Origin: Sphaerisporangium corydalis
GTDB taxonomy: Bacteria > Actinomycetota > Actinomycetes > Streptosporangiales > Streptosporangiaceae
Length of the DNA stretch: 64,000 bases
Direction: 5' to 3'
Assembly (NCBI RefSeq): GCF_025506355.1
Contig: NZ_JANZYP010000029.1
Coordinates: 1 to 64,000 of the forward strand
Below, one piece after another: positions 1 to 64,000 of this stretch (the stretch's first letter is position 1; the number at the start of each line of letters is the position of its first letter). A model generated the notes under the pieces. It saw only the letters and a list, made by a program, of their open reading frames with translations. It searched no databases and was not told the origin of the DNA. A program made the position numbers and the translations under genes.

Positions 1-74
1 GGGCTCGGCCGGTGGTCGGGCCCCTTTGTCGCGTGTGGGGGTGGGGTGAGCAGGGGCGGGGGGAGAATGGGGGG

Positions 75-1163
75 GTGGGAGGGGACTGGTCGCGGTACTG
101 GCGTTCGCCCGATCGGCCGCTGGAGGCGATGCACGCGCACTTCGAACGGCACGTCTACCACCGGCACAGTCACGAGACGTACTCCTTCGGGTTCACCGAG
201 GAGGGGGCGCAGAGTTTCACCTGCCGGGGGGCGGCGCATACGAGCGCGGCCGGCATGGTGATGGTCTTCAACCCTGACGATCCGCATGACGGGCACGCGA
301 CCGACGAACTTGGCTTCACCTACCGCATGGTGCACATCGGGCCCGAGCTGGTGGCGGACGTCCTGGAGGAGGCGGCCGGGCGCCGGGTCGGGCTGCCGCT
401 CTTCACCGAGCCGGTGATCCACGAACCGGGGCTGGCCCACGCGCTGCGGGCGGTCCACGAAGCCCTCCTCGGCGCGGCGACGCCGCTGCGCAGGGACGAA
501 CTGCTCGACACCGTGGTCGTGTCCATGGCGAGACGGGCGAGCGTACGGCTGCCGGAACTCACGTCGTTCGCCGCGACGGCGGCCCCCACGCCGGCAGGCG
601 GTGACGCCCTTCCGCGGCGCCCGCGCGATCAGGCGTTCGGTGGTACGGACGCGGGCGTGGGGTTGTCGCGGGGGCGCTCGCGTGATCAGGTGTCGGGTGG
701 TATGGACGCGGGCGTCGGGCTGTCGCGGGGGCGGTCGCGCGATCAGGTGCTCGGTCGTACGGACGCGGGCGGGGGGCTGTCGCGGGGGCGCTCGCGTGAT
801 CAGGTGTTGGGTGGTACGGACGCGGGCGTGGGGCGGCGGGTGGGGGTGGGGGTGGCGCGGGTTGTGCGGGAGTTGCTGCATGACGGGGATGATCTGGAGG
901 TGTCCGCAGGGGACCTCGCCGCCGCCACCGGGCGCAGCCGGTTCGCGGTGTACCGCTCGTTCCGGTCGGAGTACGGCATGGCGCCCAGCGACTACCAGCG
1001 GCAGCTACGGTTGCGTGCCGCCCGGCGGCTTCTCGTCCAGGGGCGTTCGCTCGCGGAGATCGCCGCCCTGACCGGGTTCACCGACCAGAGCCATCTCACC
1101 CGCTGGTTCACCCGCTACTTCGGTGTGACCCCGGGCGCCTACCGCCGGGCCGTCGCCCGCTAG
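75..1163 (+). CDS. AraC-family transcriptional regulator
   Basis: A 362-residue AraC regulator. The N-terminal half is a cupin-like sensor (HxH-type start near HVYHRHSHETYSFG). The last ~95 residues are the double helix-turn-helix domain, with GRSRFAVYRSF and the family ending GFTDQSHLTRWFTRYFGVTPGAY. The GTG at 75 is preferred because family members begin just before the DWSRYW segment and a purine-rich stretch precedes it; an in-frame start at 12 would add unconserved Gly/Arg sequence. The linker between sensor and HTH is expanded by four 19-residue repeats, unusual for the family. The gene converges on the L,D-transpeptidase gene with an 8-bp gap. The inducer cannot be told from sequence. 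Confidence 0.88.
   Translation: MGGDWSRYWRSPDRPLEAMHAHFERHVYHRHSHETYSFGFTEEGAQSFTCRGAAHTSAAGMVMVFNPDDPHDGHATDELGFTYRMVHIGPELVADVLEEAAGRRVGLPLFTEPVIHEPGLAHALRAVHEALLGAATPLRRDELLDTVVVSMARRASVRLPELTSFAATAAPTPAGGDALPRRPRDQAFGGTDAGVGLSRGRSRDQVSGGMDAGVGLSRGRSRDQVLGRTDAGGGLSRGRSRDQVLGGTDAGVGRRVGVGVARVVRELLHDGDDLEVSAGDLAAATGRSRFAVYRSFRSEYGMAPSDYQRQLRLRAARRLLVQGRSLAEIAALTGFTDQSHLTRWFTRYFGVTPGAYRRAVAR
612..836 (+). repeat. 57-bp in-frame tandem repeat (about 4 units) in the AraC linker
   Basis: Units start at 612, 669, 726 and 783. Each encodes 19 residues of the pattern RGRSRDQV-x-GG-x-DAGVGLS, and the last unit is slightly short. The copies differ at a few bases only, so the expansion looks recent. 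Because the period is a multiple of three, copy-number change would lengthen or shorten the interdomain linker without breaking the reading frame. Confidence 0.9.
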
Positions 1164-1171
1164 GTGACGGT

Positions 1172-2023
1172 CTAGCGGGTGATGATGATCAGGGTGCCCA
1201 GGGGGATGTGGGAGATGGCGTCCAGGGCCGGTTTGGGGAGGCGGACGCAGCCATGGGAGACGGCGTGGCCGAAGGCGGACGTGTCGGGCCAGCCGTGCAG
1301 GCCGACGGTGCCGGGGCCGCCGTCGAAGGTCTGCAGTTTCTCCGAGTGCATGCCCAGCGGGAGGATCACCGGGCTGTAGGTGACCTCGGGCGGTGAGAGG
1401 GAGGCGAGCAGGAACGTCCGGCCGACCGGTGTGGGGGTGTCCTTGGTGCCGATCGCGACGGGCCACGAGCCGGTCTGCTGCCCGTCCTTGAGCAGGTTCA
1501 GCCGCCGCGCCGTCAGGTCGATGCGCACCTGGTAGGGGCTGTGGCTCTCCTTGGTCTTGCCGGCGCCGGTGTAGATCCAGCCGGTGGAGCCGTTCGGCCG
1601 GCTCGGCAGGAGCACGCGCGCCCATTCCGGGCGGGACTCGATCACCGGCAGCCAGGTGGGGTTGTCGAGCTGGGTGGTGGGGAGCATCGCGATCGCCGGG
1701 CCGCCGGGTTCGGCGTACACCACCCTGGACGTCTGCGGGTGCAGTAGGAGCCCGTCGTTCGGGGCGAAGGGCTGCGGGTCCGGCTCCGCCCTGGCGATCT
1801 TCGTCCAGGTGGTGGAGAGCGGGAGGGCGGCGATCTGCTTGGAGGTCAGTTTGACCGGGGCGACGGGTTTGGCCGGCGGTGCCGGTGGCGCCGGCGGCCG
1901 GGCGAGTTCGCGGTCGACCTTCTTGTTGGTGAGGACCACGAGCAGCACGAGGCCCGTGAGTGCCGCGGCCACCACCGCGATGAGCGCGATGGTGGTGCGG
2001 AGGGACCGTTGGCGGAGGTACAT
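1172..2023 (-). CDS. L,D-transpeptidase (YkuD domain), membrane anchored
   Basis: 283 residues. An N-terminal signal anchor (about residues 9-32) is followed by a Pro/Ala linker, an SH3-like segment around the WARVLLPSRPNGSTGWIYT stretch, and a C-terminal YkuD domain. The catalytic motif SHGCVRLP is at about 256-263, with Cys259 as nucleophile and the upstream HGWPDTSAFG histidine also present. Such enzymes make 3-3 cross-links in peptidoglycan or attach proteins to it outside the membrane. The protein ends at the catalytic domain, normal for actinobacterial homologues. It is monocistronic or lies downstream of the Ig-like gene, from which a strong terminator separates it. Confidence 0.92.
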   Translation of the reverse strand: MYLRQRSLRTTIALIAVVAAALTGLVLLVVLTNKKVDRELARPPAPPAPPAKPVAPVKLTSKQIAALPLSTTWTKIARAEPDPQPFAPNDGLLLHPQTSRVVYAEPGGPAIAMLPTTQLDNPTWLPVIESRPEWARVLLPSRPNGSTGWIYTGAGKTKESHSPYQVRIDLTARRLNLLKDGQQTGSWPVAIGTKDTPTPVGRTFLLASLSPPEVTYSPVILPLGMHSEKLQTFDGGPGTVGLHGWPDTSAFGHAVSHGCVRLPKPALDAISHIPLGTLIIITR

Positions 2024-2073
2024 GGGACTCTCCCGGTGGTACTGGCTCCTGTAGGTCGGGGGGTTCGGGGCCT

Positions 2074-2106
2074 GAGGGCCCGCCCGAGCGGATCGGGCGG
2101 GCCCTC
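2074..2106 (-). terminator. Perfect 14-bp hairpin terminator
   Basis: Arms at 2074-2087 and 2093-2106 are exact reverse complements (left arm GAGGGCCCGCCCGA) with a 5-nt loop. The hairpin lies 20 bp past the stop of the secreted Ig-like gene and before the transpeptidase gene, so it most likely ends the Ig-like transcript. Confidence 0.8.
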
Positions 2107-2125
2107 GAAGACGCCGAGCCGTCTA

Positions 2126-3013
2126 TCAACCGGTCACGGCGAAGTGGTGGACCGGCGGTGCCGGCTTGTGCCAGTGATGGCGGGGCTTCGCCGGGACCCA
2201 GCGGTTGTGCCTGGAGTCCCAGTACTCGCGGCCGCCGCCGCCGGTGTCGTAGTGACCTTCGATGTGGCGGCGGATGCCCCTGTCGATGAGCGTGGTGTAG
2301 TCCCTGTCGTGCCGCTGCCAGTGCCTGTGGCAGCGACGGCGGAGATCACGCCACGCCTTGCTGTGGGTGGTGTCGCTGGTTCCGGCCTCGTCGTCCTCCT
2401 CGTTCTCCCTGAAGTGGCGGCAGCGGCGCTCGAGGTTGTCGTCGCTGCTGGTGGTCGCCTCGTCGTCGTCATCGTCATCGTCGTCGTCGCTGACCTCCTT
2501 CTTCGCTTCGTCGACCTTCTGGATCAGCACCTGGGAGGTGCTGGGGTCGAAGGTGACGTTGCCCTGGTAGAAGGCGGTGAGGTTGTGCGTTCCCTCCGTC
2601 ATGCTGGACATGGAGAAGGTCGACTGGGCGACCCCTTCGAGCTGCGACGTTCCGACATTCACCGAGCCGTCCCGCCAGATCACGGTGCCCGTGGGCACGA
2701 TGGCGGAGCCGGTCGCGGTCACCGTGGCGGTGAACGAGACCGATTGTCCCTTCTTGGAGGGATTCTGGGACGAGGTCAGTGTCGTGGTGGTCGCGATGGC
2801 CCGTCGTACGTGGACGATGAACCCAGTCTTCACGGGCGCGGCGGGAAGCAGGGATGCTGCCTTCGTGCCGAGGTCATGCGGCGCCTGGATCGCGCTCGCG
2901 CTGCCTGGTGTCGCGACGAGTGCGCCCATCGCGAGAGCGCCCGTGAGAGCTGCGGTCAGCCATGAACGACCGACATTACGTTGTAGAGACCGAGGGTGAC
3001 CGACGTCTATCAT
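2126..3013 (-). CDS. Secreted protein with bacterial Ig-like domain, poly-Asp tract and basic His/Arg tail
   Basis: 295 residues from the ATG at 3013, chosen because an AAAGGA site lies 8 nt upstream. There is an N-terminal signal peptide (hydrophobic core LTAALTGALAMGALVATPG, cleavage near SASA-IQAP). Next comes one Ig-like (Big_3-type) domain with the features TTLTSSQNPSKKGQSVSFTATV and FDPSTSQVL. A run of nine Asp residues follows, then a C-terminal third rich in Arg, His and Trp. The acidic run beside a basic tail suggests ion or polyanion binding at the cell surface, but that is inference; no enzymatic domain is visible. The upstream region is unusually AT-rich. Confidence 0.75.
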   Translation of the reverse strand: MIDVGHPRSLQRNVGRSWLTAALTGALAMGALVATPGSASAIQAPHDLGTKAASLLPAAPVKTGFIVHVRRAIATTTTLTSSQNPSKKGQSVSFTATVTATGSAIVPTGTVIWRDGSVNVGTSQLEGVAQSTFSMSSMTEGTHNLTAFYQGNVTFDPSTSQVLIQKVDEAKKEVSDDDDDDDDDEATTSSDDNLERRCRHFRENEEDDEAGTSDTTHSKAWRDLRRRCHRHWQRHDRDYTTLIDRGIRRHIEGHYDTGGGGREYWDSRHNRWVPAKPRHHWHKPAPPVHHFAVTG

Positions 3014-3582
3014 AAAGCGGTCCTTTTCTTTTTGCAGTTCAAAGTAAAGGAGCACCTCGATGCTGGCGCGCCTGCATGTCCGACCCTACTCATGGACGAC
3101 CTCGATACTGTTGTCCGACATGCGAGAGATTCGCGCTACCAGGGAGTTAATTGCAAAAAATATAAGGTGACTACTCGGCCTTTTATCATGAAAAGTCGGG
3201 CAGTGTCCTTGCAGGTGAACTGGCCGGAAGCCCTGCCGACACGGGAAATCGGGGACACGCGAAAAATCGGCCGAAGGGCTTCAGCGATTCAGCGTGTCGG
3301 CTCGGTTTTTATTTGGTGTCGGCGTGTCGTCGGAGCATTGTGGGTTGGTTTGTCCGAGATTGCCGACAAACTCCGATAATCGCCGCAGGCGTGAGCGATC
3401 AGGCGGTCCCGTGGGACCGGGGAATGGTGTGCGGGAATTCGCGGCGGGTCGCATGAGTTCGCGTTCGATCCGGCCACGAGAGCGGCGCCCGATCACGGCC
3501 GCGAGGAGGGCGGGCCGGTGGGCCGTGGCGGGGCGCGGGGACGCGGTGGGGCCGTGCGGGGGTGCGGGGATAGGGTTCCGCC
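3014..3582. other. 569-bp intergenic region, AT-rich for this genome
   Basis: Lies between the divergent Ig-like gene and the MDR oxidoreductase gene. The stretch around 3140-3200 is far more AT-rich than its surroundings and probably holds promoter sequence for the Ig-like gene. A structured segment with a T-run at 3235-3312 is listed separately. No convincing gene is visible; open frames here are not codon-biased like real genes. Confidence 0.5.
3235..3312 (+). ncRNA. Candidate structured RNA or orphan terminator
   Basis: GCCGACACG (3235-3243) pairs with CGTGTCGGC (3293-3301). Inside lie a nested AATCG/CGATT stem and a GAA-GGGC-TTC hairpin. A TCGG plus T5 run follows directly. No upstream + strand gene needs this as a terminator, so a short non-coding transcript is possible. 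This comes from inspection only, with no homology. Confidence 0.3.
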
Positions 3583-4557
3583 ATGTTCGCCGTAACGTGC
3601 ACGCGCACCGACTCCGACAACCCCCTCGCCGGGCTCACGCTCGGCGAGCGCCCCGAGCCGAAGGTCCCCGACGGGTGGACCACGGTGACCGTGAAGGCCG
3701 CCGCCCTCAACCACCACGACCTGTGGACGCTCAAAGGGGTCGGCATCCGCCAGGACCGGCTGCCCATCGTCCTCGGCTGCGACGCGGCCGGCGTGGACGA
3801 GGAGGGCAACGAGGTCATCGTCCACTCGGTGATCGGCACCCCCGTCAACGGGGACGAGACACTGGACCCCCGGCGCTCCCTGCTCTCCGAGAAGTACGAC
3901 GGCACGTTCGCCGACAAGGTGGCGGTGCCCCGGGGGAACCTGGTGCCCAAGCCGGGCGCGCTGTCGTTCGAGGAGGCCGCGTGCCTGCCCACGGCGTGGC
4001 TGACCGCCTACCGGATGCTGTTCGACAAGGCGGGCCTGGAGCCGGGGTCGACCGTGCTCGTCCAGGGGGCCGGCGGCGGCGTGGCGACCGCGCTCATCGC
4101 GCTCGGCCGCGCGGGCGGCTACCGCGTCTGGGCGACGAGCCGTTCGGAGGACAAGCGCGCGCGGGCGCTGGACGTCGGCGCCGACCAGGTGTTCCCGCCG
4201 GGGGCGCGGCTGCCTGAGCGGGTGGACGCCGTGATGGAGACCGTGGGCGAGGCCACCTGGGACCACTCCCTGAAGTCGCTGCGTCCCGGCGGCCGCATCG
4301 TCGTCTCGGGCGCGACCAGCGGCGCGGTCCCGCCGGCCGACCTCAACCGGGTCTTCTTCCTCCAGCTGTCCGTGGTCGGCACCACGATGGGCACCCGTGA
4401 CCAGCTCGGGCGGCTCGCGACGTTCCTGGAGCAGACCGGGGTACGTCCGATCGTGGACCGGACCGTGCCGTTGACGCGGGCCGACGAGGGGTTCGCGGCC
4501 CTGCACCAGGGCGACGTCTTCGGGAAGATCGTCTTCACTGGTTCCGCTGGGGGGTGA
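3583..4557 (+). CDS. Zinc-binding dehydrogenase / quinone oxidoreductase-like MDR protein
   Basis: 324 residues. The N-terminal GroES-like domain includes NHHDLWTLKGVG and LGCDAAGV. The Rossmann domain carries VLVQGAGGGVATALIALG followed by the SRSEDKRARAL nucleotide-specificity region. No structural-zinc CxxCxxC cluster is present, so it is closer to the quinone-oxidoreductase/enoyl-reductase branch than to classical alcohol dehydrogenases. The likely reaction is NADPH-dependent reduction of quinones or activated double bonds; the substrate is unknown. It converges with the PadR gene across a 123-bp gap containing nothing I can interpret. Confidence 0.88.
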   Translation: MFAVTCTRTDSDNPLAGLTLGERPEPKVPDGWTTVTVKAAALNHHDLWTLKGVGIRQDRLPIVLGCDAAGVDEEGNEVIVHSVIGTPVNGDETLDPRRSLLSEKYDGTFADKVAVPRGNLVPKPGALSFEEAACLPTAWLTAYRMLFDKAGLEPGSTVLVQGAGGGVATALIALGRAGGYRVWATSRSEDKRARALDVGADQVFPPGARLPERVDAVMETVGEATWDHSLKSLRPGGRIVVSGATSGAVPPADLNRVFFLQLSVVGTTMGTRDQLGRLATFLEQTGVRPIVDRTVPLTRADEGFAALHQGDVFGKIVFTGSAGG

Positions 4558-4680
4558 ACGCCGCCCCGGGCCGCTCCGCGTCGGGCGGCTCGGGGTCGAG
4601 GGGGCCCGGATCCAGGAGGTCCAGGCCCGGTGCGGGTGCGGCGAGCCGGAGCAGCGCCGGCCGGAAGGCGTAAAGGATCA

Positions 4681-5436
4681 TCATCGGAGCGCGGACCGGA
4701 TCCGGGTCATGGCCTCGTACAGGGCGTCCTGCGCGGTCGCCAGGGCCTCCTCGGTCACCGAGGACGCCGCGGCGGCGCCGCGCACCTCCTCGACGAACTC
4801 GGCCAGCATCTGCCCCAGCTCGGCGTCATGGTCACGCGAACCCCGGCCCTCCCAGGTGTCGCCCCAGACGCCGCGCATCCAGTCCTGCTTCCAGCGCTGG
4901 GTCTCCGCCCGCCACACCCGCTTCTGACGCTGGAACTCCCGCTTCTGCTCCTGCCAGGCGCTCTTCTGCTCACGCCACGCCTGGCGGTAGTCGTCCTTGG
5001 CGGACCGCAGGTCGTCCTTGGCCGTGCGCTGCTCCTCGCGGGTGCCCTGGCGCACGTCCCTGGCCAACTGCGTGAGCTCGTCACGGAGGGACCGCACGGT
5101 GTCGCGCACGTCCTCCTTGACCTCGCGGGCGATGTCCCGCACCGACTGGGAGATCTCCAGCTCCAGCTCGGCGAGCTCGTCCATGCGCGCCTCCAGCTCG
5201 GCGCGGCCCTCGTCGGTGATCGTGAACACCTTCTTGCCCTCCACGACCTGGTGGGTGACCAGGCCCTCTTCTTCGAGGCGGGCCAGCCGGGGGTAGATCG
5301 TGCCGGGCGAGGGGGAGTACACGCCGAGGAAGCGGTCCTGCAGGAGACGGATCACCTCATAGCCGTGCCGCGGGCTCTCTTCGAGCAGCTTGAGCAGGTA
5401 CAACCGCAGCCGTCCATGGGCGAAAACCGGGCTCAC
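4681..5436 (-). CDS. PadR-family transcriptional regulator with long coiled-coil tail
   Basis: 251 residues. The PadR winged helix occupies about residues 8-85 (LYLLKLLEESPRHGYEVI, then SPGTIYPRLARLEEEGLV). After it comes an unusually long, highly charged helical tail (about 90-200) rich in Glu, Arg, Lys and Gln, predicted as coiled coil and longer than the usual PadR C-terminal dimerisation helix. GTG start at 5436 with GAGGAGA upstream. It overlaps the DUF4097 gene by 4 nt (GTGA), so the two are translationally coupled. A near-palindrome upstream of the operon suggests autoregulation. Confidence 0.9.
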   Translation of the reverse strand: MSPVFAHGRLRLYLLKLLEESPRHGYEVIRLLQDRFLGVYSPSPGTIYPRLARLEEEGLVTHQVVEGKKVFTITDEGRAELEARMDELAELELEISQSVRDIAREVKEDVRDTVRSLRDELTQLARDVRQGTREEQRTAKDDLRSAKDDYRQAWREQKSAWQEQKREFQRQKRVWRAETQRWKQDWMRGVWGDTWEGRGSRDHDAELGQMLAEFVEEVRGAAAASSVTEEALATAQDALYEAMTRIRSALR

Positions 5437-6227
5437 TGATCTCTCCTCAGAAGCGTCACATCGGCGGACACCGTGGTGGCCGACAGGGAGGCCATCCCCC
5501 CGCCGAGCCGGCCGGACACCGATTTGGCCCCCGGACGGCTGTTGTTGTCAAGGCCGGGGAACGAGGTGTGCAGGCGGCCTGACGTCGAACGGAGGTGCAC
5601 TTCGGTGTCGACCACGTGCGGCAGCCGTACGACGATGGCGCCGGACACGCTGTGCAGGGTGACGTGACCGGTCGGCGGCAGCTCCAGGTCGGCGGTGATG
5701 CGGCCGGACACGGTGTTGGCGCGCAGGCGGTGCGGGGTGCCGCCGGCGACGGTCAGCTCGCCCGCCATGCTGGTGAAGGTCAGGTCTCCGGCCATGCCCC
5801 GGCTCTCGACCGCGCCGGACACGGTCTCGGCCTCGATCTCGCCGCTGACCCCGTCGAGCACGATCTCGCCGGACACGCTCTTGACGTTGGTGCGGCCCTC
5901 GAAGCCGGCCACCACCGCCGATGCGGAGATCACGCCGGCCTGGACCCGGCAGTCCTTGGGGACGGTCAGGGTCAGCACGGTGTCACGCCGGCCTGGCCGG
6001 AGCCAGCCGAGGATGCCGTCCCAGGTCAGGTCCTTGTACGCGACCGTCAGCCGGCCTCGCTCGTCATGTTCCACCAGGAGGGGCGGCGTCCCGATGTCGC
6101 TCACCTCGAGGCTCGGCGGCCCGTCGCTGGCCAGCACGGCGAGGCGGCCCGCGACGATGCGGACGCTCAGCTCGGTCACCGAGCCGAACGTCAGTTGCTC
6201 GGGCTTCTCGATGGTCCATTTGGGCAT
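5433..6227 (-). CDS. DUF4097 beta-strand-repeat protein
   Basis: 264 residues with the repetitive beta pattern of DUF4097 (bactofilin-like/adhesin-like beta solenoid). Recurring units such as VKSVSGEIVLDGVSGE, AETVSGAVESRG and ANTVSGRITADL are visible. There is no signal peptide or membrane segment, so it is probably cytoplasmic. In actinobacteria DUF4097 genes often accompany PadR genes, as here, where it is the first gene of a two-gene operon. A role as sensor or scaffold that the PadR protein reads is plausible but unproven. Confidence 0.85.
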   Translation of the reverse strand: MPKWTIEKPEQLTFGSVTELSVRIVAGRLAVLASDGPPSLEVSDIGTPPLLVEHDERGRLTVAYKDLTWDGILGWLRPGRRDTVLTLTVPKDCRVQAGVISASAVVAGFEGRTNVKSVSGEIVLDGVSGEIEAETVSGAVESRGMAGDLTFTSMAGELTVAGGTPHRLRANTVSGRITADLELPPTGHVTLHSVSGAIVVRLPHVVDTEVHLRSTSGRLHTSFPGLDNNSRPGAKSVSGRLGGGMASLSATTVSADVTLLRRDQ

Positions 6228-6269
6228 GGTCCCCGCCCTTCGACGGCTCTGCTTAGTTATCTACCATAA

Positions 6270-6287
6270 GACACGATATATCGCGTC
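6270..6287. promoter_or_regulatory. Candidate PadR operator
   Basis: GACACGATATATCGCGTC is an 18-bp near-palindrome with a single mismatched pair, about 43 bp upstream of the DUF4097 start. A second partial copy (GATGTATCGCG) begins at 6301. Position and symmetry fit autoregulation by the PadR protein. Confidence 0.55.
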
Positions 6288-6388
6288 GAGCAGAAGTCAA
6301 GATGTATCGCGTTGTCGTTCCGGCCGGTCCGCGATGCGGTTCGTGCGGCTACCGGGTCCGAGCGCGCGGGAACGAGGGGACCGAAAGG

Positions 6389-6568
6389 TCAGTCGTCCTC
6401 GTCGTCGTCGAGGCGGGCCAGCCAGGTCGCCAGGCGCTCCACGGGCGTCTCGAACTGGGGGTTCAGGTCGACGAACTCGCGCAGGCGCTCGGCCAGCCAG
6501 GTGATGCCGACCTCCTCCTCGCCGCGCCGCTCGACGAGCTCCTCGATGCCCTTGTCGGTGAAATACAT
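6389..6568 (-). CDS. Small conserved acidic protein, DUF6104-like
   Basis: 59 residues from the ATG at 6568, which has GGAG at correct spacing; a GTG one codon upstream is possible. Sequence landmarks are YFTDKGIEELVERRGEEEV, WLAERLREFVDLNP and the C-terminal WLARLDDDEDD. I recognise it as a short actinobacterial protein commonly found next to kgd and annotated DUF6104; the function is unknown. The surface is strongly acidic. Two hairpins separate it from the end of kgd. Confidence 0.75.
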   Translation of the reverse strand: MYFTDKGIEELVERRGEEEVGITWLAERLREFVDLNPQFETPVERLATWLARLDDDEDD

Positions 6569-6602
6569 CACATCTCCATGACCACATAACCGGACATATG
6601 GC

Positions 6603-6637
6603 GAAGTCCTCCACGGAAACCGACCGTGGAGGACTTC
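6603..6637. terminator. Perfect 14-bp hairpin
   Basis: Arms 6603-6616 (GAAGTCCTCCACGG) and 6624-6637 are exact reverse complements with a 7-nt loop. It lies downstream of kgd and just upstream of the DUF6104-like gene. It is probably a back-up terminator for kgd and insulates the small gene. Confidence 0.65.
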
Positions 6638-6643
6638 CTACGC

Positions 6644-6683
6644 GAACCAGCCGGTCCGAACGAATGCTCGGACCGGCCGGTTC
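6644..6683 (-). terminator. kgd terminator hairpin
   Basis: A 16-bp stem, arms 6644-6659 and 6668-6683, is perfect except for one G-U-compatible pair, with an 8-nt loop. It begins 17 bp past the kgd stop and forms a tandem terminator pair with 6603-6637. Confidence 0.75.
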
Positions 6684-6699
6684 GTGCTGGTCTGTACCG

Positions 6700-9600
6700 T
6701 CAGCCGAGGCTCTCGGTGACGATGCGCTCCAGCTCCGCGTCGTGGGCGGCGTGCGAGCCGACCGCCGGCGAGGAGTTCGCCGGACGCGACACCCGGCGCA
6801 GCCCCCGGTTCCCGATCACGCCTGGGTCCTCGGTGAGCTTCAGGGCGAGATAGGGCCACGGGCCCATGTTGATCGGCTCGTCCTGCGCCCACACCAGCTC
6901 GGTGTCGAGGCTGTAGCGGGAGAGCTCCGCGCGCAGCTCCTCGCCGGGGAACGGATAGATCCGCTCCAGCCGAACGACGGCCACGTCGGTGCGCTCCTGC
7001 TTGTCACGGGCGGCCGCCAGGTCGTAGTAGACCCTGCCGGAGCAGAGCACCACGCGCCGGACGTTCGACGGCTCCACCGTGGAGTCGCCGATCACCGGCT
7101 GGAACGCGCCGGAGGTGAAGTCGACGGTCGCCGAAGCGGCCGCCTTGTGCCGGAGCAGGGACTTCGGCGTGAAGACGATCAGCGGCTTGCGGCGGTTCGA
7201 CAGCACCTGCCAGCGCAGCAGGTGGAAGTAGTTCGCCGGGGTCGTCGGCTGGGCCACCGTCATGTTGTCGAGCGCGCACATCTGCAGGAAGCGCTCGATG
7301 CGGGCGGAGGAGTGGTCGGGACCCTGGCCCTCGTAGCCGTGCGGTAGCAGCAGCACCACCGAGGAACGCTGGCCCCACTTCTGCTCGCCCGACGAGATGA
7401 ACTCGTCGATGATCGACTGGGCGCCGTTGGCGAAGTCGCCGAACTGCGCCTCCCACGCGACCAGCGCGTCCGGCCGCACCACGCTGTAGCCGTACTCGAA
7501 GCCCATGGCCGCGAACTCCGACAGCAGGGAGTCGTAGACGTAGAACTTCGTGGTGCCCTCGTTGAAGGACTTCAGCGGGGTGTGGTCCTCGCCGGTGACC
7601 CGGTCGACCAGCACGGCGTGCCGCTGGCCGAAGGTGCCCCGGCGGGAGTCCTGCCCGACGAGCCGGACGGGGTGCCCGTCGATCAGCAGGGAGCCGAAGG
7701 CCAGGGTCTCGCCCATGGCCCAGTCGATGGCGTCCTCGGTGACCATCTGGCCACGGCGTTGCAGCACCGGGGACAGGCGGGGGTGGACCGTGAAGCCCTC
7801 GGGCAGGGTGAGCTGGGTCTCGACGACCCGCTTGACCGTCTCCTCGGAGATCGCCGAAGCGGTGTCGTCGTGGGACCAGGGCACCACCTCGTCGGGGACG
7901 GGCTTGACGACCGCACCCGGCTCCAGCGGCTTCTTGCCGGCCTCGCGGGTCTCGGTGAAGGCCCGCTCAAGCTGCTCCTGGTAGTCGCGGAGCGCCTGCT
8001 CGGCCTCGCCGACCGTGATGTCGCCCCGCCCGATCAGCGCCTCGGTGTACAGCTTGCGGATCGACCGCTTGGCGTCGATCAGGTCGTACATCAGGGGCTG
8101 GGTGAAGCTCGGGTTGTCGGCCTCGTTGTGACCTCGGCGCCGGTAGCAGACCAGGTCGATGACGACGTCCTTGCGGAAGGTCTGGCGGTACTCGTAGGCG
8201 AGCTTGCCCACCCGCACGACCGCCTCGGGGTCGTCGCCGTTGACGTGGAAGATCGGCGCCTGGATCATGCGCGCGACGTCGGTGGCGTACACGCTCGACC
8301 GCGAGGAGGCGGGCGAGGTCGTGAAGCCGACCTGGTTGTTGACCACGACGTGCACCGTGCCGCCGGTGCGGTAGCCGCGAAGCTGCGAGAGGTGCAGCGT
8401 CTCGGCCACGACGCCCTGGCCGGCGAAGGCCGCGTCGCCGTGCACCATGATCGGCAGGACGGTGAAGCCCTCCTCGCCGCGCTCCAGCAGGTCCTGCTTG
8501 GCCCGGACCACGCCTTCGGTGACGGGGTCGACGGCCTCGAGGTGGGAGGGGTTGGCCACGACGGACGCCGCGATCTTCTGCCCGCCGGGGGCGGTGAAGT
8601 CGCCGGAGGCGCCGAGGTGGTACTTCACGTCGCCGGAGCCGTGGGCGCTGCGCGGGTCGAGGTTGCCCTCGAACTCCCCGAACACCTGGGCGTAGGACTT
8701 GCCGACGATGTTGGCGAGGACGTTCAGCCGGCCGCGGTGGGCCATGCCGATCACGACCTCGTCCAGCTCCTCCTCGGCGGCGGCGGCGATCACCGAGTCG
8801 AGCAGCGGGATGAGCGACTCGCCGCCCTCCAGCGAGAAGCGCTTCTGCCCGACGTACTTGGTCTGCAGGAACGTCTCGAAGGCTTCGGCGGTGTTGAGCC
8901 GGCGCAGGATGTGGAGCTGCTCCTCGCGGTTCGGCCGCGCGTGCGGCTTCTCGACCCGCGTCTGGATCCAGGCCCGCTCCTCGGGGTTCTGGATGTGCAT
9001 GTACTCGATGCCGACCGTGCGGCAGTACGAGTCGCGCAGCACGCCGAGGATGTCGCGGAGCTTCATCAGGGGCTTGCCGCCGAAACCGCCGGTGGCGAAC
9101 TCGCGCTCCAGGTCCCACAGCGTCAGGCCGTGCGACTTGATGTCCAGGTCGGGGTGCTTGCGCTGGTTGTACTCCAGCGGGTCGGTGTCGGCCATGAGGT
9201 GGCCGCGCACGCGGTAGGCGTGGACCAGCTCGATGACCCGGGCGGACTTGGCCACGTCGTCGTCGTGGCTGGCGGAGATGTCCTGGACCCAGCGGACCGG
9301 CTCGTAGGGGATCCGCAGCGCCTGGAAGATCTCGTCGTAGAAACCGCCCTCGCCCAGCAGGAGCTGGTGGATGCGCCGCAGGAAGTCGCCCGACTGGGCG
9401 CCCTGGATGATGCGGTGGTCGTAGGTGCTGGTCAGCGTCATGACCTTGCTCACCGCGAGCCGGTTGAGCGTCTCGGGGGAGGCGCCCTGGTACTCGGCGG
9501 GATACTCCATGGCGCCGACGCCGATGATCGTGCCCTGCCCCTGCATGAGGCGGGGGACGGAGTGCACGGTGCCGATCGTGCCGGGGTTGGTGAGGCTGAT

Positions 9601-10401
9601 CGTGGTGCCGGCGAAGTCGTCGACGCCGAGCTTGCCTGCCCTGGCCTTGCGCACGATGTCCTCGTACGCGGTCCAGAACTGGCGGAAGTCCATCGACTCG
9701 GCGCCCTTGATCGACGGCACGAGGAGCTGGCGGGAGCCGTCGCTCTTCTGCACGTCGATCGCGAGGCCCAGGCCGACGTGCTCGGGCTTGATCAGGGTCG
9801 GCTTGCCGTCGACCTCGGCGTAGGAGTGGTTCATGTCCGGCATCGCGGCCAGCGCCTTGACTATGGCGTAGCCGATGAGGTGCGTGAACGACACCTTGCC
9901 GCCCCGCCCGCGGGACAGGTGGTTGTTGATGACGATGCGGTTGTCGATCAGCAGCTTCGCCGGGACCACGCGCACGCTGGTGGCGGTCGGGACCGCCAGG
10001 CTGAGGTCCATGTTCGCCGCGGTGCGCGCGGCCGCACCGCGCAGCCGCACCTCCTCGGCGCCCGGACGCGCGGCGGCGGGCTTGGCCTTCTCGGCCTGCG
10101 GGGCCGGCACCGGGGTCGTCGCCTTCGGCGCCGCCTTCGGAGCGGCGGTGACCGGCGCGGCCTGCGCGGGTGGCGCCGCTGGTGCGGTCCGCTGGGCGGC
10201 GTCGGCCGTCGCGCCGTTGGACCCCACCGGCGCCGGTGTGCGGCTCGTACCGGAATCGGGGTTGTAGTCAGCGAAGAAATTCCACCAGGCGCGGTCGACA
10301 GACTCCGGGTCCTGGAGGTACTTCTGGTACAGCTCGTCGACAAGCCACTCGTTCTGGCCAAAGTTGGTGAGTGGGTTTGTCCGCGACGACTCAGACGACA
10401 C
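6700..10401 (-). CDS. kgd: Multifunctional 2-oxoglutarate decarboxylase/dehydrogenase E1 with fused E2 succinyltransferase domain
   Basis: 1233 residues, matching mycobacterial Kgd and corynebacterial OdhA. The order is: short E1 N-terminal segment ([18 protein letters not shown]), Ala/Pro linker (about 55-120), E2-type acyltransferase domain (about 130-365) with [12 protein letters not shown], then the thiamine-diphosphate E1 domains with [16 protein letters not shown] and [10 protein letters not shown], and the transketolase-like C-terminus. There is no lipoyl domain, as expected for this family. It works in the TCA cycle with separate E2p/E3 proteins and is usually inhibited by the FHA protein GarA/OdhI. 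GTG start. The gene is monocistronic with tandem terminators. Confidence 0.96.
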
Positions 10402-10580
10402 GGCGGAAATCGCCCTCTTCCGCAGATCGGCGTTGTTGATTAGAGAACCTGTCCAAGGCTACTCGCCCAAATCAGTGGCGTGTGCGCTCATGGCCAGGGT
10501 CACCGCCCGATCATCCCAGGACCGTTCAAACTGGTCACGCCCGGGTAGTCCGTCCGGGGGGTGAGGTCATGCTCACCCGC

Positions 10581-10646
10581 GGGACCGTTCCTCTTACCCC
10601 GAGGGACCGCCCCTCACTCCGGAAGGACCGTCCCTCACCCGGGATC
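10581..10646. repeat. 22-bp tandem repeat, three units
   Basis: Units at 10581, 10603 and 10625 share GGGACCG-y-yCCTC followed by a variable CCG-rich end. The last unit overlaps the 3' end of the B3/B4 gene. A GGTGAG/CTCACC hairpin at 10560-10577 adjoins it. It may act as a composite terminator for the B3/B4 gene. Confidence 0.5.
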
Positions 10647-11321
10647 GGCGGCCCGCTCGGGGGGACCGACGAGCCGCGACTCGATCCGCACGTCCGGGCT
10701 GATCTCCCGGAGCAGCCCGGCGAGCTCGTCCCCGGCCGTCGACAGCTCCTCCAGCGTCATCGGCGCGAGCCGTTCCAGCAGGAACAGGGCGTCCACGGTG
10801 TCCTCGGTGATCCGCGTGCGCACGCACTGGCGCCAGTTCCACCTGCGGCAGGTGATCCCCCGGTCGTCCCGCCAGACCACTTCGCCGATCTCCGGGTGGT
10901 CGACGGCGGGCTCGCCCTTCTCGATCACGTCGAACGGCTCGTCGCCGCTCGCGCGGACCAGCCTGGCCGTGCCCTCGTAGTGGCGCAGGTCCTCGCCGCC
11001 GATGGGCAGCACGTGGCGGATGCTGACGGAGTTGTACGCGTCCACCACCAGGTTGATGTCGGGGGGCGGCATCCTGCGGACCAGGGCGTCCACCGAGGGG
11101 CGGGTGCGCTGGGGCTTGGCGCCGAAGGCGCGGTAGGCGTCCTGCCAGGCGACGATCTTCTCGTCGCCCGGCTGGGGGGCCAGGTCCGCCGCCTCGGCCA
11201 GCCACCGCCGGGAGTGGTCGTCGGACGGCCCGTTGCGCAGGCCGTACGCGGCGATGACGAGCACTTTGAAGTCCGGCCGCAGGCCGGTGACCGCCTCGTC
11301 GACCCAGATGGCTTCGATCAT
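10635..11321 (-). CDS. B3/B4 domain protein (PheT-like RNA-binding fold)
   Basis: 228 residues from the ATG at 11321 (MIEAIWVDEAVTGLRPDF); an upstream in-frame start adds 18 unconserved residues. It matches stand-alone B3/B4 proteins related to the beta-subunit editing domain of phenylalanyl-tRNA synthetase. Landmarks are PSVDALVRRM, DINLVVDAYNSVSIRHVLPIGGEDL and VVWRDDRGITCRRWNWRQ. Free-standing members are suspected of aminoacyl-tRNA editing or binding, but no activity is established for this subfamily. It is transcribed toward kgd and divergent from the ArsR-like gene. Confidence 0.82.
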   Translation of the reverse strand: MIEAIWVDEAVTGLRPDFKVLVIAAYGLRNGPSDDHSRRWLAEAADLAPQPGDEKIVAWQDAYRAFGAKPQRTRPSVDALVRRMPPPDINLVVDAYNSVSIRHVLPIGGEDLRHYEGTARLVRASGDEPFDVIEKGEPAVDHPEIGEVVWRDDRGITCRRWNWRQCVRTRITEDTVDALFLLERLAPMTLEELSTAGDELAGLLREISPDVRIESRLVGPPERAADPG

Positions 11322-11372
11322 GCCGGACACCTTAACGGGCCCGTGGCGGGGTTCCGGGGGCCCGCCAGTTCG

Positions 11373-11414
11373 CAAAGGACTCTTTGCAAAGAGAGCTTTG
11401 TGAAGTTATCTTCA
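11373..11414. promoter_or_regulatory. Three back-to-back 14-bp palindromes (operator array)
   Basis: CAAAGgactCTTTG (11373-11386), CAAAGagagCTTTG (11387-11400) and TGAAGttatCTTCA (11401-11414) abut exactly. All have the 5-4-5 form nnAAG-n4-CTTnn. The array ends 4 nt before the ATG of the ArsR-like regulator and covers its likely promoter or leader, so it is almost certainly the regulator's own binding site. Confidence 0.75.
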
Positions 11415-11418
11415 TCAC

Positions 11419-11997
11419 ATGAGCGAACCTTCCGGCATCTTTCACGTGAAAGACCCACAGGCCCTCAAGGCGGTCGCCCACCCGCTCCGGGTGCGGCTGC
11501 TCGGCGCCCTGCGCGTGGACGGCCCCGCGACGGCCACCGAGCTGGCCGCCAGGTTCGGGGAGAGCTCCGGCTCGACCAGCTACCACCTGCGCCAGCTCGC
11601 CCGGTACGGCTTCGTCGAGGAGGTCCCCGAGCGGCGGGACGCGCGCGAGCGCCGCTGGCGGCCGGTGCACAAGTACACCTCCTGGAGCGAGCTGGAGCTC
11701 AGCGGCTCCCCGGAGGGGCGCGAGGCGGCCGGGTTCCTGCGCGACCGGCAGATCGAGGTGCTGGTCCAGGACCGCGAGCGGTTCGAGCGCGAGCGGGAGT
11801 CCTGGGGGCCGGCCTGGTCCGACGCGGCGGGCATGTCCGACGACGCGGCCCGGCTCACCCCGGCGTCCGTCTCGTTGCTGTACGAGCGCTTCAGGGCCAT
11901 GATCCGCGAGCTGGAGGCGGCGGACGCGGGCGGCGCGGACGTCGAGCGGGTCTCCCTGCACCTCGCGGCCTTCCCCGCCCGGGGGTACGCCCGGTGA
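11419..11997 (+). CDS. ArsR-like winged-helix transcriptional regulator
   Basis: 192 residues. An N-terminal winged helix (about 8-90) has HPLRVRLLGALRVDGPATATELAARFGESSGSTSYHLRQ split across helix and turn, typical of HTH_20 regulators. The C-terminal half is an alpha-helical, charged effector or dimer domain. It ends in a GTGA overlap with the MFS gene, so pump and repressor are one operon. The palindrome array immediately upstream implies tight autorepression. The ligand is probably a pump substrate, identity unknown. Confidence 0.9.
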   Translation: MSEPSGIFHVKDPQALKAVAHPLRVRLLGALRVDGPATATELAARFGESSGSTSYHLRQLARYGFVEEVPERRDARERRWRPVHKYTSWSELELSGSPEGREAAGFLRDRQIEVLVQDRERFERERESWGPAWSDAAGMSDDAARLTPASVSLLYERFRAMIRELEAADAGGADVERVSLHLAAFPARGYAR

Positions 11998-13379
11998 CCT
12001 CCCCTCGCGCCGACGACACCTCCCGCGCCCACACGCCCCACGCCGACGACCCTCCCCGCGACGCCGGCGTCCCCCGCACGGACGGCACCCCGCCCGCCGG
12101 GGCCGCCTCCCACGCCGAGCCCCCCGCCGGCGGGCACACGCTGTCCCCGCGGTCGGCGATGCGGCGGTACGGGCTGGTCGGCTTCCTCACCTGGTTCCCG
12201 CCGGGCCTGATGATGGCCTCGATGGTCCTGCTGATGACCTCGCGCGGCCTGGACCTCGGTGAGGTGGGCGCCGCGACGGCCGTCTTCTCGGTGGTCGTCG
12301 TGGTCCTGGAGCTGCCGACCGGCGGCCTGGCCGACGTGGTCGGGCGGCGCGCCGTCCTCGCCGCGTCGGCCCTGTTCAGCGTCGTGGCGCTGAGCCTGAT
12401 GGCGGTCGCCACCTCCTTCTGGGCCTTCGTCCTCGTGTCGGTGCTGAAAGGGGTGGCCAGGGCCCTGTCCAGCGGCCCGGCCCAGGCCTGGTACGTCGAC
12501 ACGCTGCACGCCGCGCGCGGACGCGACGCCGACCTCAAGCCCGGCCTGGCCAGGGGGAACGCCATGGAGTCCTCGGCGCTGGCCCTGGGCACGCTCGGCG
12601 GGGGCCTCATGCCGCTGTTCGTGCCCGGCGGCCTGGTCGCGCCGATGGTCGCCGCCGCGGTGGCGGCCGCCGCGCTCTTCGTCGTGGTGCTGGTCGCGAT
12701 GCCCGAGCCGCCGCGCCCGCGCACGTCCCTCGGGCCGGTCCTGCGGGGCGTCCCGGTGACGGTCGGCTCCGGGATCCGGCTGGCCGTCGCCGACCCGGGG
12801 CTGCGCCGCCTGCTGTTCGTGGCGTCCGCGCTCGGCGCCGGGCTCATGGCGATCGAGCTGCTCACGCCCGGCAGGCTCGCCGCCCTGACCGGCGGGGCCG
12901 AGTCGGGCAGCTCGGTGTACGCGCTGGTCGCCTCGGCCGGGTTCGCCGCCAGCGCCCTCGGGTCCTGGGCGGCGCCCTGGGTGGCGCGGCGGCTGCGCCG
13001 CCCTGGGGTGGCGGCGATCGCGGGCATGGTGGGCGGCGCCGTGGCGCTCGCCACGCTGGCGGCCTCGGTCACGCTGTCCGGAATACCCGGCATCGTCGCG
13101 GCGGGCGCCGCCTATGTGGGGATGTTCGCCAGCGTCGGCGTCGCCGAACTGATGCGGGTGGAGATGATGCACCGCCGGGTCGGCGCCTCGCGCCGCGCCA
13201 CGCTCATGTCGGTTGACTCGCTCCAGCTCCAGTTCGGCGGGGTGCTCGGGTCGCTGGGCCTCGGTTTCCTGGCCGCGCGGTCCGGGACGGCGTCGAGCTG
13301 GTGGGTCGCCGCCGTGATCGTCCTGCTGGCCGCCCTGCTGTACGTGCGCCTGCCGGCCGTCCGCCCCGACCCCGAGTAG
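11994..13379 (+). CDS. MFS transporter
   Basis: 461 residues from the GTG at 11994, which overlaps the regulator's stop. A Pro/Ala/Asp-rich cytoplasmic N-terminus of about 45 residues precedes ~12 hydrophobic segments. The region between TM2 and TM3 carries the MFS motif-A-like GLADVVGRRAVL. This fits an exporter of drugs or small metabolites. Co-transcription with an ArsR-like regulator points to inducible efflux. Confidence 0.88.
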   Translation: MTSPRADDTSRAHTPHADDPPRDAGVPRTDGTPPAGAASHAEPPAGGHTLSPRSAMRRYGLVGFLTWFPPGLMMASMVLLMTSRGLDLGEVGAATAVFSVVVVVLELPTGGLADVVGRRAVLAASALFSVVALSLMAVATSFWAFVLVSVLKGVARALSSGPAQAWYVDTLHAARGRDADLKPGLARGNAMESSALALGTLGGGLMPLFVPGGLVAPMVAAAVAAAALFVVVLVAMPEPPRPRTSLGPVLRGVPVTVGSGIRLAVADPGLRRLLFVASALGAGLMAIELLTPGRLAALTGGAESGSSVYALVASAGFAASALGSWAAPWVARRLRRPGVAAIAGMVGGAVALATLAASVTLSGIPGIVAAGAAYVGMFASVGVAELMRVEMMHRRVGASRRATLMSVDSLQLQFGGVLGSLGLGFLAARSGTASSWWVAAVIVLLAALLYVRLPAVRPDPE

Positions 13380-13437
13380 AACAACATTCGGTGACCGGTG
13401 CACAATCAGGGCGTCGGATGCCGAAGGGAGCGCGGGG

Positions 13438-14646
13438 ATGAGCGATCAGGGGGCCGCACGGGTCGCCGGTGCGGCGGGGGATGCGCCTGAGCCGGGGAAA
13501 GCGGGGGATGCGCGCGAGCCCGGGAGAGCGGGGGATGCGCGCGAGCCGGGGAGAGGGGTCACGCCGGCCGGCGGGGACGCGCCCGAGCGGGGGAGGCGGG
13601 TCACGCCGGCCAACGAGGAGCAGCGGGCGGCCTGGCTGGGCGGCGCCATGCCCGAGGTGGAGCGGGTGCGCCCGGGGCTGTGGTCGATCCCGGTGCCCAT
13701 CCCGGTGAACCCCCTGAGATACGTCCTGGTCTACGCCCTCGAAGTGCCGGACGGCGTGGTGATCATCGACGCGGGGTGGAACACCGACGAGGCCTTCGCC
13801 GCCCTCGCGAGCGGGCTGGGCGTCGCGGGGTACGCGATGGCCGACGTGCGCGCGGTGCTGGTGACCCACATCCACCCCGACCACTACGGCCTGGCGGGCC
13901 GGGTGCGTGAGGCGTCGGGCGCGTGGATCGGCCTGCATCCGGCGGACGCGGCGCTGCTGCACGACCGCTACGACGAGTCGGCGATCGACTCCCTGGTCGG
14001 GCGCGAGCGGGCGATGCTGGCCCGCTCGGGAGTGCCGCCGCTCAGCCTGGACGAGCTGAGCGGGGCGTCCAGGATGATCAGGAACTACGTGTCGATGGCC
14101 GTGCCCGACCGGCTGATCGAGGATGGTGCCGCGCTGGAGGTGCCCGGGTGGGACCTGCGGGCCGTCTGGACCCCGGGCCACTCGCCCGGCCACCTGTGCT
14201 TCCTGTCGCCCTCGCGGCGCGTGCTGTTCTCGGGGGACCACGTGCTGGCCAGGATCACGCCGATCGTGGCCGTCCACCCGCAGTCGGCGCCGGATCCGCT
14301 GGCCGACTACCTCGGCGCGCTGGCGGCCGTGCGGGACTTCGAGGTCGACGAGGTGCTGCCCGCCCACGAGTTCCGGTTCCTGGAACTGGCCGACCGGGTC
14401 GACTACGTGACCGCCCATCACGGCAGGCGGCTCGCGGAGATCGAGGAGGCGGTGTCCGGCGCGGACGGGGTCACGTGCTGGGACGTCACGACCCGGCTGA
14501 CCTGGTCGCGGCCCTGGGACACCATCCCGGCGTTCATGCGGAGGGCGGCCACCAACGAGACCCTCGCGCACCTGGTGTACCTGGAAGCGCGAGGCCGGCT
14601 GCGCCGCGTGCCGGGCGAGGCGGACCTCTGGTATCCGGACATTTAG
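13438..14646 (+). CDS. MBL-fold metallo-hydrolase
   Basis: 402 residues. The metal-binding signature THIHPDHYGLAG is present (His144, His146, Asp148, His149), with later ligands in the TPGHSPGHLC and SGDHVL motifs. A C-terminal helical region (about 300-400) resembles the winged-helix tail of LACTB2/RNase-Z-like hydrolases. The start with GAAGGGAG upstream is kept although the first ~60 residues are low-complexity and include three 9-residue repeats; the conserved fold starts near residue 60. Substrate unknown (lactone, glutathione-type thioester or nucleic acid are all possible). Confidence 0.85.
   Translation: MSDQGAARVAGAAGDAPEPGKAGDAREPGRAGDAREPGRGVTPAGGDAPERGRRVTPANEEQRAAWLGGAMPEVERVRPGLWSIPVPIPVNPLRYVLVYALEVPDGVVIIDAGWNTDEAFAALASGLGVAGYAMADVRAVLVTHIHPDHYGLAGRVREASGAWIGLHPADAALLHDRYDESAIDSLVGRERAMLARSGVPPLSLDELSGASRMIRNYVSMAVPDRLIEDGAALEVPGWDLRAVWTPGHSPGHLCFLSPSRRVLFSGDHVLARITPIVAVHPQSAPDPLADYLGALAAVRDFEVDEVLPAHEFRFLELADRVDYVTAHHGRRLAEIEEAVSGADGVTCWDVTTRLTWSRPWDTIPAFMRRAATNETLAHLVYLEARGRLRRVPGEADLWYPDI
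13474..13554 (+). repeat. 27-bp in-frame tandem repeat in the MBL hydrolase N-terminus
   Basis: Three units (13474, 13501, 13528) encode AGDA(P/R)EPG(K/R), and a degenerate fourth follows. The repeat lies before the conserved fold. Confidence 0.85.
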
Positions 14647-14673
14647 TATTTCAGGCAATACTGGTAGGGAATA

Positions 14674-14702
14674 TTGACATTACGGTTTGGTCTACGTAGG
14701 TT
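14674..14702 (+). promoter_or_regulatory. Promoter for leaderless leader-peptide mRNA
   Basis: TTGACA (14674-14679), a 17-nt spacer, and TAGGTT (14697-14702). The expected transcription start at about 14709 coincides with the ATG of the leader peptide at 14710, so the message would be leaderless. Confidence 0.65.
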
Positions 14703-14709
14703 TTCGACC

Positions 14710-14790
14710 ATGAGCCAGATCCCCCTGACCCGGCGCCAGCACGTGGACCTCGTCCGCGTGACCAGTGCCCAGTGTCGCCCAGCGAGCTGA
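14710..14790 (+). CDS. Cys-containing regulatory leader peptide (26 aa)
   Basis: The frame encodes 26 residues: MSQIPLTRRQHVDLVRVTSA followed by QCRPAS. It carries the LTRRxHVDLxR...S-A-x-CRP pattern of the actinobacterial putative leader peptides found upstream of sulfur and cysteine genes. There is no ribosome-binding site; the predicted transcript starts at the ATG. A single Cys codon near the end, just before a hairpin, suits translation-coupled attenuation that senses Cys-tRNA. The downstream FMN reductase and flavin reductase are the kind of pair used for sulfonate or organosulfur desulfurisation, which fits. The family recognition is from memory, not a search. Confidence 0.75.
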   Translation: MSQIPLTRRQHVDLVRVTSAQCRPAS

Positions 14791-14814
14791 CGACGGCGAT
14801 ATCGAAACACTCCT

Positions 14815-14839
14815 GGCACCGGCCCGAGGGCCCGGTGCC
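14815..14839 (+). promoter_or_regulatory. Hairpin between leader peptide and FMN reductase gene
   Basis: GGCACCGGCCC pairs with GGGCCCGGTGCC apart from one bulged C, with a 3-nt loop. It lies 25 nt after the leader stop and 20 nt before the first candidate start of the reductase. It could be an attenuator or an RBS-sequestering element. Confidence 0.5.
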
Positions 14840-14859
14840 GTCGCGGGAACCGGGAGAAG

Positions 14860-15393
14860 ATGAGTGGTGAGCGGCAGATGAGCCTCGTGACGTTGGTGGG
14901 CAATCCGCGGGAGGGGTCGCGTACGCGGACGGTGGCGGAGCACGCCGCCGCGCTGGTGGCGGATCGGCTCGGGCACACCGGGCCGGGGGACGTGGTGGAC
15001 CTGGCCGGGCTGGCCCCCGTCCTGCTCGCCCCGCGGCCTCCCAGCGAGGTCCAGGCGGCACTGGAACTGGTCGCGGGCGCCGATGTCCTGCTGGTGGCCA
15101 GCCCGACGTACAAGGGCACCTACACGGGCCTGCTCAAGGTCTTCCTGGACCGGCTGCCGTCCCAGGCGCTGGCCGGGACCACCGCGCTGCCGGTCCTGGT
15201 GATGGGCGACCCGAGGCACGCCCTGGCGGTCGAGACCCACCTGCGCCCGCTCCTGGTCGAGCTGGGCGCGAACGTCCCCACCCCCGGGCTGGCGCTCCTG
15301 GAGGCGGAGATCGCCGCCCCCGAGGAGGTGCTCGGCCGGTGGGCGGACCGGGTTGTGCCCCAGATAGTGCGGCGGGAAGGCGCGAGGGTATGA
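14860..15393 (+). CDS. NADPH-dependent FMN reductase
   Basis: 177 residues (171 if the in-frame ATG at 14878 is used; the first ATG sits very close to its GGGAGA site). Flavodoxin-like fold: LVTLVGNPREGSRTRTVAEHAA phosphate loop split by the first helix, and the flavin-contact motif ASPTYKGTYTGLLKVFLDRL. It resembles MsuE/SsuE-type reductases that supply FMNH2 to two-component monooxygenases. It is coupled by an ATGA overlap to a flavin-reductase-like gene and sits behind a Cys leader peptide, so a role in organosulfur use is the best inference. No monooxygenase gene lies beside it. Confidence 0.85.
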   Translation: MSGERQMSLVTLVGNPREGSRTRTVAEHAAALVADRLGHTGPGDVVDLAGLAPVLLAPRPPSEVQAALELVAGADVLLVASPTYKGTYTGLLKVFLDRLPSQALAGTTALPVLVMGDPRHALAVETHLRPLLVELGANVPTPGLALLEAEIAAPEEVLGRWADRVVPQIVRREGARV

Positions 15394-16019
15394 CCGAGAC
15401 GCTCTCAGGATGCGCCGTGGCCGGCGAGCCGCGCCGGGAACGCGCCGTGAACGGTGAGACACGTCCAGAACACGCCGTACGCAGGGAAACGCGCCCGGAA
15501 CGCGCCGAGTCGCTCCCCGAACCGCCCCTGCGGCGGGCCGTGGACGGCGAGGGCTTCCGCCGGGCGCTGGCCGTCCACGCGGCCGGGGTCGTCGTGGTGA
15601 CGGCGCAGACCGAGGGGGTGCCCGTCGGCCTGACGGCGACCTCCTTCTCCTCGGTCAGCCTGGACCCGCCGCTGGTGTCCTTCTACGTCGACCGGTCGTC
15701 CACGACCTGGCCGTGGCTGCGGCGGGCCGGGAGCTTCGCGGTCAACGTCCTGGCCAGCGACCAGGCCGAGCTCGCGTCCCGGTTCGCCAGGAAGGGGGCC
15801 GACCGGTTCGGCGAGCCGACCCGGTGGGCGCCGGGCCCCGAAGGCGTGCCCCTGCTCGGCGGCGTGTCCGCCCACCTGATCTGCGCGCCGCACAGGACCG
15901 TCGAGATCGGCGACCACATCCTGGTCGTCGGGCTGGTCACCGGGACCGGCATCGACACGACCGGCCGTCCGCTCCTCTACCATCAGGGCCGGTTCGGCCG
16001 GTTCACCCCGCACTCCTGA
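15390..16019 (+). CDS. Flavin reductase-like domain protein
   Basis: 209 residues from the ATG at 15390. The first ~55 residues are a low-complexity, Arg/Glu-rich extension with imperfect 10-residue repeats (such as NGETRPEHAV, RRETRPERAE). The FMN-binding split-barrel domain follows: GVVVVTAQTEGVPVGLTATSF, VSLDPPLVSFYVDRSSTTW, and a C-terminal GRPLLYHQGRFGRF. These proteins reduce FMN/FAD with NAD(P)H for partner oxygenases, or are oxidoreductases in their own right. It is the second gene of the leader-controlled operon. Confidence 0.87.
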   Translation: MTETLSGCAVAGEPRRERAVNGETRPEHAVRRETRPERAESLPEPPLRRAVDGEGFRRALAVHAAGVVVVTAQTEGVPVGLTATSFSSVSLDPPLVSFYVDRSSTTWPWLRRAGSFAVNVLASDQAELASRFARKGADRFGEPTRWAPGPEGVPLLGGVSAHLICAPHRTVEIGDHILVVGLVTGTGIDTTGRPLLYHQGRFGRFTPHS

Positions 16020-16134
16020 TCCCTTTTCGGGCCGTCTGAACGCTTCGCCGGATATTCGCGTATCTCGGCAGGAGCGGTGCGCGGGAGTCTCCGCGCGCCG
16101 GCCGGACGCCGCCGACAGGGGAAGAGGAGAGTCG

Positions 16135-16710
16135 ATGGGCAGGGCCTTCAGCGTCACCGCGATGGGCCTTCTCGTCGCACTGGGCTTGTCGGCGGTCACC
16201 GGCTGCGCCTCGGCGCCCGGCCGGGGCGCGGTGTCGGTCGCGGCCACCTCGGCGGTCCCGTACAACCTGACGGACGTGCTGTTCTCGCGGGAGATGATCC
16301 TGCACTACCGGCAGTCGATCGTCATGGCGGGCCTGGTCAAAGGCCGCAGCGACGACCCGTACGTGAAGGGCCTGGCGGACGCGATCGTCAAGGAGGAACC
16401 GCCCCTGATCGACGCGATGGTCCGCTCGCTGAAGACCTGGGAGTTCACCGTGCCGGACGCGGACAACCCGCCCGAGCACCAGATGCCGGGCATGCTGTCA
16501 CCGGCCCAGCTCCTGCTGCTCAAGGGCAAGTCGGGCGAGGACTTCGACAAGCTGTGGCTGACGACGCTGGCCCGGCACGTCAACTACGGCGTGCTGCTCG
16601 CCGAGAAGGCGCGCGACCAGGGCAAGGACCGCGCGACCGTGGAACTGGCCCGGGGGATCGCCGCGACCGAGAAGCCGAGGATCGCGCAGATCGTCCAGCA
16701 CCTCTCCTGA
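16135..16710 (+). CDS. DUF305 lipoprotein, ferritin-like
   Basis: 191 residues. A signal peptide ends in the lipobox SAVTGC, so the protein is tethered outside the membrane. The DUF305 fold is indicated by SREMILHYRQSIVMAGLVKG and MPGMLSPAQLLLLKGKSGEDFD followed by WLTTLARHVNYGVLLA. Typical members have paired His-His at both helices; here the pairs read His-Tyr and His-Val, so half of the usual metal-ligand histidines are missing. Copper or other metal binding is the family's suspected role. RBS GGGGAAGAGGAG. It may be co-transcribed with the flavin reductase. Confidence 0.82.
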   Translation: MGRAFSVTAMGLLVALGLSAVTGCASAPGRGAVSVAATSAVPYNLTDVLFSREMILHYRQSIVMAGLVKGRSDDPYVKGLADAIVKEEPPLIDAMVRSLKTWEFTVPDADNPPEHQMPGMLSPAQLLLLKGKSGEDFDKLWLTTLARHVNYGVLLAEKARDQGKDRATVELARGIAATEKPRIAQIVQHLS

Positions 16711-16723
16711 CCGGGACGGCCGC

Positions 16724-17782
16724 TCAGGCCAGGCGGGTGGTTCCCCGCCCGGTCGCCAAAGGGAGGTCGAGCAGGGTGCGGATGCCGGGCGGGGCCGCGC
16801 ACACCGAGGCGATCGAGTTGACGGCGTGGGCGGCGGCCCCGGCCAGCCCGTGGGACACCTCGTCGATGGTCAGCATCATCTGCGGGCGGCCCTCGATGTG
16901 GATGGCGAACCCCGGCTCCGGCCACCGGCGCACCTTGGCGGCCGAGGCCTTGTAGACGCACTCGACCGTCATGAACGGCCGGCCGCGTACGAGCCCGGAG
17001 AAGATCCAGCGCGACGCGCAGACCGTGCCCGGCCGCACCGTGCCGGCGGCGATCTCGAACTCCTCGGCGGCCAGCTCGTACTCGTCGGTCTCCTCGACCT
17101 CGTCCAGCCGCACCTCCAGCGCGCTCGCCACGAGCTGGACGCTCTCGGAGAACAGCGCGCGCTGGACGTTCCTGAACGGTCGCACGGTCGTCGCGTACTC
17201 CTTGGGCGCGCGGCCGAACCCGATCAGGTCCATGACGATCTGCCGCGAGGGGTGCCCGACGTAGTCGGAGGACTCGCGGACGTAGATGTGGTCGAGCCGG
17301 GTCGACAGGCCGCTGAGGGCCAGCGGCAGCAGGTCGCTCATGAACCCGGGGTTGATGCCGGTGCCGTACACCGAGGTGCCGCCCGCCTGGCAGGCCGCCT
17401 CCAGGCGCTCGACGACCGCGGGGCCGTACACCTGCGGGTAGATGAACCCCGTGGTGGTGATGACGTTCTTGCCGGAGGCCAGCAGCGCGCAGACCGTCTG
17501 GAGGTCGGCGGCGTAGTCGCCGCCGAAGTAGGCGGCGGGGAGCGGCATGTGGAGCACGCAGTCGGCCTCGGAGGCGAGGACGTGGTCGACGTCGTCCACA
17601 CAGCGCACGCCGGTCTCGGGGAGGCCGACCAGCGGGCCGGCGTCCAGGCCGACCTTGTCGGGGTCGTAGACGAGCACGCCGGAGAGCTGGAACTCCGGGC
17701 GGGTGATGACGCTGTGCAGCGCGTCGGCACCGACGGCGCCCGTGGCCCACTGGATCACGCGGAGGGGCGGCTGAGCAGGCAT
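16724..17782 (-). CDS. NAD(P)H-dependent amine dehydrogenase / dihydrodipicolinate-reductase-like protein
   Basis: 352 residues from the ATG at 17782, which has GGAGG 6 nt upstream. The Rossmann N-terminus is VIQWATGAVGADALHSVI; the middle has VITTTGFIYPQVYG and GTGINPGFMSDLLPL. This arrangement is shared with 2,4-diaminopentanoate dehydrogenase and the DapB-like N-terminal family. Actinobacteria carry many paralogues, often near steroid or fatty-acid genes, and few are characterised. It converges with the DUF305 gene (13-bp gap) and is divergent from an SDR gene, with a palindrome between them. Confidence 0.82.
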   Translation of the reverse strand: MPAQPPLRVIQWATGAVGADALHSVITRPEFQLSGVLVYDPDKVGLDAGPLVGLPETGVRCVDDVDHVLASEADCVLHMPLPAAYFGGDYAADLQTVCALLASGKNVITTTGFIYPQVYGPAVVERLEAACQAGGTSVYGTGINPGFMSDLLPLALSGLSTRLDHIYVRESSDYVGHPSRQIVMDLIGFGRAPKEYATTVRPFRNVQRALFSESVQLVASALEVRLDEVEETDEYELAAEEFEIAAGTVRPGTVCASRWIFSGLVRGRPFMTVECVYKASAAKVRRWPEPGFAIHIEGRPQMMLTIDEVSHGLAGAAAHAVNSIASVCAAPPGIRTLLDLPLATGRGTTRLA

Positions 17783-17955
17783 GCTGGGCCTCCAGCCCGT
17801 GGTTCCTTGCGTGGTCCTGCGGGGATGGGGGTCGGCGCTGACCACGTCCGTGCGGGGCAGAAACTATAGCAGGATCCGACCCTCACGATCACAATCCGCT
17901 ACGTCGCGAACGGCTCTGGGTGCGGCGGCCGGTGCAGGCTATTGTGATGGTCACT

Positions 17956-17968
17956 AGAACCTTGTTCT
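17956..17968. promoter_or_regulatory. Palindrome AGAAC-CTT-GTTCT in divergent promoter
   Basis: A perfect 5-3-5 inverted repeat 18 bp before the SDR start, in the region shared with the divergent amine-dehydrogenase-like gene. It resembles TetR-family operators of lipid or steroid genes, but its 3-nt spacer differs from the KstR boxes elsewhere in this window. Confidence 0.5.
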
Positions 17969-17986
17969 CCTAGAAGGGCGGGCGGC

Positions 17987-18883
17987 ATGCCGGAACTCAG
18001 GTTCAACGGGAAGGTCGCGGTCGTCACCGGCGCCGGGCACGGGCTCGGCCGGTCGCACGCGCTCCTGCTCGCCGAGCGCGGCGCGAAGGTCGTGGTCAAC
18101 GACCTCGGCGGCGCGCTCGACGGCACCGGAGCCTCCACCGGACCCGCGGCCGAGGTCGTCGAGCTGATCGTCAAGAACGGCGGTGAGGCGGTCGCCAGCG
18201 CCGACAACGTGGCGACGCCCGAGGGCGCCGAGGCGATCGTCCAGGCCGCCCGTGACGCGTTCGGCCGGGTGGACATCCTGGTCAACAACGCCGGCATCCT
18301 GCGGGACAGGTCCTTCGGGAAGATGAGCGTGGAGGAGTTCGACTCCGTGCTGGCCGTGCACGTGCGCGGGTCGTTCCTCGTCAGCCGCGCCGCGTTCCCG
18401 CACATGAAGGAGCAGCGGTACGGGCGCATCGTGAACACCTCCTCTCCCGCGGGCCTGTTCGGCAACTTCGGCCAGGCGAACTACTCCACGGCCAAGATGG
18501 GGCTCGTGGGCCTGACCAAGACGCTCGGCATCGAGGGCGCCCGCGCGGGCATCCGCGCCAACGCGATCGCGCCGATCGCCTGGACGCGGATGACCGAGGC
18601 TTTGCTCCCCGCCGAGTTCGAACAGCGCTTCACCGCCGACCGGGTGAGCCCGCTGGTGGCCTTCCTCGCGCACGAAAGCTGTGAGACCAGCGGCGAGGTC
18701 TTCAGCGTCGGCGCGGGGCGGATCGCCCGCGTGTTCGTGGCCGAGGGGCCCGGCTGGCGTACCGACGACCTGAGCATCGAGTCCATCGCCGACAACTGGG
18801 ACGCCATCCTGGCCGAGCAGCCGTACGTGCAGCCCACGACCCTCGGCGAGCAGGCCAGCGCGTCCATGAAGGCCATGCTCTGA
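17987..18883 (+). CDS. SDR-family oxidoreductase, hydroxyacyl-CoA dehydrogenase-like
   Basis: 298 residues. The cofactor motif VVTGAGHGLGRSHAL, NNAG (VNNAGILRD) and catalytic Tyr166-x3-Lys170 (ANYSTAKMG) are all present. The ~45-residue C-terminal extension and the FGNFGQANYSTAKMG wording match the dehydrogenase part of peroxisomal MFE-2-like enzymes (3-hydroxyacyl-CoA dehydrogenase). A role in beta-oxidation of fatty or steroid side-chain acyl-CoAs is likely. It is monocistronic, ending at a hairpin terminator. Confidence 0.88.
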   Translation: MPELRFNGKVAVVTGAGHGLGRSHALLLAERGAKVVVNDLGGALDGTGASTGPAAEVVELIVKNGGEAVASADNVATPEGAEAIVQAARDAFGRVDILVNNAGILRDRSFGKMSVEEFDSVLAVHVRGSFLVSRAAFPHMKEQRYGRIVNTSSPAGLFGNFGQANYSTAKMGLVGLTKTLGIEGARAGIRANAIAPIAWTRMTEALLPAEFEQRFTADRVSPLVAFLAHESCETSGEVFSVGAGRIARVFVAEGPGWRTDDLSIESIADNWDAILAEQPYVQPTTLGEQASASMKAML

Positions 18884-18899
18884 CCCCTGCCCGACCACC

Positions 18900-18933
18900 G
18901 GCCCCCAGGAGCGGACGCCCGCACCTGGGGGCC
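18900..18933 (+). terminator. Hairpin terminator after the SDR gene
   Basis: GGCCCCCAGG (18900-18909) and CCTGGGGGCC (18924-18933) are perfect complements with a 14-nt loop, 16 bp after the stop codon. Confidence 0.7.
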
Positions 18934-18959
18934 TCGTCATGGGTGAGGTGTGTCACCGG

Positions 18960-18985
18960 CTTTCGTTTATAACGGCGAAAGTTAT
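18960..18985. promoter_or_regulatory. Overlapping inverted repeats, candidate ROK operator
   Basis: CTTTCG (18960-18965) pairs with CGAAAG (18976-18981), and ATAAC (18969-18973) pairs with GTTAT (18981-18985). This AT-rich, symmetric block is about 82 bp upstream of the ROK regulator gene and is the best candidate for its own operator. Confidence 0.5.
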
Positions 18986-19066
18986 GAAATCTCATCGTAA
19001 AGCCCTTCCCGTATCAGCGGAAGTGAACTAACTTCGGCCTCACATCACTCCGATTCCGGAGGCTCT

Positions 19067-20248
19067 GTGAAGCGAATGCCCGTACGCCCGGAGAACGTCC
19101 ACCAGGCGACTCTGCTGCGCCTGCTGCGTGACGGCGGCCGGTCGCGCGCGGAGCTCGGAGACGTCGTCGACCTCTCCCGGTCCAAGCTCAACCTCGAACT
19201 CGACCGGCTCATCGAGATGGGCCTGGTCGAGCAGGCGGGGCTCGCCGCCTCGCGCGGGGGGCGGCGGTCGGGGATGGTCCGGCTGTCGCCGCACATCAGG
19301 TTCGTGGGCATCGACATCGGCGCCACGTCGGTGGACGTCGCGGTCACCAACGGCGAGCTGGAGGTCCTCGGTCACGTCAGCGAGCTCTGCGACGTGCGCG
19401 AGGGCCCGGCGGCGGTGCTCGACCGGGCGATGGAACTGCTCGGCAAGCTGCGCGAGCAGGGCCTGTTCACCCAGCTCCACGGAGCGGGCATCGGGGTCCC
19501 CGGCCCGGTCAGCTTCCGGGAGGGCGTCCCGGTGGCCCCGCCGATCATGCCCGGCTGGGACCGCTACCCGGTCAAGGACGCGATCAGCCAGGAGCTCGGC
19601 TGCCCGGCGATGGTGGACAACGACGTCAACCTCATGGCCCTGGGCGAGCTCCACACCGGCCTGGCCAGACAGGTCGACGACTTCCTGCTCATCAAGATCG
19701 GTACGGGCATCGGCTGCGGGATAGTGGTCGACGGCAAGATCTACCGAGGTGTGTCGGGAAGCGCCGGCGACATCGGCCACATGCGGGTCGACGACCAGGG
19801 ACCGACCTGCACCTGCGGGAACACCGGGTGCCTCGAGGCCTACTTCGGCGGCGCGGCGCTCGCCAGGGAGGCGGTCAGGATCGCCCCCCGCTCGTCGTAC
19901 CTGGCCGAGCGGCTGGCCCTGGTGGGGCGGCTGTCCGCCGAGGACGTGGCCGCCGCCGCGACGCTCGGGGACCCGGCGGCGATCCAGCTCATCCGGGACG
20001 GCGGGCGCCAAGCGGGACAGGTGCTCGCGAGCCTGGTCAGCTTCTTCAACCCGGGCCTAGTGATCATCGCGGGAGGAGTGGCCCGTCTGGGCCATGTACT
20101 GCTGGCCGAGATCAGGAGTGTCGTCTACCGCAGGTCGCTTCCCCTGGCGACCGGGAACCTTCCCATCGTGCTCTCCGAGCTGGGTGACACCGCGGGGGTC
20201 ATCGGGGGCGCCCGGCTGATCAGTGACCATGTCTTCTCCGTCTCCTAG
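19067..20248 (+). CDS. ROK-family (NagC/XylR-type) transcriptional regulator
   Basis: 393 residues from the GTG at 19067 with GGAGG 4 nt upstream. An N-terminal winged helix (about 10-70) precedes a ROK sugar-kinase-like domain. IGIGVPGPV, VDNDVNLMALGE and GTGIGCGIVVDGKIYRG are the sugar/ATP-fold landmarks, and the zinc motif CTCGNTGC starts at Cys248. The full zinc site and HTH mean it is a regulator rather than a kinase. It lies directly upstream of an Rbs-type ABC operon, which it probably represses until a sugar or derivative binds. Confidence 0.93.
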   Translation: MKRMPVRPENVHQATLLRLLRDGGRSRAELGDVVDLSRSKLNLELDRLIEMGLVEQAGLAASRGGRRSGMVRLSPHIRFVGIDIGATSVDVAVTNGELEVLGHVSELCDVREGPAAVLDRAMELLGKLREQGLFTQLHGAGIGVPGPVSFREGVPVAPPIMPGWDRYPVKDAISQELGCPAMVDNDVNLMALGELHTGLARQVDDFLLIKIGTGIGCGIVVDGKIYRGVSGSAGDIGHMRVDDQGPTCTCGNTGCLEAYFGGAALAREAVRIAPRSSYLAERLALVGRLSAEDVAAAATLGDPAAIQLIRDGGRQAGQVLASLVSFFNPGLVIIAGGVARLGHVLLAEIRSVVYRRSLPLATGNLPIVLSELGDTAGVIGGARLISDHVFSVS

Positions 20249-20410
20249 ACCGATGCCGCCGCGACCGACAAACGTCGGATCTATTCCCGCTTCGCTCGAT
20301 CTTTATCCGATCGTTCGACTCCGCACCTGCTCATACCTCCGATCTATGAAACACTCACAATGACTCCAGCCCCTCAGAACACCCCTCTAGACCCCCCTTC
20401 CGGAGGCCCT

Positions 20411-21919
20411 GTGAGCGACCTGCTGGTCATGCGCGGGATCGTCAAGCAGTTTCCCGGCGTGCGCGCCCTGGACGGCGTCGACCTGGACGTCCGCGCCGGC
20501 GAGGTCCACTGCCTGCTAGGGCAGAACGGCGCGGGCAAATCGACCCTCATCAAGATCCTCGCCGGGGCCCACCAGCCGGACGAGGGCACCATCACCTTCG
20601 GCGGGGAGGACGTGCGGTTCTCCGGCCCCATCGCCGCCATCAAGTCCGGCATCGCGACCATGTACCAGGAGCTCGACCTGGTCGACGGCCTGTCGATCGC
20701 GGAGAACATCTTCCTCGGGCACGAGCAGGCCACGATCGGCTTCACCCGCCGCGGCGAGATGAACAAGGCCGCGTCGGAGCTGCTGGGGCGGCTGGGCCAC
20801 GGCGAGATGCGTCCCGCGACCGAGGTCGGCCGGCTGTCGGCCGCCGGCAAGCAGATCGTCAGCATGGCGCGGGCGCTGTCGCACGACGTGCGCCTGATCG
20901 TCATGGACGAGCCGTCGGCCGCGCTCGCGCACGACGAGGTGGGGAACCTGTTCCGGGTCATCAGGGACCTGACGGCGCAGGGGGTCGCGGTCGTCTACAT
21001 CTCCCACCGCCTGGAGGAGATCCGCGAGATCGGCGACCGGGTCACCGTGCTCAAGGACGGCAGGACGGCCGCCGTCGGGCTGCCCGCCCGCGACACGCCG
21101 ACCTCCACCGTGGTGTCGCTGATGACCGGCCGGGACGTCGCGTACGTCTTCCCGCCGCGTCCTGACCCAGGATCTCACGACAACAGCCCCGAGGTGCTGA
21201 AGGTCGAGGGCCTCACGCTCCCCGGCCGCTTCACGGACGTCTCGCTCACCATCAGGGAAGGCGAGATCGTCGGCCTGGCCGGCCTGGTCGGCTCGGGACG
21301 GTCGGAGATCGTCGAAACGGTGTACGGCGCGCGGCGCGCGTCGGCCGGGCAGGTGGTGCTCGCCGGCGAGCCCGTGCCCCCCGGCAGCACCTCCAGGTCC
21401 GTACGGCTCGGCATGGGACTGGCGCCCGAGGAGCGCAAGTCGCAGGCCCTGCTGATGAACGAGTCCGTCGCTCGCAACATCACGATCGCCGGACTCACCA
21501 AGTACGCCCGGTTCGGCTGGGTCGACCGCAAGGAGGAGAGCGCCGCGGCCGTCCGCCTGGCCGAGGCGCTCGACATCCGGCCGCCCGACCCCCGCCGCCC
21601 GGTCAGGACCCTCTCGGGCGGCAACCAGCAGAAGGCCGTGTTCGCCCGGTGGCTGGTCGAGGACCGCAAACTGCTGCTCCTGGACGAGCCGACCCGCGGC
21701 GTCGACGTCGGCGCCCGGGCCGAGCTGTACGCCGTGATCCGGCGGCTCGCGGACGAGGGCGTGGGCGTGCTGCTGGTGTCCAGCGAGGTGCCCGAGGTCC
21801 TCGGCCTCGCCGACCGGGTCCTCGTCCTGCGCGAGGGCAAGGTCATCCACGAGTCGGACGCACGCGACCTCGACGAATCACGCGTTCTAGACATGATCAT
21901 GGAAGGGAGCGCGCTGTGA
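20411..21919 (+). CDS. Sugar ABC transporter ATP-binding protein (RbsA/XylG type)
   Basis: 502 residues from the GTG at 20411, which has GGAGG at optimal spacing; the in-frame ATG at 20360 has no such site. It has two fused ABC domains. The first has Walker A GQNGAGKST, signature LSAAGKQIVSMARAL and Walker B LIVMDEPSAAL. The second has the degenerate P-loop GLVGSGRSE and a canonical LSGGNQQKAVFARWL. This layout is standard for CUT2 importers. It is coupled to the permease by a GTGA overlap. Confidence 0.94.
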   Translation: MSDLLVMRGIVKQFPGVRALDGVDLDVRAGEVHCLLGQNGAGKSTLIKILAGAHQPDEGTITFGGEDVRFSGPIAAIKSGIATMYQELDLVDGLSIAENIFLGHEQATIGFTRRGEMNKAASELLGRLGHGEMRPATEVGRLSAAGKQIVSMARALSHDVRLIVMDEPSAALAHDEVGNLFRVIRDLTAQGVAVVYISHRLEEIREIGDRVTVLKDGRTAAVGLPARDTPTSTVVSLMTGRDVAYVFPPRPDPGSHDNSPEVLKVEGLTLPGRFTDVSLTIREGEIVGLAGLVGSGRSEIVETVYGARRASAGQVVLAGEPVPPGSTSRSVRLGMGLAPEERKSQALLMNESVARNITIAGLTKYARFGWVDRKEESAAAVRLAEALDIRPPDPRRPVRTLSGGNQQKAVFARWLVEDRKLLLLDEPTRGVDVGARAELYAVIRRLADEGVGVLLVSSEVPEVLGLADRVLVLREGKVIHESDARDLDESRVLDMIMEGSAL

Positions 21920-22971
21920 CGGACGCACGCGCCACAGGGGGCACCCCGCCCAGTACCCAGCCGCCCGCAGACGAGCACACCAGGGTCGAGGAGCAGGCGC
22001 GGGCCGTCCCCGCCCAGCCCGGCGTGCTGAGCCGGGTGGGGCAGGCACGCCACCTCGGCCTCGTCGTCGCGCTGGCCCTGCTGGCGGTGGTCGGCCTGGT
22101 GACGACCCCGGAGAACTTCGCCACCTCCTCCAACCTCGTGAGCATCCTCGCGCTGGCCTCGACGATCGGCGTCATCACGGTCGGCATGACCTTCGTGATC
22201 ATCGGCGGGGGCATCGACCTGTCGGTCGGCGCCGTCATGGCGCTGGCGTCGGTGTGGGCCACGACGCTCGCCACCCAGGCGTACGGGCCGGTCGTCATGG
22301 CGATCTGCGCGATCCTGGTCGGCACGGGCGCCGGGCTGCTCAGCGGCTTCCTGATCTCCTACGGGAGGATGGTGCCGTTCATCGCCACACTGGCCATGCT
22401 GGTGGCGGCGCGCGGCCTGGCCCAGCGCATGTCCGACCGCAGGACCCAGCTCGTCCAGCCGGACAACAGCGCCATCGTCGACCTGTCGACCACCCGGGTG
22501 CTCGGACTGCCGCTGCTGGTCTACATCTTCGCGCTCGTGGTCGCGATCGGATGGATCGTGCTCAACCGCACGACCTTCGGGCGGCGCACCTACGCGGTCG
22601 GCGGCAACCCGGAGGCCGCCAGACTCGCCGGGATCAACGTGCGGCGTCACACGATGATGCTGTACGCGCTCTCCGGCCTGTGCTGCGGCATCGCCGCAGT
22701 GATCATCATGGCCCGTACCACCACGGGCTCCAGCACCCACGGCGATCTCTACGAGCTCGACGCGATCGCCGCGGTCATCATCGGGGGCACCCTTCTCACC
22801 GGTGGCCGGGGAACCATCATCGGCTCGATCCTCGGGCTGCTGATCTTCACGGTCATCACCAACCTGTTCATCCTCAACGGCCTCAACACCAGTGACCAGC
22901 TCATCGCCAAGGGGCTGATCATCGTCATCGCGGTCCTCCTGCAGCGACGAAGCCTGGAATCGCGAACATAG
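21916..22971 (+). CDS. Sugar ABC transporter permease (RbsC/XylH type)
   Basis: 351 residues from the GTG at 21916. A ~45-residue hydrophilic N-terminus precedes about ten membrane segments. GMTFVIIGGGIDLSVGAVMAL, GGNPEAARLAGI and DAIAAVIIGGTLLTGGRGT are the hallmark segments of BPD_transp_2 (CUT2) permeases. It forms the membrane channel with the ATPase upstream and the lipoprotein downstream. A 172-bp gap without a hairpin separates it from the binding-protein gene. Confidence 0.93.
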   Translation: MTDARATGGTPPSTQPPADEHTRVEEQARAVPAQPGVLSRVGQARHLGLVVALALLAVVGLVTTPENFATSSNLVSILALASTIGVITVGMTFVIIGGGIDLSVGAVMALASVWATTLATQAYGPVVMAICAILVGTGAGLLSGFLISYGRMVPFIATLAMLVAARGLAQRMSDRRTQLVQPDNSAIVDLSTTRVLGLPLLVYIFALVVAIGWIVLNRTTFGRRTYAVGGNPEAARLAGINVRRHTMMLYALSGLCCGIAAVIIMARTTTGSSTHGDLYELDAIAAVIIGGTLLTGGRGTIIGSILGLLIFTVITNLFILNGLNTSDQLIAKGLIIVIAVLLQRRSLESRT

Positions 22972-23143
22972 GACCCGGCGCCGGGGATCGCGCACTGAGG
23001 GCATGACGGCACGTCCGGACGGCCGCGGGGGTTCCGCGGTCCCGTTCGCCGCGCCGGGAAGCCACCAGGCCGCGAGGTTCCAAGACATCGAAGGTCTCCG
23101 CACCGAGGCCCTGTACCCCCCGCATCAGAAGGAGATAGTCACC

Positions 23144-24202
23144 ATGAAGAAGAGCGTCGGCCGGCGAGGGTTCCTCGTCAGCGGAGCCGTCGTCGGCGCA
23201 GGGGCACTCGTGACCGCCTGCACGAGCAACGCGCCCGCCGCCACCCCCAGCTCCGCGGCCCCGCAGGCCACCACGGCCGGCACCGACAACGACCAGCCGG
23301 GTACCAAGGTCGTCATCGGCTTCTCGGCCCCCGCCGCCGACCACGGCTGGATCGCGGCCATCGCCAAGAACGCCGAGACGCAGTCCAAGGAGTACTCCGA
23401 CGTCGAGTTCAAGCCGGTCGAGCCGACCAACGACATCAACCAGCAGATCTCCGCGGTCGAGTCGCTGATCGCGGCCAAGGTCGCCGCCCTGGTGATCCTC
23501 CCGAACGACGGCGAGCAGCTCAACCAGGTCGCACGCAAGGCCATGGACGCCGGCATCCCGGTGATCAACCTCGACCGCGTGTTCCCCGACAAGCTGTCGT
23601 ACCGCACCTGGATCGGCGGCGACAACTACGGTATGGGCGTGGCCGCGGGCACGTACGTCGGCAAGACCCTGAAGGACAAGGGCGTCACCAACCCGGTGAT
23701 CCTGGAGATCCAGGGCATCGCGACGCTCCCCCTCACCATGGACCGCAGCAAGGGCTTCGCCGACGCGCTCAAGACCTTCGGCTTCACGGTCACCGCCAAG
23801 CAGGACGCGAAGTTCACCGTCGAGTCCGGCACCCAGGTGGCCAGCAACCTGCTCCAGGCCCACAAGAAGATCGACGCCATCTGGAACCACGACGACGACC
23901 AGGGCATCGGGGTGCTCGCCGCCATCAAGGAGGCGAACCGCAGCGAGTTCTTCATGGTCGGCGGCGCCGGCTCGGCCAACGCGATCCGCGACATCGCGGC
24001 CGACAGCGGTGTCCTGAAGGCCACCGTGACCTACAGCCCCACGATGGCCTCGTCCGCCATCAAGCTCGCCCGGCTCATCGCCCAGGGCAAGGGGCTCAGT
24101 GACCTCGTCGAGAACTCCGTCCCGACGTCGATCACGCTGGCATCGGAGACCATCACCAAGGAGAACGCGCAGAAGTATCTGCCGCTCGGCTTCGAATCCT
24201 AA
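23144..24202 (+). CDS. Sugar ABC transporter substrate-binding lipoprotein (RbsB-like)
   Basis: 352 residues from the ATG at 23144 with AGAAGGAG upstream. The signal peptide has a twin-arginine-like GRRGFLV and a lipobox LVTAC, so the protein may be exported folded and then lipidated. Periplasmic-binding-protein 4 domain: VIGFSAPAADHGWIAAIAKNAE, ALVILPNDGEQLNQVA, and WNHDDDQGIGVLAAIKEA at the hinge/ligand face. The ligand is not predictable; a polyol or aldose fits the operon. Confidence 0.92.
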   Translation: MKKSVGRRGFLVSGAVVGAGALVTACTSNAPAATPSSAAPQATTAGTDNDQPGTKVVIGFSAPAADHGWIAAIAKNAETQSKEYSDVEFKPVEPTNDINQQISAVESLIAAKVAALVILPNDGEQLNQVARKAMDAGIPVINLDRVFPDKLSYRTWIGGDNYGMGVAAGTYVGKTLKDKGVTNPVILEIQGIATLPLTMDRSKGFADALKTFGFTVTAKQDAKFTVESGTQVASNLLQAHKKIDAIWNHDDDQGIGVLAAIKEANRSEFFMVGGAGSANAIRDIAADSGVLKATVTYSPTMASSAIKLARLIAQGKGLSDLVENSVPTSITLASETITKENAQKYLPLGFES

Positions 24203-24217
24203 TCGGGGGTTTTTTTC

Positions 24218-25402
24218 GTGAGTGACAACAGGCCGGCGCTCGGGGTCGGCATGGTCGGGTACTCGTTCATGGGACGCGTGCACTCCCAGGCGTGGCGCAG
24301 CGTCGGCGCGTTCTTCGACCTGCCGGTCGCGCCGGTCATGGCCGTGCTGTCCGGCAGGAGCGAGGAGCGTACGGCCGCCGCCGCCGCGAGCCTTGGCTGG
24401 GCCGCGGTCGAGAACGACTGGAAGGACCTCATCAGGCGGGACGATGTGGACATCGTCGATGTCTGCACGCCTGGTGAGTCGCACGCCGAGATCGCGATCG
24501 CCGCGCTCGAGGCGGGCAAGCACGTGCTGTGCGAGAAGCCGATGGCCAACACCGTCGCCGAGGCCGAGGCGATGGCGGCGGCCGCCGAGCGGGCCGCGGA
24601 GCGCGGCGTGCGGAGCATGGTGGCGTTCAACTACCGCCGGGTCCCCGCCGTGGCGCTCGCGCGGCAGTTCGTGGCCGAGGGCCGCCTGGGGGTGCTGCGC
24701 CACGTCCGCGCGCAGTACCTGCAGGACTGGATCGTCGACCCGGAGTTCCCGCTGGTGTGGCGGCTGCAGAAGGACAAGGCGGGGTCGGGGGCGCTCGGCG
24801 ACATCGGCTCCCACATCGTGGACACCGCCCAGTTCGTCACCGGCCAGCTCCTGACGGGGGTCTCGGGACTCACCGAGACCTTCATCAACGACCGGCCGAC
24901 GGCCGAGGAGTCGGCGGGCCTGGCCGCCGGCTCGGCGGGCGCCGAGTCGACCGGCCACGTCACCGTCGACGACGCGGCGGTGTTCATCGGCCGGCTCTCC
25001 GGAGGGGCCCTGGCCTCCTTCGAGGCCACCCGCTTCGCGACCGGGCGCAAGAACGCGATGCGCATCGAGATCAACGGGTCGCTCGGCAGCCTGTACTTCG
25101 ACTTCGAGTCGATGAACGAGCTGTGGTTCCACGACCACACCCTCCCCGCCGAGGAGGCCGGGTTCCGGCGCATCCTGGTCACCGAGGGCGGGCACCCGTA
25201 CGCCGGGGCCTGGTGGCCGCCGGGGCACGGGCTCGGGTACGAGCACACCTTCAGCCACGAGGTGAAGGACTTCCTGGAGGCGATCGGCACGGGCACCGAC
25301 CCGGCCCCGTCGTTCGCCGACGGCCTGCGGGTGCAGCGGGTGCTCGCGGCCGTCGAGGAGAGCGCGGCCGGCGACAGCCGCTGGACGCCGATCCCGCAGT
25401 GA
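24218..25402 (+). CDS. Gfo/Idh/MocA-family oxidoreductase
   Basis: 394 residues from the GTG at 24218. The NAD(P)-binding domain has VGMVGYSFMGRVHSQAW and the family motif CEKPMANTVAEA (Lys of EKP is catalytic). The C-terminal alpha/beta domain includes GALGDIGSHIVDTAQF. Such enzymes oxidise ring hydroxyls of sugars or inositols. Its place between the transporter and a sugar-isomerase-like gene suggests the first oxidation of the imported compound. A T7 run lies just before the start, without a stem. Confidence 0.9.
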   Translation: MSDNRPALGVGMVGYSFMGRVHSQAWRSVGAFFDLPVAPVMAVLSGRSEERTAAAAASLGWAAVENDWKDLIRRDDVDIVDVCTPGESHAEIAIAALEAGKHVLCEKPMANTVAEAEAMAAAAERAAERGVRSMVAFNYRRVPAVALARQFVAEGRLGVLRHVRAQYLQDWIVDPEFPLVWRLQKDKAGSGALGDIGSHIVDTAQFVTGQLLTGVSGLTETFINDRPTAEESAGLAAGSAGAESTGHVTVDDAAVFIGRLSGGALASFEATRFATGRKNAMRIEINGSLGSLYFDFESMNELWFHDHTLPAEEAGFRRILVTEGGHPYAGAWWPPGHGLGYEHTFSHEVKDFLEAIGTGTDPAPSFADGLRVQRVLAAVEESAAGDSRWTPIPQ

Positions 25403-25516
25403 GCGTTGCCCCGCGCCAGGGCCCCGGGAAGCGCCGCCTTCCCGGTGCCCTGGCGCGGGTGGATCCCGGCAGAGGATCCTCGTGAGACACGTGTATGCAC
25501 CGAAGGAGAAGCGGAC

Positions 25517-26524
25517 ATGACGCGACCGATCACCTTGTTCACCGGCCAGTGGGCCGACCTTCCCTTCGAGGAGGTGTGCCGCCTGGCCGGCGAGTGGGGA
25601 TACGACGGCCTGGAGATCGCCTGCTGGGGTGACCACTTCGAGGTCGACAAGGCGCTGTCGGACGACACCTACATCCCTCGCAAGCTGGAGATCCTCGACA
25701 AGCACGGGCTGAAGGTCTGGACGATCTCCAACCACCTCGTCGGGCAGGCGGTCTGCGACACCCCCATCGACGAGCGCCACAAGGGGATCCTCCCGGCGCG
25801 CATCTGGGGCTCCGGCGACCCCGAGCAGGTGCGCCGCGCCGCGGCCGAGGAGATGAAGGACACCGCCCGCGCGGCCGCCGCGCTCGGTGTGCGGACCGTG
25901 GTCGGGTTCACCGGGTCGTCGATCTGGCACACCGTGGCCATGTTCCCGCCGGTCCCGCCGTCCATGATCGAGGCCGGGTACCAGGACTTCGCCGACCGGT
26001 GGAACCCGATCCTGGACGTCTTCGACGAGGTCGGCGTGCGCTTCGCCCACGAGGTGCACCCGAGCGAGATCGCCTACGACTATCACACCACCGTGCGCGC
26101 CCTGGAGGCCATCGGCCACCGCCCGGCCTTCGGCCTCAACTGGGACCCCTCGCACATGGTCTGGCAGCAGATCGACCCGGTCGGCTTCATCCTCGACTTC
26201 GCCGACCGCGTCTACCACGTCGACTGCAAGGACGCCAAGGTGCGCTCGGGCGACGGCCGCCGTGGCCGGCTGTCCTCCCACCTGCCCTGGGCCGACCTGC
26301 GCCGGGGCTGGGACTTCGTCTCCACCGGCCGGGGCGACGTGCCCTGGGAGGACTGCTTCCGCGCCCTCAACTCCATCGGGTACGACGGCCCGATCTCCGT
26401 GGAGTGGGAGGACGCCGGCATGGACCGCCTGGCCGGCGCCCCGGAGGCCCTGGGCTTCGTCAGGGGCCTCAACGCCATCACGCCGCCCACCGCCTCCTTC
26501 GACGCGGCCTTCTCCTCGGAGTGA
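25517..26524 (+). CDS. Sugar phosphate isomerase/epimerase, xylose-isomerase-like TIM barrel
   Basis: 335 residues from the ATG at 25517 (GAAGGAG upstream). AP-endonuclease-2/xylose-isomerase-like barrel: [48 protein letters not shown] and [10 protein letters not shown] give the Glu/Asp/His metal ligands. It is the last gene of the ROK-controlled operon and is followed by a strong terminator. Together with the Gfo/Idh/MocA enzyme it resembles inositol or keto-sugar pathways (keto-inositol isomerase or 3-keto-glycoside processing); which of these cannot be decided here. Confidence 0.87.
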
Positions 26525-26534
26525 CCCCGCGCGA

Positions 26535-26574
26535 AGCCGCGGCCCCGCCCTCTGGGAAGGGCGGGGCCGCGGCT
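26535..26574 (+). terminator. Perfect 16-bp hairpin terminator
   Basis: Arms 26535-26550 (AGCCGCGGCCCCGCCC) and 26559-26574 are exact complements with an 8-nt loop, followed by TT. It ends the sugar operon and may also serve the convergent alcohol dehydrogenase gene. Confidence 0.85.
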
Positions 26575-26602
26575 TTCGGCTTTGCGGGGGGTGGGACCGG
26601 CG

Positions 26603-27688
26603 TCAGTCGAAGACGACGATCTGGCGGAGCACGTCGCCGCCCCGCAGGGCCGCGACGGCGTCGTTGAGGTCGGCGAGCTTGATCCGGGAACTGATCATGC
26701 TGTCCAGGTCGAGCTTCCCCGCCTTCCACAGGTTGGCGAAGAACGGGAAGTCGCGCCGCACGTCGCTGCCCCCGTACAGCGAGCTGAGCAGGTTCTTGCC
26801 CTCGAACAGCAGGCTGAAGGCCGTCAGGGGCACCACGTCGTCCATGGCGCCCGCGCCGACGACGATGACGTCGCCGCCGCGCCGGGTGGCCTGCCAGGCC
26901 GACATGATCGACGCCGACTTGCCGACCACCTCGAAACCGTAGTCGAAGCCCTGGCCGCCGGTCAGCGCGCCGATGGTCTCCATGAGCTTGTCGGGGGTGC
27001 AGGCGTCGGTGGCGCCGACCTTCTTGGCCAGCGCGTGCTTGGACTCCAGCGGGTCGACCGCCAGGATCGTCGTCGCGCCGGACACCCGGGCGCCCTGGAT
27101 GACCGACAGGCCCACCCCGCCACAGCCGATGACGGCGACGGTGGAACCGGGCTTGACCTTCGCCGTGTTGATCGCGGCGCCCACGCCCGTGGTGATGCCG
27201 CACCCGATCAGGGCCGCGACCTCGTACGGGACCTCGGGGTCCACCTTGATCGCGCCCTGCCAGGGGACCACGATCTCCTCGGCCCAGGTGCCGCATCCGG
27301 CCATGCCGAACGCGGGGGTCTCGCCGCCGTAGCGGAACCGGGCCAGGGAGAAGCTCTCCATGACGTAGGTCATGCACAGGAACGGCTGGCCGACGATGCA
27401 GTTGGGGCAGGTGCCGCAGGCCGGCGTCCAGTTGATGATGACGTGGTCGCCCGGCTTGACCGAGGTGACGTGGTCGCCGACCTCCACGACCTCGCCCGCG
27501 CCCTCGTGCCCGGGGATGACCGGGAGGGGCATGGGCAGCACGCCCGAGATCACCGACAGGTCCGAGTGGCAGACACCGGTCGCTCTGATCTTCACGCGGA
27601 CGTCCGTGGGACCTACCGGCATGAGCGTGAAGTCGTCGCGGATGTCGAGCTTGTCATCGCCTACGGCGTGCAACAGCGCGGCTCGCAT
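26603..27688 (-). CDS. Zinc-dependent alcohol dehydrogenase (class III-like MDR)
   Basis: 361 residues. Catalytic zinc ligands sit in GVCHSDLSV and GHEGAGEV; the structural zinc loop reads CGTCPNCIVGQPFLC; the Rossmann motif is VAVIGCGGVGLSVI, with Asp after ILAV indicating NAD preference. It is longer than the quinone-oxidoreductase type and typical of actinobacterial ADHs. A ferredoxin gene lies 23 bp upstream on the same strand, so the two are likely co-transcribed; such ADH-ferredoxin pairs commonly support P450 or steroid/terpenoid alcohol oxidation. Confidence 0.92.
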   Translation of the reverse strand: MRAALLHAVGDDKLDIRDDFTLMPVGPTDVRVKIRATGVCHSDLSVISGVLPMPLPVIPGHEGAGEVVEVGDHVTSVKPGDHVIINWTPACGTCPNCIVGQPFLCMTYVMESFSLARFRYGGETPAFGMAGCGTWAEEIVVPWQGAIKVDPEVPYEVAALIGCGITTGVGAAINTAKVKPGSTVAVIGCGGVGLSVIQGARVSGATTILAVDPLESKHALAKKVGATDACTPDKLMETIGALTGGQGFDYGFEVVGKSASIMSAWQATRRGGDVIVVGAGAMDDVVPLTAFSLLFEGKNLLSSLYGGSDVRRDFPFFANLWKAGKLDLDSMISSRIKLADLNDAVAALRGGDVLRQIVVFD

Positions 27689-27711
27689 AAAGGGACCTCC
27701 TTGGGGGACGC

Positions 27712-27900
27712 CTACTCGAGGGAGAGGGCGGCTTTGGGGCAGGATCGGACCGCGTGGCGCACGCGGTCGAGCATCTCCGGCGGTGGCTCGGGGAGCAGGA
27801 CGTTCAGGTTGTCGTCGTCGTCCACTTCGAAGACCTCGGGCGCGAGGCCCATGCAGACGGCGTTGGCCTCGCAGACGTCGTAGTCGACCTTGATTCTCAT
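27712..27900 (-). CDS. [3Fe-4S]-type ferredoxin
   Basis: 62 residues. Cys10, Cys16 and Cys54 (DVCEANAVC...RSCPKAAL) give the three-cysteine pattern of [3Fe-4S] ferredoxins that serve actinobacterial P450s. The fourth cluster position is Ala13, as usual for this class. The electron acceptor could be the P450 at 54.7 kb or one elsewhere. Start ATG at 27900 with GGAGGGTTCC upstream. Confidence 0.9.
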   Translation of the reverse strand: MRIKVDYDVCEANAVCMGLAPEVFEVDDDDNLNVLLPEPPPEMLDRVRHAVRSCPKAALSLE

Positions 27901-27936
27901 CGGAACCCTCCTCGCGTGTTCACGGCTACAGCGAGA

Positions 27937-28413
27937 CTAGGCCGAAGCGGGGGTCGCCAGCTTGCGATGATCCCAAGAGACCACTCGGTCCGGTTCGACG
28001 ATGTAGGCGATCCGCTTGCGCCCGGTCTGCTCCACGTACCCGCGAAGCTGCTCCGTGGACTCGGCGTCGGAGATTCCGGTCATCCGCTTGGTGATGGTCA
28101 TGCCGATGTCGAGGACGTCGGCCGGCGTGTCGATGAGACGCGCGGTGCCGTACAGCAGGACGCCCCGCAGGTCGAAGTAGTCGTCCCCGGCCTCGATCAG
28201 GCAGGTCACCCGGGCGTCTCGCTCGATGTTGCGCGTCTTCTGGGCCTTGCCGTACGTCCAGAAGCCGATACGCCCCTCGACGAGGCCGTAGAACATCGTC
28301 ACCATGTGCGGTGTCCCGTCGGGATTGATCGTGCCCAGCTGGAGCTTGCGGGACTCCTCCAGGAACGTGGTCACCTCGTCGTCGGACATCACTATGCGAG
28401 CACGCTGGTTCAC
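27937..28413 (-). CDS. PPOX-class, probable F420-dependent enzyme
   Basis: 158 residues from the GTG at 28413 (VNQRARIVMSDDEV, a start common in the family). Split-barrel landmarks are LQLGTINPDGTPHMVTMFYGL, RDARVTCLIEAG and LLYGTARLIDTP. The group includes F420- or FMN-dependent reductases and heme-degrading-like proteins; the true substrate is unknown. A KstR-like box lies only 10 bp upstream of the start, suggesting control with lipid or steroid genes. Confidence 0.83.
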   Translation of the reverse strand: MNQRARIVMSDDEVTTFLEESRKLQLGTINPDGTPHMVTMFYGLVEGRIGFWTYGKAQKTRNIERDARVTCLIEAGDDYFDLRGVLLYGTARLIDTPADVLDIGMTITKRMTGISDAESTEQLRGYVEQTGRKRIAYIVEPDRVVSWDHRKLATPASA

Positions 28414-28422
28414 GCAGCAAAG

Positions 28423-28436
28423 TAGAACACGTTCCA
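28423..28436. promoter_or_regulatory. KstR-like operator box
   Basis: TAGAACACGTTCCA fits the 14-bp KstR consensus TnnAACnnGTTnnA exactly. It lies between the PPOX enzyme start and the divergent methyltransferase gene. Confidence 0.6.
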
Positions 28437-28562
28437 CCAGGTGGGGCAAGGGTTGCCCGAATATTGTTCGGCTGGTTTCGATCAAGAAAGGGGGCACGGT
28501 TCCCGCGCTGGAGACGTTGACAGATAGGGTGCACCAGCATTGCCGTACTCAGGGGAAAAATC

Positions 28563-29204
28563 ATGACTCACGTGTCCATGCCGCCGGACCTGCGTCACGC
28601 GGCCGAACGGGCGAAAGGCTTCATGCCGCCGGCCGAAGGCGCGGCATTGTTCGACACCGCCTGCGCCTACGGCACTCTCGGCCCCATCTGCGAGATCGGC
28701 ACGTACTGCGGAAAGTCGGCGATCTACCTCGGCGCCGCCGCCCGCGAGACCGGCACGGTCGTCTTCACCGTCGACCACCACCGGGGCTCGGAAGAGATCC
28801 AGCCCGGCTGGTCGCACCACGACCCCACACTGATGGACCCGCGTTTCGGCAAAATGGACTCCCTCCCGTTCTTCCGCACGGCCATCGCGTCGGCAGGGCT
28901 GGAGGACCACGTGATCGCGATCGTGGGGAGCTCGGAGACGGTGGCCCGCTACTGGCACACCCCGCTGGCGATGCTCTTCATCGACGGCGGCCACTCCGAA
29001 GGGCCCGTCACCAAGGACTACGAGGGCTGGGCCAAACACCTCCTGCCCGGCGGCGCCCTGGTCTTCCACGACATCTACCCCGACCCCGCCAAGGGCGGCC
29101 AGGCCCCCTTCCACGTCCTCCAGCGCGCCCTCGCCTCCGGCGACTACAAAGAGATCACCACCGAAGGCTCCCTCCGCGTCCTCGAACGCACCCCCACCCC
29201 CTGA
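28563..29204 (+). CDS. Class I SAM-dependent methyltransferase (Methyltransf_24 type)
   Basis: 213 residues. SAM site: ICEIGTYCGKSAIYLG; acidic loop VFTVDHH; then the LFIDGGHSEGPVTKDY motif typical of Methyltransf_24/cephalosporin-hydroxylase-like enzymes, and LPGGALVFHDIYPDP. The substrate is unknown. AGGGG precedes the ATG. It ends 54 bp before repeat copy A. Confidence 0.85.
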   Translation: MTHVSMPPDLRHAAERAKGFMPPAEGAALFDTACAYGTLGPICEIGTYCGKSAIYLGAAARETGTVVFTVDHHRGSEEIQPGWSHHDPTLMDPRFGKMDSLPFFRTAIASAGLEDHVIAIVGSSETVARYWHTPLAMLFIDGGHSEGPVTKDYEGWAKHLLPGGALVFHDIYPDPAKGGQAPFHVLQRALASGDYKEITTEGSLRVLERTPTP

Positions 29205-29258
29205 CAGCTTTCCGCCTATCGTCCTCGCCTTCGGCTTCGACCTTCGGTTTGGCCTTCG

Positions 29259-29335
29259 GTCCTCGCCTTCGGCTCGGGCAGTGTCTCCCAGGAGGGCTCC
29301 GCCCCCTTCGACCCCCGCACGAGGGCTCCGCCCTC
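29259..29335 (+). repeat. Dispersed intergenic repeat, copy A (subfamily I)
   Basis: Core GTCCTCGCCTTCGGCTCGGG, then CAGTGTCTCCCA and the hairpin-prone blocks GGGCTCCGCCC and GAGGGCTCCGCCCTC. A partial extra core begins at 29221. It lies downstream of the methyltransferase stop in the same orientation. Confidence 0.85.
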
Positions 29336-29456
29336 GCGGCTCCCGGCCCAGCAGGGCCATTTCGGCGATACCGCTCGACAGCCGGGCATTCCGCCAGACA
29401 GACGACATCAGGCCGGGAGCCCTCTTGACCACGACCTGGTCCCGTACGGTGTGCGG

Positions 29457-29936
29457 ATGGGCGATCCGGATCCTTCCTTCATCGCGGGACTGCCACGTGT
29501 GCGCGCGGCGGCAGGCGCGCTGATCCGCGACGAAGGCGGGCGGGTGCTGGTGGTGCACCCGACGTACAAGCCCGGCTGGGACATCCCCGGCGGCATGATC
29601 GAGCTGGACGAGTCCCCGCGTGCGGCCTGCGTACGCGAGATCGCCGAAGAACTGGCCATCGTGCCGCGGCTCGGGGCGATGCTCAGCGTCGACTGGGTAC
29701 CACCACGGCCCCCTTGGGACGCCGGCCTGCTGTTCGTGTTCGACGGGGGCGTGATCACCGCCGCCGAGGCGGCGACCATTCAGCTCCCGGCCGACGAACT
29801 CGACCGATTCGCCTTCGCCGAGACCGCCGAACTCGACACCCTGCTACCGCCGATCCTCACGCGCCGCGTGAAAGCCTCCCTGCACCGCCTCAACACCGGC
29901 GCCCTCTACCTGGAAGACGGCTTCCCAATCGGCTGA
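29457..29936 (+). CDS. NUDIX hydrolase
   Basis: 159 residues from the ATG at 29457 (a GTG two codons upstream is possible). The Nudix box reads GGMIELDESPRAACVREIAEEL; the REIAEE core is intact while the usual final Gly is Ala. AAAGALIRDEGGRVLVVHPTYKPGWDIPG precedes it in two short strands. It hydrolyses a nucleoside diphosphate derivative; the substrate cannot be assigned. Repeat copy B starts 26 bp after its stop. Confidence 0.88.
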   Translation: MGDPDPSFIAGLPRVRAAAGALIRDEGGRVLVVHPTYKPGWDIPGGMIELDESPRAACVREIAEELAIVPRLGAMLSVDWVPPRPPWDAGLLFVFDGGVITAAEAATIQLPADELDRFAFAETAELDTLLPPILTRRVKASLHRLNTGALYLEDGFPIG

Positions 29937-29962
29937 CCCCCAACGTCCTCGCCTCGGGCAAC

Positions 29963-30024
29963 GTCCTCGCCTCCGGCTCGGGCAGTGTTTCCCAGGGGGT
30001 TCCGCCCCCTTCGACCCCCGGACG
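29963..30024 (+). repeat. Dispersed intergenic repeat, copy B (subfamily I)
   Basis: GTCCTCGCCTCCGGCTCGGG, then CAGTGTTTCCCAGGGGG and TTCCGCCCCCTTCGACCCCC. The terminal GAGGGC hairpin has decayed. A shortened extra core starts at 29945, so this is a partial tandem copy. It is downstream of the NUDIX gene in the same orientation. Confidence 0.85.
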
Positions 30025-30062
30025 GCTCGGTGTCTGGCCCGGGGACGGCCTGCCCGCTGGTG

Positions 30063-30580
30063 TCAGGCCGTTTGGTGACTCGTCGCTAGTCGGTCGAGTA
30101 GCCGATTGGCCTCGTCCCGGCTGTGGATGACGTGCACGGTGGCGTGGCCGGCATGCTCCTCGATGAGTCTCCGGACCCGAGGTGCCATGGCGCGACGGTA
30201 GTTCCACACGTATCGGACGAACTCCCAGGTGATCCGGTCGTAGACGCCGATGGCATCGTGCTGCCCGCCACCCAGACGAATGCGACGTTGCACGATCCCC
30301 CAAAGACAGGCGGCCGGGGAGATGTCGAGGAAGATGACCGTGTCGGCGGCCTTGAGCCGGATGGGCAGTGTGGAGGCGTAGTTGCCGTCGATCACCCACG
30401 CGGACGCGGAGGTCAGTTCCCTTGGACGGCGGCGAACTTCTCCACGGACAGCGTGTTCCAGGCGTCGTCGTAGTACACGCCGTCCAAGTGCGTGACCGGG
30501 ACGTCAAGAATCGCGCCCAGGCGCCGTCCCACAGTGGACTTGCCACTACCCCCACAACCGATCACCGCCACTCTGCGCAC
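30063..30580 (-). pseudogene. Frameshifted P-loop nucleotide kinase (adenylate-kinase/FlaR-like)
   Basis: Read from a GTG at 30580, the first part encodes RRVAVIGCGGSGKSTVGRR (Walker A), PVTHLDGVYYDD and KFAAVQG, then hits a stop. The remainder continues in another frame with WVIDGNYASTLPIRLKAADTV, WGIVQRRIRLGGG and YDRITWEFVRYVWNYRR. The break is near 30421, where a single missing base (expected codons for Gln-Arg-Glu-Leu read CAAGGGAACTG) would explain it. Both halves are well conserved, so the lesion is recent or a sequencing error. The start abuts repeat copy C. Confidence 0.82.
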
Positions 30581-30589
30581 GGCTGCAAC

Positions 30590-30665
30590 GTCCTCGCCTT
30601 CGGCTCGGGCAGTGTTTCCCAAGGGGCTCCGCCCCCTTCGACCCCCGGACGAGGGCTCCGCCCTC
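30590..30665 (+). repeat. Dispersed intergenic repeat, copy C (subfamily I)
   Basis: Same order as copy A: core GTCCTCGCCTTCGGCTCGGG, CAGTGTTTCCCA, GGGGCTCCGCCCC, and GAGGGCTCCGCCCTC. It lies 9 bp upstream of the frameshifted kinase start and opposite in orientation, so it occupies that gene's promoter position. The remaining 30666-30823 holds nothing I can identify. Confidence 0.85.
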
Positions 30666-30823
30666 ACGCTTCAGCCCAGCACGCTATTCGGCATCTGAGC
30701 CCGGTACCGAGGTTCTACGGTCCGGTCGAGTACGGTTTTCGCGTTCTACATAGGCGTCCACGCGATCAGGCCCCGGGCCGCACCGACTCCATGTTCAAGC
30801 CCGGTCTCATCGAGGGTGAAGCG

Positions 30824-31021
30824 TCAGCGCGATGTCCCGTCCTTGACCCCATTGACGAAGGCTCTCCATGCGGCGGGTGTGACCCGCAAGACAGGGCTCG
30901 TCGGGTTCTTGCTGTCCCGGACCGCGACGGCCCCGGGGAAGCCGCGACTCACCTCGACACAGTTGTTGCCGCTGCCGCTGAAGCTGCTTCGTCGCCATCG
31001 GACTTGAGTCAGATCAGTCAT
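30824..31021 (-). CDS. DUF397 protein
   Basis: 65 residues with the DUF397 signature WRRSSFSGSGNNCVEV, AVRDSKNP and WRAFVNGVKDG. These short proteins always pair with XRE-DUF5753 regulators, as here (8-bp overlap with the gene upstream). They are thought to act as partners of the regulator in development or antibiotic-production control; the mechanism is unproven. Confidence 0.93.
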   Translation of the reverse strand: MTDLTQVRWRRSSFSGSGNNCVEVSRGFPGAVAVRDSKNPTSPVLRVTPAAWRAFVNGVKDGTSR

Positions 31022-31871
31022 GGGCCATGCGTTCCTTCGTCTCCGCGATCAGCCTCAAGGATTCGCTCGGAGGCAGAGCGGCATCACAGATGCGCGCAAA
31101 GGCCACCTTATAGCGGTCAACCTGCTCGGAACCCTCGACGTACACATCACCCGCCGTCCCTTCTACATAGGCCACATCGGGGTCGACTTCCTCGGAGAAG
31201 GACAGGATCGAGAAGGCTCCCTCCATGCCGGCGTGTGCTCCGATGCTGTACGGGAGGATGCGAATCGTCACATTAGAGCGGCGTGCGGAGACGAGCAGTG
31301 CTTCCAACTGGTCGCACATAAGGTCCGTCCCGCCGATCGGACGGCGGAGGGCACCCTCATCGAGTACCGCGTAGAGTTCGGGCGCATTGGGGCGGCTGAG
31401 AAGCGTGCGCCGTGCCATACGTGCCATGACGCGCCTGTGGACATCTTCGACGTCACAGGCGTCCGGTCGTCCAGCGCTGATCACCGCCCGGGCGTAGTCC
31501 TCGGTTTGCAGAAGGCCCGGAATGAGCTGAACTTCCCACTGGTGAATATGAGCGGCTTCGTCTTCCAAGCCAATGTAAGAGCCCGTAAACACATCGGCAT
31601 AAGCCGTCCACCACCCCCGTTGCTGGACATCTTTCGCGAGCTGGACTAATGCTGCACGGACTGCGGAATCAGCACCGTACAGGTCGCACACTTGAGTGAC
31701 GTCGCTGGGGCTCGCGCGTGTGCGACCTGTTTCGACCCGGCTGACCTTACTGCGGCTCCATCCAAGTCGTGCGGCGGCGCCCTCAGGGCTCAATCCACTC
31801 TTTTCTCTCATCTTGCGGAGCTCCCGTGCGAGCCGCCGAAGCCGCACGGTCGGGCTATGGGTCACTGACAT
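31014..31871 (-). CDS. XRE-family regulator with DUF5753 sensor domain
   Basis: 285 residues. HTH at about 14-70 (LRKMREKSGLSPEGAAARLGWSRSKVSR split across two helices). The DUF5753 region (about 95-275) has IHQWEVQLIPGLLQTEDYARAVI, RRTLL and ILPYSIGAHAGMEGAFSIL. It is translationally linked to the DUF397 gene downstream and divergent from a small protein/kinase pair on the + strand, so the 31.87-32.09 kb region is probably a shared regulatory region. Confidence 0.93.
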   Translation of the reverse strand: MSVTHSPTVRLRRLARELRKMREKSGLSPEGAAARLGWSRSKVSRVETGRTRASPSDVTQVCDLYGADSAVRAALVQLAKDVQQRGWWTAYADVFTGSYIGLEDEAAHIHQWEVQLIPGLLQTEDYARAVISAGRPDACDVEDVHRRVMARMARRTLLSRPNAPELYAVLDEGALRRPIGGTDLMCDQLEALLVSARRSNVTIRILPYSIGAHAGMEGAFSILSFSEEVDPDVAYVEGTAGDVYVEGSEQVDRYKVAFARICDAALPPSESLRLIAETKERMAHD

Positions 31872-32089
31872 GCCTCAAGTTTGCCTGAGGAGTCGATCAG
31901 GAGTCTGGGAGATGCGCAGACTGTATAAATTCTGCACAGTGCATTGACAGCTTGCATTGATTGAGAGCATCATCGCCTCCATGGCCACACAGAGCGATCG
32001 TGTGGCTACATTTCGTCAATCGGGGCGCCGGGGTGACGGTCTAGGACTGTCTACGTCGCCGGCACCTTTGACCAGGCAGGAGGTTGGTC

Positions 32090-32353
32090 GTGATCGCACA
32101 CTTCCAGGAACAGCAGTTCATTCACCTGGTTCGGCTGGCATGGGATCTGCGTGGTCGAGGGCGGAACACGGCGCTCGAATTACCGAACGAGAGCGAACCG
32201 GCCCTACTGGTGTCACGGGTCCCCATTCCGCTCCGAGTCACGGCGATCATGTCCCGCGGACAATGGTTCTTCACGTGGGGACGCGGGCGGGACCGGCACG
32301 TGCGAGCACTAACGATCCACGCGGCGGATCGTGTCTGGGAGTTGACGCGATGA
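32090..32353 (+). CDS. Small hypothetical protein upstream of anti-sigma-like kinase
   Basis: 87 residues from the GTG at 32090, which has AGGAGG 6 nt upstream (a TTG two codons earlier would sit on the RBS). Landmarks: HLVRLAWDLRGRGRNTALELP, SRVPIPLRVTAIMSRGQWFFTWGRG. No named domain is recognised. The stop overlaps the ATG of the histidine-kinase-like gene (ATGA), and small proteins of this size often precede such genes in actinobacterial XRE/DUF397 loci, so it may modulate that partner. Confidence 0.72.
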   Translation: MIAHFQEQQFIHLVRLAWDLRGRGRNTALELPNESEPALLVSRVPIPLRVTAIMSRGQWFFTWGRGRDRHVRALTIHAADRVWELTR

Positions 32354-32871
32354 CGACTCTCGGCCTAATCGGCACGATTCATCTTCCTGGCCGAGCGCTG
32401 TCGGTTCACGTGGCGCGGGCATTCGTCCGAGAAGCGCTGCGGGCCGATGGGTGGCAGGAGGTCGACGAGGCCGAACTGCTGGTCAGCGAGCTCTTCACCA
32501 ACGCCGTGCGGCACTCTCGTTCTGGCAGTAGGCCGCACGGACTGGTGACGCTGGTCGTGACCGAACACACTGGCTCGGTTCGTATCGAGGTGATCGATGA
32601 AGGATCGCCTGAGCGTGTGCCCTCTGTGCAAGATGCCGATGTCGACGGTGACGGTGGACGTGGTCTGTGGTTGGTCGAGCAGATCGCTTCGACATGGGGC
32701 GTCCGCGAGAACCTGACGGGGCGCGCAGTCTGGTTCGAGATCTCCGACTCCCGCTCTGGCCCGGTCGCCGGCGATCTGGCGTTCATCGGGATGCTTGAGG
32801 CCGAGCCTGATTTCTCCGAGCGGGCCGGGGAGATGCTCGGGGCATGGAGCGACCCCCGGGAAATGCCCTGA
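32350..32871 (+). CDS. HATPase_c ATP-binding protein (RsbW/anti-sigma-like)
   Basis: 173 residues. GHKL fold with N-box ELFTNAVRHS, G1 VIDEGSPERVP and G2 GGRGLWLVEQIA. There is no sensor or dimerisation domain, so it is a stand-alone kinase-like ATPase as in anti-sigma factors and in the ATP-binding proteins that accompany DUF397/XRE regulators. The C-terminal ~40 residues (after GDLAFIGMLEAEPDFSE) are an extension of unknown function. Confidence 0.88.
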   Translation: MTTLGLIGTIHLPGRALSVHVARAFVREALRADGWQEVDEAELLVSELFTNAVRHSRSGSRPHGLVTLVVTEHTGSVRIEVIDEGSPERVPSVQDADVDGDGGRGLWLVEQIASTWGVRENLTGRAVWFEISDSRSGPVAGDLAFIGMLEAEPDFSERAGEMLGAWSDPREMP

Positions 32872-32941
32872 ATCCCGGGGGTCTGGGGGCCGTCATATCG
32901 TGGTGTCAGCGGCGTTTAAGGGTGCCGGTCAATCGTCACGT

Positions 32942-33011
32942 TGTCGCGCTCTGCCATTAAGCCATGGGCGCGTGTGGAGCACCCAGCGGGGATCGAACCC
33001 GCATCTCGACA
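32942..33011 (-). tRNA. Circularly permuted tRNA-like unit 2 (3' half upstream of 5' half), anticodon possibly GUG
   Basis: Read on the minus strand, the 3' half comes first. It has anticodon-stem strand TGTCG (33011-33007), variable AGAT, T-arm GCGGG-TTCGATC-CCCGC (33002-32986), acceptor TGGGTGC, discriminator T and encoded CCA (32977-32975). A 3-nt linker follows, then the 5' half: acceptor GCGCCCA (32971-32965), TG, D-arm GCTT-AATGGCA-GAGC, G, and anticodon-stem CGACA (32946-32942). Acceptor strands pair 7/7 with one G-U, and the anticodon stem pairs 5/5, only if the halves are rejoined in swapped order. Both broken ends carry GTGA where the anticodon loop would be; position 33 would not be U. 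Outer flanks also pair (GGGTG/CACCC). A decayed tandem duplicate is the alternative. Confidence 0.72.
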
Positions 33012-33083
33012 ATCACTGCCTTCACCCGGTTGATCTGACACTCGACGGCGATGCTGAGTCTGGAGCGAGAATCTGAACTTGAG

Positions 33084-33154
33084 CGGCTGCCTCTGCCATT
33101 GGGCTACCCCAACCCGTGGTGTTGGGGAGAGGAATCGAACCTCCACTGGGGCCG
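33084..33154 (-). tRNA. Circularly permuted tRNA-like unit 1 (3' half upstream of 5' half)
   Basis: On the minus strand the order is: CGGC (33154-33151), variable CCCAGT, T-arm GGAGG-TTCGATT-CCTCT (33144-33128), acceptor CCCCAAC, discriminator A, encoded CCA (33119-33117). A 3-nt linker (33116-33114) follows, then acceptor GTTGGGG (33113-33107), TA, D-arm GCC-CAATGGCAGA-GGC, A, and GCCG (33087-33084). The acceptor pairs 7/7 and the anticodon stem 4 bp across the permuted junction. Flanks could extend the precursor: CTGA/TCAG, then GAGAAT (33178-33173) with ATTCTC (33072-33067). The anticodon is ambiguous: the 5' flank offers CUCAAGU (CAA), the 3' flank CUGAUCU (GAU). Architecture and linker length match unit 2. 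Confidence 0.7.
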
Positions 33155-33197
33155 TAGATCAGGTTGAGCCTCATTCTCAGCTTGCGCTCCTGGCGCA

Positions 33198-33215
33198 CCC
33201 CGGCTCGCGCCGGGG
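33198..33215 (-). terminator. Short GC hairpin between unknown gene and permuted tRNAs
   Basis: CCCCGGC-TCGC-GCCGGGG, a 7-bp perfect stem 11 bp past the stop of the 33227-33958 gene. If it is leaky, the tRNA-like units could be co-transcribed with that gene; only ~35 bp lie between it and the first tRNA half. Confidence 0.55.
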
Positions 33216-33226
33216 GGTCTGTGGGG

Positions 33227-33958
33227 TCATCCGATGAGGTAGCCGAACACCTTCTCGCCGATCCGCTGGTCGACGATCTCGATGCCGTTCGCCTCCTCGC
33301 GAGCGTACTTCACCGCGTCCTGGAGTTTCTGCAGCCGGCCCAGAAGCTCGTTGACGCGACGCTGCGGAAGGGCGCCGGAGAAGGCGACCTTCGTCCAGTA
33401 GCCGACGACGACGTCCTCGGTGAACACCTGCACCTGCGCGGGGTGCTTGTCGGTGGCCTCCGCGAGGACGTGGTTGCGCGGCACCTTCTTGGTGCGCGTG
33501 GTCTTCACGGCCTCGGTGCGCCAGGTGTCGGTGTTCTCGTCCAGCGTCCAGGACTCCGACGGGTCGAGCGTCGGGAGCTTGGAGATCAGCGTGTGCAGGT
33601 CGACGAGCTGCTTCTCCAGGAACAGCAGATAGGTCACCGGGACGGCTTCGAGGAGCACGACCCCGTCGACCTTCACGTCGCCCCTGGCCGAGCAGTTCGC
33701 CACGTCCTTGGTCGCGGTCACGTCGAACAGCCGGGTCAGCGTCGCGCCGACCTCCCGGAGGACCTGCTCGGCCTGCACCTGGACCCGCGTCGACTCGGGC
33801 GGAAGCTGCTCGCCTTCGTCGTCGATCGGCTGGTAGCTCCGGGAGATCCCCGAGAGCAGGGGCGTCTTCTGAATCGCGTGGTAGGCATCGGTCACCTTGC
33901 GCTGAACGTCGGACTTGACGCCCTTCTCCACGGCCAGGATCTGGTTGAGCTTCGTCAC
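33227..33958 (-). CDS. Conserved actinobacterial protein of unknown function beside permuted tRNAs
   Basis: 243 residues from a GTG at 33958 with a weak ribosome-binding site. There is no signal peptide or membrane segment. Landmarks: TKLNQILAVEKGVKSDVQRK, the mid-region TRLFDVTATKDVANCSARGDV, VPVTYLLFLEKQLVDLHTLI, and C-terminal GRLQKLQDAVKYAREEANG with VFGYLIG at the end. The even mix of charged helices and strands and the near-absence of low complexity indicate a real, constrained soluble protein. I have a memory of similar-length homologues across actinobacteria (possibly DUF7873) but no function. It is the nearest gene upstream of the permuted tRNA units on the same strand. Confidence 0.82.
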   Translation of the reverse strand: MTKLNQILAVEKGVKSDVQRKVTDAYHAIQKTPLLSGISRSYQPIDDEGEQLPPESTRVQVQAEQVLREVGATLTRLFDVTATKDVANCSARGDVKVDGVVLLEAVPVTYLLFLEKQLVDLHTLISKLPTLDPSESWTLDENTDTWRTEAVKTTRTKKVPRNHVLAEATDKHPAQVQVFTEDVVVGYWTKVAFSGALPQRRVNELLGRLQKLQDAVKYAREEANGIEIVDQRIGEKVFGYLIG

Positions 33959-34095
33959 GCTATGACCATAGGGGCAGGAGATACCCCTTCACACCTTTAT
34001 TTCGCTGACGCGGAGAATGCGAGCGCATTGCCGTTAATCGCACGTGTTCCACCTTCGTGGAAAAGACGCAAGGCGTTCGGGCTCGTCCGGCCGGG

Positions 34096-34428
34096 TCATC
34101 GGGTTCTCGCGTCCGGTGCGGTCACCCGCTCCACCGGGGTGCGCGCGGCCTCAACGATCCGTTCCAGGGCGGCCGCGTGCCGCTGGAATGCCTCCCGGCC
34201 CTCCGGGGTGAGCTGTACGTGGGTGCGCCGGGTGCCGTTGTCCTGCGTCTTGCGCACCGAGACATATCCGGCGCCGGCCAGCGCGGAGACCTGTTTGGAC
34301 AGGGCCGAGTCGCTGGTCTCGATCGTGTCGCGCAGGAAGCCGAAGTCCACCCAGCCGGCCGGCGCCAGCAGCGCCACGATCGACAGCCGAGCCGGGACGT
34401 GCAGGAACTCGTCGAAGGACGGGTCCAT
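34096..34428 (-). CDS. MarR-like winged-helix regulator
   Basis: 110 residues from the ATG at 34428, which overlaps the stop of the membrane-protein gene by one base (TGATG). Winged helix: HVPARLSIVALLAPAGWVDFG, SALSKQVSALAGAGYVSVRK, GTRRTHVQLTPEGREAFQRH. This compact MarR/HTH_27 form usually controls the linked membrane protein. Twin perfect palindromes upstream of the operon are its probable operators. Confidence 0.88.
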   Translation of the reverse strand: MDPSFDEFLHVPARLSIVALLAPAGWVDFGFLRDTIETSDSALSKQVSALAGAGYVSVRKTQDNGTRRTHVQLTPEGREAFQRHAAALERIVEAARTPVERVTAPDARTR

Positions 34429-34904
34429 CAGCCTCGCCCGTCCTGCCGCTGCATGATCGACTTGACGATCCCGCGGAACAGCGGCGTGGCCGCGACGTAC
34501 GCCAGGGCCGTGACGGCCGCGGCGAGCGTGTCCGTCGCGGGCAGGCCGAGGGCCTCGGCCACCCACCTGGCCACGAGGAAGAACACCAGAGGGCTGGCCG
34601 CCCAGCTCAGGTAGAAAACCAGCTCCAGGCGTTCGGGCACCCACAGGAAGCGCGGGCGCACCGAGGCCCTGCACATGCGTAGATGTTGCACGACCACCAC
34701 TCCTATGAACAGGCCGAATCCGAGCACGACAGCGACATCGTCCCAGGAACCCGGGAGGTCGGACGATGCGTACCCGATGAACAGGCCCACGGCCATGAGG
34801 GCCATGTAGGGAAGGGAGAAGAGCTGGCGGGCGAGCTCGTCGCGGGTCTTGTCCTGTAGGCGGCGGATGTCATGGAGGGCGGTCTGTGCGTCCTGAGCGT
34901 TCAT
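34428..34904 (-). CDS. Four-TM membrane protein cotranscribed with MarR regulator
   Basis: 158 residues. A cytoplasmic amphipathic N-terminus (DIRRLQDKTRDELARQLFS) precedes hydrophobic segments at about 32-50, 57-75, 96-114 and 122-142. This type of small membrane protein is commonly encoded with a MarR-like regulator in actinobacteria; the function is unknown. It is the first gene of a two-gene operon. Confidence 0.83.
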   Translation of the reverse strand: MNAQDAQTALHDIRRLQDKTRDELARQLFSLPYMALMAVGLFIGYASSDLPGSWDDVAVVLGFGLFIGVVVVQHLRMCRASVRPRFLWVPERLELVFYLSWAASPLVFFLVARWVAEALGLPATDTLAAAVTALAYVAATPLFRGIVKSIMQRQDGRG

Positions 34905-34930
34905 GGGGGGTCCTTGTTCGCCGTGGCTGC

Positions 34931-34971
34931 TTTCCTAAGAGGAAAGTAGCACCTATTTTCCTCACAGGAAA
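34931..34971. promoter_or_regulatory. Twin operator: TTTCCTnnnAGGAAA x2
   Basis: TTTCCTaagAGGAAA (34931-34945) and TTTCCTcacAGGAAA (34957-34971) are perfect 6-3-6 palindromes, centres 26 bp apart. Each is followed by GTAG and a CACC, making a larger direct repeat. They lie 27-67 bp upstream of the membrane-protein start. Confidence 0.75.
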
Positions 34972-35090
34972 GTAGGCACCCGCGCCGACGTTCCGGCCGA
35001 CCCGCTCAGGCCCGGACGATAAGCCGCACACGGGCGAGGGCGGCAGCAAGCCGCCGTAGTGCTCAGCCGTGCGGCCGGCCTCTACCTTGG

Positions 35091-35429
35091 TCAGCCCGCG
35101 CGACGTCCGCGTGGCGTGTCGAGCACCATGACGGACTCACCGAAGTCGGCGACGATCTTCAGTTGTCCACCTAGGGCCGCGACGTAGCCGGCCAGAGTGG
35201 CCACTTCGCTGATCACTCCGTTCTCGATCTGGGAGATACGTGCCTGCGAGACGCCCATCGCCGCGGCGACATCCTCTTGGCGCAGCCCGCGCTCTTTCCG
35301 GGCCTCCGCCAGTTGATACGCACGCTGCCGCGCTACAAGCTCCTCGCGAAACCTGGCGACCTCCGGCTCGTCCTCCGGACGGATCAGCTCGGCACGCAGG
35401 TCCTCCCAGCTCATCTCCTGATCGCTCAT
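35091..35429 (-). CDS. higA: HigA-like XRE antitoxin
   Basis: 112 residues. The HTH lies in the middle to C-terminal part (LAEARKERGLRQEDVAAAMGVSQARISQIENG, in two helices), followed by a short strand region (GGQLKIVADFGE). The N-terminal ~45 residues are the likely toxin-contacting part. It overlaps the toxin gene by one base (TAATG); toxin-first order is characteristic of HigBA systems. Confidence 0.88.
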   Translation of the reverse strand: MSDQEMSWEDLRAELIRPEDEPEVARFREELVARQRAYQLAEARKERGLRQEDVAAAMGVSQARISQIENGVISEVATLAGYVAALGGQLKIVADFGESVMVLDTPRGRRAG

Positions 35430-35788
35430 TACTTCCTCTCCTCGATATGCCGCGCGAAGCGTGCTTCTGCTTCCTTTATCGCCACGTCATACCAATTGTC
35501 CCAGTCAGCGGATTTGTCTCCTACCACCAGGAAGACGGCCTGGCGCCAGGGGTCGAAAACGAAGAGCAATCGCACTTCGCTTCGTCCGCTGGATCCGGGC
35601 CGGAGTTCCTTGAGGTTGCGAATGGTTGAACCGCGGAGCGTATCGACCAAGGGTCGTCCCATGCCGGGGCCGTCCTCCGCCAAGCGGTCCAAGGCTGCAG
35701 TGACCAGCGAGAGTGTCTGCCGATCGGACCTCCGAAGTCCATGCAGCCACTCGCGGACCTCGGGAACGATTTTTATCTGCCAATGCAC
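35429..35788 (-). CDS. higB: HigB/RelE-family toxin
   Basis: 119 residues. RelE/ParE-fold landmarks: EVREWLHGLRRSDRQTLSLV, GPGMGRPLVDTLRGSTIRNLKELRPG, EVRLLFVFDPWRQAVFLVVGDK. The phage-derived Gp49-like (HigB) subfamily is indicated by the LKELR and SxxVRLLFVFDP segments. Expected activity is ribosome-dependent mRNA cleavage. The GTG start lies almost at the predicted transcription start, so the operon mRNA may be leaderless. Confidence 0.88.
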   Translation of the reverse strand: MHWQIKIVPEVREWLHGLRRSDRQTLSLVTAALDRLAEDGPGMGRPLVDTLRGSTIRNLKELRPGSSGRSEVRLLFVFDPWRQAVFLVVGDKSADWDNWYDVAIKEAEARFARHIEERK

Positions 35789-35791
35789 GCC

Positions 35792-35820
35792 AGTATAATA
35801 AGTTTCTTATCTTCCGCCAA
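35792..35820 (-). promoter_or_regulatory. higBA promoter with embedded operator
   Basis: Reading the minus strand: TTGGCG (35820-35815), 17-nt spacer, TATACT (35797-35792), 4 bp before the higB GTG. The palindrome ATAAG-TTT-CTTAT (35798-35810) fills the spacer and is the expected binding site for the antitoxin or complex. Confidence 0.72.
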
Positions 35821-35950
35821 GTGTGGGGACGGTAACTTTTCGTGGGTAGATTTTTACCGTGAGTTGCGGTGGTCGCAAGGCTCCGAGCGTGAAGACGGTC
35901 TCGCTGAGTCTGGCCTGCCGAGATCAAGGTATGGACGGGCGGACCTGGGG

Positions 35951-36016
35951 CGAAGTTCGGGGGTCGAAGGGGGCGGAGCCCACCTGGGAGATACTGCCCG
36001 AGCCTTGGGCGAGGAC
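35951..36016 (-). repeat. Dispersed intergenic repeat, copy D (subfamily I)
   Basis: On the minus strand: GTCCTCGCCCAAGGCTCGGG, CAGTATCTCCCAGGTGGG, CTCCGCCCCCTTCGACCCCC. It starts 22 bp downstream of the prenyltransferase-like stop in the same orientation as that gene. Confidence 0.8.
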
Positions 36017-36037
36017 ATTGCCTTGGGCCAGGGGTGT

Positions 36038-37123
36038 TCACGCGTGGGTGGAGGTGTGGGAGCAGCCGCAGGTTTCGGGGTTGGTGGCGGGGATGGTGTG
36101 GCGGCCGGCGTCGCGGAACAGGGAGGCGGCCGGGGTCGCGCCGGAGAGGGCGTCGGCGGCCAGGATGACGGCGGCGGCGGTGTAGGCCGACTGCTCGTTC
36201 GGGAACCACTGCTCGTTGACGAACTGCCAGCCCGTCCAGTACGAGCCGTCGTCGTGCCGGAGGTGCTGCATGTCGCGGAACAGCGCCAGCGCGCGGTCCC
36301 GGTCGCCGATCGCGTCAAGGGTGAGGGCCAGCTCGCAGGACTCCGCGCCGGTCACCCACGGCTGGTCGGACACGCAGCGGATGCCGAGCCCGGACACCAC
36401 GAAGGTGTCCCACTCCTCCTCCAGCCGCTCGATCGCCGCGGTCCCGCGCACCGCGCCGCCGAGGATCGGGTAGTACCAGTCCATCGAGAACCGGCTCTTG
36501 TCGGCGAACGCCTCCGGGTGGGCGGCGAGCACGTGCCCGAGCCGGTCGGCGGCCAGTTCCCAGTCGGGTTGCGGGTCGCCCAGGTGCTCGCCGAGCAGGA
36601 CCCCGCAGCGGAGCCCCTGGTAGACCGAGGAGCAGCCGGTCAGCAGGGCGTAGTCCGCGGGCAGGCCGGTGGCCGCGCGCTCCCAGACGATCTCACCGCG
36701 CGGGGTCTGCAGGCCGACGGCGAAGTCGAGGGCCTTCCTGACGACGGGCCACATCGCGCGGGCGAAGGCCGGGTCGCCGGTGACCAGCAGTTCGTGCCAC
36801 ACGCCCACGGCGACGTACGCGGCGTGGTTGCTCTCGCCGTTGCGCTCGGCGGGCTCGCCGCCCACGATCCGCATCGGCCACGCGCCGTCGTCCCGCTGGA
36901 CCCGGGCCAGCCAGTCGTAACCCTTCCTGGCCTCGGCGGTGAGCCCGGCGACCGTCATGGCCATCAGGCATTCGACGTGGTTCCAGGCGTCGACGTGCCC
37001 CTCCGGCCAGGGCACCCCGCCGTCGGCCTCCTGGACGGCGGCGATGCTCCGCGCGGTCTGGACGACCTGCTCCGCTGTGATGATCCCGGGTACGGCCGGG
37101 ACGGCCCGGCCGTGCGGGGTCAA
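36038..37123 (-). CDS. Prenyltransferase/squalene-cyclase-like alpha-alpha barrel protein
   Basis: 361 residues from a TTG at 37123 that overlaps the methyltransferase stop (TTGA); no ATG/GTG fits better. It shows repeated helical motifs of the terpene cyclase/prenyltransferase barrel: SIAAVQEADGGVPWPEGHVDAWNHVEC split in pieces, LARVQRDDGAWPMRIV, LQTPRGEIVWER, and the C-terminal HDDGSYWTGWQF. No DxDD cyclase motif is seen, so a structural or sugar-binding role is as likely as catalysis. It ends with a Cys/His-rich tail (CGCSHTSTH). Third gene of the GT4-methyltransferase operon. Confidence 0.75.
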   Translation of the reverse strand: MTPHGRAVPAVPGIITAEQVVQTARSIAAVQEADGGVPWPEGHVDAWNHVECLMAMTVAGLTAEARKGYDWLARVQRDDGAWPMRIVGGEPAERNGESNHAAYVAVGVWHELLVTGDPAFARAMWPVVRKALDFAVGLQTPRGEIVWERAATGLPADYALLTGCSSVYQGLRCGVLLGEHLGDPQPDWELAADRLGHVLAAHPEAFADKSRFSMDWYYPILGGAVRGTAAIERLEEEWDTFVVSGLGIRCVSDQPWVTGAESCELALTLDAIGDRDRALALFRDMQHLRHDDGSYWTGWQFVNEQWFPNEQSAYTAAAVILAADALSGATPAASLFRDAGRHTIPATNPETCGCSHTSTHA

Positions 37124-37833
37124 GCGGGCTTCCGGACGTAGACGACCACGCTCTTTCCGATGAGAGGGTTGAGCACGGCCTCGGCGATCCGGGTGGCCGC
37201 GGGGCGCTTCATGATGTCCCAGACGAGCAGTTCGTGGTAGGCCTTGGCCAGCGGGTGGTCGTCGTCGTTCACGCCGACCGCGCACTTGATCCACCAGTAC
37301 GGGGAGTGCAGGCCGTGGGCGTGGTGGTGCGGGCCGATCTCCAGGCCGGTCGCCTTGAGTTTGGCCGTCAGCTCCGCCAGCGTGTAGATCCGGATGTGCC
37401 CGCCGGGGGCCGTGTGGTACGCCTCGGACAGCGCCCAGCAGATGCGTTCGGGCAGGAAGCTCGGCACGGTGATCGCGGCCCGGCCGCCCGGCTTGAGCAC
37501 CCGGTGGATCTCGCGCATCGCCGCCATGTCGTCGGGAATGTGCTCCAGCACCTCCGCCGCGATCACCCGGTCGAACGAGGCGTCGGGGAACGGCATCGCG
37601 AGCGCGTCGCCGGTCACGGTGTCGGCGGTCGCCTCCGGGGGCACTTCGCCCGCCTTGTCCATGGCGGCGAACATGTTCGCGACGGTCTTCAGCTCGGCGG
37701 CGTCCTGGTCGAACGCCACGACGTCGGCGCCGCGCCGCAGCACCTCGAAGGCGTGGCGGCCACCGCCGCACCCGAGGTCGAGCACGCGTACACCGGGTCC
37801 GACCGGGAGCTTCCCGAAGTCGACGGTCAGCAC
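37120..37833 (-). CDS. Class I SAM-dependent methyltransferase
   Basis: 237 residues, GTG start immediately after the glycosyltransferase stop codon. SAM motifs: VRVLDLGCGGGRHAFEVLR, VVAFDQD, GDALAMPFPDASFDRVIAAEVLEHIPD in sections, and HRVLKPGGRAAITVPSF. A C-terminal helical region (about 160-237) ends in VVVYVRKPA. It may methylate a sugar or lipid head group made by the neighbouring GT4. Confidence 0.88.
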   Translation of the reverse strand: MLTVDFGKLPVGPGVRVLDLGCGGGRHAFEVLRRGADVVAFDQDAAELKTVANMFAAMDKAGEVPPEATADTVTGDALAMPFPDASFDRVIAAEVLEHIPDDMAAMREIHRVLKPGGRAAITVPSFLPERICWALSEAYHTAPGGHIRIYTLAELTAKLKATGLEIGPHHHAHGLHSPYWWIKCAVGVNDDDHPLAKAYHELLVWDIMKRPAATRIAEAVLNPLIGKSVVVYVRKPA

Positions 37834-39168
37834 TTACCGCTCCCCTTTCGCCTTCGCGCGGGCCTCGATGGCCTCGCGGTACGCCTCGACGGTCCGCTTG
37901 GCGACGACGTGCCAGGTGTACCGCTCCATCACCCGCTCGTAGCCGGCCCGGCCGACCCGCTCCCGCTCCTCGGGGGAGTCGTGCAGCCTGCGCAGCACCG
38001 ACGCCAGCTCCTCGGGGTCGCCCGGCGGGACCTGGACCGCCGCGTCGCCCACGACCTCGGGCAGCGCGCCCGTACGGCTGGCGACCAGCGGGGTGCCGCA
38101 GGCCATGTGCTCAACGGCGGGCAGCGAGAAGCCCTCGTACAGCGAGGGCACCACGGAGATCTCGGAGGTCGCGATCAGCTCGCCCAGCGCGTCGTCGGAG
38201 ATGCCGTGCACGAAGCGGACGCGGTCGCCAAGGGCCAGTTCCTGGACCAGCTTCTCGGTGGGGCCGCCGGCGGTCGGCTTGCTCACGACGGTCAGGTTCA
38301 CGTCGCGTTCGGTGGCGAGCTTGGCGACCGCGCGCAGCAGGGTCGCGACCCCTTTCATGGGGGAGTCGGCGCTCGCCACGGCGACGATCGAGCCCTTGCG
38401 TTTGGGCAGGTGCGGGCGCGGGTGGAAGTACCGGGTGTCGACGCCCAGGGGGATGAGCCGCATGTTGTTCTGCGGGACGTTGAAGTCGCGGTGGATGTCG
38501 GCGAGGCTGGACTCGCTCACCGTGAGGATCGGCTTCAGCCGGGGCGCGACGTGGCTCTGCATGCGGACGAAGCCGTACCAGCGGCGCATCGAGAGCTGCT
38601 TGCGGAACGGCGCGGCCTTCAGCTCGATGCGGCGGTCGACGCTGATCGGGTGGTGGATGGTGCCGACGACGGGAAAGAGTTTCTGGATGCCGAGCAGGCC
38701 GTAGCCGAGCGTCTGGTTGTCCTGGACGACGTCGAAGTCGCCCTGGCGCTTCTTCAGCTCGCGCAGCGCACGCAGGCTGAAGGTCAGCGGCTCGGGGAAC
38801 CCGGCCGTCCACATCGTGGCGACCTCCAGCACGTCGATCCAGTCGCGGTACTCCGACAGGCCGGGGGTGCGGAAGGGGTCCTCGTCGCGGTAGAGGTCGA
38901 GGCTCGGGATCTTGGTGAGGACGACGCCCTCGTCCAGCTCGGGGTACGGAGGGCCGGACAGCACCTCGACGTAGTGCCCGAGCGCGACGAGCTCGCGGCT
39001 GAGATGGCGCAGGTAGACGCCCTGGCCGCCGCAGGTGGGCTTGCTCCGGTACGACAGGAGGGCGATGCGCAGCGGGCCTTCGGGGGATCGTCCGTCCGGA
39101 CCGGGCGTCACGGCGTCCTGGTCCCCTCCGCTGGCCTCGTGCTCCCGCGCGTCGTCTGGAACCTCCAC
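37834..39168 (-). CDS. Glycosyltransferase family 4
   Basis: 444 residues from the GTG at 39168, with AAGGGG at proper spacing; upstream in-frame codons are not preceded by an RBS. The GT-B fold's N-terminal domain has IALLSYRSKPTCGGQGVYLRHLS; the C-terminal donor domain has VASADSPMKGVATLLRAVA and the EX7E-type PSLYEGFSLPAVEHMACGTP. The donor is probably a nucleoside-diphosphate sugar. First gene of an operon with a methyltransferase and a cyclase-like protein, and divergent from a GDP-mannose dehydratase-like gene, suggesting a glycolipid or surface glycan. Confidence 0.9.
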   Translation of the reverse strand: MEVPDDAREHEASGGDQDAVTPGPDGRSPEGPLRIALLSYRSKPTCGGQGVYLRHLSRELVALGHYVEVLSGPPYPELDEGVVLTKIPSLDLYRDEDPFRTPGLSEYRDWIDVLEVATMWTAGFPEPLTFSLRALRELKKRQGDFDVVQDNQTLGYGLLGIQKLFPVVGTIHHPISVDRRIELKAAPFRKQLSMRRWYGFVRMQSHVAPRLKPILTVSESSLADIHRDFNVPQNNMRLIPLGVDTRYFHPRPHLPKRKGSIVAVASADSPMKGVATLLRAVAKLATERDVNLTVVSKPTAGGPTEKLVQELALGDRVRFVHGISDDALGELIATSEISVVPSLYEGFSLPAVEHMACGTPLVASRTGALPEVVGDAAVQVPPGDPEELASVLRRLHDSPEERERVGRAGYERVMERYTWHVVAKRTVEAYREAIEARAKAKGER

Positions 39169-39249
39169 GGACACCCCTTTTCGTGAGCGGTGCTCCGGCA
39201 GCCGCCCGCATGGGGCACACACCGCGAAAGCCGATCTTAGCCGCGAACC

Positions 39250-39263
39250 CTACCATCTGGTAG
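39250..39263. promoter_or_regulatory. Palindrome CTACCA-TC-TGGTAG
   Basis: A perfect 6-2-6 inverted repeat in the divergent promoter, 82 bp from the GT4 start. The regulator is unknown. Confidence 0.45.
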
Positions 39264-39349
39264 TGGACTCATCTTTAATATGGAATTGTGCCTCATATCA
39301 CCCTCACGCATCGCGAACTGCGAAGTTAGGCCGACCGAGCGCCGCTCGG

Positions 39350-39363
39350 TAGAACGTGTTCTA
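39350..39363. promoter_or_regulatory. Perfect KstR-like box TAGAACGTGTTCTA
   Basis: Matches TnnAACnnGTTnnA with full symmetry in the outer bases. It lies 135 bp upstream of the dehydratase-like TTG start and 182 bp from the GT4 start. Confidence 0.6.
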
Positions 39364-39497
39364 CGGTCTGGGCGCCCAGGATCATGGGCATCCCATAGCG
39401 CTTGCCGGGGCCCATGACGGTACATTCGCGTCTTACAGCTCAAAGTTTCGGACGAGGGCCACCCGAGCCGCCGAGTCCGAAGAACAAGGAGGACCCG

Positions 39498-40523
39498 TTG
39501 GCCAGGCGTGCGCTGATCACTGGCATCACCGGGCAGGACGGCTCCTACCTCGCCGAGCACCTGCTGGACCAGGGATACGACGTCTGGGGGCTGGTGCGCG
39601 GGCAGGCCAATCCCCGCGTCTCGCGGGTGCGCAAGCTGCTGGGGGACGTCCAGCTCGTCCGGGGCGACCTTCTCGACCAGGGCTCGCTGATCTCCGCTGT
39701 GGAACGTGTTCAGCCCGACGAGGTCTACAACCTGGGCGCCATCTCGTTCGTGCCCATGTCGTGGGAGCAGGCCGAGCTGACGGCCGAGGTGACGGGCATG
39801 GGCGTGCTGCGCATGCTGGAGGCGATCAGGGTCTGCTCGGGGATCACCGCCTCCCGGGGCTCGGGTCCGGGGCAGATCCGGTTCTACCAGGCCTCCTCCT
39901 CGGAGATGTTCGGCCAGGTCCGCGAGACGCCGCAGAACGAGCGCACCCCGTTCCACCCCCGCTCGCCGTACGGCGTGGCCAAGGCGTACGGGCACTTCCT
40001 CACCCAGAACTACCGCGAGTCCTACGGGATGTTCGCCGTATCCGGGATCCTGTTCAACCACGAGTCGCCCCGGCGTGGCGCCGAGTTCGTCACCCGCAAG
40101 GTGACGCTGGGCGTCGCGAGGATCAAGCTGGGCCTGGCCACCGAGCTGCGGCTGGGCAACCTGGAGGCCCGGCGCGACTGGGGCTACGCCGGCGACTACG
40201 TCAAGGCCATGTACCTGATGCTCCAGGCCGGGACCGCCGAGGACTTCGTCATCGGCACCGGCCGCACGCAGTCCGTCCGCGAGCTGGTCGTCGCCGCCTT
40301 CGAGGCCGCCGGGCTCGACTGGGAACGCCACGTCGTCGGCGACCAGGCCCTGCACCGGCCCGCCGAGGTGGACCTGCTGTGCGCCGACCCGAAGAAGGCG
40401 CGGGTCCAGCTCGGCTGGGAACCGTCGGTGCCCTTCGAGGAGCTCGTCGCGATGATGGTCGAGTCCGACATGCGCCTGCTGTCCAACGGCGACGACCTGG
40501 AGCAGGACTCCTCCTGGCCGTGA
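39498..40523 (+). CDS. GDP-mannose 4,6-dehydratase-like NDP-sugar enzyme
   Basis: 341 residues from a TTG at 39498 with AAGGAGG upstream. Extended SDR: ALITGITGQDGSYLAEHLLD (cofactor loop), substrate-region SSSEMFGQVRETPQNE, catalytic Tyr-x3-Lys in SPYGVAKAYGH, RRGAEFVTRKVT and RRDWGYAGDYVKAMY, all typical of Gmd. It makes GDP-4-keto-6-deoxymannose, precursor of fucose, rhamnose or perosamine units. It pairs in divergent orientation with the GT4 operon. Confidence 0.88.
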   Translation: MARRALITGITGQDGSYLAEHLLDQGYDVWGLVRGQANPRVSRVRKLLGDVQLVRGDLLDQGSLISAVERVQPDEVYNLGAISFVPMSWEQAELTAEVTGMGVLRMLEAIRVCSGITASRGSGPGQIRFYQASSSEMFGQVRETPQNERTPFHPRSPYGVAKAYGHFLTQNYRESYGMFAVSGILFNHESPRRGAEFVTRKVTLGVARIKLGLATELRLGNLEARRDWGYAGDYVKAMYLMLQAGTAEDFVIGTGRTQSVRELVVAAFEAAGLDWERHVVGDQALHRPAEVDLLCADPKKARVQLGWEPSVPFEELVAMMVESDMRLLSNGDDLEQDSSWP

Positions 40524-40630
40524 CCCGGCCCTGCCCGGTTTTATGAGCGGCCGGGATCGTTCTGCCCGGCGGGAGTACGGTCCGGTTTCGTGGGCGGCCG
40601 GAATTGTCCTGCCCCGCTTTGCGCGTGTGG

Positions 40631-42748
40631 TCAGCCGCCGTGGGCGCCGTGGAACGGCGTGGTGACGCCCTCGTAGGCGAGGTGCAGGGCCATGCCCAGG
40701 TCGGCGTGGGCCAGGTTGTGGCAGTGGTTCATCCACATCCCGGGGTTGCCGGCGCGGAAGGCCACCTCCCAGACCTCCCCGGGCCGCACGTCGAAGGTGT
40801 CCAGCCACAGGGGGCTGCCCGCCGGGCGGCGGCCGTCGCGGGACAGCACCAGGATCGTGTGCCCGTGCAGGTGCCAGGGGTGGGTGTCGCCGCCCCGGTT
40901 GACCACGGTGAAGCGGACGAGGTCGCCTTCGCGCACCATCTGGGTGGGGATGGAGGGGAACGCCCGGCCGTTGACCGTCTGCGCGTACAGCGGCCGGCCG
41001 CCGGTGAACGTCAGGCCCCGGTCGAGGACGAGGGTGAACCGGCGGTCGAAGCGGCTGCCCGCGTCGAACGGCGTGGCGGCGGGCGTGCCGTACGACAGCG
41101 GGTCGAACTCGGGCCACCCGGCGGTCTCACTGGGTGCGACCGGACTGCTGTCCGTGACGGGCGTGCCTTCTGGGACGGGGGCGTCGGTTGCAGTGGTGGG
41201 GGAGGTGCCGGTGGCGTCCGGGACGAGGTGGAGGCTCGCCGCGCGGCCGTCCACGATCAGCGCCGCCGGTCGCCGTGGCATCGGGAACACCAGGTCGTAC
41301 CGGCCACCCGCGGGCAGCCGAAGCCGGGTCCGGCCCAGCTCACCGGGGCCGTGCAGGTCCCTGCCGTCGATCGCCGCCAGCCGGTACGTCGTGCCGGCGA
41401 GCGCGAACTGGTGCGGGGTGTCGTCGGTGTTGATCAGCCGCAGCCGCACGGGGGCGCCGGGCGGCACCCGCCGCTCGAACGGCCGGTCCTGGTCCCCGAG
41501 CGCGGTCACCCCGGCGAAGGTGTGCACCGGGAGCACGAGATCGGCTCCGGGTGGGACGTTGCCGGTGGCCGGTGGTTCGGTGGTGGCCGTTGGTTCGGTG
41601 GTGGGCGAGGCGAGGTCGGTGGTGGGTGGGACGTGGTCGGGGTCGGCGGCGCTCCCGTCGGCCGCCGTCCGGGGAGTGACGATGAGCGTCCCGTAGAGGC
41701 CCATCTTCACCCCACGGTCCGACACTTCGTGCGTGTGGTACCAGTACGTCCCCACCTGCGTGGCGCGGAAGCGGTACACGAACTCCCGGCCGGGCAGAAC
41801 GGCCTCCTGGGTGAGACCGGGGACGCCGTCCTCGCCGGAGGCCACGTCGTAGCCGTGCCAGTGCAGGGTCACGCCCGCCGCGATGTCGGAGTTGCGGAGC
41901 CGTACCTCCACCAGGTCGCCCTCGGCGGCGGTGACCGGCGGGCCGGGGACCCGGCCGTCGAAGGTCCACGCTTCGACACGTCGCCCGGAGGAGAGAGTGA
42001 TCGTCGCGGTCCGGGCGGTCAGGGTGTACCGGCGCACCGTGCCACCGGGCGCGGGCGTGACCGGCCCCCGCAGGTCGGTCACCGGCCGCCCCGGCCGATC
42101 GCTGGTGTCGACCGCCCTCATGCCGGCCGGACCCATGGCGCCCGGGTGGGTGCGGGCCATGCTCATGGGGCTGCCGGCGTCCGGGGGGCCGCCGCCGGTG
42201 TCGGTGGCCGGGGCGGGGACGAACGCGAGGCCGGCGCCGAGCAGGCCCGCCGCCAGCGTCGCGGCCGCCGCCGCCCGCAACCTCGGGGCGGGAGACGCGA
42301 CGACCCGCCAGGTCACCAGCACGGCCACCCCGACCAGGGCCAGGGTGAGCAGCCCGGTGCTCAACGTCGCCGGATACCCGACCAGGAGCGTGACCACCGG
42401 CCCTGCCGCCGCCGAGAACCCGGCTCCGAACAGCGGCACCACGACGACCGGCTTCGTGAGCGCGTCCGTCGTCAGGAGGCGGGGCGCGGCCAGGACGGTC
42501 GCCGCGAGCGCGGCCACGACCAGCAGTGGCACGGTGAGGGTGATCTTCTCCTGGACGAACCACCACCCGGAGAAGCCGAGCGCCACCGTCAGCCCCACCC
42601 GGGCCAGCGACGCCACCAGCGCGACGGCGAACAGGGCCGCCGCCACCCGGGCGCGCCGGGTGGCGGCGGTGGCGCCCGCGCCGAGCCACGCCAGGGCGGC
42701 GACGACCCCGGCGAGCAGGTCGAGCGCCGTCAGGCTCGCGACGGTCAT
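40631..42748 (-). CDS. Multicopper oxidase with N-terminal membrane domain
   Basis: 705 residues from the ATG at 42748 (ATGA overlap with the DUF6220 gene). The first ~170 residues contain about five membrane spans; the copper oxidase follows outside the membrane. Copper motifs: LHWHGYD, YWYHTHEVSDRG, then HPWHLHGHTILVL and the type-1/trinuclear HCHNLAHADLGM at the end. Met of the final motif is the axial T1 ligand. A membrane-fused layout is less common than the secreted two- or three-domain laccase forms. It probably oxidises copper, phenols or a lipid-linked substrate at the cell surface. Confidence 0.9.
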   Translation of the reverse strand: MTVASLTALDLLAGVVAALAWLGAGATAATRRARVAAALFAVALVASLARVGLTVALGFSGWWFVQEKITLTVPLLVVAALAATVLAAPRLLTTDALTKPVVVVPLFGAGFSAAAGPVVTLLVGYPATLSTGLLTLALVGVAVLVTWRVVASPAPRLRAAAAATLAAGLLGAGLAFVPAPATDTGGGPPDAGSPMSMARTHPGAMGPAGMRAVDTSDRPGRPVTDLRGPVTPAPGGTVRRYTLTARTATITLSSGRRVEAWTFDGRVPGPPVTAAEGDLVEVRLRNSDIAAGVTLHWHGYDVASGEDGVPGLTQEAVLPGREFVYRFRATQVGTYWYHTHEVSDRGVKMGLYGTLIVTPRTAADGSAADPDHVPPTTDLASPTTEPTATTEPPATGNVPPGADLVLPVHTFAGVTALGDQDRPFERRVPPGAPVRLRLINTDDTPHQFALAGTTYRLAAIDGRDLHGPGELGRTRLRLPAGGRYDLVFPMPRRPAALIVDGRAASLHLVPDATGTSPTTATDAPVPEGTPVTDSSPVAPSETAGWPEFDPLSYGTPAATPFDAGSRFDRRFTLVLDRGLTFTGGRPLYAQTVNGRAFPSIPTQMVREGDLVRFTVVNRGGDTHPWHLHGHTILVLSRDGRRPAGSPLWLDTFDVRPGEVWEVAFRAGNPGMWMNHCHNLAHADLGMALHLAYEGVTTPFHGAHGG

Positions 42749-43179
42749 CGCACGGGTGCGGTCTCGCCGGGGGCCGTCGCGCCGGCGAAAAGCCTGGCCT
42801 GGCGGAACACCATGGCGGAGACCCCCATGATGGCGAGTCCGTTGAGCGCGTGCAGGCCGAGGACGATCAGGCTCGGGGTCGTGGTGTTGCCTGCGCTGTC
42901 GTCCAGCGCGCCGCCCAGCACGATGATCAGCACCTGGACGATGACCAGGCCGAGCGGGGCGATGCTCATCCCGATCAACCTGCCTGGTGCCTTCGCGATG
43001 GCGGCGGCGACGGTGGCGAGCACGGAGAGCAGCGGGATGATCATCATGCCGGTCATGCTGTGCAGCGCGAACGAGCCGTCCTCCTGTGGCTTGTCGAACG
43101 CGCCGACCGCCGCGAGGTAGAACTGCACGACCACGGAGAGCAGCAGAAGGCCGGCAAGGACGGCATAGGCCTTGCGCAC
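42745..43179 (-). CDS. DUF6220 four-TM membrane protein
   Basis: 144 residues from the GTG at 43179 with GGAGG 6 nt upstream. Four hydrophobic segments; His and Met in FALHSMTGMMIIPLL and HALNGLAIMGVSAMVFR could bind heme or copper, as in small membrane cytochrome-like proteins. DUF6220 proteins accompany copper oxidases in actinobacteria. Translationally coupled to the oxidase. Confidence 0.83.
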   Translation of the reverse strand: MRKAYAVLAGLLLLSVVVQFYLAAVGAFDKPQEDGSFALHSMTGMMIIPLLSVLATVAAAIAKAPGRLIGMSIAPLGLVIVQVLIIVLGGALDDSAGNTTTPSLIVLGLHALNGLAIMGVSAMVFRQARLFAGATAPGETAPVR

Positions 43180-43272
43180 GGGGTACCTCCATCGGTAGGG
43201 GGTGGTACCGCGATCGTGGCCGACACGACCTCGCCAGGTCGTCCGTCGAGCAGCGTCTTATCCGCTACGCCC

Positions 43273-43380
43273 CAGGGAGTACTTCCGCCCATCCCAGATA
43301 CACAGGGAGTACTCCCGCCCTCCCACACCCTCGCCCCACCAACACGGATACCACCGCCCGCGCAGCTCGTACTTCCGCCC
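43273..43380. repeat. Three copies of an 18-bp GTACT motif
   Basis: CAGGGAGTACTTCCGCCC (43273-43290), CAGGGAGTACTCCCGCCC (43303-43320, containing the palindrome GGGAGTACTCCC) and CAGCTCGTACTTCCGCCC (43363-43380). A fourth variant is at 50251-50268. They could be recombinase arm sites. Confidence 0.6.
43353..43373. repeat. 21-bp direct repeat, left copy (candidate attL)
   Basis: Identical to 50240-50260 (starts ACCGCCCGCGCAGC, ends GTACT). It lies 254 bp from an integrase remnant. Together the two copies bracket a 6.9-kb segment with recombinase and ligase remnants. Confidence 0.6.
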
Positions 43381-43626
43381 CCCACACTCGCCCCACCAAC
43401 GCGAATGCCAAGGACATCCGCCCCGACCTGATCACCCCCACCGGCAATCGCAAAGGAAAAAGCCCGAGCCTGGCCAGCATCTACCGCGCGCTCGCCGAAC
43501 ACGCCAAGACGCAGGCCTACCCCGAAGCCGTCGACCAGGCCCACACCGAGTTCGCCACGCTCCCGACCCAGGACCTGACACAAGCTCACCGCGGGTCGGC
43601 GATATGCGCCCGTTTTCCGGCGAGTA

Positions 43627-43884
43627 CTACGGCGTCCCCTTGACGCGGGCGCGGTCGTAGCCCAGGCGGGCGTGGCCGGTGTGCGGGCAGATGTCGGCGG
43701 CCGCGGGCCGGCGGGCCGGGGCGGGGCGGCGCATCGACAGGAACAGCGGGCCGCTGGTGCGCGAGGTCTCATCGGGCAGGCGCAGCAGCCGGGGGAGCAG
43801 GTGTCCCAGTACACCTATTCGATCGCCCCGCCCTTGGAGCGGACCGGGGCGCGCGGGTTGTTCGTCTCGGGGCATGACGAGCAT
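43627..43884 (-). pseudogene. Tyrosine-recombinase remnant 1 (internal fragment)
   Basis: The 85-codon open stretch includes LLPRLLRLPDETSRTSGPLF, LSMRRPAPARRPAAADICPH and TGHARLGYDRARV. This is the segment before the catalytic HxxR box in a family of actinobacterial phage-type integrases. It stops before that box; no catalytic residues remain. Homologous residues appear again, with different sequence, in the remnant at 46640-47049, so two integrases once existed here. Confidence 0.72.
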
Positions 43885-44116
43885 CGGACCCGGGCCGGTT
43901 CCGCCGCAAGTCCACCCCGCCCAGCCTGCCCGCTGCGGTCTGGATCAACGAACCTGCCAAGGAGGAATCCAACTCCGATAAAGAACAAGCTTCCTAATAC
44001 GTCTCAAACGGTTTGACAGCTACCGTTGCCGTACCTATGCGGCCACAACCAGCGAGATCACGATCTGTCACTGGAGTATTAGCTGCCGAGGCTCCCGGTC
44101 GTTGTGGCGGGAGGTC

Positions 44117-44524
44117 TCAGGCTCCTGCTTTCGGGATCCAGCTCTTGTGGACGAATTCGAGCCGGTTGTCGTCGAGGTCGATGACGTTCGCGGCGTAATA
44201 GCCGTCGCTGAAGTACGTGCGCATCGCGGGAGGACCGTCGTCCCTGCCGCCCGCCTGCAAGGCCGCAACGTAGGCGGCGTCGACCGTTGCCTGCTCCTCG
44301 GCTGCCAGGCCGAGGTAGAACCCGGTCTCGCCGGCCGTGCGCTGACGAAGCCAGATGCTGTTACCGCCTTCGCTGATCAGGCCCCAGAGATCGGGCACGC
44401 TGGAGGGGCCCGAGGTGGAGTCGTACTTGAGGAACTCCTGCCACCCCAGGGGCTTGAGGGCCGCGGTGTAGAAAGCCAGCGAGCGAACGGGGTCGCTTAC
44501 CGAGATGTAGACGTGGTCGATCAT
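44117..44524 (-). CDS. VOC-family (glyoxalase-like) protein
   Basis: 135 residues from the ATG at 44524 (IDHVYISVSDPVRSLAFYTA). Paired beta-alpha-beta-beta-beta units are visible, with metal-ligand candidates His4 in the first strand and Glu in DNRLEFVHKS at the end. The substrate is unknown; members include glyoxalase I, dioxygenases and antibiotic-binding proteins. A TetR gene lies upstream on the same strand, and two operator-like sites stand in between. Confidence 0.86.
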   Translation of the reverse strand: MIDHVYISVSDPVRSLAFYTAALKPLGWQEFLKYDSTSGPSSVPDLWGLISEGGNSIWLRQRTAGETGFYLGLAAEEQATVDAAYVAALQAGGRDDGPPAMRTYFSDGYYAANVIDLDDNRLEFVHKSWIPKAGA

Positions 44525-44612
44525 GTGAGGTGCCCCCCGTTGATGTGCTGACGTTCGGCGCGAGTTGCGCTGCCACGTGGCTCGATGCATCACCGTACCT
44601 TCTATTTTACAC

Positions 44613-44623
44613 CTGTCAAACAG
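44613..44623. promoter_or_regulatory. Operator-like site CTGTCAAACAG (1)
   Basis: An imperfect palindrome 89 bp upstream of the VOC start, next to a TAAAAT-like -10 on the minus strand. It shares its sequence with 44742-44754, and part of it (GTTTGACAG) recurs at 44011-44019. Confidence 0.5.
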
Positions 44624-44741
44624 TTGGCCGTGGAGGCATCGAGACCTCCGCGCCACCCGCGGGGCCGCCTCATCCACTCGTGCACGCGCTCGCGATGATC
44701 CACCGGCTGCGGACGAACGGCCCCGGGCCCGGCATGCAGGG

Positions 44742-44754
44742 TCTGTCAAACAGA
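44742..44754. promoter_or_regulatory. Operator-like site TCTGTCAAACAGA (2)
   Basis: An inverted repeat (TCTGT/ACAGA) just past the TetR stop, with the same CTGTCAAACAG core as at 44613. The likely target is the TetR protein encoded directly upstream. Confidence 0.5.
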
Positions 44755-44782
44755 CGGGAGTGAAAGGCGTTAAGGCCCCGCG

Positions 44783-45376
44783 CTAGCCGCGGGGCCGCCT
44801 CATCCACTCGGGAAGCAGAGAGTACGCGACAGACGCGACGTCAGCGGCGTCTTGCTCTCCCCTAGCGCCAGTGAGCAGCACGGCATACAGGCCGGCCGAG
44901 ATGTAGATGTCCTCGGCGGCGGAGTTCACCGTTGCCGGTGCCCCGAACTCGGCTCGGTAGCGATGTATCTGGGCCAGCACGATGTCGGCGAGGCCGGGCA
45001 GCACGGAATGCGTTTGATAGCTGTCGGCCAGACGCACGAGTTCGCCATTGGCGCGCAGCAGTTCGACGATCTTGCGCAAGCTGTCGACGCCAACGACGTC
45101 GGGGGTGAGACCATCGCGTCGCGCGGCGGTGTCTTGGGTCATGAGATGCTCAAAACTGTCGAGAATCGCGTGCCAGGCCGCTTCCTCCAGACTCACGAAG
45201 TGGTTGTAGAAGGTCGCTCTGGTGATCCCGGCCGCTGAGCTCACCGCGGATATGGTGAGATCGTTTTCGTGTGCGACGTGCCGCAGAGCCGCCATCATGC
45301 GGTCACGTGATCGACTGGTTCGCGGATCGTCCGGCGACGAACGTCCTCTCGCTTTCGACATGTCTGTTCGGCTCAT
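44783..45376 (-). CDS. TetR/AcrR-family regulator
   Basis: 197 residues from the ATG at 45376 (alternatives at 45361 and 45427 have equally weak RBSs). The N-terminal HTH spans about 25-70, with ISAVSSAAGITRATFYNHF as recognition helix and LEEAAWHAIL after it. The C-terminal ligand domain is unassigned. It probably represses the VOC gene downstream through the CTGTCAAACAG sites. Confidence 0.85.
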   Translation of the reverse strand: MSRTDMSKARGRSSPDDPRTSRSRDRMMAALRHVAHENDLTISAVSSAAGITRATFYNHFVSLEEAAWHAILDSFEHLMTQDTAARRDGLTPDVVGVDSLRKIVELLRANGELVRLADSYQTHSVLPGLADIVLAQIHRYRAEFGAPATVNSAAEDIYISAGLYAVLLTGARGEQDAADVASVAYSLLPEWMRRPRG

Positions 45377-45495
45377 CTCGTGCGGCGCGCCTTCGCGCCT
45401 GAGACCACGCTGGCGAGCGTCGTTCACCGATAATAGATTGTCTGCCGGCGTGCCGGAACTGAAGGCCCGCTCGGCTGTCGATCGCCTTGAAGTGA

Positions 45496-45744
45496 CAACC
45501 GGACGCGGGGTACCGCGCCGGCACGCTGACCGAGATCCTCGCCCCGCTCGCGCGGCCCACGCCGCCCTTCGACGGGCCGGTGCCCCGTGAACAGGCCAGG
45601 CACGCCCGCTGGGTGGACCCGGTGCTGGCCGGAGAGGTGCAGTACGCCGAGTGGACCCACGAGGGCATGCTCCGCCGCCCCTCCTGGCGCGGCCTGCGCG
45701 ACGACAAGGACCCGCGTGACATCACCCGCGAAGACCGCTCGTGA
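45496..45744 (+). pseudogene. ATP-dependent DNA ligase C-terminal remnant
   Basis: After an in-frame stop at 45493-45495 the frame reads YRAGTLTEILAPLARPTPPF, then RWVDPVLAGEVQYAEWTHEG and MLRRPSWRGLRDDKDPRDIT, ending at TGA. This is the OB-fold end of the LigD/LigC-type ATP-dependent DNA ligase; the nucleotidyltransferase part with the active-site Lys is missing. There is no start codon. It is a fragment, inside the proposed decayed element. Confidence 0.78.
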
Positions 45745-45826
45745 GCCGGCCGGGCACGCCGGCCGATCACCTTGGGAGGGCGTGAGGGGACATCTTGGGA
45801 TTTGCGGCATGTCGTAGCTTGGAGAT

Positions 45827-46645
45827 ATGGAGCCTAGAGGGCCGCTTGGGGAGTTTCTCCGGGCTCGACGGCAGGCCACGAGCTTGGGGCAGGTCGGGCT
45901 GACCACCACCGGGCGGCGCCGCACACCGGGGCTGCGCCGCGAGGAGGTCGCCCTGCTGGCCGGGGTCAGCACCGACTACTACATCCGCCTGGAACAGGGC
46001 AGGGAACGCCGCCCGTCGGACCAGGTGCTCCACGCCCTGGCGCAGGTACTCCAGCTCGACGACGAGGCCAGCGCGCATCTGTACCGGCTCGCGCACCCAT
46101 CCTCCTACGATCTCCAGGCCAGTAGGCCCTCCGACGAGGTGGGCGCGAACATCTTGCGGCTGATCGGCAGATGGGACGACGTCGTGGCCTTCGTGGTGAA
46201 CCACAGGCTGGACGTGCTATCCAGGAATGTGGCGGCCACCGCCCTCTACGGCGCGATGGAGCACCGGGAGAACCTGCTGCGACTGGTATTCCTCAACCCC
46301 GATTCACGGGCGTTCTACCGGAACTGGGAAGAGGATGCCATCTCCAAGGTGGCCCATGCCCGTGCCGTGGCGAGCCTGGGCCACCGCGATCGGGCGACGC
46401 ACGAACTGGTGGGGGAACTCTCCCTCAAAAGCGAGGATTTCCGATCGATGTGGGCACGTCACGACGTCCGGGTCGAGGCCCGCCAGAACATCTACCTGCA
46501 CCACCCGGAGGTGGGCGACGTGATACTTCTGCACGAGACCCTGTCCGTCGACAGCGCACCAGGGCTGCGCGTCTTCACCGGCCAGACCGAACCCGGCAGC
46601 TCGTCGGAGGCGGCCATCGCCAATCTCGTCGACCGGTACCAGTAA
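45827..46645 (+). CDS. XRE-family regulator with MmyB-like ligand domain
   Basis: 272 residues. HTH at about 6-75 (LGEFLRARRQATS, then RTPGLRREEVALLAGVSTDY and YIRLEQGRERRPS). The MmyB-like PAS-type domain (about 100-270) has VVNHRLDVLSRNVAATALYG, NLLRLVFLNPDSRAFYRNW and FTGQTEPGSSSE. Members usually control a neighbouring oxidoreductase; here the 3' neighbour is an integrase remnant and the target may have been lost or be elsewhere. Confidence 0.92.
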   Translation: MEPRGPLGEFLRARRQATSLGQVGLTTTGRRRTPGLRREEVALLAGVSTDYYIRLEQGRERRPSDQVLHALAQVLQLDDEASAHLYRLAHPSSYDLQASRPSDEVGANILRLIGRWDDVVAFVVNHRLDVLSRNVAATALYGAMEHRENLLRLVFLNPDSRAFYRNWEEDAISKVAHARAVASLGHRDRATHELVGELSLKSEDFRSMWARHDVRVEARQNIYLHHPEVGDVILLHETLSVDSAPGLRVFTGQTEPGSSSEAAIANLVDRYQ

Positions 46646-47049
46646 GAAATGACCTTGAGTTCGTTGGGCTCGTTGTGGCCTGCGTAGCCCCAGGACCTGG
46701 GCCACCACCGTTCGGTGAACCAGGGGTCGGTGAGTTGGACGTAGATGCCCAGGGAGCGCAGGTTCCGATGGCCGGACAGAGCCATGAGCATGGAGGATGA
46801 CCAGCCGTCCTCGCCCAGGTGGGTCAGCCGGGAGTGGCGCAGTTGGTGAAGGGTGTAGCCGGCACCGGTCGAGTCGATGCTCTTGGTCAGCTGCTTGAAC
46901 AGGTACTCGGCGCGTTCGCAGGACAGGCGGGCGCGTCCGGTGACCGGGCACAGATCGGCTGCGGCTGGAGTGCGGGCTGGGCCGGGCCGCCGGTCGGTGA
47001 GGAAGACAGGCCCGCGGGTGCGGCCGGCGAGTAGTCGGGGAACCTCAGC
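46640..47049 (-). pseudogene. Tyrosine-recombinase remnant 2 (C-terminal catalytic part)
   Basis: An open frame from just after a stop (47050-47052) encodes VPRLLAGRTRGPVFLTDRRP, TPAAADLCPVTGRARLSCER, then YTLHQLRHSRLTHLGEDGWS, SSMLMALSGHRNLRSLGIYV and a C-terminal tail. The HxxR box (HQLRH), the second histidine/Arg (SGHRN) and the nucleophilic Tyr (LGIYV) are intact. The N-terminal core-binding domain and the first catalytic Arg are gone, as is any start codon. It converges on the XRE gene and its tail overlaps that gene's end. Confidence 0.82.
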
Positions 47050-47126
47050 TCAGCATTTCGGAGAACACGACCGCGTCGCTAGTCGGCGGCTAATCGCATG
47101 TTGCGAGCAGGCGCCGGCCTCGGGGG

Positions 47127-48071
47127 TCAACGGGGCCGTGAGCGGAAGGTGCGGCGGTAGGTGTCCGGGGGCACGCCGACCGTGCGGTTGAAGTGCCGGC
47201 GCAGCGTCGTGGCGGTGCCCATGCCGGTGGACGCTGCGATGGTGTCGATACTGTCGTCGGTTTTCTCCAGCAGTTCCTGGGCGTGGCGGATCCGCTGGGT
47301 CAACAGCCATCGCAGGGGGGTGGTGCCGGTCGCCGCTTTGAAGTGGCGGCCCAGGTGGCGTGAGCTCATCCGCGCCCGGCGAGCCAGGTCCTCCACTGTC
47401 AGCGGCTGGTCAAGCCGTTCGATGATCCAGGGAAACAGGGCGGCGAGCGGGTGGTCGTCCTGGGCGGGCACCGGGGTGGTGACAAACTGGGCTTGGCCGC
47501 CGGCCCGGTGCGGTGGTACGACCAGGCGGCGGGCGACGGCGTTGGCGATCGACGCGCCGTGGTCGAGGCGGACGAGGTGCAGGCAGAGGTCAAGCGCGGC
47601 GGCCTTGCCGGCGGAGGTGAGCACGCTGCCGTTGTCGACGTAGAGCACGTCCGGGTCGACCTCCACCCGGGGGTGGCGGGCGGCCAGAGCCTCGGTGTGC
47701 GCCCAGTGCGTGGTCGCGCGCTTTCCGTCCAGCAGGCCAGCTGCGGCCAGCACGAACGCGCCCGTGCAGAGGGAGGCCACGCGCGCGCCCGCCTCGTGAG
47801 CCGCGCGCACCGCGTCGACCAGGTCGGCGGGCGGATCCTCGTCGATATCGGCCCTTCCGGGGACGATCACGGTGTCGGCGTGCCGGAGCCGGTCGAGCCC
47901 GAGGTCGGGCTCCAGCCGGAATCGGCCGACCTGCACGGCGACCGGCCCGCAGACGGTGACGTCGTACCAGGGGACCGTCACGCCGTCCGGGGCGGCGGTG
48001 AAGACCTCGTGTGCCAGGGACAGTTCGAAGTGCAGCGTGCCGTCGGTGACGGCCAGCGCGACAGTGTTCAT
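47127..48071 (-). CDS. GlxA-type regulator (DJ-1/PfpI domain + AraC HTH)
   Basis: 314 residues from the ATG at 48071, chosen because an inverted repeat lies just upstream; an in-frame ATG at 48092 would put one half-site inside the gene. The N-terminal DJ-1/PfpI domain (about 1-180) has VASLCTGAFVLAAAGLLDGK around the nucleophile-elbow Cys. The C-terminal AraC HTH ends with FNRTVGVPPDTYRRTF. It is divergent from the saccharopine dehydrogenase-like gene, its likely target. Confidence 0.9.
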   Translation of the reverse strand: MNTVALAVTDGTLHFELSLAHEVFTAAPDGVTVPWYDVTVCGPVAVQVGRFRLEPDLGLDRLRHADTVIVPGRADIDEDPPADLVDAVRAAHEAGARVASLCTGAFVLAAAGLLDGKRATTHWAHTEALAARHPRVEVDPDVLYVDNGSVLTSAGKAAALDLCLHLVRLDHGASIANAVARRLVVPPHRAGGQAQFVTTPVPAQDDHPLAALFPWIIERLDQPLTVEDLARRARMSSRHLGRHFKAATGTTPLRWLLTQRIRHAQELLEKTDDSIDTIAASTGMGTATTLRRHFNRTVGVPPDTYRRTFRSRPR

Positions 48072-48105
48072 GTCCGGAATTGTACGAGTCATGGCGTTCC
48101 GGACA
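48071..48105. promoter_or_regulatory. Inverted repeat TGTCCGGAA-n17-TTCCGGACA
   Basis: Perfect 9-bp half-sites at 48071-48079 and 48097-48105 in the divergent region between the GlxA-type regulator and its neighbour, 68 bp before the latter's ATG. The spacing suits binding by an AraC-type dimer. Confidence 0.65.
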
Positions 48106-48172
48106 CTCACGGTCGGCTGCCCGCCGCCGTCAGGATGTCCGCAGTGGATCATTCGAGCACAGGGGAGAGCAC

Positions 48173-49204
48173 ATGGGATCGGGGCAGATGGTAGCGGTGT
48201 TCGGCGCGTACGGGCACACCGGGCGGTTCGTGGTGGCGGAGCTGCGGGAGCACGGGTTCGTCCCGATTCTCTCCGGCCGCGACGCCGGCAAGCTACAGGC
48301 GTTGGCGGCGTCGTGGCCCGGACTCGAGGCCCGGCCGGCGTCAGTCGGCGATCCGGTCTCGCTCGACCTCGCGCTGGCCGGGGCGGCAGCCGTGATCAAC
48401 TGTGCCGGGCCCTTCGCCACGACGGCCGCCCCCGTGATCGAGGCGGCACTGCGCGCCGGGATCGCGTACGTGGACGTGGCGGCCGAGATCGAGGCCAACG
48501 TCGACACGTTCGCGCACTTCACCGACCGCGCCCGCGCCGCGGGAGCGGTGATCGTCCCCGCGATGGCCTTCTATGGCGGCCTCGGCGACCTGCTGACCAC
48601 CGCGGCGATGGGCGACTGGACGGCAGCCGATGAGGCGCACATCGCGTACGGGCTGAGCGGTTGGCAGCCCACGGACGGGACGCGGGTCGCGGGAGCGGTC
48701 TCCCGGCAGCGGCGGGGCGGCGCACGCGTCGTGTACAGGAACGGGCGGCTGGACTATCGCCAGGACGACGCGACGACCCTCAAGTGGCCCTTCCCCGACC
48801 CGATGGGCCCCCGGGAGGTCATCGCGGAGTTCACGATGGCTGATGTCGTCACCGTTCCCAGCCACCTGTCCATCCCCGAAGTGCGCACCTACATGACGGT
48901 CGAGGCGGCCAGGGACCTGTCGGCCCCGGACACACCGACGCCGGTTTCGGTCGACGAGCGGGGGCGGTCCGCGCAGACCTTCCTCGTCGACGTCGTCGTG
49001 CGCTCCGGCGGCGGTGAACGGCGCGCCGTGGCGAGCGGCCGGGACATCTACGCCGTCACCGCGCCGCTCGCGGTGGAGGCGGTCCACCGCATCCTCACGG
49101 GACAGACCAGGACGGTCGGCGTCGCCTCCGCCGGCGAGATCTTCGACGCGCCAAGCTTTCTTCGCGCGCTGTCCTCGCACATCTCCTTGGAATTGCGTTT
49201 GTAG
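48173..49204 (+). CDS. Saccharopine dehydrogenase-like NAD(P)-binding protein
   Basis: 343 residues from the ATG at 48173 (AGGGGAG upstream). The Rossmann start is VAVFGAYGHTGRFVVAELR, followed by INCAGPFATTAAPVIEAALR and YVDVAAEIEAN, as in saccharopine-dehydrogenase-family/trans-acting enoyl reductase proteins. No lysine-pathway partner lies nearby, so it is an oxidoreductase of unknown substrate, probably induced by the divergent GlxA-type regulator. Confidence 0.85.
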   Translation: MGSGQMVAVFGAYGHTGRFVVAELREHGFVPILSGRDAGKLQALAASWPGLEARPASVGDPVSLDLALAGAAAVINCAGPFATTAAPVIEAALRAGIAYVDVAAEIEANVDTFAHFTDRARAAGAVIVPAMAFYGGLGDLLTTAAMGDWTAADEAHIAYGLSGWQPTDGTRVAGAVSRQRRGGARVVYRNGRLDYRQDDATTLKWPFPDPMGPREVIAEFTMADVVTVPSHLSIPEVRTYMTVEAARDLSAPDTPTPVSVDERGRSAQTFLVDVVVRSGGGERRAVASGRDIYAVTAPLAVEAVHRILTGQTRTVGVASAGEIFDAPSFLRALSSHISLELRL

Positions 49205-49440
49205 CAGGCGGGCAGCAGGTCGAGCCGCCTGTTCGTGTCGAGGGCAGCCGAATATGGCAAGCCCGCATAGTCACGGAAGTACCTGGCGGCTAGGACGTTC
49301 GTGGGCGGAGGGCCGGTCAGAGCCTACTTTGGGGCTGGGGCCACGTGCGGGAGCGGAGGGCCCAGACAGCGCGTTACATCCGATGCTTTTTCACCCGTCA
49401 GCCCGTCGGCTGACCACCTCAACGGCGGGGCCGTCGAGGA

Positions 49441-50052
49441 CTAGGAAGCTGTCACGATGCTGCGCGGCCCCGGGCGCAGAGACCTCTTGGTCTCGGTGAA
49501 AGTCAGCAAGCCGCGCTCGGCCAGGTGGTGGATGGCCGCATCGACCACGGGGCGGGACCACCCGAAGGTCGCCCCGACCTCTTGCCAGGTGGGGCCGACA
49601 TTGCGCCGGGCGACAAAGTTTGTGACGAACGCGACGACCTCGCCTGTCCGGCCAGCGAGATCGTCAGGCACCTGAGATCTCTGAGCCGAGACCTCCTGCT
49701 CGACGGCCTCCGGAGTGGGCAGCTCACCGCGGCTGACCAACGCCTGCCAGACCAGTACTTCCTGGCGGGTGACGTGGCCGATGCGCTGGACCCACGGCGC
49801 TAGCCGATCGATCTGGAGCAGGGTCACCGGCTGGCCCAGAATGTCCAGCCAAGCCATCGCCACGGCCGGACGCGGCAGCTTGATCATGCGCTGGTCGCGG
49901 CCCCGTCCAATCTGCACGACCTTGGCGGCCCACTGCACCAGCTTCGGCGTCGGGTTGGTCACCCCCGCGCAACGCAGCCAGTATCGGGCATGTCGCCGAC
50001 TCTCAGCGGGAGAGTTCGAGCGCCGCTGATCCTCCGGACGCAAGTTCATCAT
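49441..50052 (-). CDS. Hypothetical protein with C-terminal winged helix
   Basis: 203 residues from the tandem ATG at 50052. The N-terminal ~80 residues are Arg-rich (ESRRHARYWLRCAGVTNP). The C-terminal ~75 residues look like a winged helix: VTNFVARRNVGPTWQEVGAT, FGWSRPVVDAAIHHLAERGL, TFTETKRSLRPG. The family is not recognised. Its position at the right end of the proposed decayed element suggests a plasmid- or ICE-derived DNA-binding protein. Confidence 0.65.
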   Translation of the reverse strand: MMNLRPEDQRRSNSPAESRRHARYWLRCAGVTNPTPKLVQWAAKVVQIGRGRDQRMIKLPRPAVAMAWLDILGQPVTLLQIDRLAPWVQRIGHVTRQEVLVWQALVSRGELPTPEAVEQEVSAQRSQVPDDLAGRTGEVVAFVTNFVARRNVGPTWQEVGATFGWSRPVVDAAIHHLAERGLLTFTETKRSLRPGPRSIVTAS

Positions 50053-50239
50053 GAGCCTCACACCTATCGAACCGGGGGTGCTCCCACACACGGACACGCC
50101 GTCCATGGCCGCTCATCAGGGGACTGTGACATGGGCTTTCCACATGTTCGATAACGAGGGGAGCTCGGGCCGAGCCCAGTCGACTTGGCCTACGTGACAG
50201 AAGAGATCATCTTCCTCTGACCTGCTGGAAGGGCCCTAA

Positions 50240-50260
50240 ACCGCCCGCGCAGCTCGTACT
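50240..50260. repeat. 21-bp direct repeat, right copy (candidate attR)
   Basis: Exact match to 43353-43373. It lies 188 bp past the start of the winged-helix gene and just left of the inverted repeat E. Confidence 0.6.
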
Positions 50261-50288
50261 CTCGGCCGCTGCTGTGCTCGTCCAACTG

Positions 50289-50400
50289 GGCGCCGAGGCG
50301 GCGGGACGGGGGTACGGCGATTCCGGCGCCTCATACGGCGCCGAGCCCAGTGGAAAAGGTCCTCGCCTTCGGCTCGGGCGTTTTTCCGGGCCTAGCGGCC
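50289..50400 (+). repeat. Intergenic repeat copy E (subfamily II), left inverted repeat
   Basis: 112 bp nearly identical to the reverse complement of 52003-52115. It starts GGCGCCGAGGCGGCGGGAC and ends with the shared core GTCCTCGCCTTCGGCTCGGG (from 50359) and CCTAGCGGCC. Similarity to copy G continues weakly to about 50428. The 50429-50571 stretch holds nothing recognisable. Confidence 0.88.
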
Positions 50401-50571
50401 TTGCTTGGCCCCGCGCACACGTTCGCCGGGTTCGACGGGTTGACCGCGGGGCGCCAATTTCGCCATACCTCGTTCTACCGAGCCGGCGCCATTAGACGGA
50501 CGTGTTGTGGGTTGGGAGGGGTCCGGTCCGGCGGGAAAACAGGGATTGGTTACCTGATTCACGAACGCTGC

Positions 50572-50928
50572 TTAGCGCTGGACATGAGAAACTTTCTCCA
50601 TATTGCCGAGTATGTGCTCCCGTCCCCATGCGCCGAGCGGCGCCAGCGCCTCGTTGAGCATGACGCCAAGCGAAGTCAACGAGTATTCGACGCGGGGAGG
50701 CACCTCGTCGTACACCTCGCGGTGCACGATGCCATCCGCCTCCAGTTCACGCAAATGAGAGGCGAGCACCTTCTCGGTCACTCCCGGCAACAGCCTGCGC
50801 AACTCGCCAAAGCGACACGCCCGTTCGTTGAGTGCCCAGAGGATCAACACCTTCCACTTGCCGGCGATCACGTCCATCGCCGCGTCGATCCCGCACTCGT
50901 AAGCCCCCGGCCTCCGCCCAATCGCCAT
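50572..50928 (-). CDS. HxlR-family regulator
   Basis: 118 residues. HxlR landmarks: CGIDAAMDVIAGKWKVLILW, RFGELRRLLPGVTEKVLASH, LRELEADGIVHREVYDEVPP and VEYSLTSLG. Cys12 in the first motif is the conserved redox/aldehyde-sensing cysteine of many HxlR proteins. It is divergent from the imine-reductase-like gene with a perfect palindrome between. Confidence 0.92.
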   Translation of the reverse strand: MAIGRRPGAYECGIDAAMDVIAGKWKVLILWALNERACRFGELRRLLPGVTEKVLASHLRELEADGIVHREVYDEVPPRVEYSLTSLGVMLNEALAPLGAWGREHILGNMEKVSHVQR

Positions 50929-50979
50929 GACCCCACCCCTCCTGCCTGCTCGCTCACCCCAAGGTAACCACGCACCTCA

Positions 50980-50991
50980 AAGTGCTCACTT
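50980..50991. promoter_or_regulatory. Palindrome AAGTG-CT-CACTT, HxlR operator candidate
   Basis: A perfect 5-2-5 inverted repeat 51 bp from the HxlR start and 34 bp from the reductase start. Confidence 0.6.
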
Positions 50992-51025
50992 GATCGATCC
51001 GGGGCTTGCGACGAGTCTGACCAGC

Positions 51026-51907
51026 ATGAATGACACCACCTTTGAGAAGTCCCGGCTCACTCTCCTCGGGCTCGGGGCCATGGGTACCGTGCTCGCCCGT
51101 GCGTGGCTCGCCGCCGGCCATCCGCTGACCGTTTGGAACCGTACCTCCACCCGGGCCGAACCGCTCGCCGCCGAGGGCGCGACGGTCGCCGGAACGGCCG
51201 CTGAGGCGGTGGCCGCGAGCGATCTCGTGGTCACCTGCCTGCTCGACGATATCTCGGTCGGCGAGGCTCTGTCCGACGTGGATCTGACGGGCAAGGACCT
51301 GGTCAACCTGACCACCGGCACTCCCGCCCAGGCCCGCGCCCGCGCCGCGTGGGCCGAGAAGCGTGGCGCCCGCTTCCTGGACGGTGGGATCATGGCGGTC
51401 CCGCCGATGATCGGCGCGCCGGGATCCGGCGGCTACGTCTTCTACAGCGGATCTCGCGCCCTTTTCGATGCCCGCCAGGGTGCGCTGGCCATCCCGGCCG
51501 GCGCCATGTACGTCGGTGAGGATCCCGGCTTCGCCGCCCTCCACGACGTGGCATTGCTGAGTGCGATGACCGGAATGTTCGCCGGGGTCTCGCACGCTTT
51601 CGCGCTGATCCGCAAGGAGGAAATCGCGCCGAAAGACTTCGCCCCTTTGCTCGTCGATTGGCTCACCGCCATGGCCCCCTACGTGTACGGGGTCGCGGGC
51701 CATCTGGAGAGCGGCGACTACACCAAGGGTGTGGTTTCCAACCTCGCCATGATGGTCGAGGGCAATTCGACGCTGCTGCGCACGGCCGAGGAGCAGGGGG
51801 TCAGTTCCGAGCTACTGACCCCATTCATGGCCCTGATGGAGCGCCGCCTCGCTGCCGGCCACAGTAACGAGGGCACCACAGGCGTAATCGACCTGCTCAC
51901 TCACTGA
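51026..51907 (+). CDS. Imine reductase / reductive aminase-like NADPH oxidoreductase
   Basis: 293 residues, the normal length. The N-terminal Rossmann domain has LLGLGAMGTVLARAWLAAGH and VWNRTSTRAEPL (Arg/Thr favour NADPH). The conserved LDGGIMAVPPMIGAPGSGGY loop and an all-helical C-terminal dimer domain follow, as in imine reductases of the 6-phosphogluconate-dehydrogenase superfamily. The physiological substrate is unknown. It is controlled, most likely, by the divergent HxlR protein. Confidence 0.88.
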   Translation: MNDTTFEKSRLTLLGLGAMGTVLARAWLAAGHPLTVWNRTSTRAEPLAAEGATVAGTAAEAVAASDLVVTCLLDDISVGEALSDVDLTGKDLVNLTTGTPAQARARAAWAEKRGARFLDGGIMAVPPMIGAPGSGGYVFYSGSRALFDARQGALAIPAGAMYVGEDPGFAALHDVALLSAMTGMFAGVSHAFALIRKEEIAPKDFAPLLVDWLTAMAPYVYGVAGHLESGDYTKGVVSNLAMMVEGNSTLLRTAEEQGVSSELLTPFMALMERRLAAGHSNEGTTGVIDLLTH

Positions 51908-52002
51908 GGTGTGTGCCGGGTTTTTCACCTCCCCGTGATGGATGTCCACGGGACAGCCTCTAGTGGGAATAGTGGGGTCGGTTTGGTGTCAAGGGTCGGC
52001 AG

Positions 52003-52115
52003 GGCCGCTAGGCCAGGGAATACTGCCCGAGCCGGAGGCGAGGACCTTCTCCGCCGGGCTCGGCGCCGTATGAGGCGCCGGATTCGCGGTACCCCCGTCC
52101 CGCCGCCTCGGCGCC
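52003..52115 (-). repeat. Intergenic repeat copy F (chimeric), right inverted repeat
   Basis: Reverse complement of copy E over ~112 bp with a handful of substitutions. Its core is followed by CAGTATTCCC as in subfamily I and then by GGCCTAGCGGCC as in subfamily II, so it links the two groups. It lies downstream of the TetR gene in the same orientation. Confidence 0.88.
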
Positions 52116-52170
52116 CCGATTGGGTGGTGCGACGGGCGGGGGCAGTGGGCGGTGGGGGTGGGTTAGCTGG

Positions 52171-52827
52171 TCAGGAGGATGGGGTGGTGGTCGGGTCGGG
52201 GGTGAGGAGGGATGTCAGAAGGCGTTGGGCGGCTTGGTTCATGGCTTGGTGGGTGGCTTCGGGGTCGGGGGAGCCGGCGATGGCGAGGCCGGCCTGGACC
52301 AGGGCGCCGTACAGCAGTTCCGCCAGGGGTTCCACGGGCTGGTCGGCCAGTACGCCCGCGTCCACGGCGCTCCGCAGCCCGATGACAAGCAGTCCGCGGG
52401 CGCATCTCGGGTCGTCGGAGCGCCGCCATCGCTCCCACCCGAGTACCGAGGGACCTTCGAGCAGGAGGATGCGCTGGATCCGGGGATCCACGCAGGTGTC
52501 GAGGAAGGCGGCCATCCCGGCTCGCAGCCGGTCCGCCGGGCCGGCCGCCTTCTCCGCCGCCACGCTGATCAGCTCGGCGATCTCCAGCTCGATGGACTCG
52601 AACGTGGCACGGAACAGCTCGTCCTTGTCGGCGAAGTGGTGGTAGAGCGCGCCGCGGGTGACCTCGGCGCGCTTGACGATCTCCGCCGTGGAGGTGGCGG
52701 CGTAACCCTTCTCGGCGAACAGCTCGGTGGCGGCCCGTATGAGCGCGAAGCGGGTCGCCGCCCCCTGCTCGACCTTGAGGTTGCGGGTGGCCGTCACCTG
52801 CGCCATCTTGAGATTTCTGCCCGCCAT
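52171..52827 (-). CDS. TetR/AcrR-family regulator
   Basis: 218 residues from the ATG at 52827. HTH at about 28-72: RFALIRAATELFAEKGYAAT, STAEIVKRAEVTRGALYHHF, ADKDELF. The C-terminal domain resembles TetR_C_33 types (LDTCVDPRIQRILLLEGPSV). It is 19 bp downstream of the mycothiol-dependent enzyme gene on the same strand and may regulate it through the repeats at 53582-53609. Confidence 0.9.
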   Translation of the reverse strand: MAGRNLKMAQVTATRNLKVEQGAATRFALIRAATELFAEKGYAATSTAEIVKRAEVTRGALYHHFADKDELFRATFESIELEIAELISVAAEKAAGPADRLRAGMAAFLDTCVDPRIQRILLLEGPSVLGWERWRRSDDPRCARGLLVIGLRSAVDAGVLADQPVEPLAELLYGALVQAGLAIAGSPDPEATHQAMNQAAQRLLTSLLTPDPTTTPSS

Positions 52828-52846
52828 GCCCACATCGTAGGTCCCG

Positions 52847-53566
52847 TCAGCCTCGGTAGATGTTGACCTCCTCGGTGAGGCCGAGGGCGGCGGGGTCGGT
52901 CCGGCCGGTGGCGACGAGGAGGAAGCCGAGGGCGTCCAGGCGGACCGGCGTGCTCGCCGCGCCGTCGTCGCCGAACAGCAGTTCCTCGGTCCCTGACCCG
53001 CCGTCCAGGCCGTCGACCAGGATGCGCGCGGGGCCGTACCCGTCGCGGCGGAGCCGGTCGGCGGTGTTGGCCACGCTGGCGACCAGGCCGGCGCCCCGCT
53101 CGGAGGGCAGGCCGAGTGCCGACCGGATGTCGTCGACGTGGATGTAGAGGTCGTGCCAGATGCCGAGGGCGCCCTGCTCGATGGTGAGGCCGGGGTTCGC
53201 GCTCGGGAGCTGCCAGGACGGCTCGTCGAGCGTGCTCAGGGTCTGGATGAGGACGCCGGCCGGGGCCCGCATGAGGTCCGCCATCTCGCCGGGGGTACGG
53301 TCGCGCAGGCTGGCGGCCTGCTCGTCGGCGGTGCGCGTGCCGAAGGTGCCGGCGATGACGTCCGCGACCAGCCCGGTGATGTGGCCGGCGACGTCGCGCA
53401 CCTGCCAGCCCTCGCAGCGGGTGGGCTCCCGCCACTGGTCGGCGGTGAGCCCGTCAAGGAGGGTGGCCGCGCCCTTGTAGGTCGCCTCCAGGCCGTGGAC
53501 GAGCTCTCGGCCCTGGGGCCGCTTCATCGGGGTCCCGGTCTCCGGGACGTCAGGTGAGGAGGTCAT
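52847..53566 (-). CDS. Maleylpyruvate isomerase-family mycothiol-dependent enzyme (DinB-like)
   Basis: 239 residues from the ATG at 53566 (two further in-frame ATGs lie upstream). MDMPI N-terminal domain: LLDGLTADQWREPTRCEGWQ, VRDVAGHITGLVADVIAG, and GIWHDLYIHVDDIRSALGLP give the three His of the metal site (H in GHITG, H in WHDL, H in YIHVDD). These enzymes use mycothiol as cofactor or as thiol acceptor in detoxification. Operon with a TetR gene. Confidence 0.88.
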   Translation of the reverse strand: MTSSPDVPETGTPMKRPQGRELVHGLEATYKGAATLLDGLTADQWREPTRCEGWQVRDVAGHITGLVADVIAGTFGTRTADEQAASLRDRTPGEMADLMRAPAGVLIQTLSTLDEPSWQLPSANPGLTIEQGALGIWHDLYIHVDDIRSALGLPSERGAGLVASVANTADRLRRDGYGPARILVDGLDGGSGTEELLFGDDGAASTPVRLDALGFLLVATGRTDPAALGLTEEVNIYRG

Positions 53567-53581
53567 GACGAGGATCATACA

Positions 53582-53609
53582 TACATACTGCATGTACGTA
53601 CATACTGCA
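53582..53609. promoter_or_regulatory. Operator: two TACATACTGCA repeats with central ATGTACGTACAT
   Basis: TACATACTGCA at 53582-53592 and 53599-53609 (17-bp period) overlap the perfect 12-bp palindrome at 53592-53603. It lies 16 bp upstream of the mycothiol-enzyme start, where the TetR protein of the operon would be expected to bind. Confidence 0.65.
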
Positions 53610-53629
53610 CGGACGTTCCCCGGAGAATG

Positions 53630-53700
53630 GTCCTCGCCTTCGGCTCGGGCGTTTTTTCCGGGCCTGGCGGCGTGCTTTGGCGTCGTGCACGCGTTTGCCG
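53630..53700 (+). repeat. Dispersed intergenic repeat, copy G (subfamily II)
   Basis: Core GTCCTCGCCTTCGGCTCGGG, then CGTTTTTTCCGGGCCTGGCG and a tail similar to the right flank of copy E. It lies 20 bp beyond the TetR operator region. Confidence 0.82.
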
Positions 53701-53888
53701 CAATCGCCGCCGTACGGGCGCCGTCTTTGCCGTACCCCGGTCCTCGTCGTTCAGAGGCGCCCGAGCGAGGCTACGGTCAGAGGTTACGGTCAAAGGGGCG
53801 TGGTCTCGGCTATCAGCGGGGACAGGTATGAGTGCGATCGGCGATACGGGAGCATCGCCCGGGAGCTCGAACGTCAGGGGAAGATCCG

Positions 53889-54626
53889 GTGCGTCGACGG
53901 AATTTGCTGGCGAACCTGGCGGTCACCGCCGCCGCTGCCGCGAGTTCCCCAATTCTTGGGGGCACCGCGCAGGCAAACGAGGCCCTGCTCGGCGAGGTAC
54001 TCGTCGCCGGGCTGCGTGACGCGATGCTCGGCCTCGGCGGCCCGGTCGGTGACCCACCGCCCGAGCAGCTACCTGCGGAACTCTCGCGGGCGCTCGCCGA
54101 CTTCCATGCTTGCCGTTACGGCAGCCTCGCCGTACGCCTACCCCGGCTGATCCGCGCCGGGCACGCGCTCGGCAACAGCGAAATGGATCACGCGCTCCTT
54201 TCACAAAGCTACGTTCTGGCAACCCGAATGGACGAGGCCGCGGCGATCGCCGTCGGACTCGGCGGGACCATGCTGCGCGACCATGGCGGGGGTTTCAGCC
54301 CGATCACTGTGCAACTGCATCTCATCTCGGCCGAGAACTCTGCCGGGGATCCGGCCGCCGCCCTTGGCGCCGCCCGGGTGATCGCACCGCAGAAACTTCC
54401 CAGCGTGGAGCGCCGATCTCGTTATTACACCGACGTCGCCGCGGCCTTCGCCCAGTTGGGGCGCCGGGACGAATGTGTTCGTGCGCTTCTGACCGCCGAG
54501 CATCATGCCCCTGAGGAGACGCATGCACGCCCGGCGGTGAAGTCCCTCATCTCTGGTCTGCTGGTGTCTGGACGCACGGCGCCGGAACTGCGCGGTCTCG
54601 CCGCTCGCAGCGGTGTCCTCACGTGA
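53889..54626 (+). CDS. Regulator-like TPR protein lacking a helix-turn-helix
   Basis: 245 residues from the GTG at 53889 with AGGGGAAG upstream. It begins RRRNLLANLAVTAAAAASSP, the segment that normally joins the HTH to the TPR-like tail in actinobacterial XRE regulators. It then has LADFHACRYGSLAVRLPRLI and TPR-like helices (YVLATRMDEAAAIAVGLGG, AAFAQLGRRDECVRALLTAE). No HTH precedes it; upstream is repeat G. Either the N-terminus was lost or this is a dedicated stand-alone form; the RBS favours expression as is. Confidence 0.68.
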   Translation: MRRRNLLANLAVTAAAAASSPILGGTAQANEALLGEVLVAGLRDAMLGLGGPVGDPPPEQLPAELSRALADFHACRYGSLAVRLPRLIRAGHALGNSEMDHALLSQSYVLATRMDEAAAIAVGLGGTMLRDHGGGFSPITVQLHLISAENSAGDPAAALGAARVIAPQKLPSVERRSRYYTDVAAAFAQLGRRDECVRALLTAEHHAPEETHARPAVKSLISGLLVSGRTAPELRGLAARSGVLT

Positions 54627-54717
54627 CACCAAGCCGGTCCATGCGGACCGGGTCGAGGGAGACGCGGAACCGTCCCCCTGGTGCCTCGGGGTAGGGGGAC
54701 GGGCGTGCGTGTGGTGG

Positions 54718-55920
54718 TCAGACTTCTACGGGGAGGGTTTTGATGCCGTTGATGAAGTTCGAGCGGAGGCGCTTGGCCTCGCCGGACTGGCGCAGGTTGG
54801 GCAGGCGCTCGGCGACGACCTCGAAGAGGACGCGGAGTTCCAGCTTGGCGAGGTGGTTGCCCAGGCAGAAGTGGGCGCCGCCGCCGCCGAAGCCGATGTG
54901 CGGGTTGGGGTCGCGGGCGATGTCGAAGTCCGACGGCGTGGCGAACACGTCCTCGTCGCGGTTGGCCGAGGAGTAGAAGACGACGATCTTGTCGCCCTCC
55001 TTGACCTGCTTGTCCCGGATGGTGGTGTCACGGGTCGCCGTGCGGCGGAACAGGTTGACCGGCGAGACCCACCGGACGATCTCGTCGGAGGCCGTCCGCG
55101 CGAGCGAGGGGTCGCGGACGAGGCGATCCCACTGCGCGGGGTTCTCGAACAGGGAGAGCATGCCGCCGGAGGCCGCGTTGCGGGTCGTCTCGTTGCCCGC
55201 CACCACAAGGAGCAGGATGAACAGGTCGAACTCGTCCTCGCTGAGCGACTCGCCGTTGTCCGCGGTCTGCAGGAGCTTGGTGACGATGTCGTCGCGCGGC
55301 TGCTCGCGGCGCTCGGCGGCGAGCTGGTTGGCGTACGCGTAGACCTGCGCGGCGGCGTTCGCGGCCTCGTCGGGGGCGCCGGCGTAGTCGGGGTCCTCGG
55401 CGCCGATCATCCGGTTCGACCACTCGAAGATCTTGTCGCGGTCCTCGACGGGCGCGCCGAGGAGCTCGCAGATGACGTAGAGGGGCAGGGGCGCCGCCAC
55501 GTCGGTGACGAAGTCGATCGAGCCCTTGGTCGCGGCCTCGTCGACGAGCTGGTGGCAGATGTCGCGGATGTGCGCTTCCAGCATGCCGATCTGGCGCGGC
55601 GTGAAGCCCCGGTTGACCAGGGACCGCCTGCGGGTGTGGTCCGGGGGGTCCTGGTTGAGCATCATCATCCGCTGGAGCTCGCGCTGCTCCTCGGGCACCT
55701 CGTTGAACAGCGCCAGCTTCTTGCTGGAGGAGAACAGCTCGGAGTGGCGCGAAACGTGCACGACGTCCTCGTGCTTGGTGACCGCCCAGAACCCCGGCCA
55801 GTCGCGCTCCGGGTCGCCCTCGTGCCAGAACACGGGATCGTTCGCCCGCAGCCATCGCAGTTGCTCGTGCGGAACGCCGTCCCGCGCGTAGTGATCCTGG
55901 TCGACGAGGTTGATGTGCAT
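54718..55920 (-). CDS. Cytochrome P450, CYP125/CYP142/CYP124-like
   Basis: 400 residues from the ATG at 55920 (AGGTGG upstream; another in-frame ATG at 55944). I-helix LVVAGNETTRN, K-helix Glu-x-x-Arg in SDEIVRWVSP, and heme loop GFGGGGAHFCLGNHLAKLEL with the Cys ligand. The N-terminus INLVDQDHYARDGVPHEQ and the end SNFINGIKTLPVEV resemble actinobacterial sterol/methyl-branched-lipid omega-hydroxylases. A KstR-like box 47 bp upstream supports a steroid or lipid role. The ferredoxin at 27.7 kb could be a partner. Confidence 0.92.
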   Translation of the reverse strand: MHINLVDQDHYARDGVPHEQLRWLRANDPVFWHEGDPERDWPGFWAVTKHEDVVHVSRHSELFSSSKKLALFNEVPEEQRELQRMMMLNQDPPDHTRRRSLVNRGFTPRQIGMLEAHIRDICHQLVDEAATKGSIDFVTDVAAPLPLYVICELLGAPVEDRDKIFEWSNRMIGAEDPDYAGAPDEAANAAAQVYAYANQLAAERREQPRDDIVTKLLQTADNGESLSEDEFDLFILLLVVAGNETTRNAASGGMLSLFENPAQWDRLVRDPSLARTASDEIVRWVSPVNLFRRTATRDTTIRDKQVKEGDKIVVFYSSANRDEDVFATPSDFDIARDPNPHIGFGGGGAHFCLGNHLAKLELRVLFEVVAERLPNLRQSGEAKRLRSNFINGIKTLPVEV

Positions 55921-55966
55921 ATGACCACCTGAGGGCTTGATCAAGCGCGCTGGCCGAACTTGTTTC

Positions 55967-55980
55967 TGAAACGTGTTCTA
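55967..55980. promoter_or_regulatory. KstR-like box TGAAACGTGTTCTA
   Basis: Fits TnnAACnnGTTnnA; 47 bp upstream of the P450 start. Confidence 0.65.
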
Positions 55981-56106
55981 TTACGGGTGTGCGGACACGT
56001 CAAGGCGAGCCTACGGTGCTGAGTGACCCACGGGCGCGCCGCACAGCGTAGGGTATCCGTCCCGTTACGGAGTAGCGTGCGGCGCATTGTACGGGTGATC
56101 GATAAC

Positions 56107-56190
56107 CATCGGATGAATATTGCCATCTGACCTCGGCGGACTTGACGCCAAGCCATCTCCGCGTAGTCTTCTCTCTCAAGACATCCGATG
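56107..56190. promoter_or_regulatory. Paired CATCsGATGAAT sites upstream of the L-fucose operon
   Basis: CATCGGATG (56107-56115) and CATCCGATG (56182-56190), both followed by AAT, are palindromic and 75 bp apart. The second ends 15 bp before the operon's first start codon. They suit looping or cooperative binding by a GntR/IclR/LacI-type regulator not encoded in the window. Confidence 0.55.
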
Positions 56191-56204
56191 AATTGAGGAG
56201 ACGC

Positions 56205-57083
56205 GTGAAGCTACTGCGAGTCGGACCACCCGGAGAGGAGCGTCCCGCGGTCCTGGACGACGCCGGGCGTACGCGTGACCTGCGAAGCCTGCTCGGCCAG
56301 ACAGCCGACATCGACGGGGACTTCTTCGCTTCCGGGCTCGCGGCACGCGTCGCACACGCGCTCCGCAGGGACGAGTTGCCGCTCTTCGACGGGGACGGCG
56401 CCACCGGTGCCCTGAGGGGACGCGTCGGCCCGCCCGTCGCCCGCCCGGGCAAGGTGGTGTGCATCGGTCTCAACTACAGCGACCACGCCGAGGAGACCGG
56501 GGCCACCCCGCCCAGCGAGCCGATCATCTTCATGAAGGCGCCCAACACGGTCGTGGGACCGGACGACGAGGTGCTCATCCCGCGCGGCAGCGTCAAGACC
56601 GACTGGGAGGTCGAGCTCGCGGTCGTCATCGGCTCGACGGCGCGCTACCTCGGCTCCCACGACGAGGCGCTCGCCTGCGTCGCCGGGTACGCCATCTCCA
56701 ACGACGTCTCCGAGCGGGAGTTCCAGCTTGAGCGCGGCGGCCAGTGGGACAAGGGCAAGTCGTGCGAGACGTTCAACCCGCTCGGCCCCTGGCTGGTCAC
56801 CGCGGACGAGGTGCCCGACCCGCAGAACCTGGGCCTGCGGCTCTGGGTCAACGGCGAGGTCCGGCAGAACGGCGGCACCAAGAACATGATCTTCGGAGTC
56901 GCCGAGGTGGTCCGCTACCTGAGCCAGTTCATGGTCCTCGAGCCCGGCGACGTCATCAACACCGGCACCCCCGCAGGCGTCGCCATGGGAATGCCGGGCC
57001 AGCCCTACCTCAGGGCGGGCGACGTGGTCGAGCTGGAGATCGACGGCCTGGGCCGCCAGCGCCAGACCGTGGGGCAGGCATGA
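56205..57083 (+). CDS. Fumarylacetoacetate hydrolase-family, 2,4-diketo-3-deoxy-L-fuconate hydrolase
   Basis: 292 residues from the GTG at 56205 (GAGGAG upstream). FAH fold: [37 protein letters not shown], and metal ligands in [26 protein letters not shown] closes the site. In non-phosphorylative L-fucose breakdown this enzyme splits 2,4-diketo-3-deoxy-L-fuconate into pyruvate and L-lactate. The assignment rests on the adjoining fuconate dehydratase, SDR and mutarotase. ATGA overlap with the dehydratase. Confidence 0.87.
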
Positions 57084-58396
57084 ACGGCCGCCCGCTGATC
57101 ACCGGCCTGGAGACCCACGACATCCGGTTCCCCACCTCCCGGGACCTGGACGGCTCCGACGCCATGAACCCCGACCCCGACTACTCCGCCGCCTACGTGG
57201 TCCTGCGGACCGACGGCGGCGCCGAGGGCCACGGGTTCGCGTTCACCATCGGGCGCGGCAACGACGTGCAGACCGCGGCGATCAAGGCCCTTGAGCCCTT
57301 CATCGTGGGCCGGCGGCTGGACGACCTCGGCGCGCTGTACAAGGAGATGGTGCACGACTCCCAGCTCCGCTGGCTCGGCCCGGAGAAGGGCGTCATGCAC
57401 ATGGCGATCTCCGCGGTCGTCAACGCGCTGTGGGACCTCAAGGCCAAGATCGAGGGCAAGCCCCTGTGGCTGCTGCTGAGCGAGATGTCCCCCGAGGAGA
57501 TCGTCTCGCTGGTCGACTTCCGCTACCTCAGCGACGCGATGACGCCGGACGAGGCGCTGGAGATCCTTAAGCGGGCCGAGCCCGGCCGCGCCGAGCGGAT
57601 CACCCGCCTGCGGGCCGGCGGCTTCCCCGCGTACACCACCTCGCCCGGCTGGCTCGGGTACGACGACGACAAGCTGCGCCGCCTGTGCAAGGAGGCCATC
57701 GATCAGGGCTTCACCCAGATCAAGCTGAAGGTCGGCGCCGACCTGGAGGACGACCGGCGGAGGATGCGCATCGCCCGTGAGGTCTGCGGCCCCGGCTTCC
57801 GCATCGCGATCGACGCCAACCAGCGCTGGGACGTGGGCTCGGCCATCGCCTGGGTCAACGCGCTGAGGGAGTTCGAGCCGTACTGGGTCGAGGAGCCGAC
57901 CAGCCCCGACGACGTCCTCGGCCACGCCACCATCGCGCGCGCCCTGTCCCCGATCAAGGTCGCGACCGGCGAGCACGTGCAGAACCGCGTGATCTTCAAG
58001 CAGATGCTCCAGGCCGGCTCGCTGTCGGTCGTCCAGATCGACGCGGCCCGCGTGGGCGGGGTCAACGAGAACATCGCGATCCTGCTGCTCGCCGCCAAGT
58101 TCGGCAAGCCCGTCTGCCCGCACGCCGGCGGCGTCGGCCTGTGCGAACTGGTGCAGCACCTGGCGATGTTCGACTTCGTCGCCGTCGGCGGCAGCCTGGA
58201 GGACCGGGTGATCGAGTACGTCGACCACCTGCACGAGCATTTCGTCGACCCCGTGGTGATCGAGAACGGCCGCTACTGTGCTCCGACGGCGCCGGGTTTC
58301 AGCGCCGCGATGCGCCCGGAGTCCATCGCCGACCACACCTTCCCCGGCGGATCCGTCTGGATCGCCGACGCGACCACCGCACTGGAGCCATTGTGA
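57080..58396 (+). CDS. L-fuconate dehydratase (enolase superfamily)
   Basis: 438 residues, matching the family. Opening [20 protein letters not shown] is characteristic of fuconate dehydratases. The barrel has the Lys base in [11 protein letters not shown], metal Asp in [10 protein letters not shown], Glu in [11 protein letters not shown] and the third ligand in KVATGEH, then catalytic His in [15 protein letters not shown]. It converts L-fuconate to 2-keto-3-deoxy-L-fuconate. Coupled to the hydrolase upstream; 36 bp before the SDR gene. Confidence 0.92.
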
Positions 58397-58432
58397 AGTG
58401 CCCCATGGCCACGCCCGTGAAGGGAGAGGTGG

Positions 58433-59179
<747 letters not shown>

Positions 59180-59277
59180 CCGGCGGGCACGGCGCGGCGG
59201 CTCCCCATACGAGAACAGACCCTGGCACTCTCCATGAGCGCCAGTACCCCCCGAAAACCGTTGAATAGAGGCAACTA

Positions 59278-60348
59278 GTGAAAATACGATCATCGGCCAC
59301 CCTCGTGGGCCTGTTCGCGGTCACCCTGACGCTTTCGGCGTGCGGCTCCTCCGACACCACCACGACGCCCTCGGCCTCGGCCGGGAGCGGCTCGGCGGCG
59401 GCGCCGGCCGGCGGCGGGAAGGTCGGCATCGACTTCCCCCGCGCAGACTCCGACTTCTGGAACTCCTACAACAAGTACGCGCCGAAGATGGCCACCGACC
59501 TGGGCATCGACCTGATGCCGCCGACCAACTCGCAGAACGACGTCGCCAAGCTGGTGTCCAACACCCAGGCGATGGTGAGCCAGGGCGCCAAGGCCATCGT
59601 CATGGCCCCGCAGGACACCGGCGCCATCGCGACCACCCTCGACCAGCTCGCGAGCAAGAACATCCCCGTCGTCACCGTGGACACCCGCCCCGACAAGGGC
59701 AAGACGTACATGGTCGTCCGCGCCGACAACCGGGCGTACGGCGAGAAGGCGTGCAAGTTCCTGGGCGACCAGCTCAAGGGCAAGGGCAAGGTCGTCGAGT
59801 TCCAGGGCTCGCTGTCGTCGGTCAACGGCCGCGACCGGTCCGAGGCGTTCGCCGAGTGCATGAAGGCGAACTACCCCGGGATCACGGTCTTCGCCGAGCC
59901 GACCGAGTGGGAGGGCCCCAAGGCCTCGGCCGCGCTGCAGACCCGCCTCACCCAGCACCCCGACATCAACGGCATCTACATGCAGGCCGGCGGCGTGTTC
60001 CTCGCGCCGACCCTCCAGCTGCTGAAGTCCAAGAACCTGCTGGTGCCGCCGACCGACCCCAAGCACGTGTTCATCGTCTCCAACGACGGCATCCCGCAGG
60101 AGTTCCAGGCCATCCGCGACGGCCAGATCGACGCCACGGTGTCCCAGCCCGCCGACCTGTACGCCAAGTGGGCGCTCACGTACGCCAAGGCCGCGCTGGA
60201 GGGCAAGACCTTCGCCCCCGGCAAGACCGATCACGACAGCACCATCGTCGACGTGGGCGGCGGCCGTCTGGAGGACCAGCTGCCGGCCCCCCTGGTGACC
60301 AAGGAGAACGTCGACGACCCCAACCTCTGGGGTAACCAGGTCAAGTGA
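59278..60348 (+). CDS. Sugar ABC transporter substrate-binding lipoprotein (L-fucose operon)
   Basis: 356 residues, GTG start. Lipoprotein signal ends at LSAC, followed by a Ser/Thr/Ala-rich tether (~30 residues). Periplasmic-binding-protein 4 domain: KVGIDFPRADSDFWNSYNKY, AIVMAPQDTGAIATTLDQLA, FIVSNDGIPQEFQAIRDGQI. Likely L-fucose- or fucoside-binding, inferred from the operon. TGATG junction with the ATPase gene. Confidence 0.9.
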   Translation: MKIRSSATLVGLFAVTLTLSACGSSDTTTTPSASAGSGSAAAPAGGGKVGIDFPRADSDFWNSYNKYAPKMATDLGIDLMPPTNSQNDVAKLVSNTQAMVSQGAKAIVMAPQDTGAIATTLDQLASKNIPVVTVDTRPDKGKTYMVVRADNRAYGEKACKFLGDQLKGKGKVVEFQGSLSSVNGRDRSEAFAECMKANYPGITVFAEPTEWEGPKASAALQTRLTQHPDINGIYMQAGGVFLAPTLQLLKSKNLLVPPTDPKHVFIVSNDGIPQEFQAIRDGQIDATVSQPADLYAKWALTYAKAALEGKTFAPGKTDHDSTIVDVGGGRLEDQLPAPLVTKENVDDPNLWGNQVK

Positions 60349-61853
60349 TGCAGCAAACCGCCACCCCGGCCGTCGAGGCCCGGAGCGTCACCAAGCGCTT
60401 CGGGCCCACGACGGCGCTCGACGACGCCGGGATCGTCATCAGCGAGGGCGAGACCCACGCCCTGGTCGGCCGCAACGGGGCCGGCAAGTCCACGCTGGTG
60501 TCGATCCTCACCGGACTCCAGCGTCCCGACGAGGGCGAGGTGCTCTTCGCGGGCGCCCCGGCGCCGTCGGTCGCCGACCGCGACGGCTGGCGGCGGCAGG
60601 TCGCCTGCGTCTACCAGAAGTCCACCATCATCCCGACGCTCACCGTCGCGGAGAACCTCTTCCTCAACCGCCAGTCGGGCCACGGCCCGATCAACTGGCG
60701 CTCGCTGCGCGGCCGGGCGCGCGACCTGCTCGACCAGTACGGGGTGGACGTCGACGCCGGCCGCCTCGCCGGCGAGCTCGACGTCGAGCAGCGCCAGCTC
60801 CTGGAGATCGCGCGGGCGCTGTCGTTCGGCGCGCGGTTCATCATCCTGGACGAGCCGACCGCGCGGCTGGACGGCCCGGCCATCGAGCGGCTCTTCGAGC
60901 GCATGCGGGCGCTGCGCGCCCAGGGCGTCACGATGATGTTCATCTCCCACCACCTGGAGGAGGTCTACCAGGTCTGCCAGTCGGTCACCGTCTTCCGCGA
61001 CGCCCGGCACATCCTGACCAGCGCGGTCGACCGCCTCCCGCACGACGAGCTGGTCGCGGCCATGACCGGGGAGGCCGCCGCCGGCTACCAGGCGCGGTCG
61101 CGCACGGTCGCGACGGGGGCCCCCGTGGTGCTGAGCGCCGAGAAGCTGTCGCTCGGCGAGCGCTACCGGGACGTGGACCTCACCGTCCACGCCGGGGAGA
61201 TCGTCGGGCTGGCCGGGTCGGGCAGCAGCGGCAAGATCGGCCTGGCGGAGACGCTGGTCGGCCTGCTCGCCGCCGACGCCGGCACGGTGACCGTGAACGG
61301 GCGCACGCCCAAGCCGGGCGACGTCACCTCCACGCTGCGCGCCGGCCTCGGGTTCGTCCCGGAGGACCGGCACAAGGAGGGATTCGTCCCGCTGCTTTCG
61401 ATCGCCGAGAACGCGACGCTCCCCATCGCCCACAAGCTGGGCCGGTTCGGGGCGGTGTCCCCGGCCTTGCGGCGGGCGCGGGCCGAGCGGATGATCGAGG
61501 ACCTGACCATCAAGACCACCGGACCGTCCCAGCCCGTCGGGGACCTGTCCGGCGGGAACGCGCAGAAGGTCGTCATGGCGCGTGCGCTGGCCGACGACCC
61601 CAAGGCGCTCGTCGTGATCAACCCGACCTCGGGGGTGGACGTGCGGGCCAAGCAGGTGCTGCTCGGCGCGGTCGAGGACGCCGCCGAGCGCGGCGCCGGG
61701 GCCGTCCTGGTCTCCGACGAGCTGGACGATCTGCGTATCTGCGACAGGGTCGTCGTGATGTTCCACGGCCGTGTCGTCAAGGAAGTGCCACGCGGCTGGG
61801 CGGACGCCGAGCTCGTGGCGGTCATGGAAGGTGTGTCGACGCACGATGACTGA
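60348..61853 (+). CDS. Sugar ABC transporter ATP-binding protein (CUT2)
   Basis: 501 residues from the ATG at 60348 (a GTG one codon earlier is possible). First ABC domain: VGRNGAGKSTLVSI, Walker B FIILDEPTARL; its signature region (ELDVEQRQLLEIARAL) is degenerate, as often in domain 1. Second domain: GLAGSGSSGKIGLAE (incomplete P-loop) with intact LSGGNAQKVVMARAL. It couples ATP hydrolysis to sugar import with the neighbouring permease and lipoprotein. Confidence 0.92.
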   Translation: MQQTATPAVEARSVTKRFGPTTALDDAGIVISEGETHALVGRNGAGKSTLVSILTGLQRPDEGEVLFAGAPAPSVADRDGWRRQVACVYQKSTIIPTLTVAENLFLNRQSGHGPINWRSLRGRARDLLDQYGVDVDAGRLAGELDVEQRQLLEIARALSFGARFIILDEPTARLDGPAIERLFERMRALRAQGVTMMFISHHLEEVYQVCQSVTVFRDARHILTSAVDRLPHDELVAAMTGEAAAGYQARSRTVATGAPVVLSAEKLSLGERYRDVDLTVHAGEIVGLAGSGSSGKIGLAETLVGLLAADAGTVTVNGRTPKPGDVTSTLRAGLGFVPEDRHKEGFVPLLSIAENATLPIAHKLGRFGAVSPALRRARAERMIEDLTIKTTGPSQPVGDLSGGNAQKVVMARALADDPKALVVINPTSGVDVRAKQVLLGAVEDAAERGAGAVLVSDELDDLRICDRVVVMFHGRVVKEVPRGWADAELVAVMEGVSTHDD

Positions 61854-62889
61854 AACGACCGTGGCCTCTCCCGGCACGCCGGGCGGCTCCCAAGGCTCCC
61901 CGGGCAAGGCGCGGCCGGGGCCGTCCGGGTTCCGGATCGCCCGGTTCCGGGACCTCGCCCTGGTGCCGGCCATCCTGCTGCTGATCGTCGTGGGCGCGCT
62001 GATCGAGCCGGCGTTCCTGAGCGCCGACAACCTGACCAACGTGCTCCAGCAGCAGACAGAGCTGTCGCTGCTGGTGCTGGCCGAGGCGATGATCCTGATC
62101 GCCGGCAAGTTCGACCTGTCGCTGGAGTCCACCGTGGGCCTGGCGCCCGCGCTGGGCGTCGGCCTGGTCATCCCCGCGGCCTCCAACGGCCTCGGCACCG
62201 ACTGGCCGACGACGCTCGGGATCCCGATCTGCCTGCTCATCGGCGTGCTCATCGGCGCGTTCAACGGGCTGCTGATCCTGCGGTTCAAGCTGTCGGCGTT
62301 CATCGTCACGCTCGGCATGCTGATCGTGCTGCGCGGCCTGCAGATCGGCTTCACCGGCGGCCAGAACCTGTTCGCGCTGCCCGAATCGTTCCTCTACCTG
62401 GGCAACGCCCGCTGGCTCGGGCTGCCCGCGTCCATCTGGATCTGCGGCATCGCCTACGCCATCGGCATCCTCGCGCTCGGCTACTTCCGGCACGGCCGGT
62501 CGATCTACGCCATCGGCGGCAACGTGGACGCCGCTCGCGCGGCAGGCGTACGTACCGACCGGGTGGTCTGGATCGTGTTCATGATCGGCGGCTTCCTGGC
62601 GGCGCTCTCGGGCCTGCTGATGACCGGCCGGCTGGGCTCGGTGGCCGCGGCCCAGGGCGACGGCATGATCTTCACCGTGTTCGCGGCGGCGGTCATCGGC
62701 GGCGTCAGCCTCGACGGCGGCAAGGGCACGCTGTTCGGCGCGCTGTGCGGCGTCCTGGTGCTCGGCCTGATCAACAACATCCTCACGCTGGCGGGCGTCT
62801 CGGCCCAGTGGATCCAGGCGATCTACGGCGGCATCATCCTCATCGCCCTCATGCTGGCCCGTGTGACCAGCGGAAAGGCACAGGATTAG
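61846..62889 (+). CDS. Sugar ABC transporter permease (CUT2)
   Basis: 347 residues from the ATG at 61846 (8-bp overlap with the ATPase gene). A Pro/Gly-rich N-terminus precedes ~10 TM segments; AEAMILIAGKFDLSLESTVG, IGGNVDAARAAGVRTDRVVW and FAAAVIGGVSLDGGKGTLFG are the BPD_transp_2 signatures. LDLS at the first motif reads FDLS here. Confidence 0.92.
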   Translation: MTETTVASPGTPGGSQGSPGKARPGPSGFRIARFRDLALVPAILLLIVVGALIEPAFLSADNLTNVLQQQTELSLLVLAEAMILIAGKFDLSLESTVGLAPALGVGLVIPAASNGLGTDWPTTLGIPICLLIGVLIGAFNGLLILRFKLSAFIVTLGMLIVLRGLQIGFTGGQNLFALPESFLYLGNARWLGLPASIWICGIAYAIGILALGYFRHGRSIYAIGGNVDAARAAGVRTDRVVWIVFMIGGFLAALSGLLMTGRLGSVAAAQGDGMIFTVFAAAVIGGVSLDGGKGTLFGALCGVLVLGLINNILTLAGVSAQWIQAIYGGIILIALMLARVTSGKAQD

Positions 62890-63228
62890 ATGCAGCGCAT
62901 CGCCCTGCGCACCCGGCTCCGGCCCGGCGCCGAGGCAACCTACGACAAGGAGCACGCCACCATCCCGGCCGATCTGGAGGCCGAGATGCGCGCGGCCGGG
63001 GTACGCTCCTGGACGATCTGGCGCGACGGCCTCGACCTGTTCCACTACGTCGAGGTCGAGGACTACGCCGCGCTGCAGGACAGGCTGAGGGGCAGCGCCG
63101 CCAACCAGGCGTGGCAGCTCCAGATGAACCGTCTCCTCGACGGCGACTTCGACGCCTCCTCCACCGGCCTGCCCCGGGTGTGGACGATGGGACCGCCCGC
63201 CGGCGGGACGGAAGGAGAGGCCGCGTGA
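62890..63228 (+). CDS. L-rhamnose/L-fucose mutarotase (RhaM family)
   Basis: 112 residues, starting at the base after the permease stop. Small ferredoxin-like fold: MQRIALRTRLRPGAEATYDK, catalytic His in EHATIPADLEAEMRAAGVRS, WRDGLDLFHYVEVED, and NQAWQLQMNRLLD. It interconverts sugar anomers so the dehydrogenase downstream receives the right one. Context points to L-fucose rather than rhamnose. GTGA overlap with the next gene. Confidence 0.9.
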   Translation: MQRIALRTRLRPGAEATYDKEHATIPADLEAEMRAAGVRSWTIWRDGLDLFHYVEVEDYAALQDRLRGSAANQAWQLQMNRLLDGDFDASSTGLPRVWTMGPPAGGTEGEAA

Positions 63229-64000
63229 AGGACCAGGTCGTGGGCCGGGGGGCCCGGGTCACCGCGCTCGGGTTCGGCGGCGCGCCGATCGGCAACCTGT
63301 TCTCCGCGATCAGCGAGGAACGGGCGGCGGAGACGGTCGAGGCGGCCTGGGCCGCCGGGGTCCGCTATTTCGACACCGCCCCGCACTACGGGCTCGGCCT
63401 GTCGGAACGCCGCCTCGGCGCCGCGCTGCGCGACCGGCCGCGCGACTCCTACACCCTGTCGACCAAGGTGGGCAGGCTCCTGGTGCCCGCCACCGGCGGC
63501 GGGCGCGACGACCAGGGCTTCGACGTGCCCGCCGCGTACCGGCGGGTCTGGGACTTCTCCCGCGACGGGGTCCGCCGGTCGATCGAGGAGAGCCTCGAAC
63601 GCCTCGGGCACGACTCGATCGACATCGTGCTGATCCACGACCCCGACGACCACTGGGCTGAGGCGGCCGGGCAGGCCTACCCGGCCCTGGCCGAACTCCG
63701 CGACCAGGGCGTGGTCAAGGCGATCGGCGCGGGCATGAACCAGTCGGAGATGCTCGCGGACTTCGTCAAGGAGACCGACCTGGACGTGGTCATGCTCGCC
63801 GGGCGCTACACCCTGCTCGACCGGTCGGGCGCGGCCGAGCTGCTGCCGCTGTGCGAACGGCGCGGGGTGGCGGTCCTGGCCGCCGGGGTGTTCAACAGCG
63901 GCCTGCTCGCCACCCACGACGCGACCGGCACCTACGACTACGGGCCCGCGCCGGCCGCGCTGGTCGACCGGGCGCGGCGCATGGCGGCGATCTGCGAGCG
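63225..64000 (+). CDS. Aldo/keto reductase, L-fucose dehydrogenase candidate (cut by window end)
   Basis: At least 258 residues from the GTG at 63225; the C-terminus lies beyond 64000. It begins VTALGFGGAPIGNLFSAISE, then DTAPHYGLGLSERRLGAALR (catalytic Asp/Tyr), STKVGRLLVP (Lys), DIVLIHDPDDHW (His) and the VKAIGAGMNQSEML cofactor strand. This matches D-threo-aldose 1-dehydrogenase/L-fucose dehydrogenase AKRs, which oxidise L-fucose to L-fucono-lactone. A lactonase would be expected just downstream. Confidence 0.9.
   Translation, partial: MKDQVVGRGARVTALGFGGAPIGNLFSAISEERAAETVEAAWAAGVRYFDTAPHYGLGLSERRLGAALRDRPRDSYTLSTKVGRLLVPATGGGRDDQGFDVPAAYRRVWDFSRDGVRRSIEESLERLGHDSIDIVLIHDPDDHWAEAAGQAYPALAELRDQGVVKAIGAGMNQSEMLADFVKETDLDVVMLAGRYTLLDRSGAAELLPLCERRGVAVLAAGVFNSGLLATHDATGTYDYGPAPAALVDRARRMAAICE

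What the first reader, a model, noticed from the sequence alone, without database searches (positions are those of the whole stretch)
32942..33154. Two adjacent tRNA-like genes with swapped halves (circularly permuted order)
Each unit on the minus strand reads T-arm, acceptor 3' strand and encoded CCA, then exactly 3 nt, then acceptor 5' strand, D-arm and anticodon-stem 5' strand. Pairing works only in the permuted order: acceptor 7/7 in both, anticodon stem 5/5 in unit 2 and 4 bp in unit 1. T-loops (TTCGATC, TTCGATT) and D-loop GG are canonical. The sequences beyond the broken anticodon loops also pair, as expected for a permuted precursor. I know permuted tRNA genes from algae and archaea and am not aware of an established bacterial case. 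Two units with identical architecture and linker length argue against random decay.
Basis: partly seen in the sequence, partly recalled or inferred. Interest (0 to 1): 0.92.

Follow-up and report, generated by a model that had tools for sequence, protein, structure and literature searches.

The report
Phage-linked tRNA-mimic RNA pair
Two neighbouring RNA genes that fold like a transfer RNA with its halves in swapped order are probably not tRNA genes but tRNA look-alikes of the Y RNA type, and they travel with an uncharacterised protein, in actinobacteria and many phages, instead of with the Ro60 protein that such RNAs are known to serve.

Summary
Minus strand 33154-32942 holds two units in the order T-arm, acceptor 3' strand, short loop, acceptor 5' strand, D-arm. 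The reading as permuted tRNA genes is not supported: encoded CCA is not conserved (45 of 147 units), no 7-nt anticodon loop exists, the genome has no tRNA-splicing endonuclease match, and the ends form a covarying basal stalk. This is the architecture of YrlA-type bacterial Y RNAs (Rfam RF02553, E 7e-4 and 0.56, both below gathering score).

The new part is the partner. The units lie directly downstream of a DUF7873 gene (PF25283, unknown function). Of 91 DUF7873 loci, 87 carry units within 700 nt and two more carry them nearby; of 74 further viral loci, 70 do. In 150 genomes of the family, 107 strong matches lie either downstream of DUF7873 (88) or upstream of Ro60/TROVE (19), none elsewhere. 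TROVE was found in 2 of 30 DUF7873 virus and plasmid records. The two RNA groups share the tRNA-like head but mostly not the stalk motifs.

Best reading: a Ro60-independent Y-RNA-like system, DUF7873 plus two tRNA-mimic RNAs, common in phages. Physical binding and function (adaptor or decoy) are inferred.

The parts
33227..33958 (-). DUF7873 (PF25283) protein gene, 243 aa, probable protein partner
   Evidence: Pfam E 1.4e-115; 46 of 46 genes with a match over 500 nt in the 150-genome family sample have a unit within 3 kb
33053..33190 (-). RNA unit 1 (U1), inferred extent: basal strands GGAGCG/CGCTCC and GCTGA/TCAGC plus permuted tRNA-like head
   Evidence: Sequence; A3 alignment; stalk columns nearly invariant, so little covariation there; ends are inferred
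33084..33154 (-). U1 tRNA-like head: T-arm 33144-33128, acceptor 3' 33127-33121, apical loop 33120-33114, acceptor 5' 33113-33107, D-arm 33104-33089, anticodon-position stem 33154-33151/33087-33084
   Evidence: Coordinates checked; R1 73.5 bits, E 1.5e-16 in own genome (the model includes this unit); YrlA 17.8 bits, E 0.56
32889..33049 (-). RNA unit 2 (U2), inferred extent: basal helices 33049-33044/32894-32889, 33040-33035/32909-32904, 33027-33019/32928-32920 plus permuted tRNA-like head
   Evidence: Second and third helix: 5 of 6 and 8 of 9 pairs with double-sided changes in 47 sequences; the first is read from the sequence only; ends are inferred
32942..33012 (-). U2 tRNA-like head: T-arm 33002-32986, acceptor 3' 32985-32979, apical loop 32978-32972, acceptor 5' 32971-32965, D-arm 32962-32948, anticodon-position stem 33011-33007/32946-32942
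   Evidence: Coordinates checked; R1 71.1 bits, E 7e-16 (the model includes this unit); YrlA 27.8 bits, E 7.2e-4; acceptor 7 of 7 pairs with double-sided changes
32851..32883 (-). G+C-rich hairpin after U2, putative transcript end (no T-run)
   Evidence: Fold below -15 kcal/mol after U2 in 44 of 44 loci with two units examined; but only 18 of 43 lie below the shuffled mean minus 2 sd, so composition accounts for part of it

Best explanation
The locus encodes a protein (DUF7873) followed by two small structured RNAs, most likely made from one transcript. SHOWN by comparative sequence: each RNA has a tRNA-like head (T-arm, closed acceptor stem-loop, D-arm, in permuted order), and U2 at least stands on a covarying basal stalk formed by its own two ends, the architecture of YrlA-type Y RNAs; RNA and DUF7873 occur together in bacteria and phages. 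INFERRED: the RNAs act unspliced; DUF7873 binds them (probably the stalk, which differs from the Ro60-type stalk) and takes the place of Ro60; the tRNA-like head docks on enzymes that recognise the tRNA elbow and acceptor arm. The ribonucleoprotein would thus work as an adaptor or decoy, as proposed for Ro60-YrlA, in RNA quality control or protection of (phage) tRNAs. My confidence by step: real Y-RNA-like structured RNA 0.97; functional unit with DUF7873 0.9; physical binding 0.65; adaptor or decoy role for tRNA-binding enzymes 0.4.
For: YrlA covariance model matches both units and units in 3 of 5 DUF7873 phage loci scanned (L063, L082, L083; 36-38 bits). U2 structure: 94.7% of cells paired against 41-46% when slid, 27 of 31 pairs double-sided, 0 of 500 shuffles. 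Units in 87 of 91 DUF7873 loci by the scanner, in L060 and L079 by the model; 0 antisense hits in the 700 nt downstream of 90 loci. 70 of 74 further viral and 6 of 6 further genome loci. 150 genomes: 107 matches at E up to 1e-10, 88 downstream of DUF7873, 19 upstream of TROVE, 0 elsewhere; 46 of 46 DUF7873 genes with a match over 500 nt. TROVE found in 2 of 30 DUF7873 records, and these two have separate YrlA matches upstream of TROVE, in loci kilobases away from DUF7873. Own genome has a separate Rsr locus with Y RNAs of another stalk type. Stalk motifs: the long Rsr-type 5' motif is in 0 of 53 DUF7873 genome loci, the U1 motif in 48 of 53 and in none of 4 Rsr/RlaP loci. tRNA genes are annotated within 4 kb in 10 of 12 annotated phage loci, in long arrays in 4.
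Against: No transcript or binding data. Rfam scores stay below gathering (69), and two of five DUF7873 phage loci scanned (L066, L080) gave no YrlA match at E up to 1. DUF7873 and TROVE co-occur more than by chance in the family (34 of 46; odds ratio 5.6, p 6e-6, not corrected for phylogeny), and in one genome (G136) a TROVE gene lies about 0.6 kb beyond the units on the same strand, so a role together with Ro60 in bacteria is possible. A shorter Rsr-type 3' motif occurs in 8 of 53 DUF7873 loci, and a loose U1 core in only 9 of 33 viral loci. Four of 74 viral loci (L159, L161, L190, L202) lack a clear downstream unit and L081 has only weak matches about 2 kb away. L060 has the units on the opposite strand. 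Single-sequence folding is unremarkable. The DUF7873 model has no clear fold match that would suggest RNA binding.
Confidence: 0.75

Rival explanations
1. The RNAs are ordinary Y RNAs serving the cell's own Ro60/Rsr in trans, and DUF7873 is an accessory factor.
For: Heads are YrlA-like; the own genome has a TROVE gene; DUF7873 and TROVE co-occur in 34 of 46 genomes and lie close together in one (G136).
Against: 28 of 30 DUF7873 virus and plasmid records lack a TROVE match (several are fragments, and the hosts were not tested); 12 of 46 DUF7873 genomes lack it; the long 5' stalk motif of own-genome Rsr-type Y RNAs is absent in 53 of 53 DUF7873 genome loci.
Confidence: 0.12
2. Genuine circularly permuted tRNA genes, processed through a circular intermediate to working tRNAs.
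For: Permuted order; encoded CCA in the window; acceptor and T/D arms canonical; C74 in 137 of 147 and G1 in 135 of 147 units.
Against: CCA in 45 of 147; no anticodon loop, conserved stalk instead; no tRNA_int_endo match; the apical loop has its own motif (position 5 is C in 57 of 57 seven-nt loops) and is 4-30 nt long among counted units.
Confidence: 0.04
3. A toxin-antitoxin-like or autoregulatory pair: DUF7873 is held in check by, or regulates itself through, the downstream RNA units.
For: Tight co-occurrence of protein gene and tandem RNAs; patchy distribution (7 of 396 genomes of the phylum sample, own genome included).
Against: Type III antitoxin RNAs lie upstream and are pseudoknot repeats (recalled, no call); conserved canonical T- and D-loops point to recognition by tRNA-binding proteins (inference); no PADLOC match.
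Confidence: 0.07
4. Decayed tandem tRNA duplication that happens to look permuted.
For: T- and D-arm sequences are tRNA-like; the model also gives weaker matches within phage tRNA arrays.
Against: Compensatory changes across 47 sequences and units in many phages; unit 1 acceptor 5' strand pairs with unit 2 acceptor 3' strand at only 3 of 7 positions.
Confidence: 0.01

Closest known systems
YrlA / bacterial Y RNA (Rfam RF02553) with Ro60 ortholog Rsr
   Same: Permuted tRNA-like head (T-arm, closed acceptor hairpin, D-arm) on a stalk made by both ends; in the own genome and relatives the same head model finds TROVE-linked Y RNAs.
   Different: Linked to DUF7873, not TROVE; downstream rather than upstream of the gene; different stalk motifs in the genome loci; usually two units; below Rfam gathering score.
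Circularly permuted tRNA genes of algae and archaea
   Same: Order of halves.
   Different: No anticodon loop, CCA not conserved, no splicing endonuclease match.
Phage TROVE/Rsr proteins with proposed Y RNAs (jumbo phages, PMC7824862 passages; Listeria phage CKA15, PMC12282133 passages)
   Same: Phage-encoded Y-RNA-like RNAs with a neighbouring protein gene.
   Different: There the protein is a Ro60 relative; here DUF7873, with no detectable similarity to the own-genome TROVE protein. Two of 30 records carry both kinds of locus, kilobases apart.

Membership tests
YrlA-type bacterial Y RNA | tRNA-like domain with D, T and acceptor arms, acceptor stem closed by a loop | tested here: met
YrlA-type bacterial Y RNA | Basal stem formed by 5' and 3' ends | tested here: met
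   U2: two basal helices covary, 91% and 88% of cells paired; U1 stalk nearly invariant, so not informative
YrlA-type bacterial Y RNA | Rfam RF02553 gathering score (69 bits) | tested here: not met
   27.8 and 17.8 bits
YrlA-type bacterial Y RNA | Encoded beside a Ro60/TROVE gene | tested here: not met
   Neighbour is DUF7873; the own TROVE gene lies on another contig; 88 of 107 family matches are nearest to DUF7873, with TROVE also close by in one genome, G136
YrlA-type bacterial Y RNA | Ro60-binding stalk | tested here: inconclusive
   5' stalk motif of own-genome Rsr/RlaP-linked Y RNAs absent in 53 of 53 DUF7873 genome loci, shorter 3' motif in 8 of 53; the motifs are a proxy taken, binding not testable
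Circularly permuted tRNA gene | 3' half precedes 5' half | tested here: met
Circularly permuted tRNA gene | Restored 7-nt anticodon loop | tested here: not met
   Stalk helices continue past the anticodon-stem position
Circularly permuted tRNA gene | Splicing endonuclease in the genome | tested here: not met
   PF01974: 0 matches in a 99.4% complete genome; controls ring in 4 archaea. RtcB ligase is present
Circularly permuted tRNA gene | Mature aminoacylated tRNA product | not testable with these tools
   needs tRNA-seq
Ro60/TROVE (for DUF7873) | TROVE domain | tested here: not met
   Only PF25283 matched at E up to 0.1; hhalign probability 0.2 against the own TROVE protein
Type III toxin-antitoxin | Toxic protein neutralised by an RNA | not tested
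   no experiment

The most novel reading that the evidence does not exclude
DUF7873 and its RNAs are a second, Ro60-independent class of Y-RNA-like ribonucleoprotein, spread mainly by phages, in which a permuted tRNA mimic lacking the anticodon loop occupies or recruits tRNA-binding enzymes during infection, for example as a decoy against host tRNA-cutting defences or as an adaptor that protects phage-encoded tRNAs.
Probability: 0.35. Interest if true: 0.87.

Novelty: new variant of a known kind. Interest (0 to 1): 0.72.

Why it matters
Bacterial Y RNAs are known by their partner Ro60. A large, covariation-supported set of RNAs with the same tRNA-like head but a different protein, in actinobacteria and in phages of Actinomycetota, Cyanobacteria and Proteobacteria hosts, would show that the tRNA-mimic head is a reusable module and would give an uncharacterised protein family a testable role. 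It also offers a route to test why large phages carry Y-RNA-like RNAs near tRNA arrays, and warns that permuted tRNA-like signals in bacteria may be Y-RNA-like rather than permuted tRNA genes.

Tried and rejected

Literature: 'DUF7873' in 0 papers of the library. Searches on Y RNA, Ro60, YrlA, permuted tRNA and phage listed nothing whose title or abstract start links DUF7873 to Y RNAs; each listing shows only the top 4-20 papers. The library lacks most subscription papers, and Chen 2014, Sim 2020 and Wang 2018 could not be read, so an earlier report cannot be excluded. Papers seen as passages only: PMC7790460, PMC10085705, PMC7824862, PMC12282133, PMC7765460, PMC8394870, PMC8058203.

Full report
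OBSERVATION. On the minus strand, 33154-32942, two units read T-arm, acceptor 3' strand, seven-nt loop beginning N-CCA, acceptor 5' strand, TA/TG, D-arm, and then a strand that pairs with bases before the T-arm. Acceptor pairing is 7/7 in both; the anticodon-position stem is 4 bp (unit 1) and 5 bp (unit 2). My scanner scored the units 22.0 and 25.0; 60 shuffled windows gave at most 20.8, while weaker hits are common. Single-sequence folding energies are ordinary (z 0.43 and -0.02), so the case rests on comparison.

WHAT THE ARCHITECTURE IS. cmscan with a permissive threshold matches both units over the full length of Rfam YrlA, Y RNA-like (27.8 bits, E 7.2e-4; 17.8 bits, E 0.56; gathering score 69). 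The YrlA model has the same order of arms, and a review describes YrlA as a stem made by the 5' and 3' ends carrying D, T and acceptor arms (PMC8394870, passages). So the permuted order has a known bacterial precedent, not as a tRNA gene but as a tRNA mimic.

THE NEIGHBOUR. The gene just upstream on the same strand (33958-33227) is DUF7873, PF25283, E 1.4e-115. It has no match in NCBIfam, PHROGs or PADLOC at E 0.001. tblastn finds it in 73 phage records, at best 58% identical, of Gordonia, Arthrobacter, Rhodococcus, Pseudanabaena, Microcoleus, Klebsiella, Serratia, Rhizobium and Vibrio phages, and in 4 records of the plasmid collection (one of these is 11.9 Mb long). The nearest named genomes are Planotetraspora, Sphaerisporangium and Planomonospora.

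CONSERVATION OF THE RNAS. I fetched 53 genome loci, 21 viral loci and 16 annotated phage or plasmid loci encoding DUF7873; with the window, 91. The scanner found 147 units (not de-duplicated; L055/L056 and L057/L076 give the same units) in 87 of 91 within 700 nt downstream on the same strand. Of the four misses, L079 has two units by the model, L060 has two on the opposite strand, L067's contig ends 119 nt after the match, and L081 has only weak matches about 2 kb downstream. In 90 loci (window left out) there were 145 hits in the 700 nt downstream, 0 on the antisense strand there, 7 in 134 kb upstream, 2 in the coding sequences and 7 in 259 kb further downstream. 140 of 147 have 7/7 acceptor pairs (the scanner demands 6), with 71 distinct acceptor pairs of strands.

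COVARIATION. In 47 unit 2 sequences (44 from genomes and plasmids, window included, and 3 viral), five helices (31 pairs) have 94.7% of cells paired, 27 pairs with changes on both sides, and no shuffle of 500 reaches any of the five measures; sliding the partner by 1-3 columns drops pairing to 41-46%. All 7 acceptor pairs and 13 of 15 basal-stalk pairs show double-sided changes. For unit 1, RNAalifold finds 23 pairs, 12 with double-sided changes; its stalk bases are nearly invariant and prove little by covariation. The structures were derived from the alignments that they were counted on, which favours them.

NOT PERMUTED tRNA GENES. The encoded CCA occurs in 45 of 147 units; C74 alone is common (137 of 147). 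The loop between acceptor strands is 4-30 nt among counted units, 30 being the scanner's limit, and where it is 7 nt its fifth base is C in 57 of 57 and its second C in 53 of 57, so it looks like a loop with its own constraint rather than a tail plus spacer. Long loops in some phage units appear to carry a further hairpin (by eye). Beyond the anticodon-position stem the strands run into the conserved stalk, leaving no 7-nt anticodon loop. The genome lacks a tRNA_int_endo match, has RtcB, and has 59 ordinary tRNA matches; 28 of 28 loci read by ARAGORN around tRNA or weak model matches contain normal tRNAs (the full isotype set was not read).

TWO PARTNERS FOR ONE HEAD. Model R1 (72 positions, 45 units) was searched in 150 genomes of the family at E up to 1e-10 (stricter filters for large samples). 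Of 107 matches, 88 lie downstream of DUF7873 on the same strand, 19 upstream of TROVE on the same strand, and none elsewhere (limit 3 kb, nearest gene taken). All 46 DUF7873 genes with a match over 500 nt have at least one unit; one further remnant (G063) has one and two weak partial matches (G088, G117) have none. In one genome, G136, a TROVE gene lies about 0.6 kb beyond the DUF7873-linked units on the same strand. DUF7873 (49 of 150 with any match) and TROVE (69 of 150) co-occur in 34 genomes, more than independence predicts (p 6e-6, phylogeny ignored). The own genome holds DUF7873 on contig 85 and a TROVE gene on contig 123 with two Y-RNA-like sequences upstream, only one of them with a strong model match; a third locus has Y-RNA-like sequences near an RlaP gene. 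In 30 DUF7873 virus and plasmid records (L057 and L076 appear to be one phage), TROVE was found in 2 (several records are fragments), and both have YrlA matches upstream of TROVE besides those beside DUF7873; in RHph_Y65 the two genes are about 5 kb apart. The 5' stalk motif of the own-genome Rsr- and RlaP-linked sequences, with up to 4 substitutions, is in 0 of 53 DUF7873 genome loci; a shorter 3' motif with up to 2 is in 8 of 53. The unit 1 motif is in 48 of 53 and in none of 4 Rsr/RlaP loci. A looser core of it is in only 9 of 33 viral loci, so the stalk diverges in phages. YrlA itself matched units in 3 of 5 DUF7873 phage loci scanned.

SECOND SAMPLE. A profile search of viral contigs gave 308 relatives from 363 candidate stretches, best 80 kept. 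Of 74 not examined before, 70 have a model match at E up to 1e-5 downstream on the same strand; L159, L161, L190 and L202 have none that is clear, even without filters. Six further genome loci from a phylum sample, all of one genus, have matches. In that sample DUF7873 is rare: 7 of 396 genomes, own genome included. One of 14 control genomes, Deinobacterium chartae, also has it.

PROTEIN. AlphaFold2 gives pLDDT 88.9 and pTM 0.62 for an alpha/beta protein with long helices. Invariant residues cluster at T169 and K171-V176, with others such as K158, L112 and N224. No informative fold match and no similarity to the own TROVE protein. By these tests it is not a TROVE protein.

MECHANISM. Shown: the structured RNAs, their shared head with Y RNAs, and co-occurrence with DUF7873. 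Inferred: co-transcription (short distance, same strand, strong hairpin after U2 in 44 of 44 loci, though only 18 of 43 exceed composition by 2 sd), binding by DUF7873, and a role of the head in engaging tRNA-binding enzymes. Known Ro60-YrlA biology offers two models: a tether to PNPase (PMC8394870) and, as a suggestion, a competitive inhibitor of a tRNA nuclease (PMC7790460). tRNA genes are annotated within 4 kb of DUF7873 in 10 of 12 annotated phage loci opened, in long arrays in 4, which makes a tRNA-directed role in infection attractive but untested.

VERDICT. It is a new variant of a known kind: Y-RNA-like tRNA mimics with a non-Ro60 protein. I found no report of it, in a library that lacks the main Y RNA papers.

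Noticed in passing
L099 (own genome C162:15727-15793 and flanks): Two Y-RNA-like sequences with the Rsr-type stalk motif near an RlaP (PF10127) gene and a ribonuclease-family gene (PF00545), with no TROVE match on that contig.
   Followed up: partly
G136:C53, unnamed family member: DUF7873, its two RNA units and a TROVE gene lie in a row on one strand, a possible meeting point of the two systems.
   Followed up: no
L058, start of the DUF7873 gene: In-frame TAG near codon 13 of an otherwise complete phage DUF7873 gene; possibly a stop-recoding phage or a damaged gene. Not mended.
   Followed up: no
L076, L077, L078, L083: Phage DUF7873 genes sit inside long tRNA arrays.
   Followed up: partly
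L084, L091, L085, L082: Long loops between acceptor strands seem to contain an extra hairpin next to the acceptor stem (by eye).
   Followed up: partly
window 35091-35788, minus: HTH protein and Gp49-like protein in tandem, resembling a HigB/HigA-type toxin-antitoxin pair (the type name is recalled).
   Followed up: no
window 31014-32871: XRE-DUF5753 regulator and HATPase_c_2 protein pair next to the locus.
   Followed up: no
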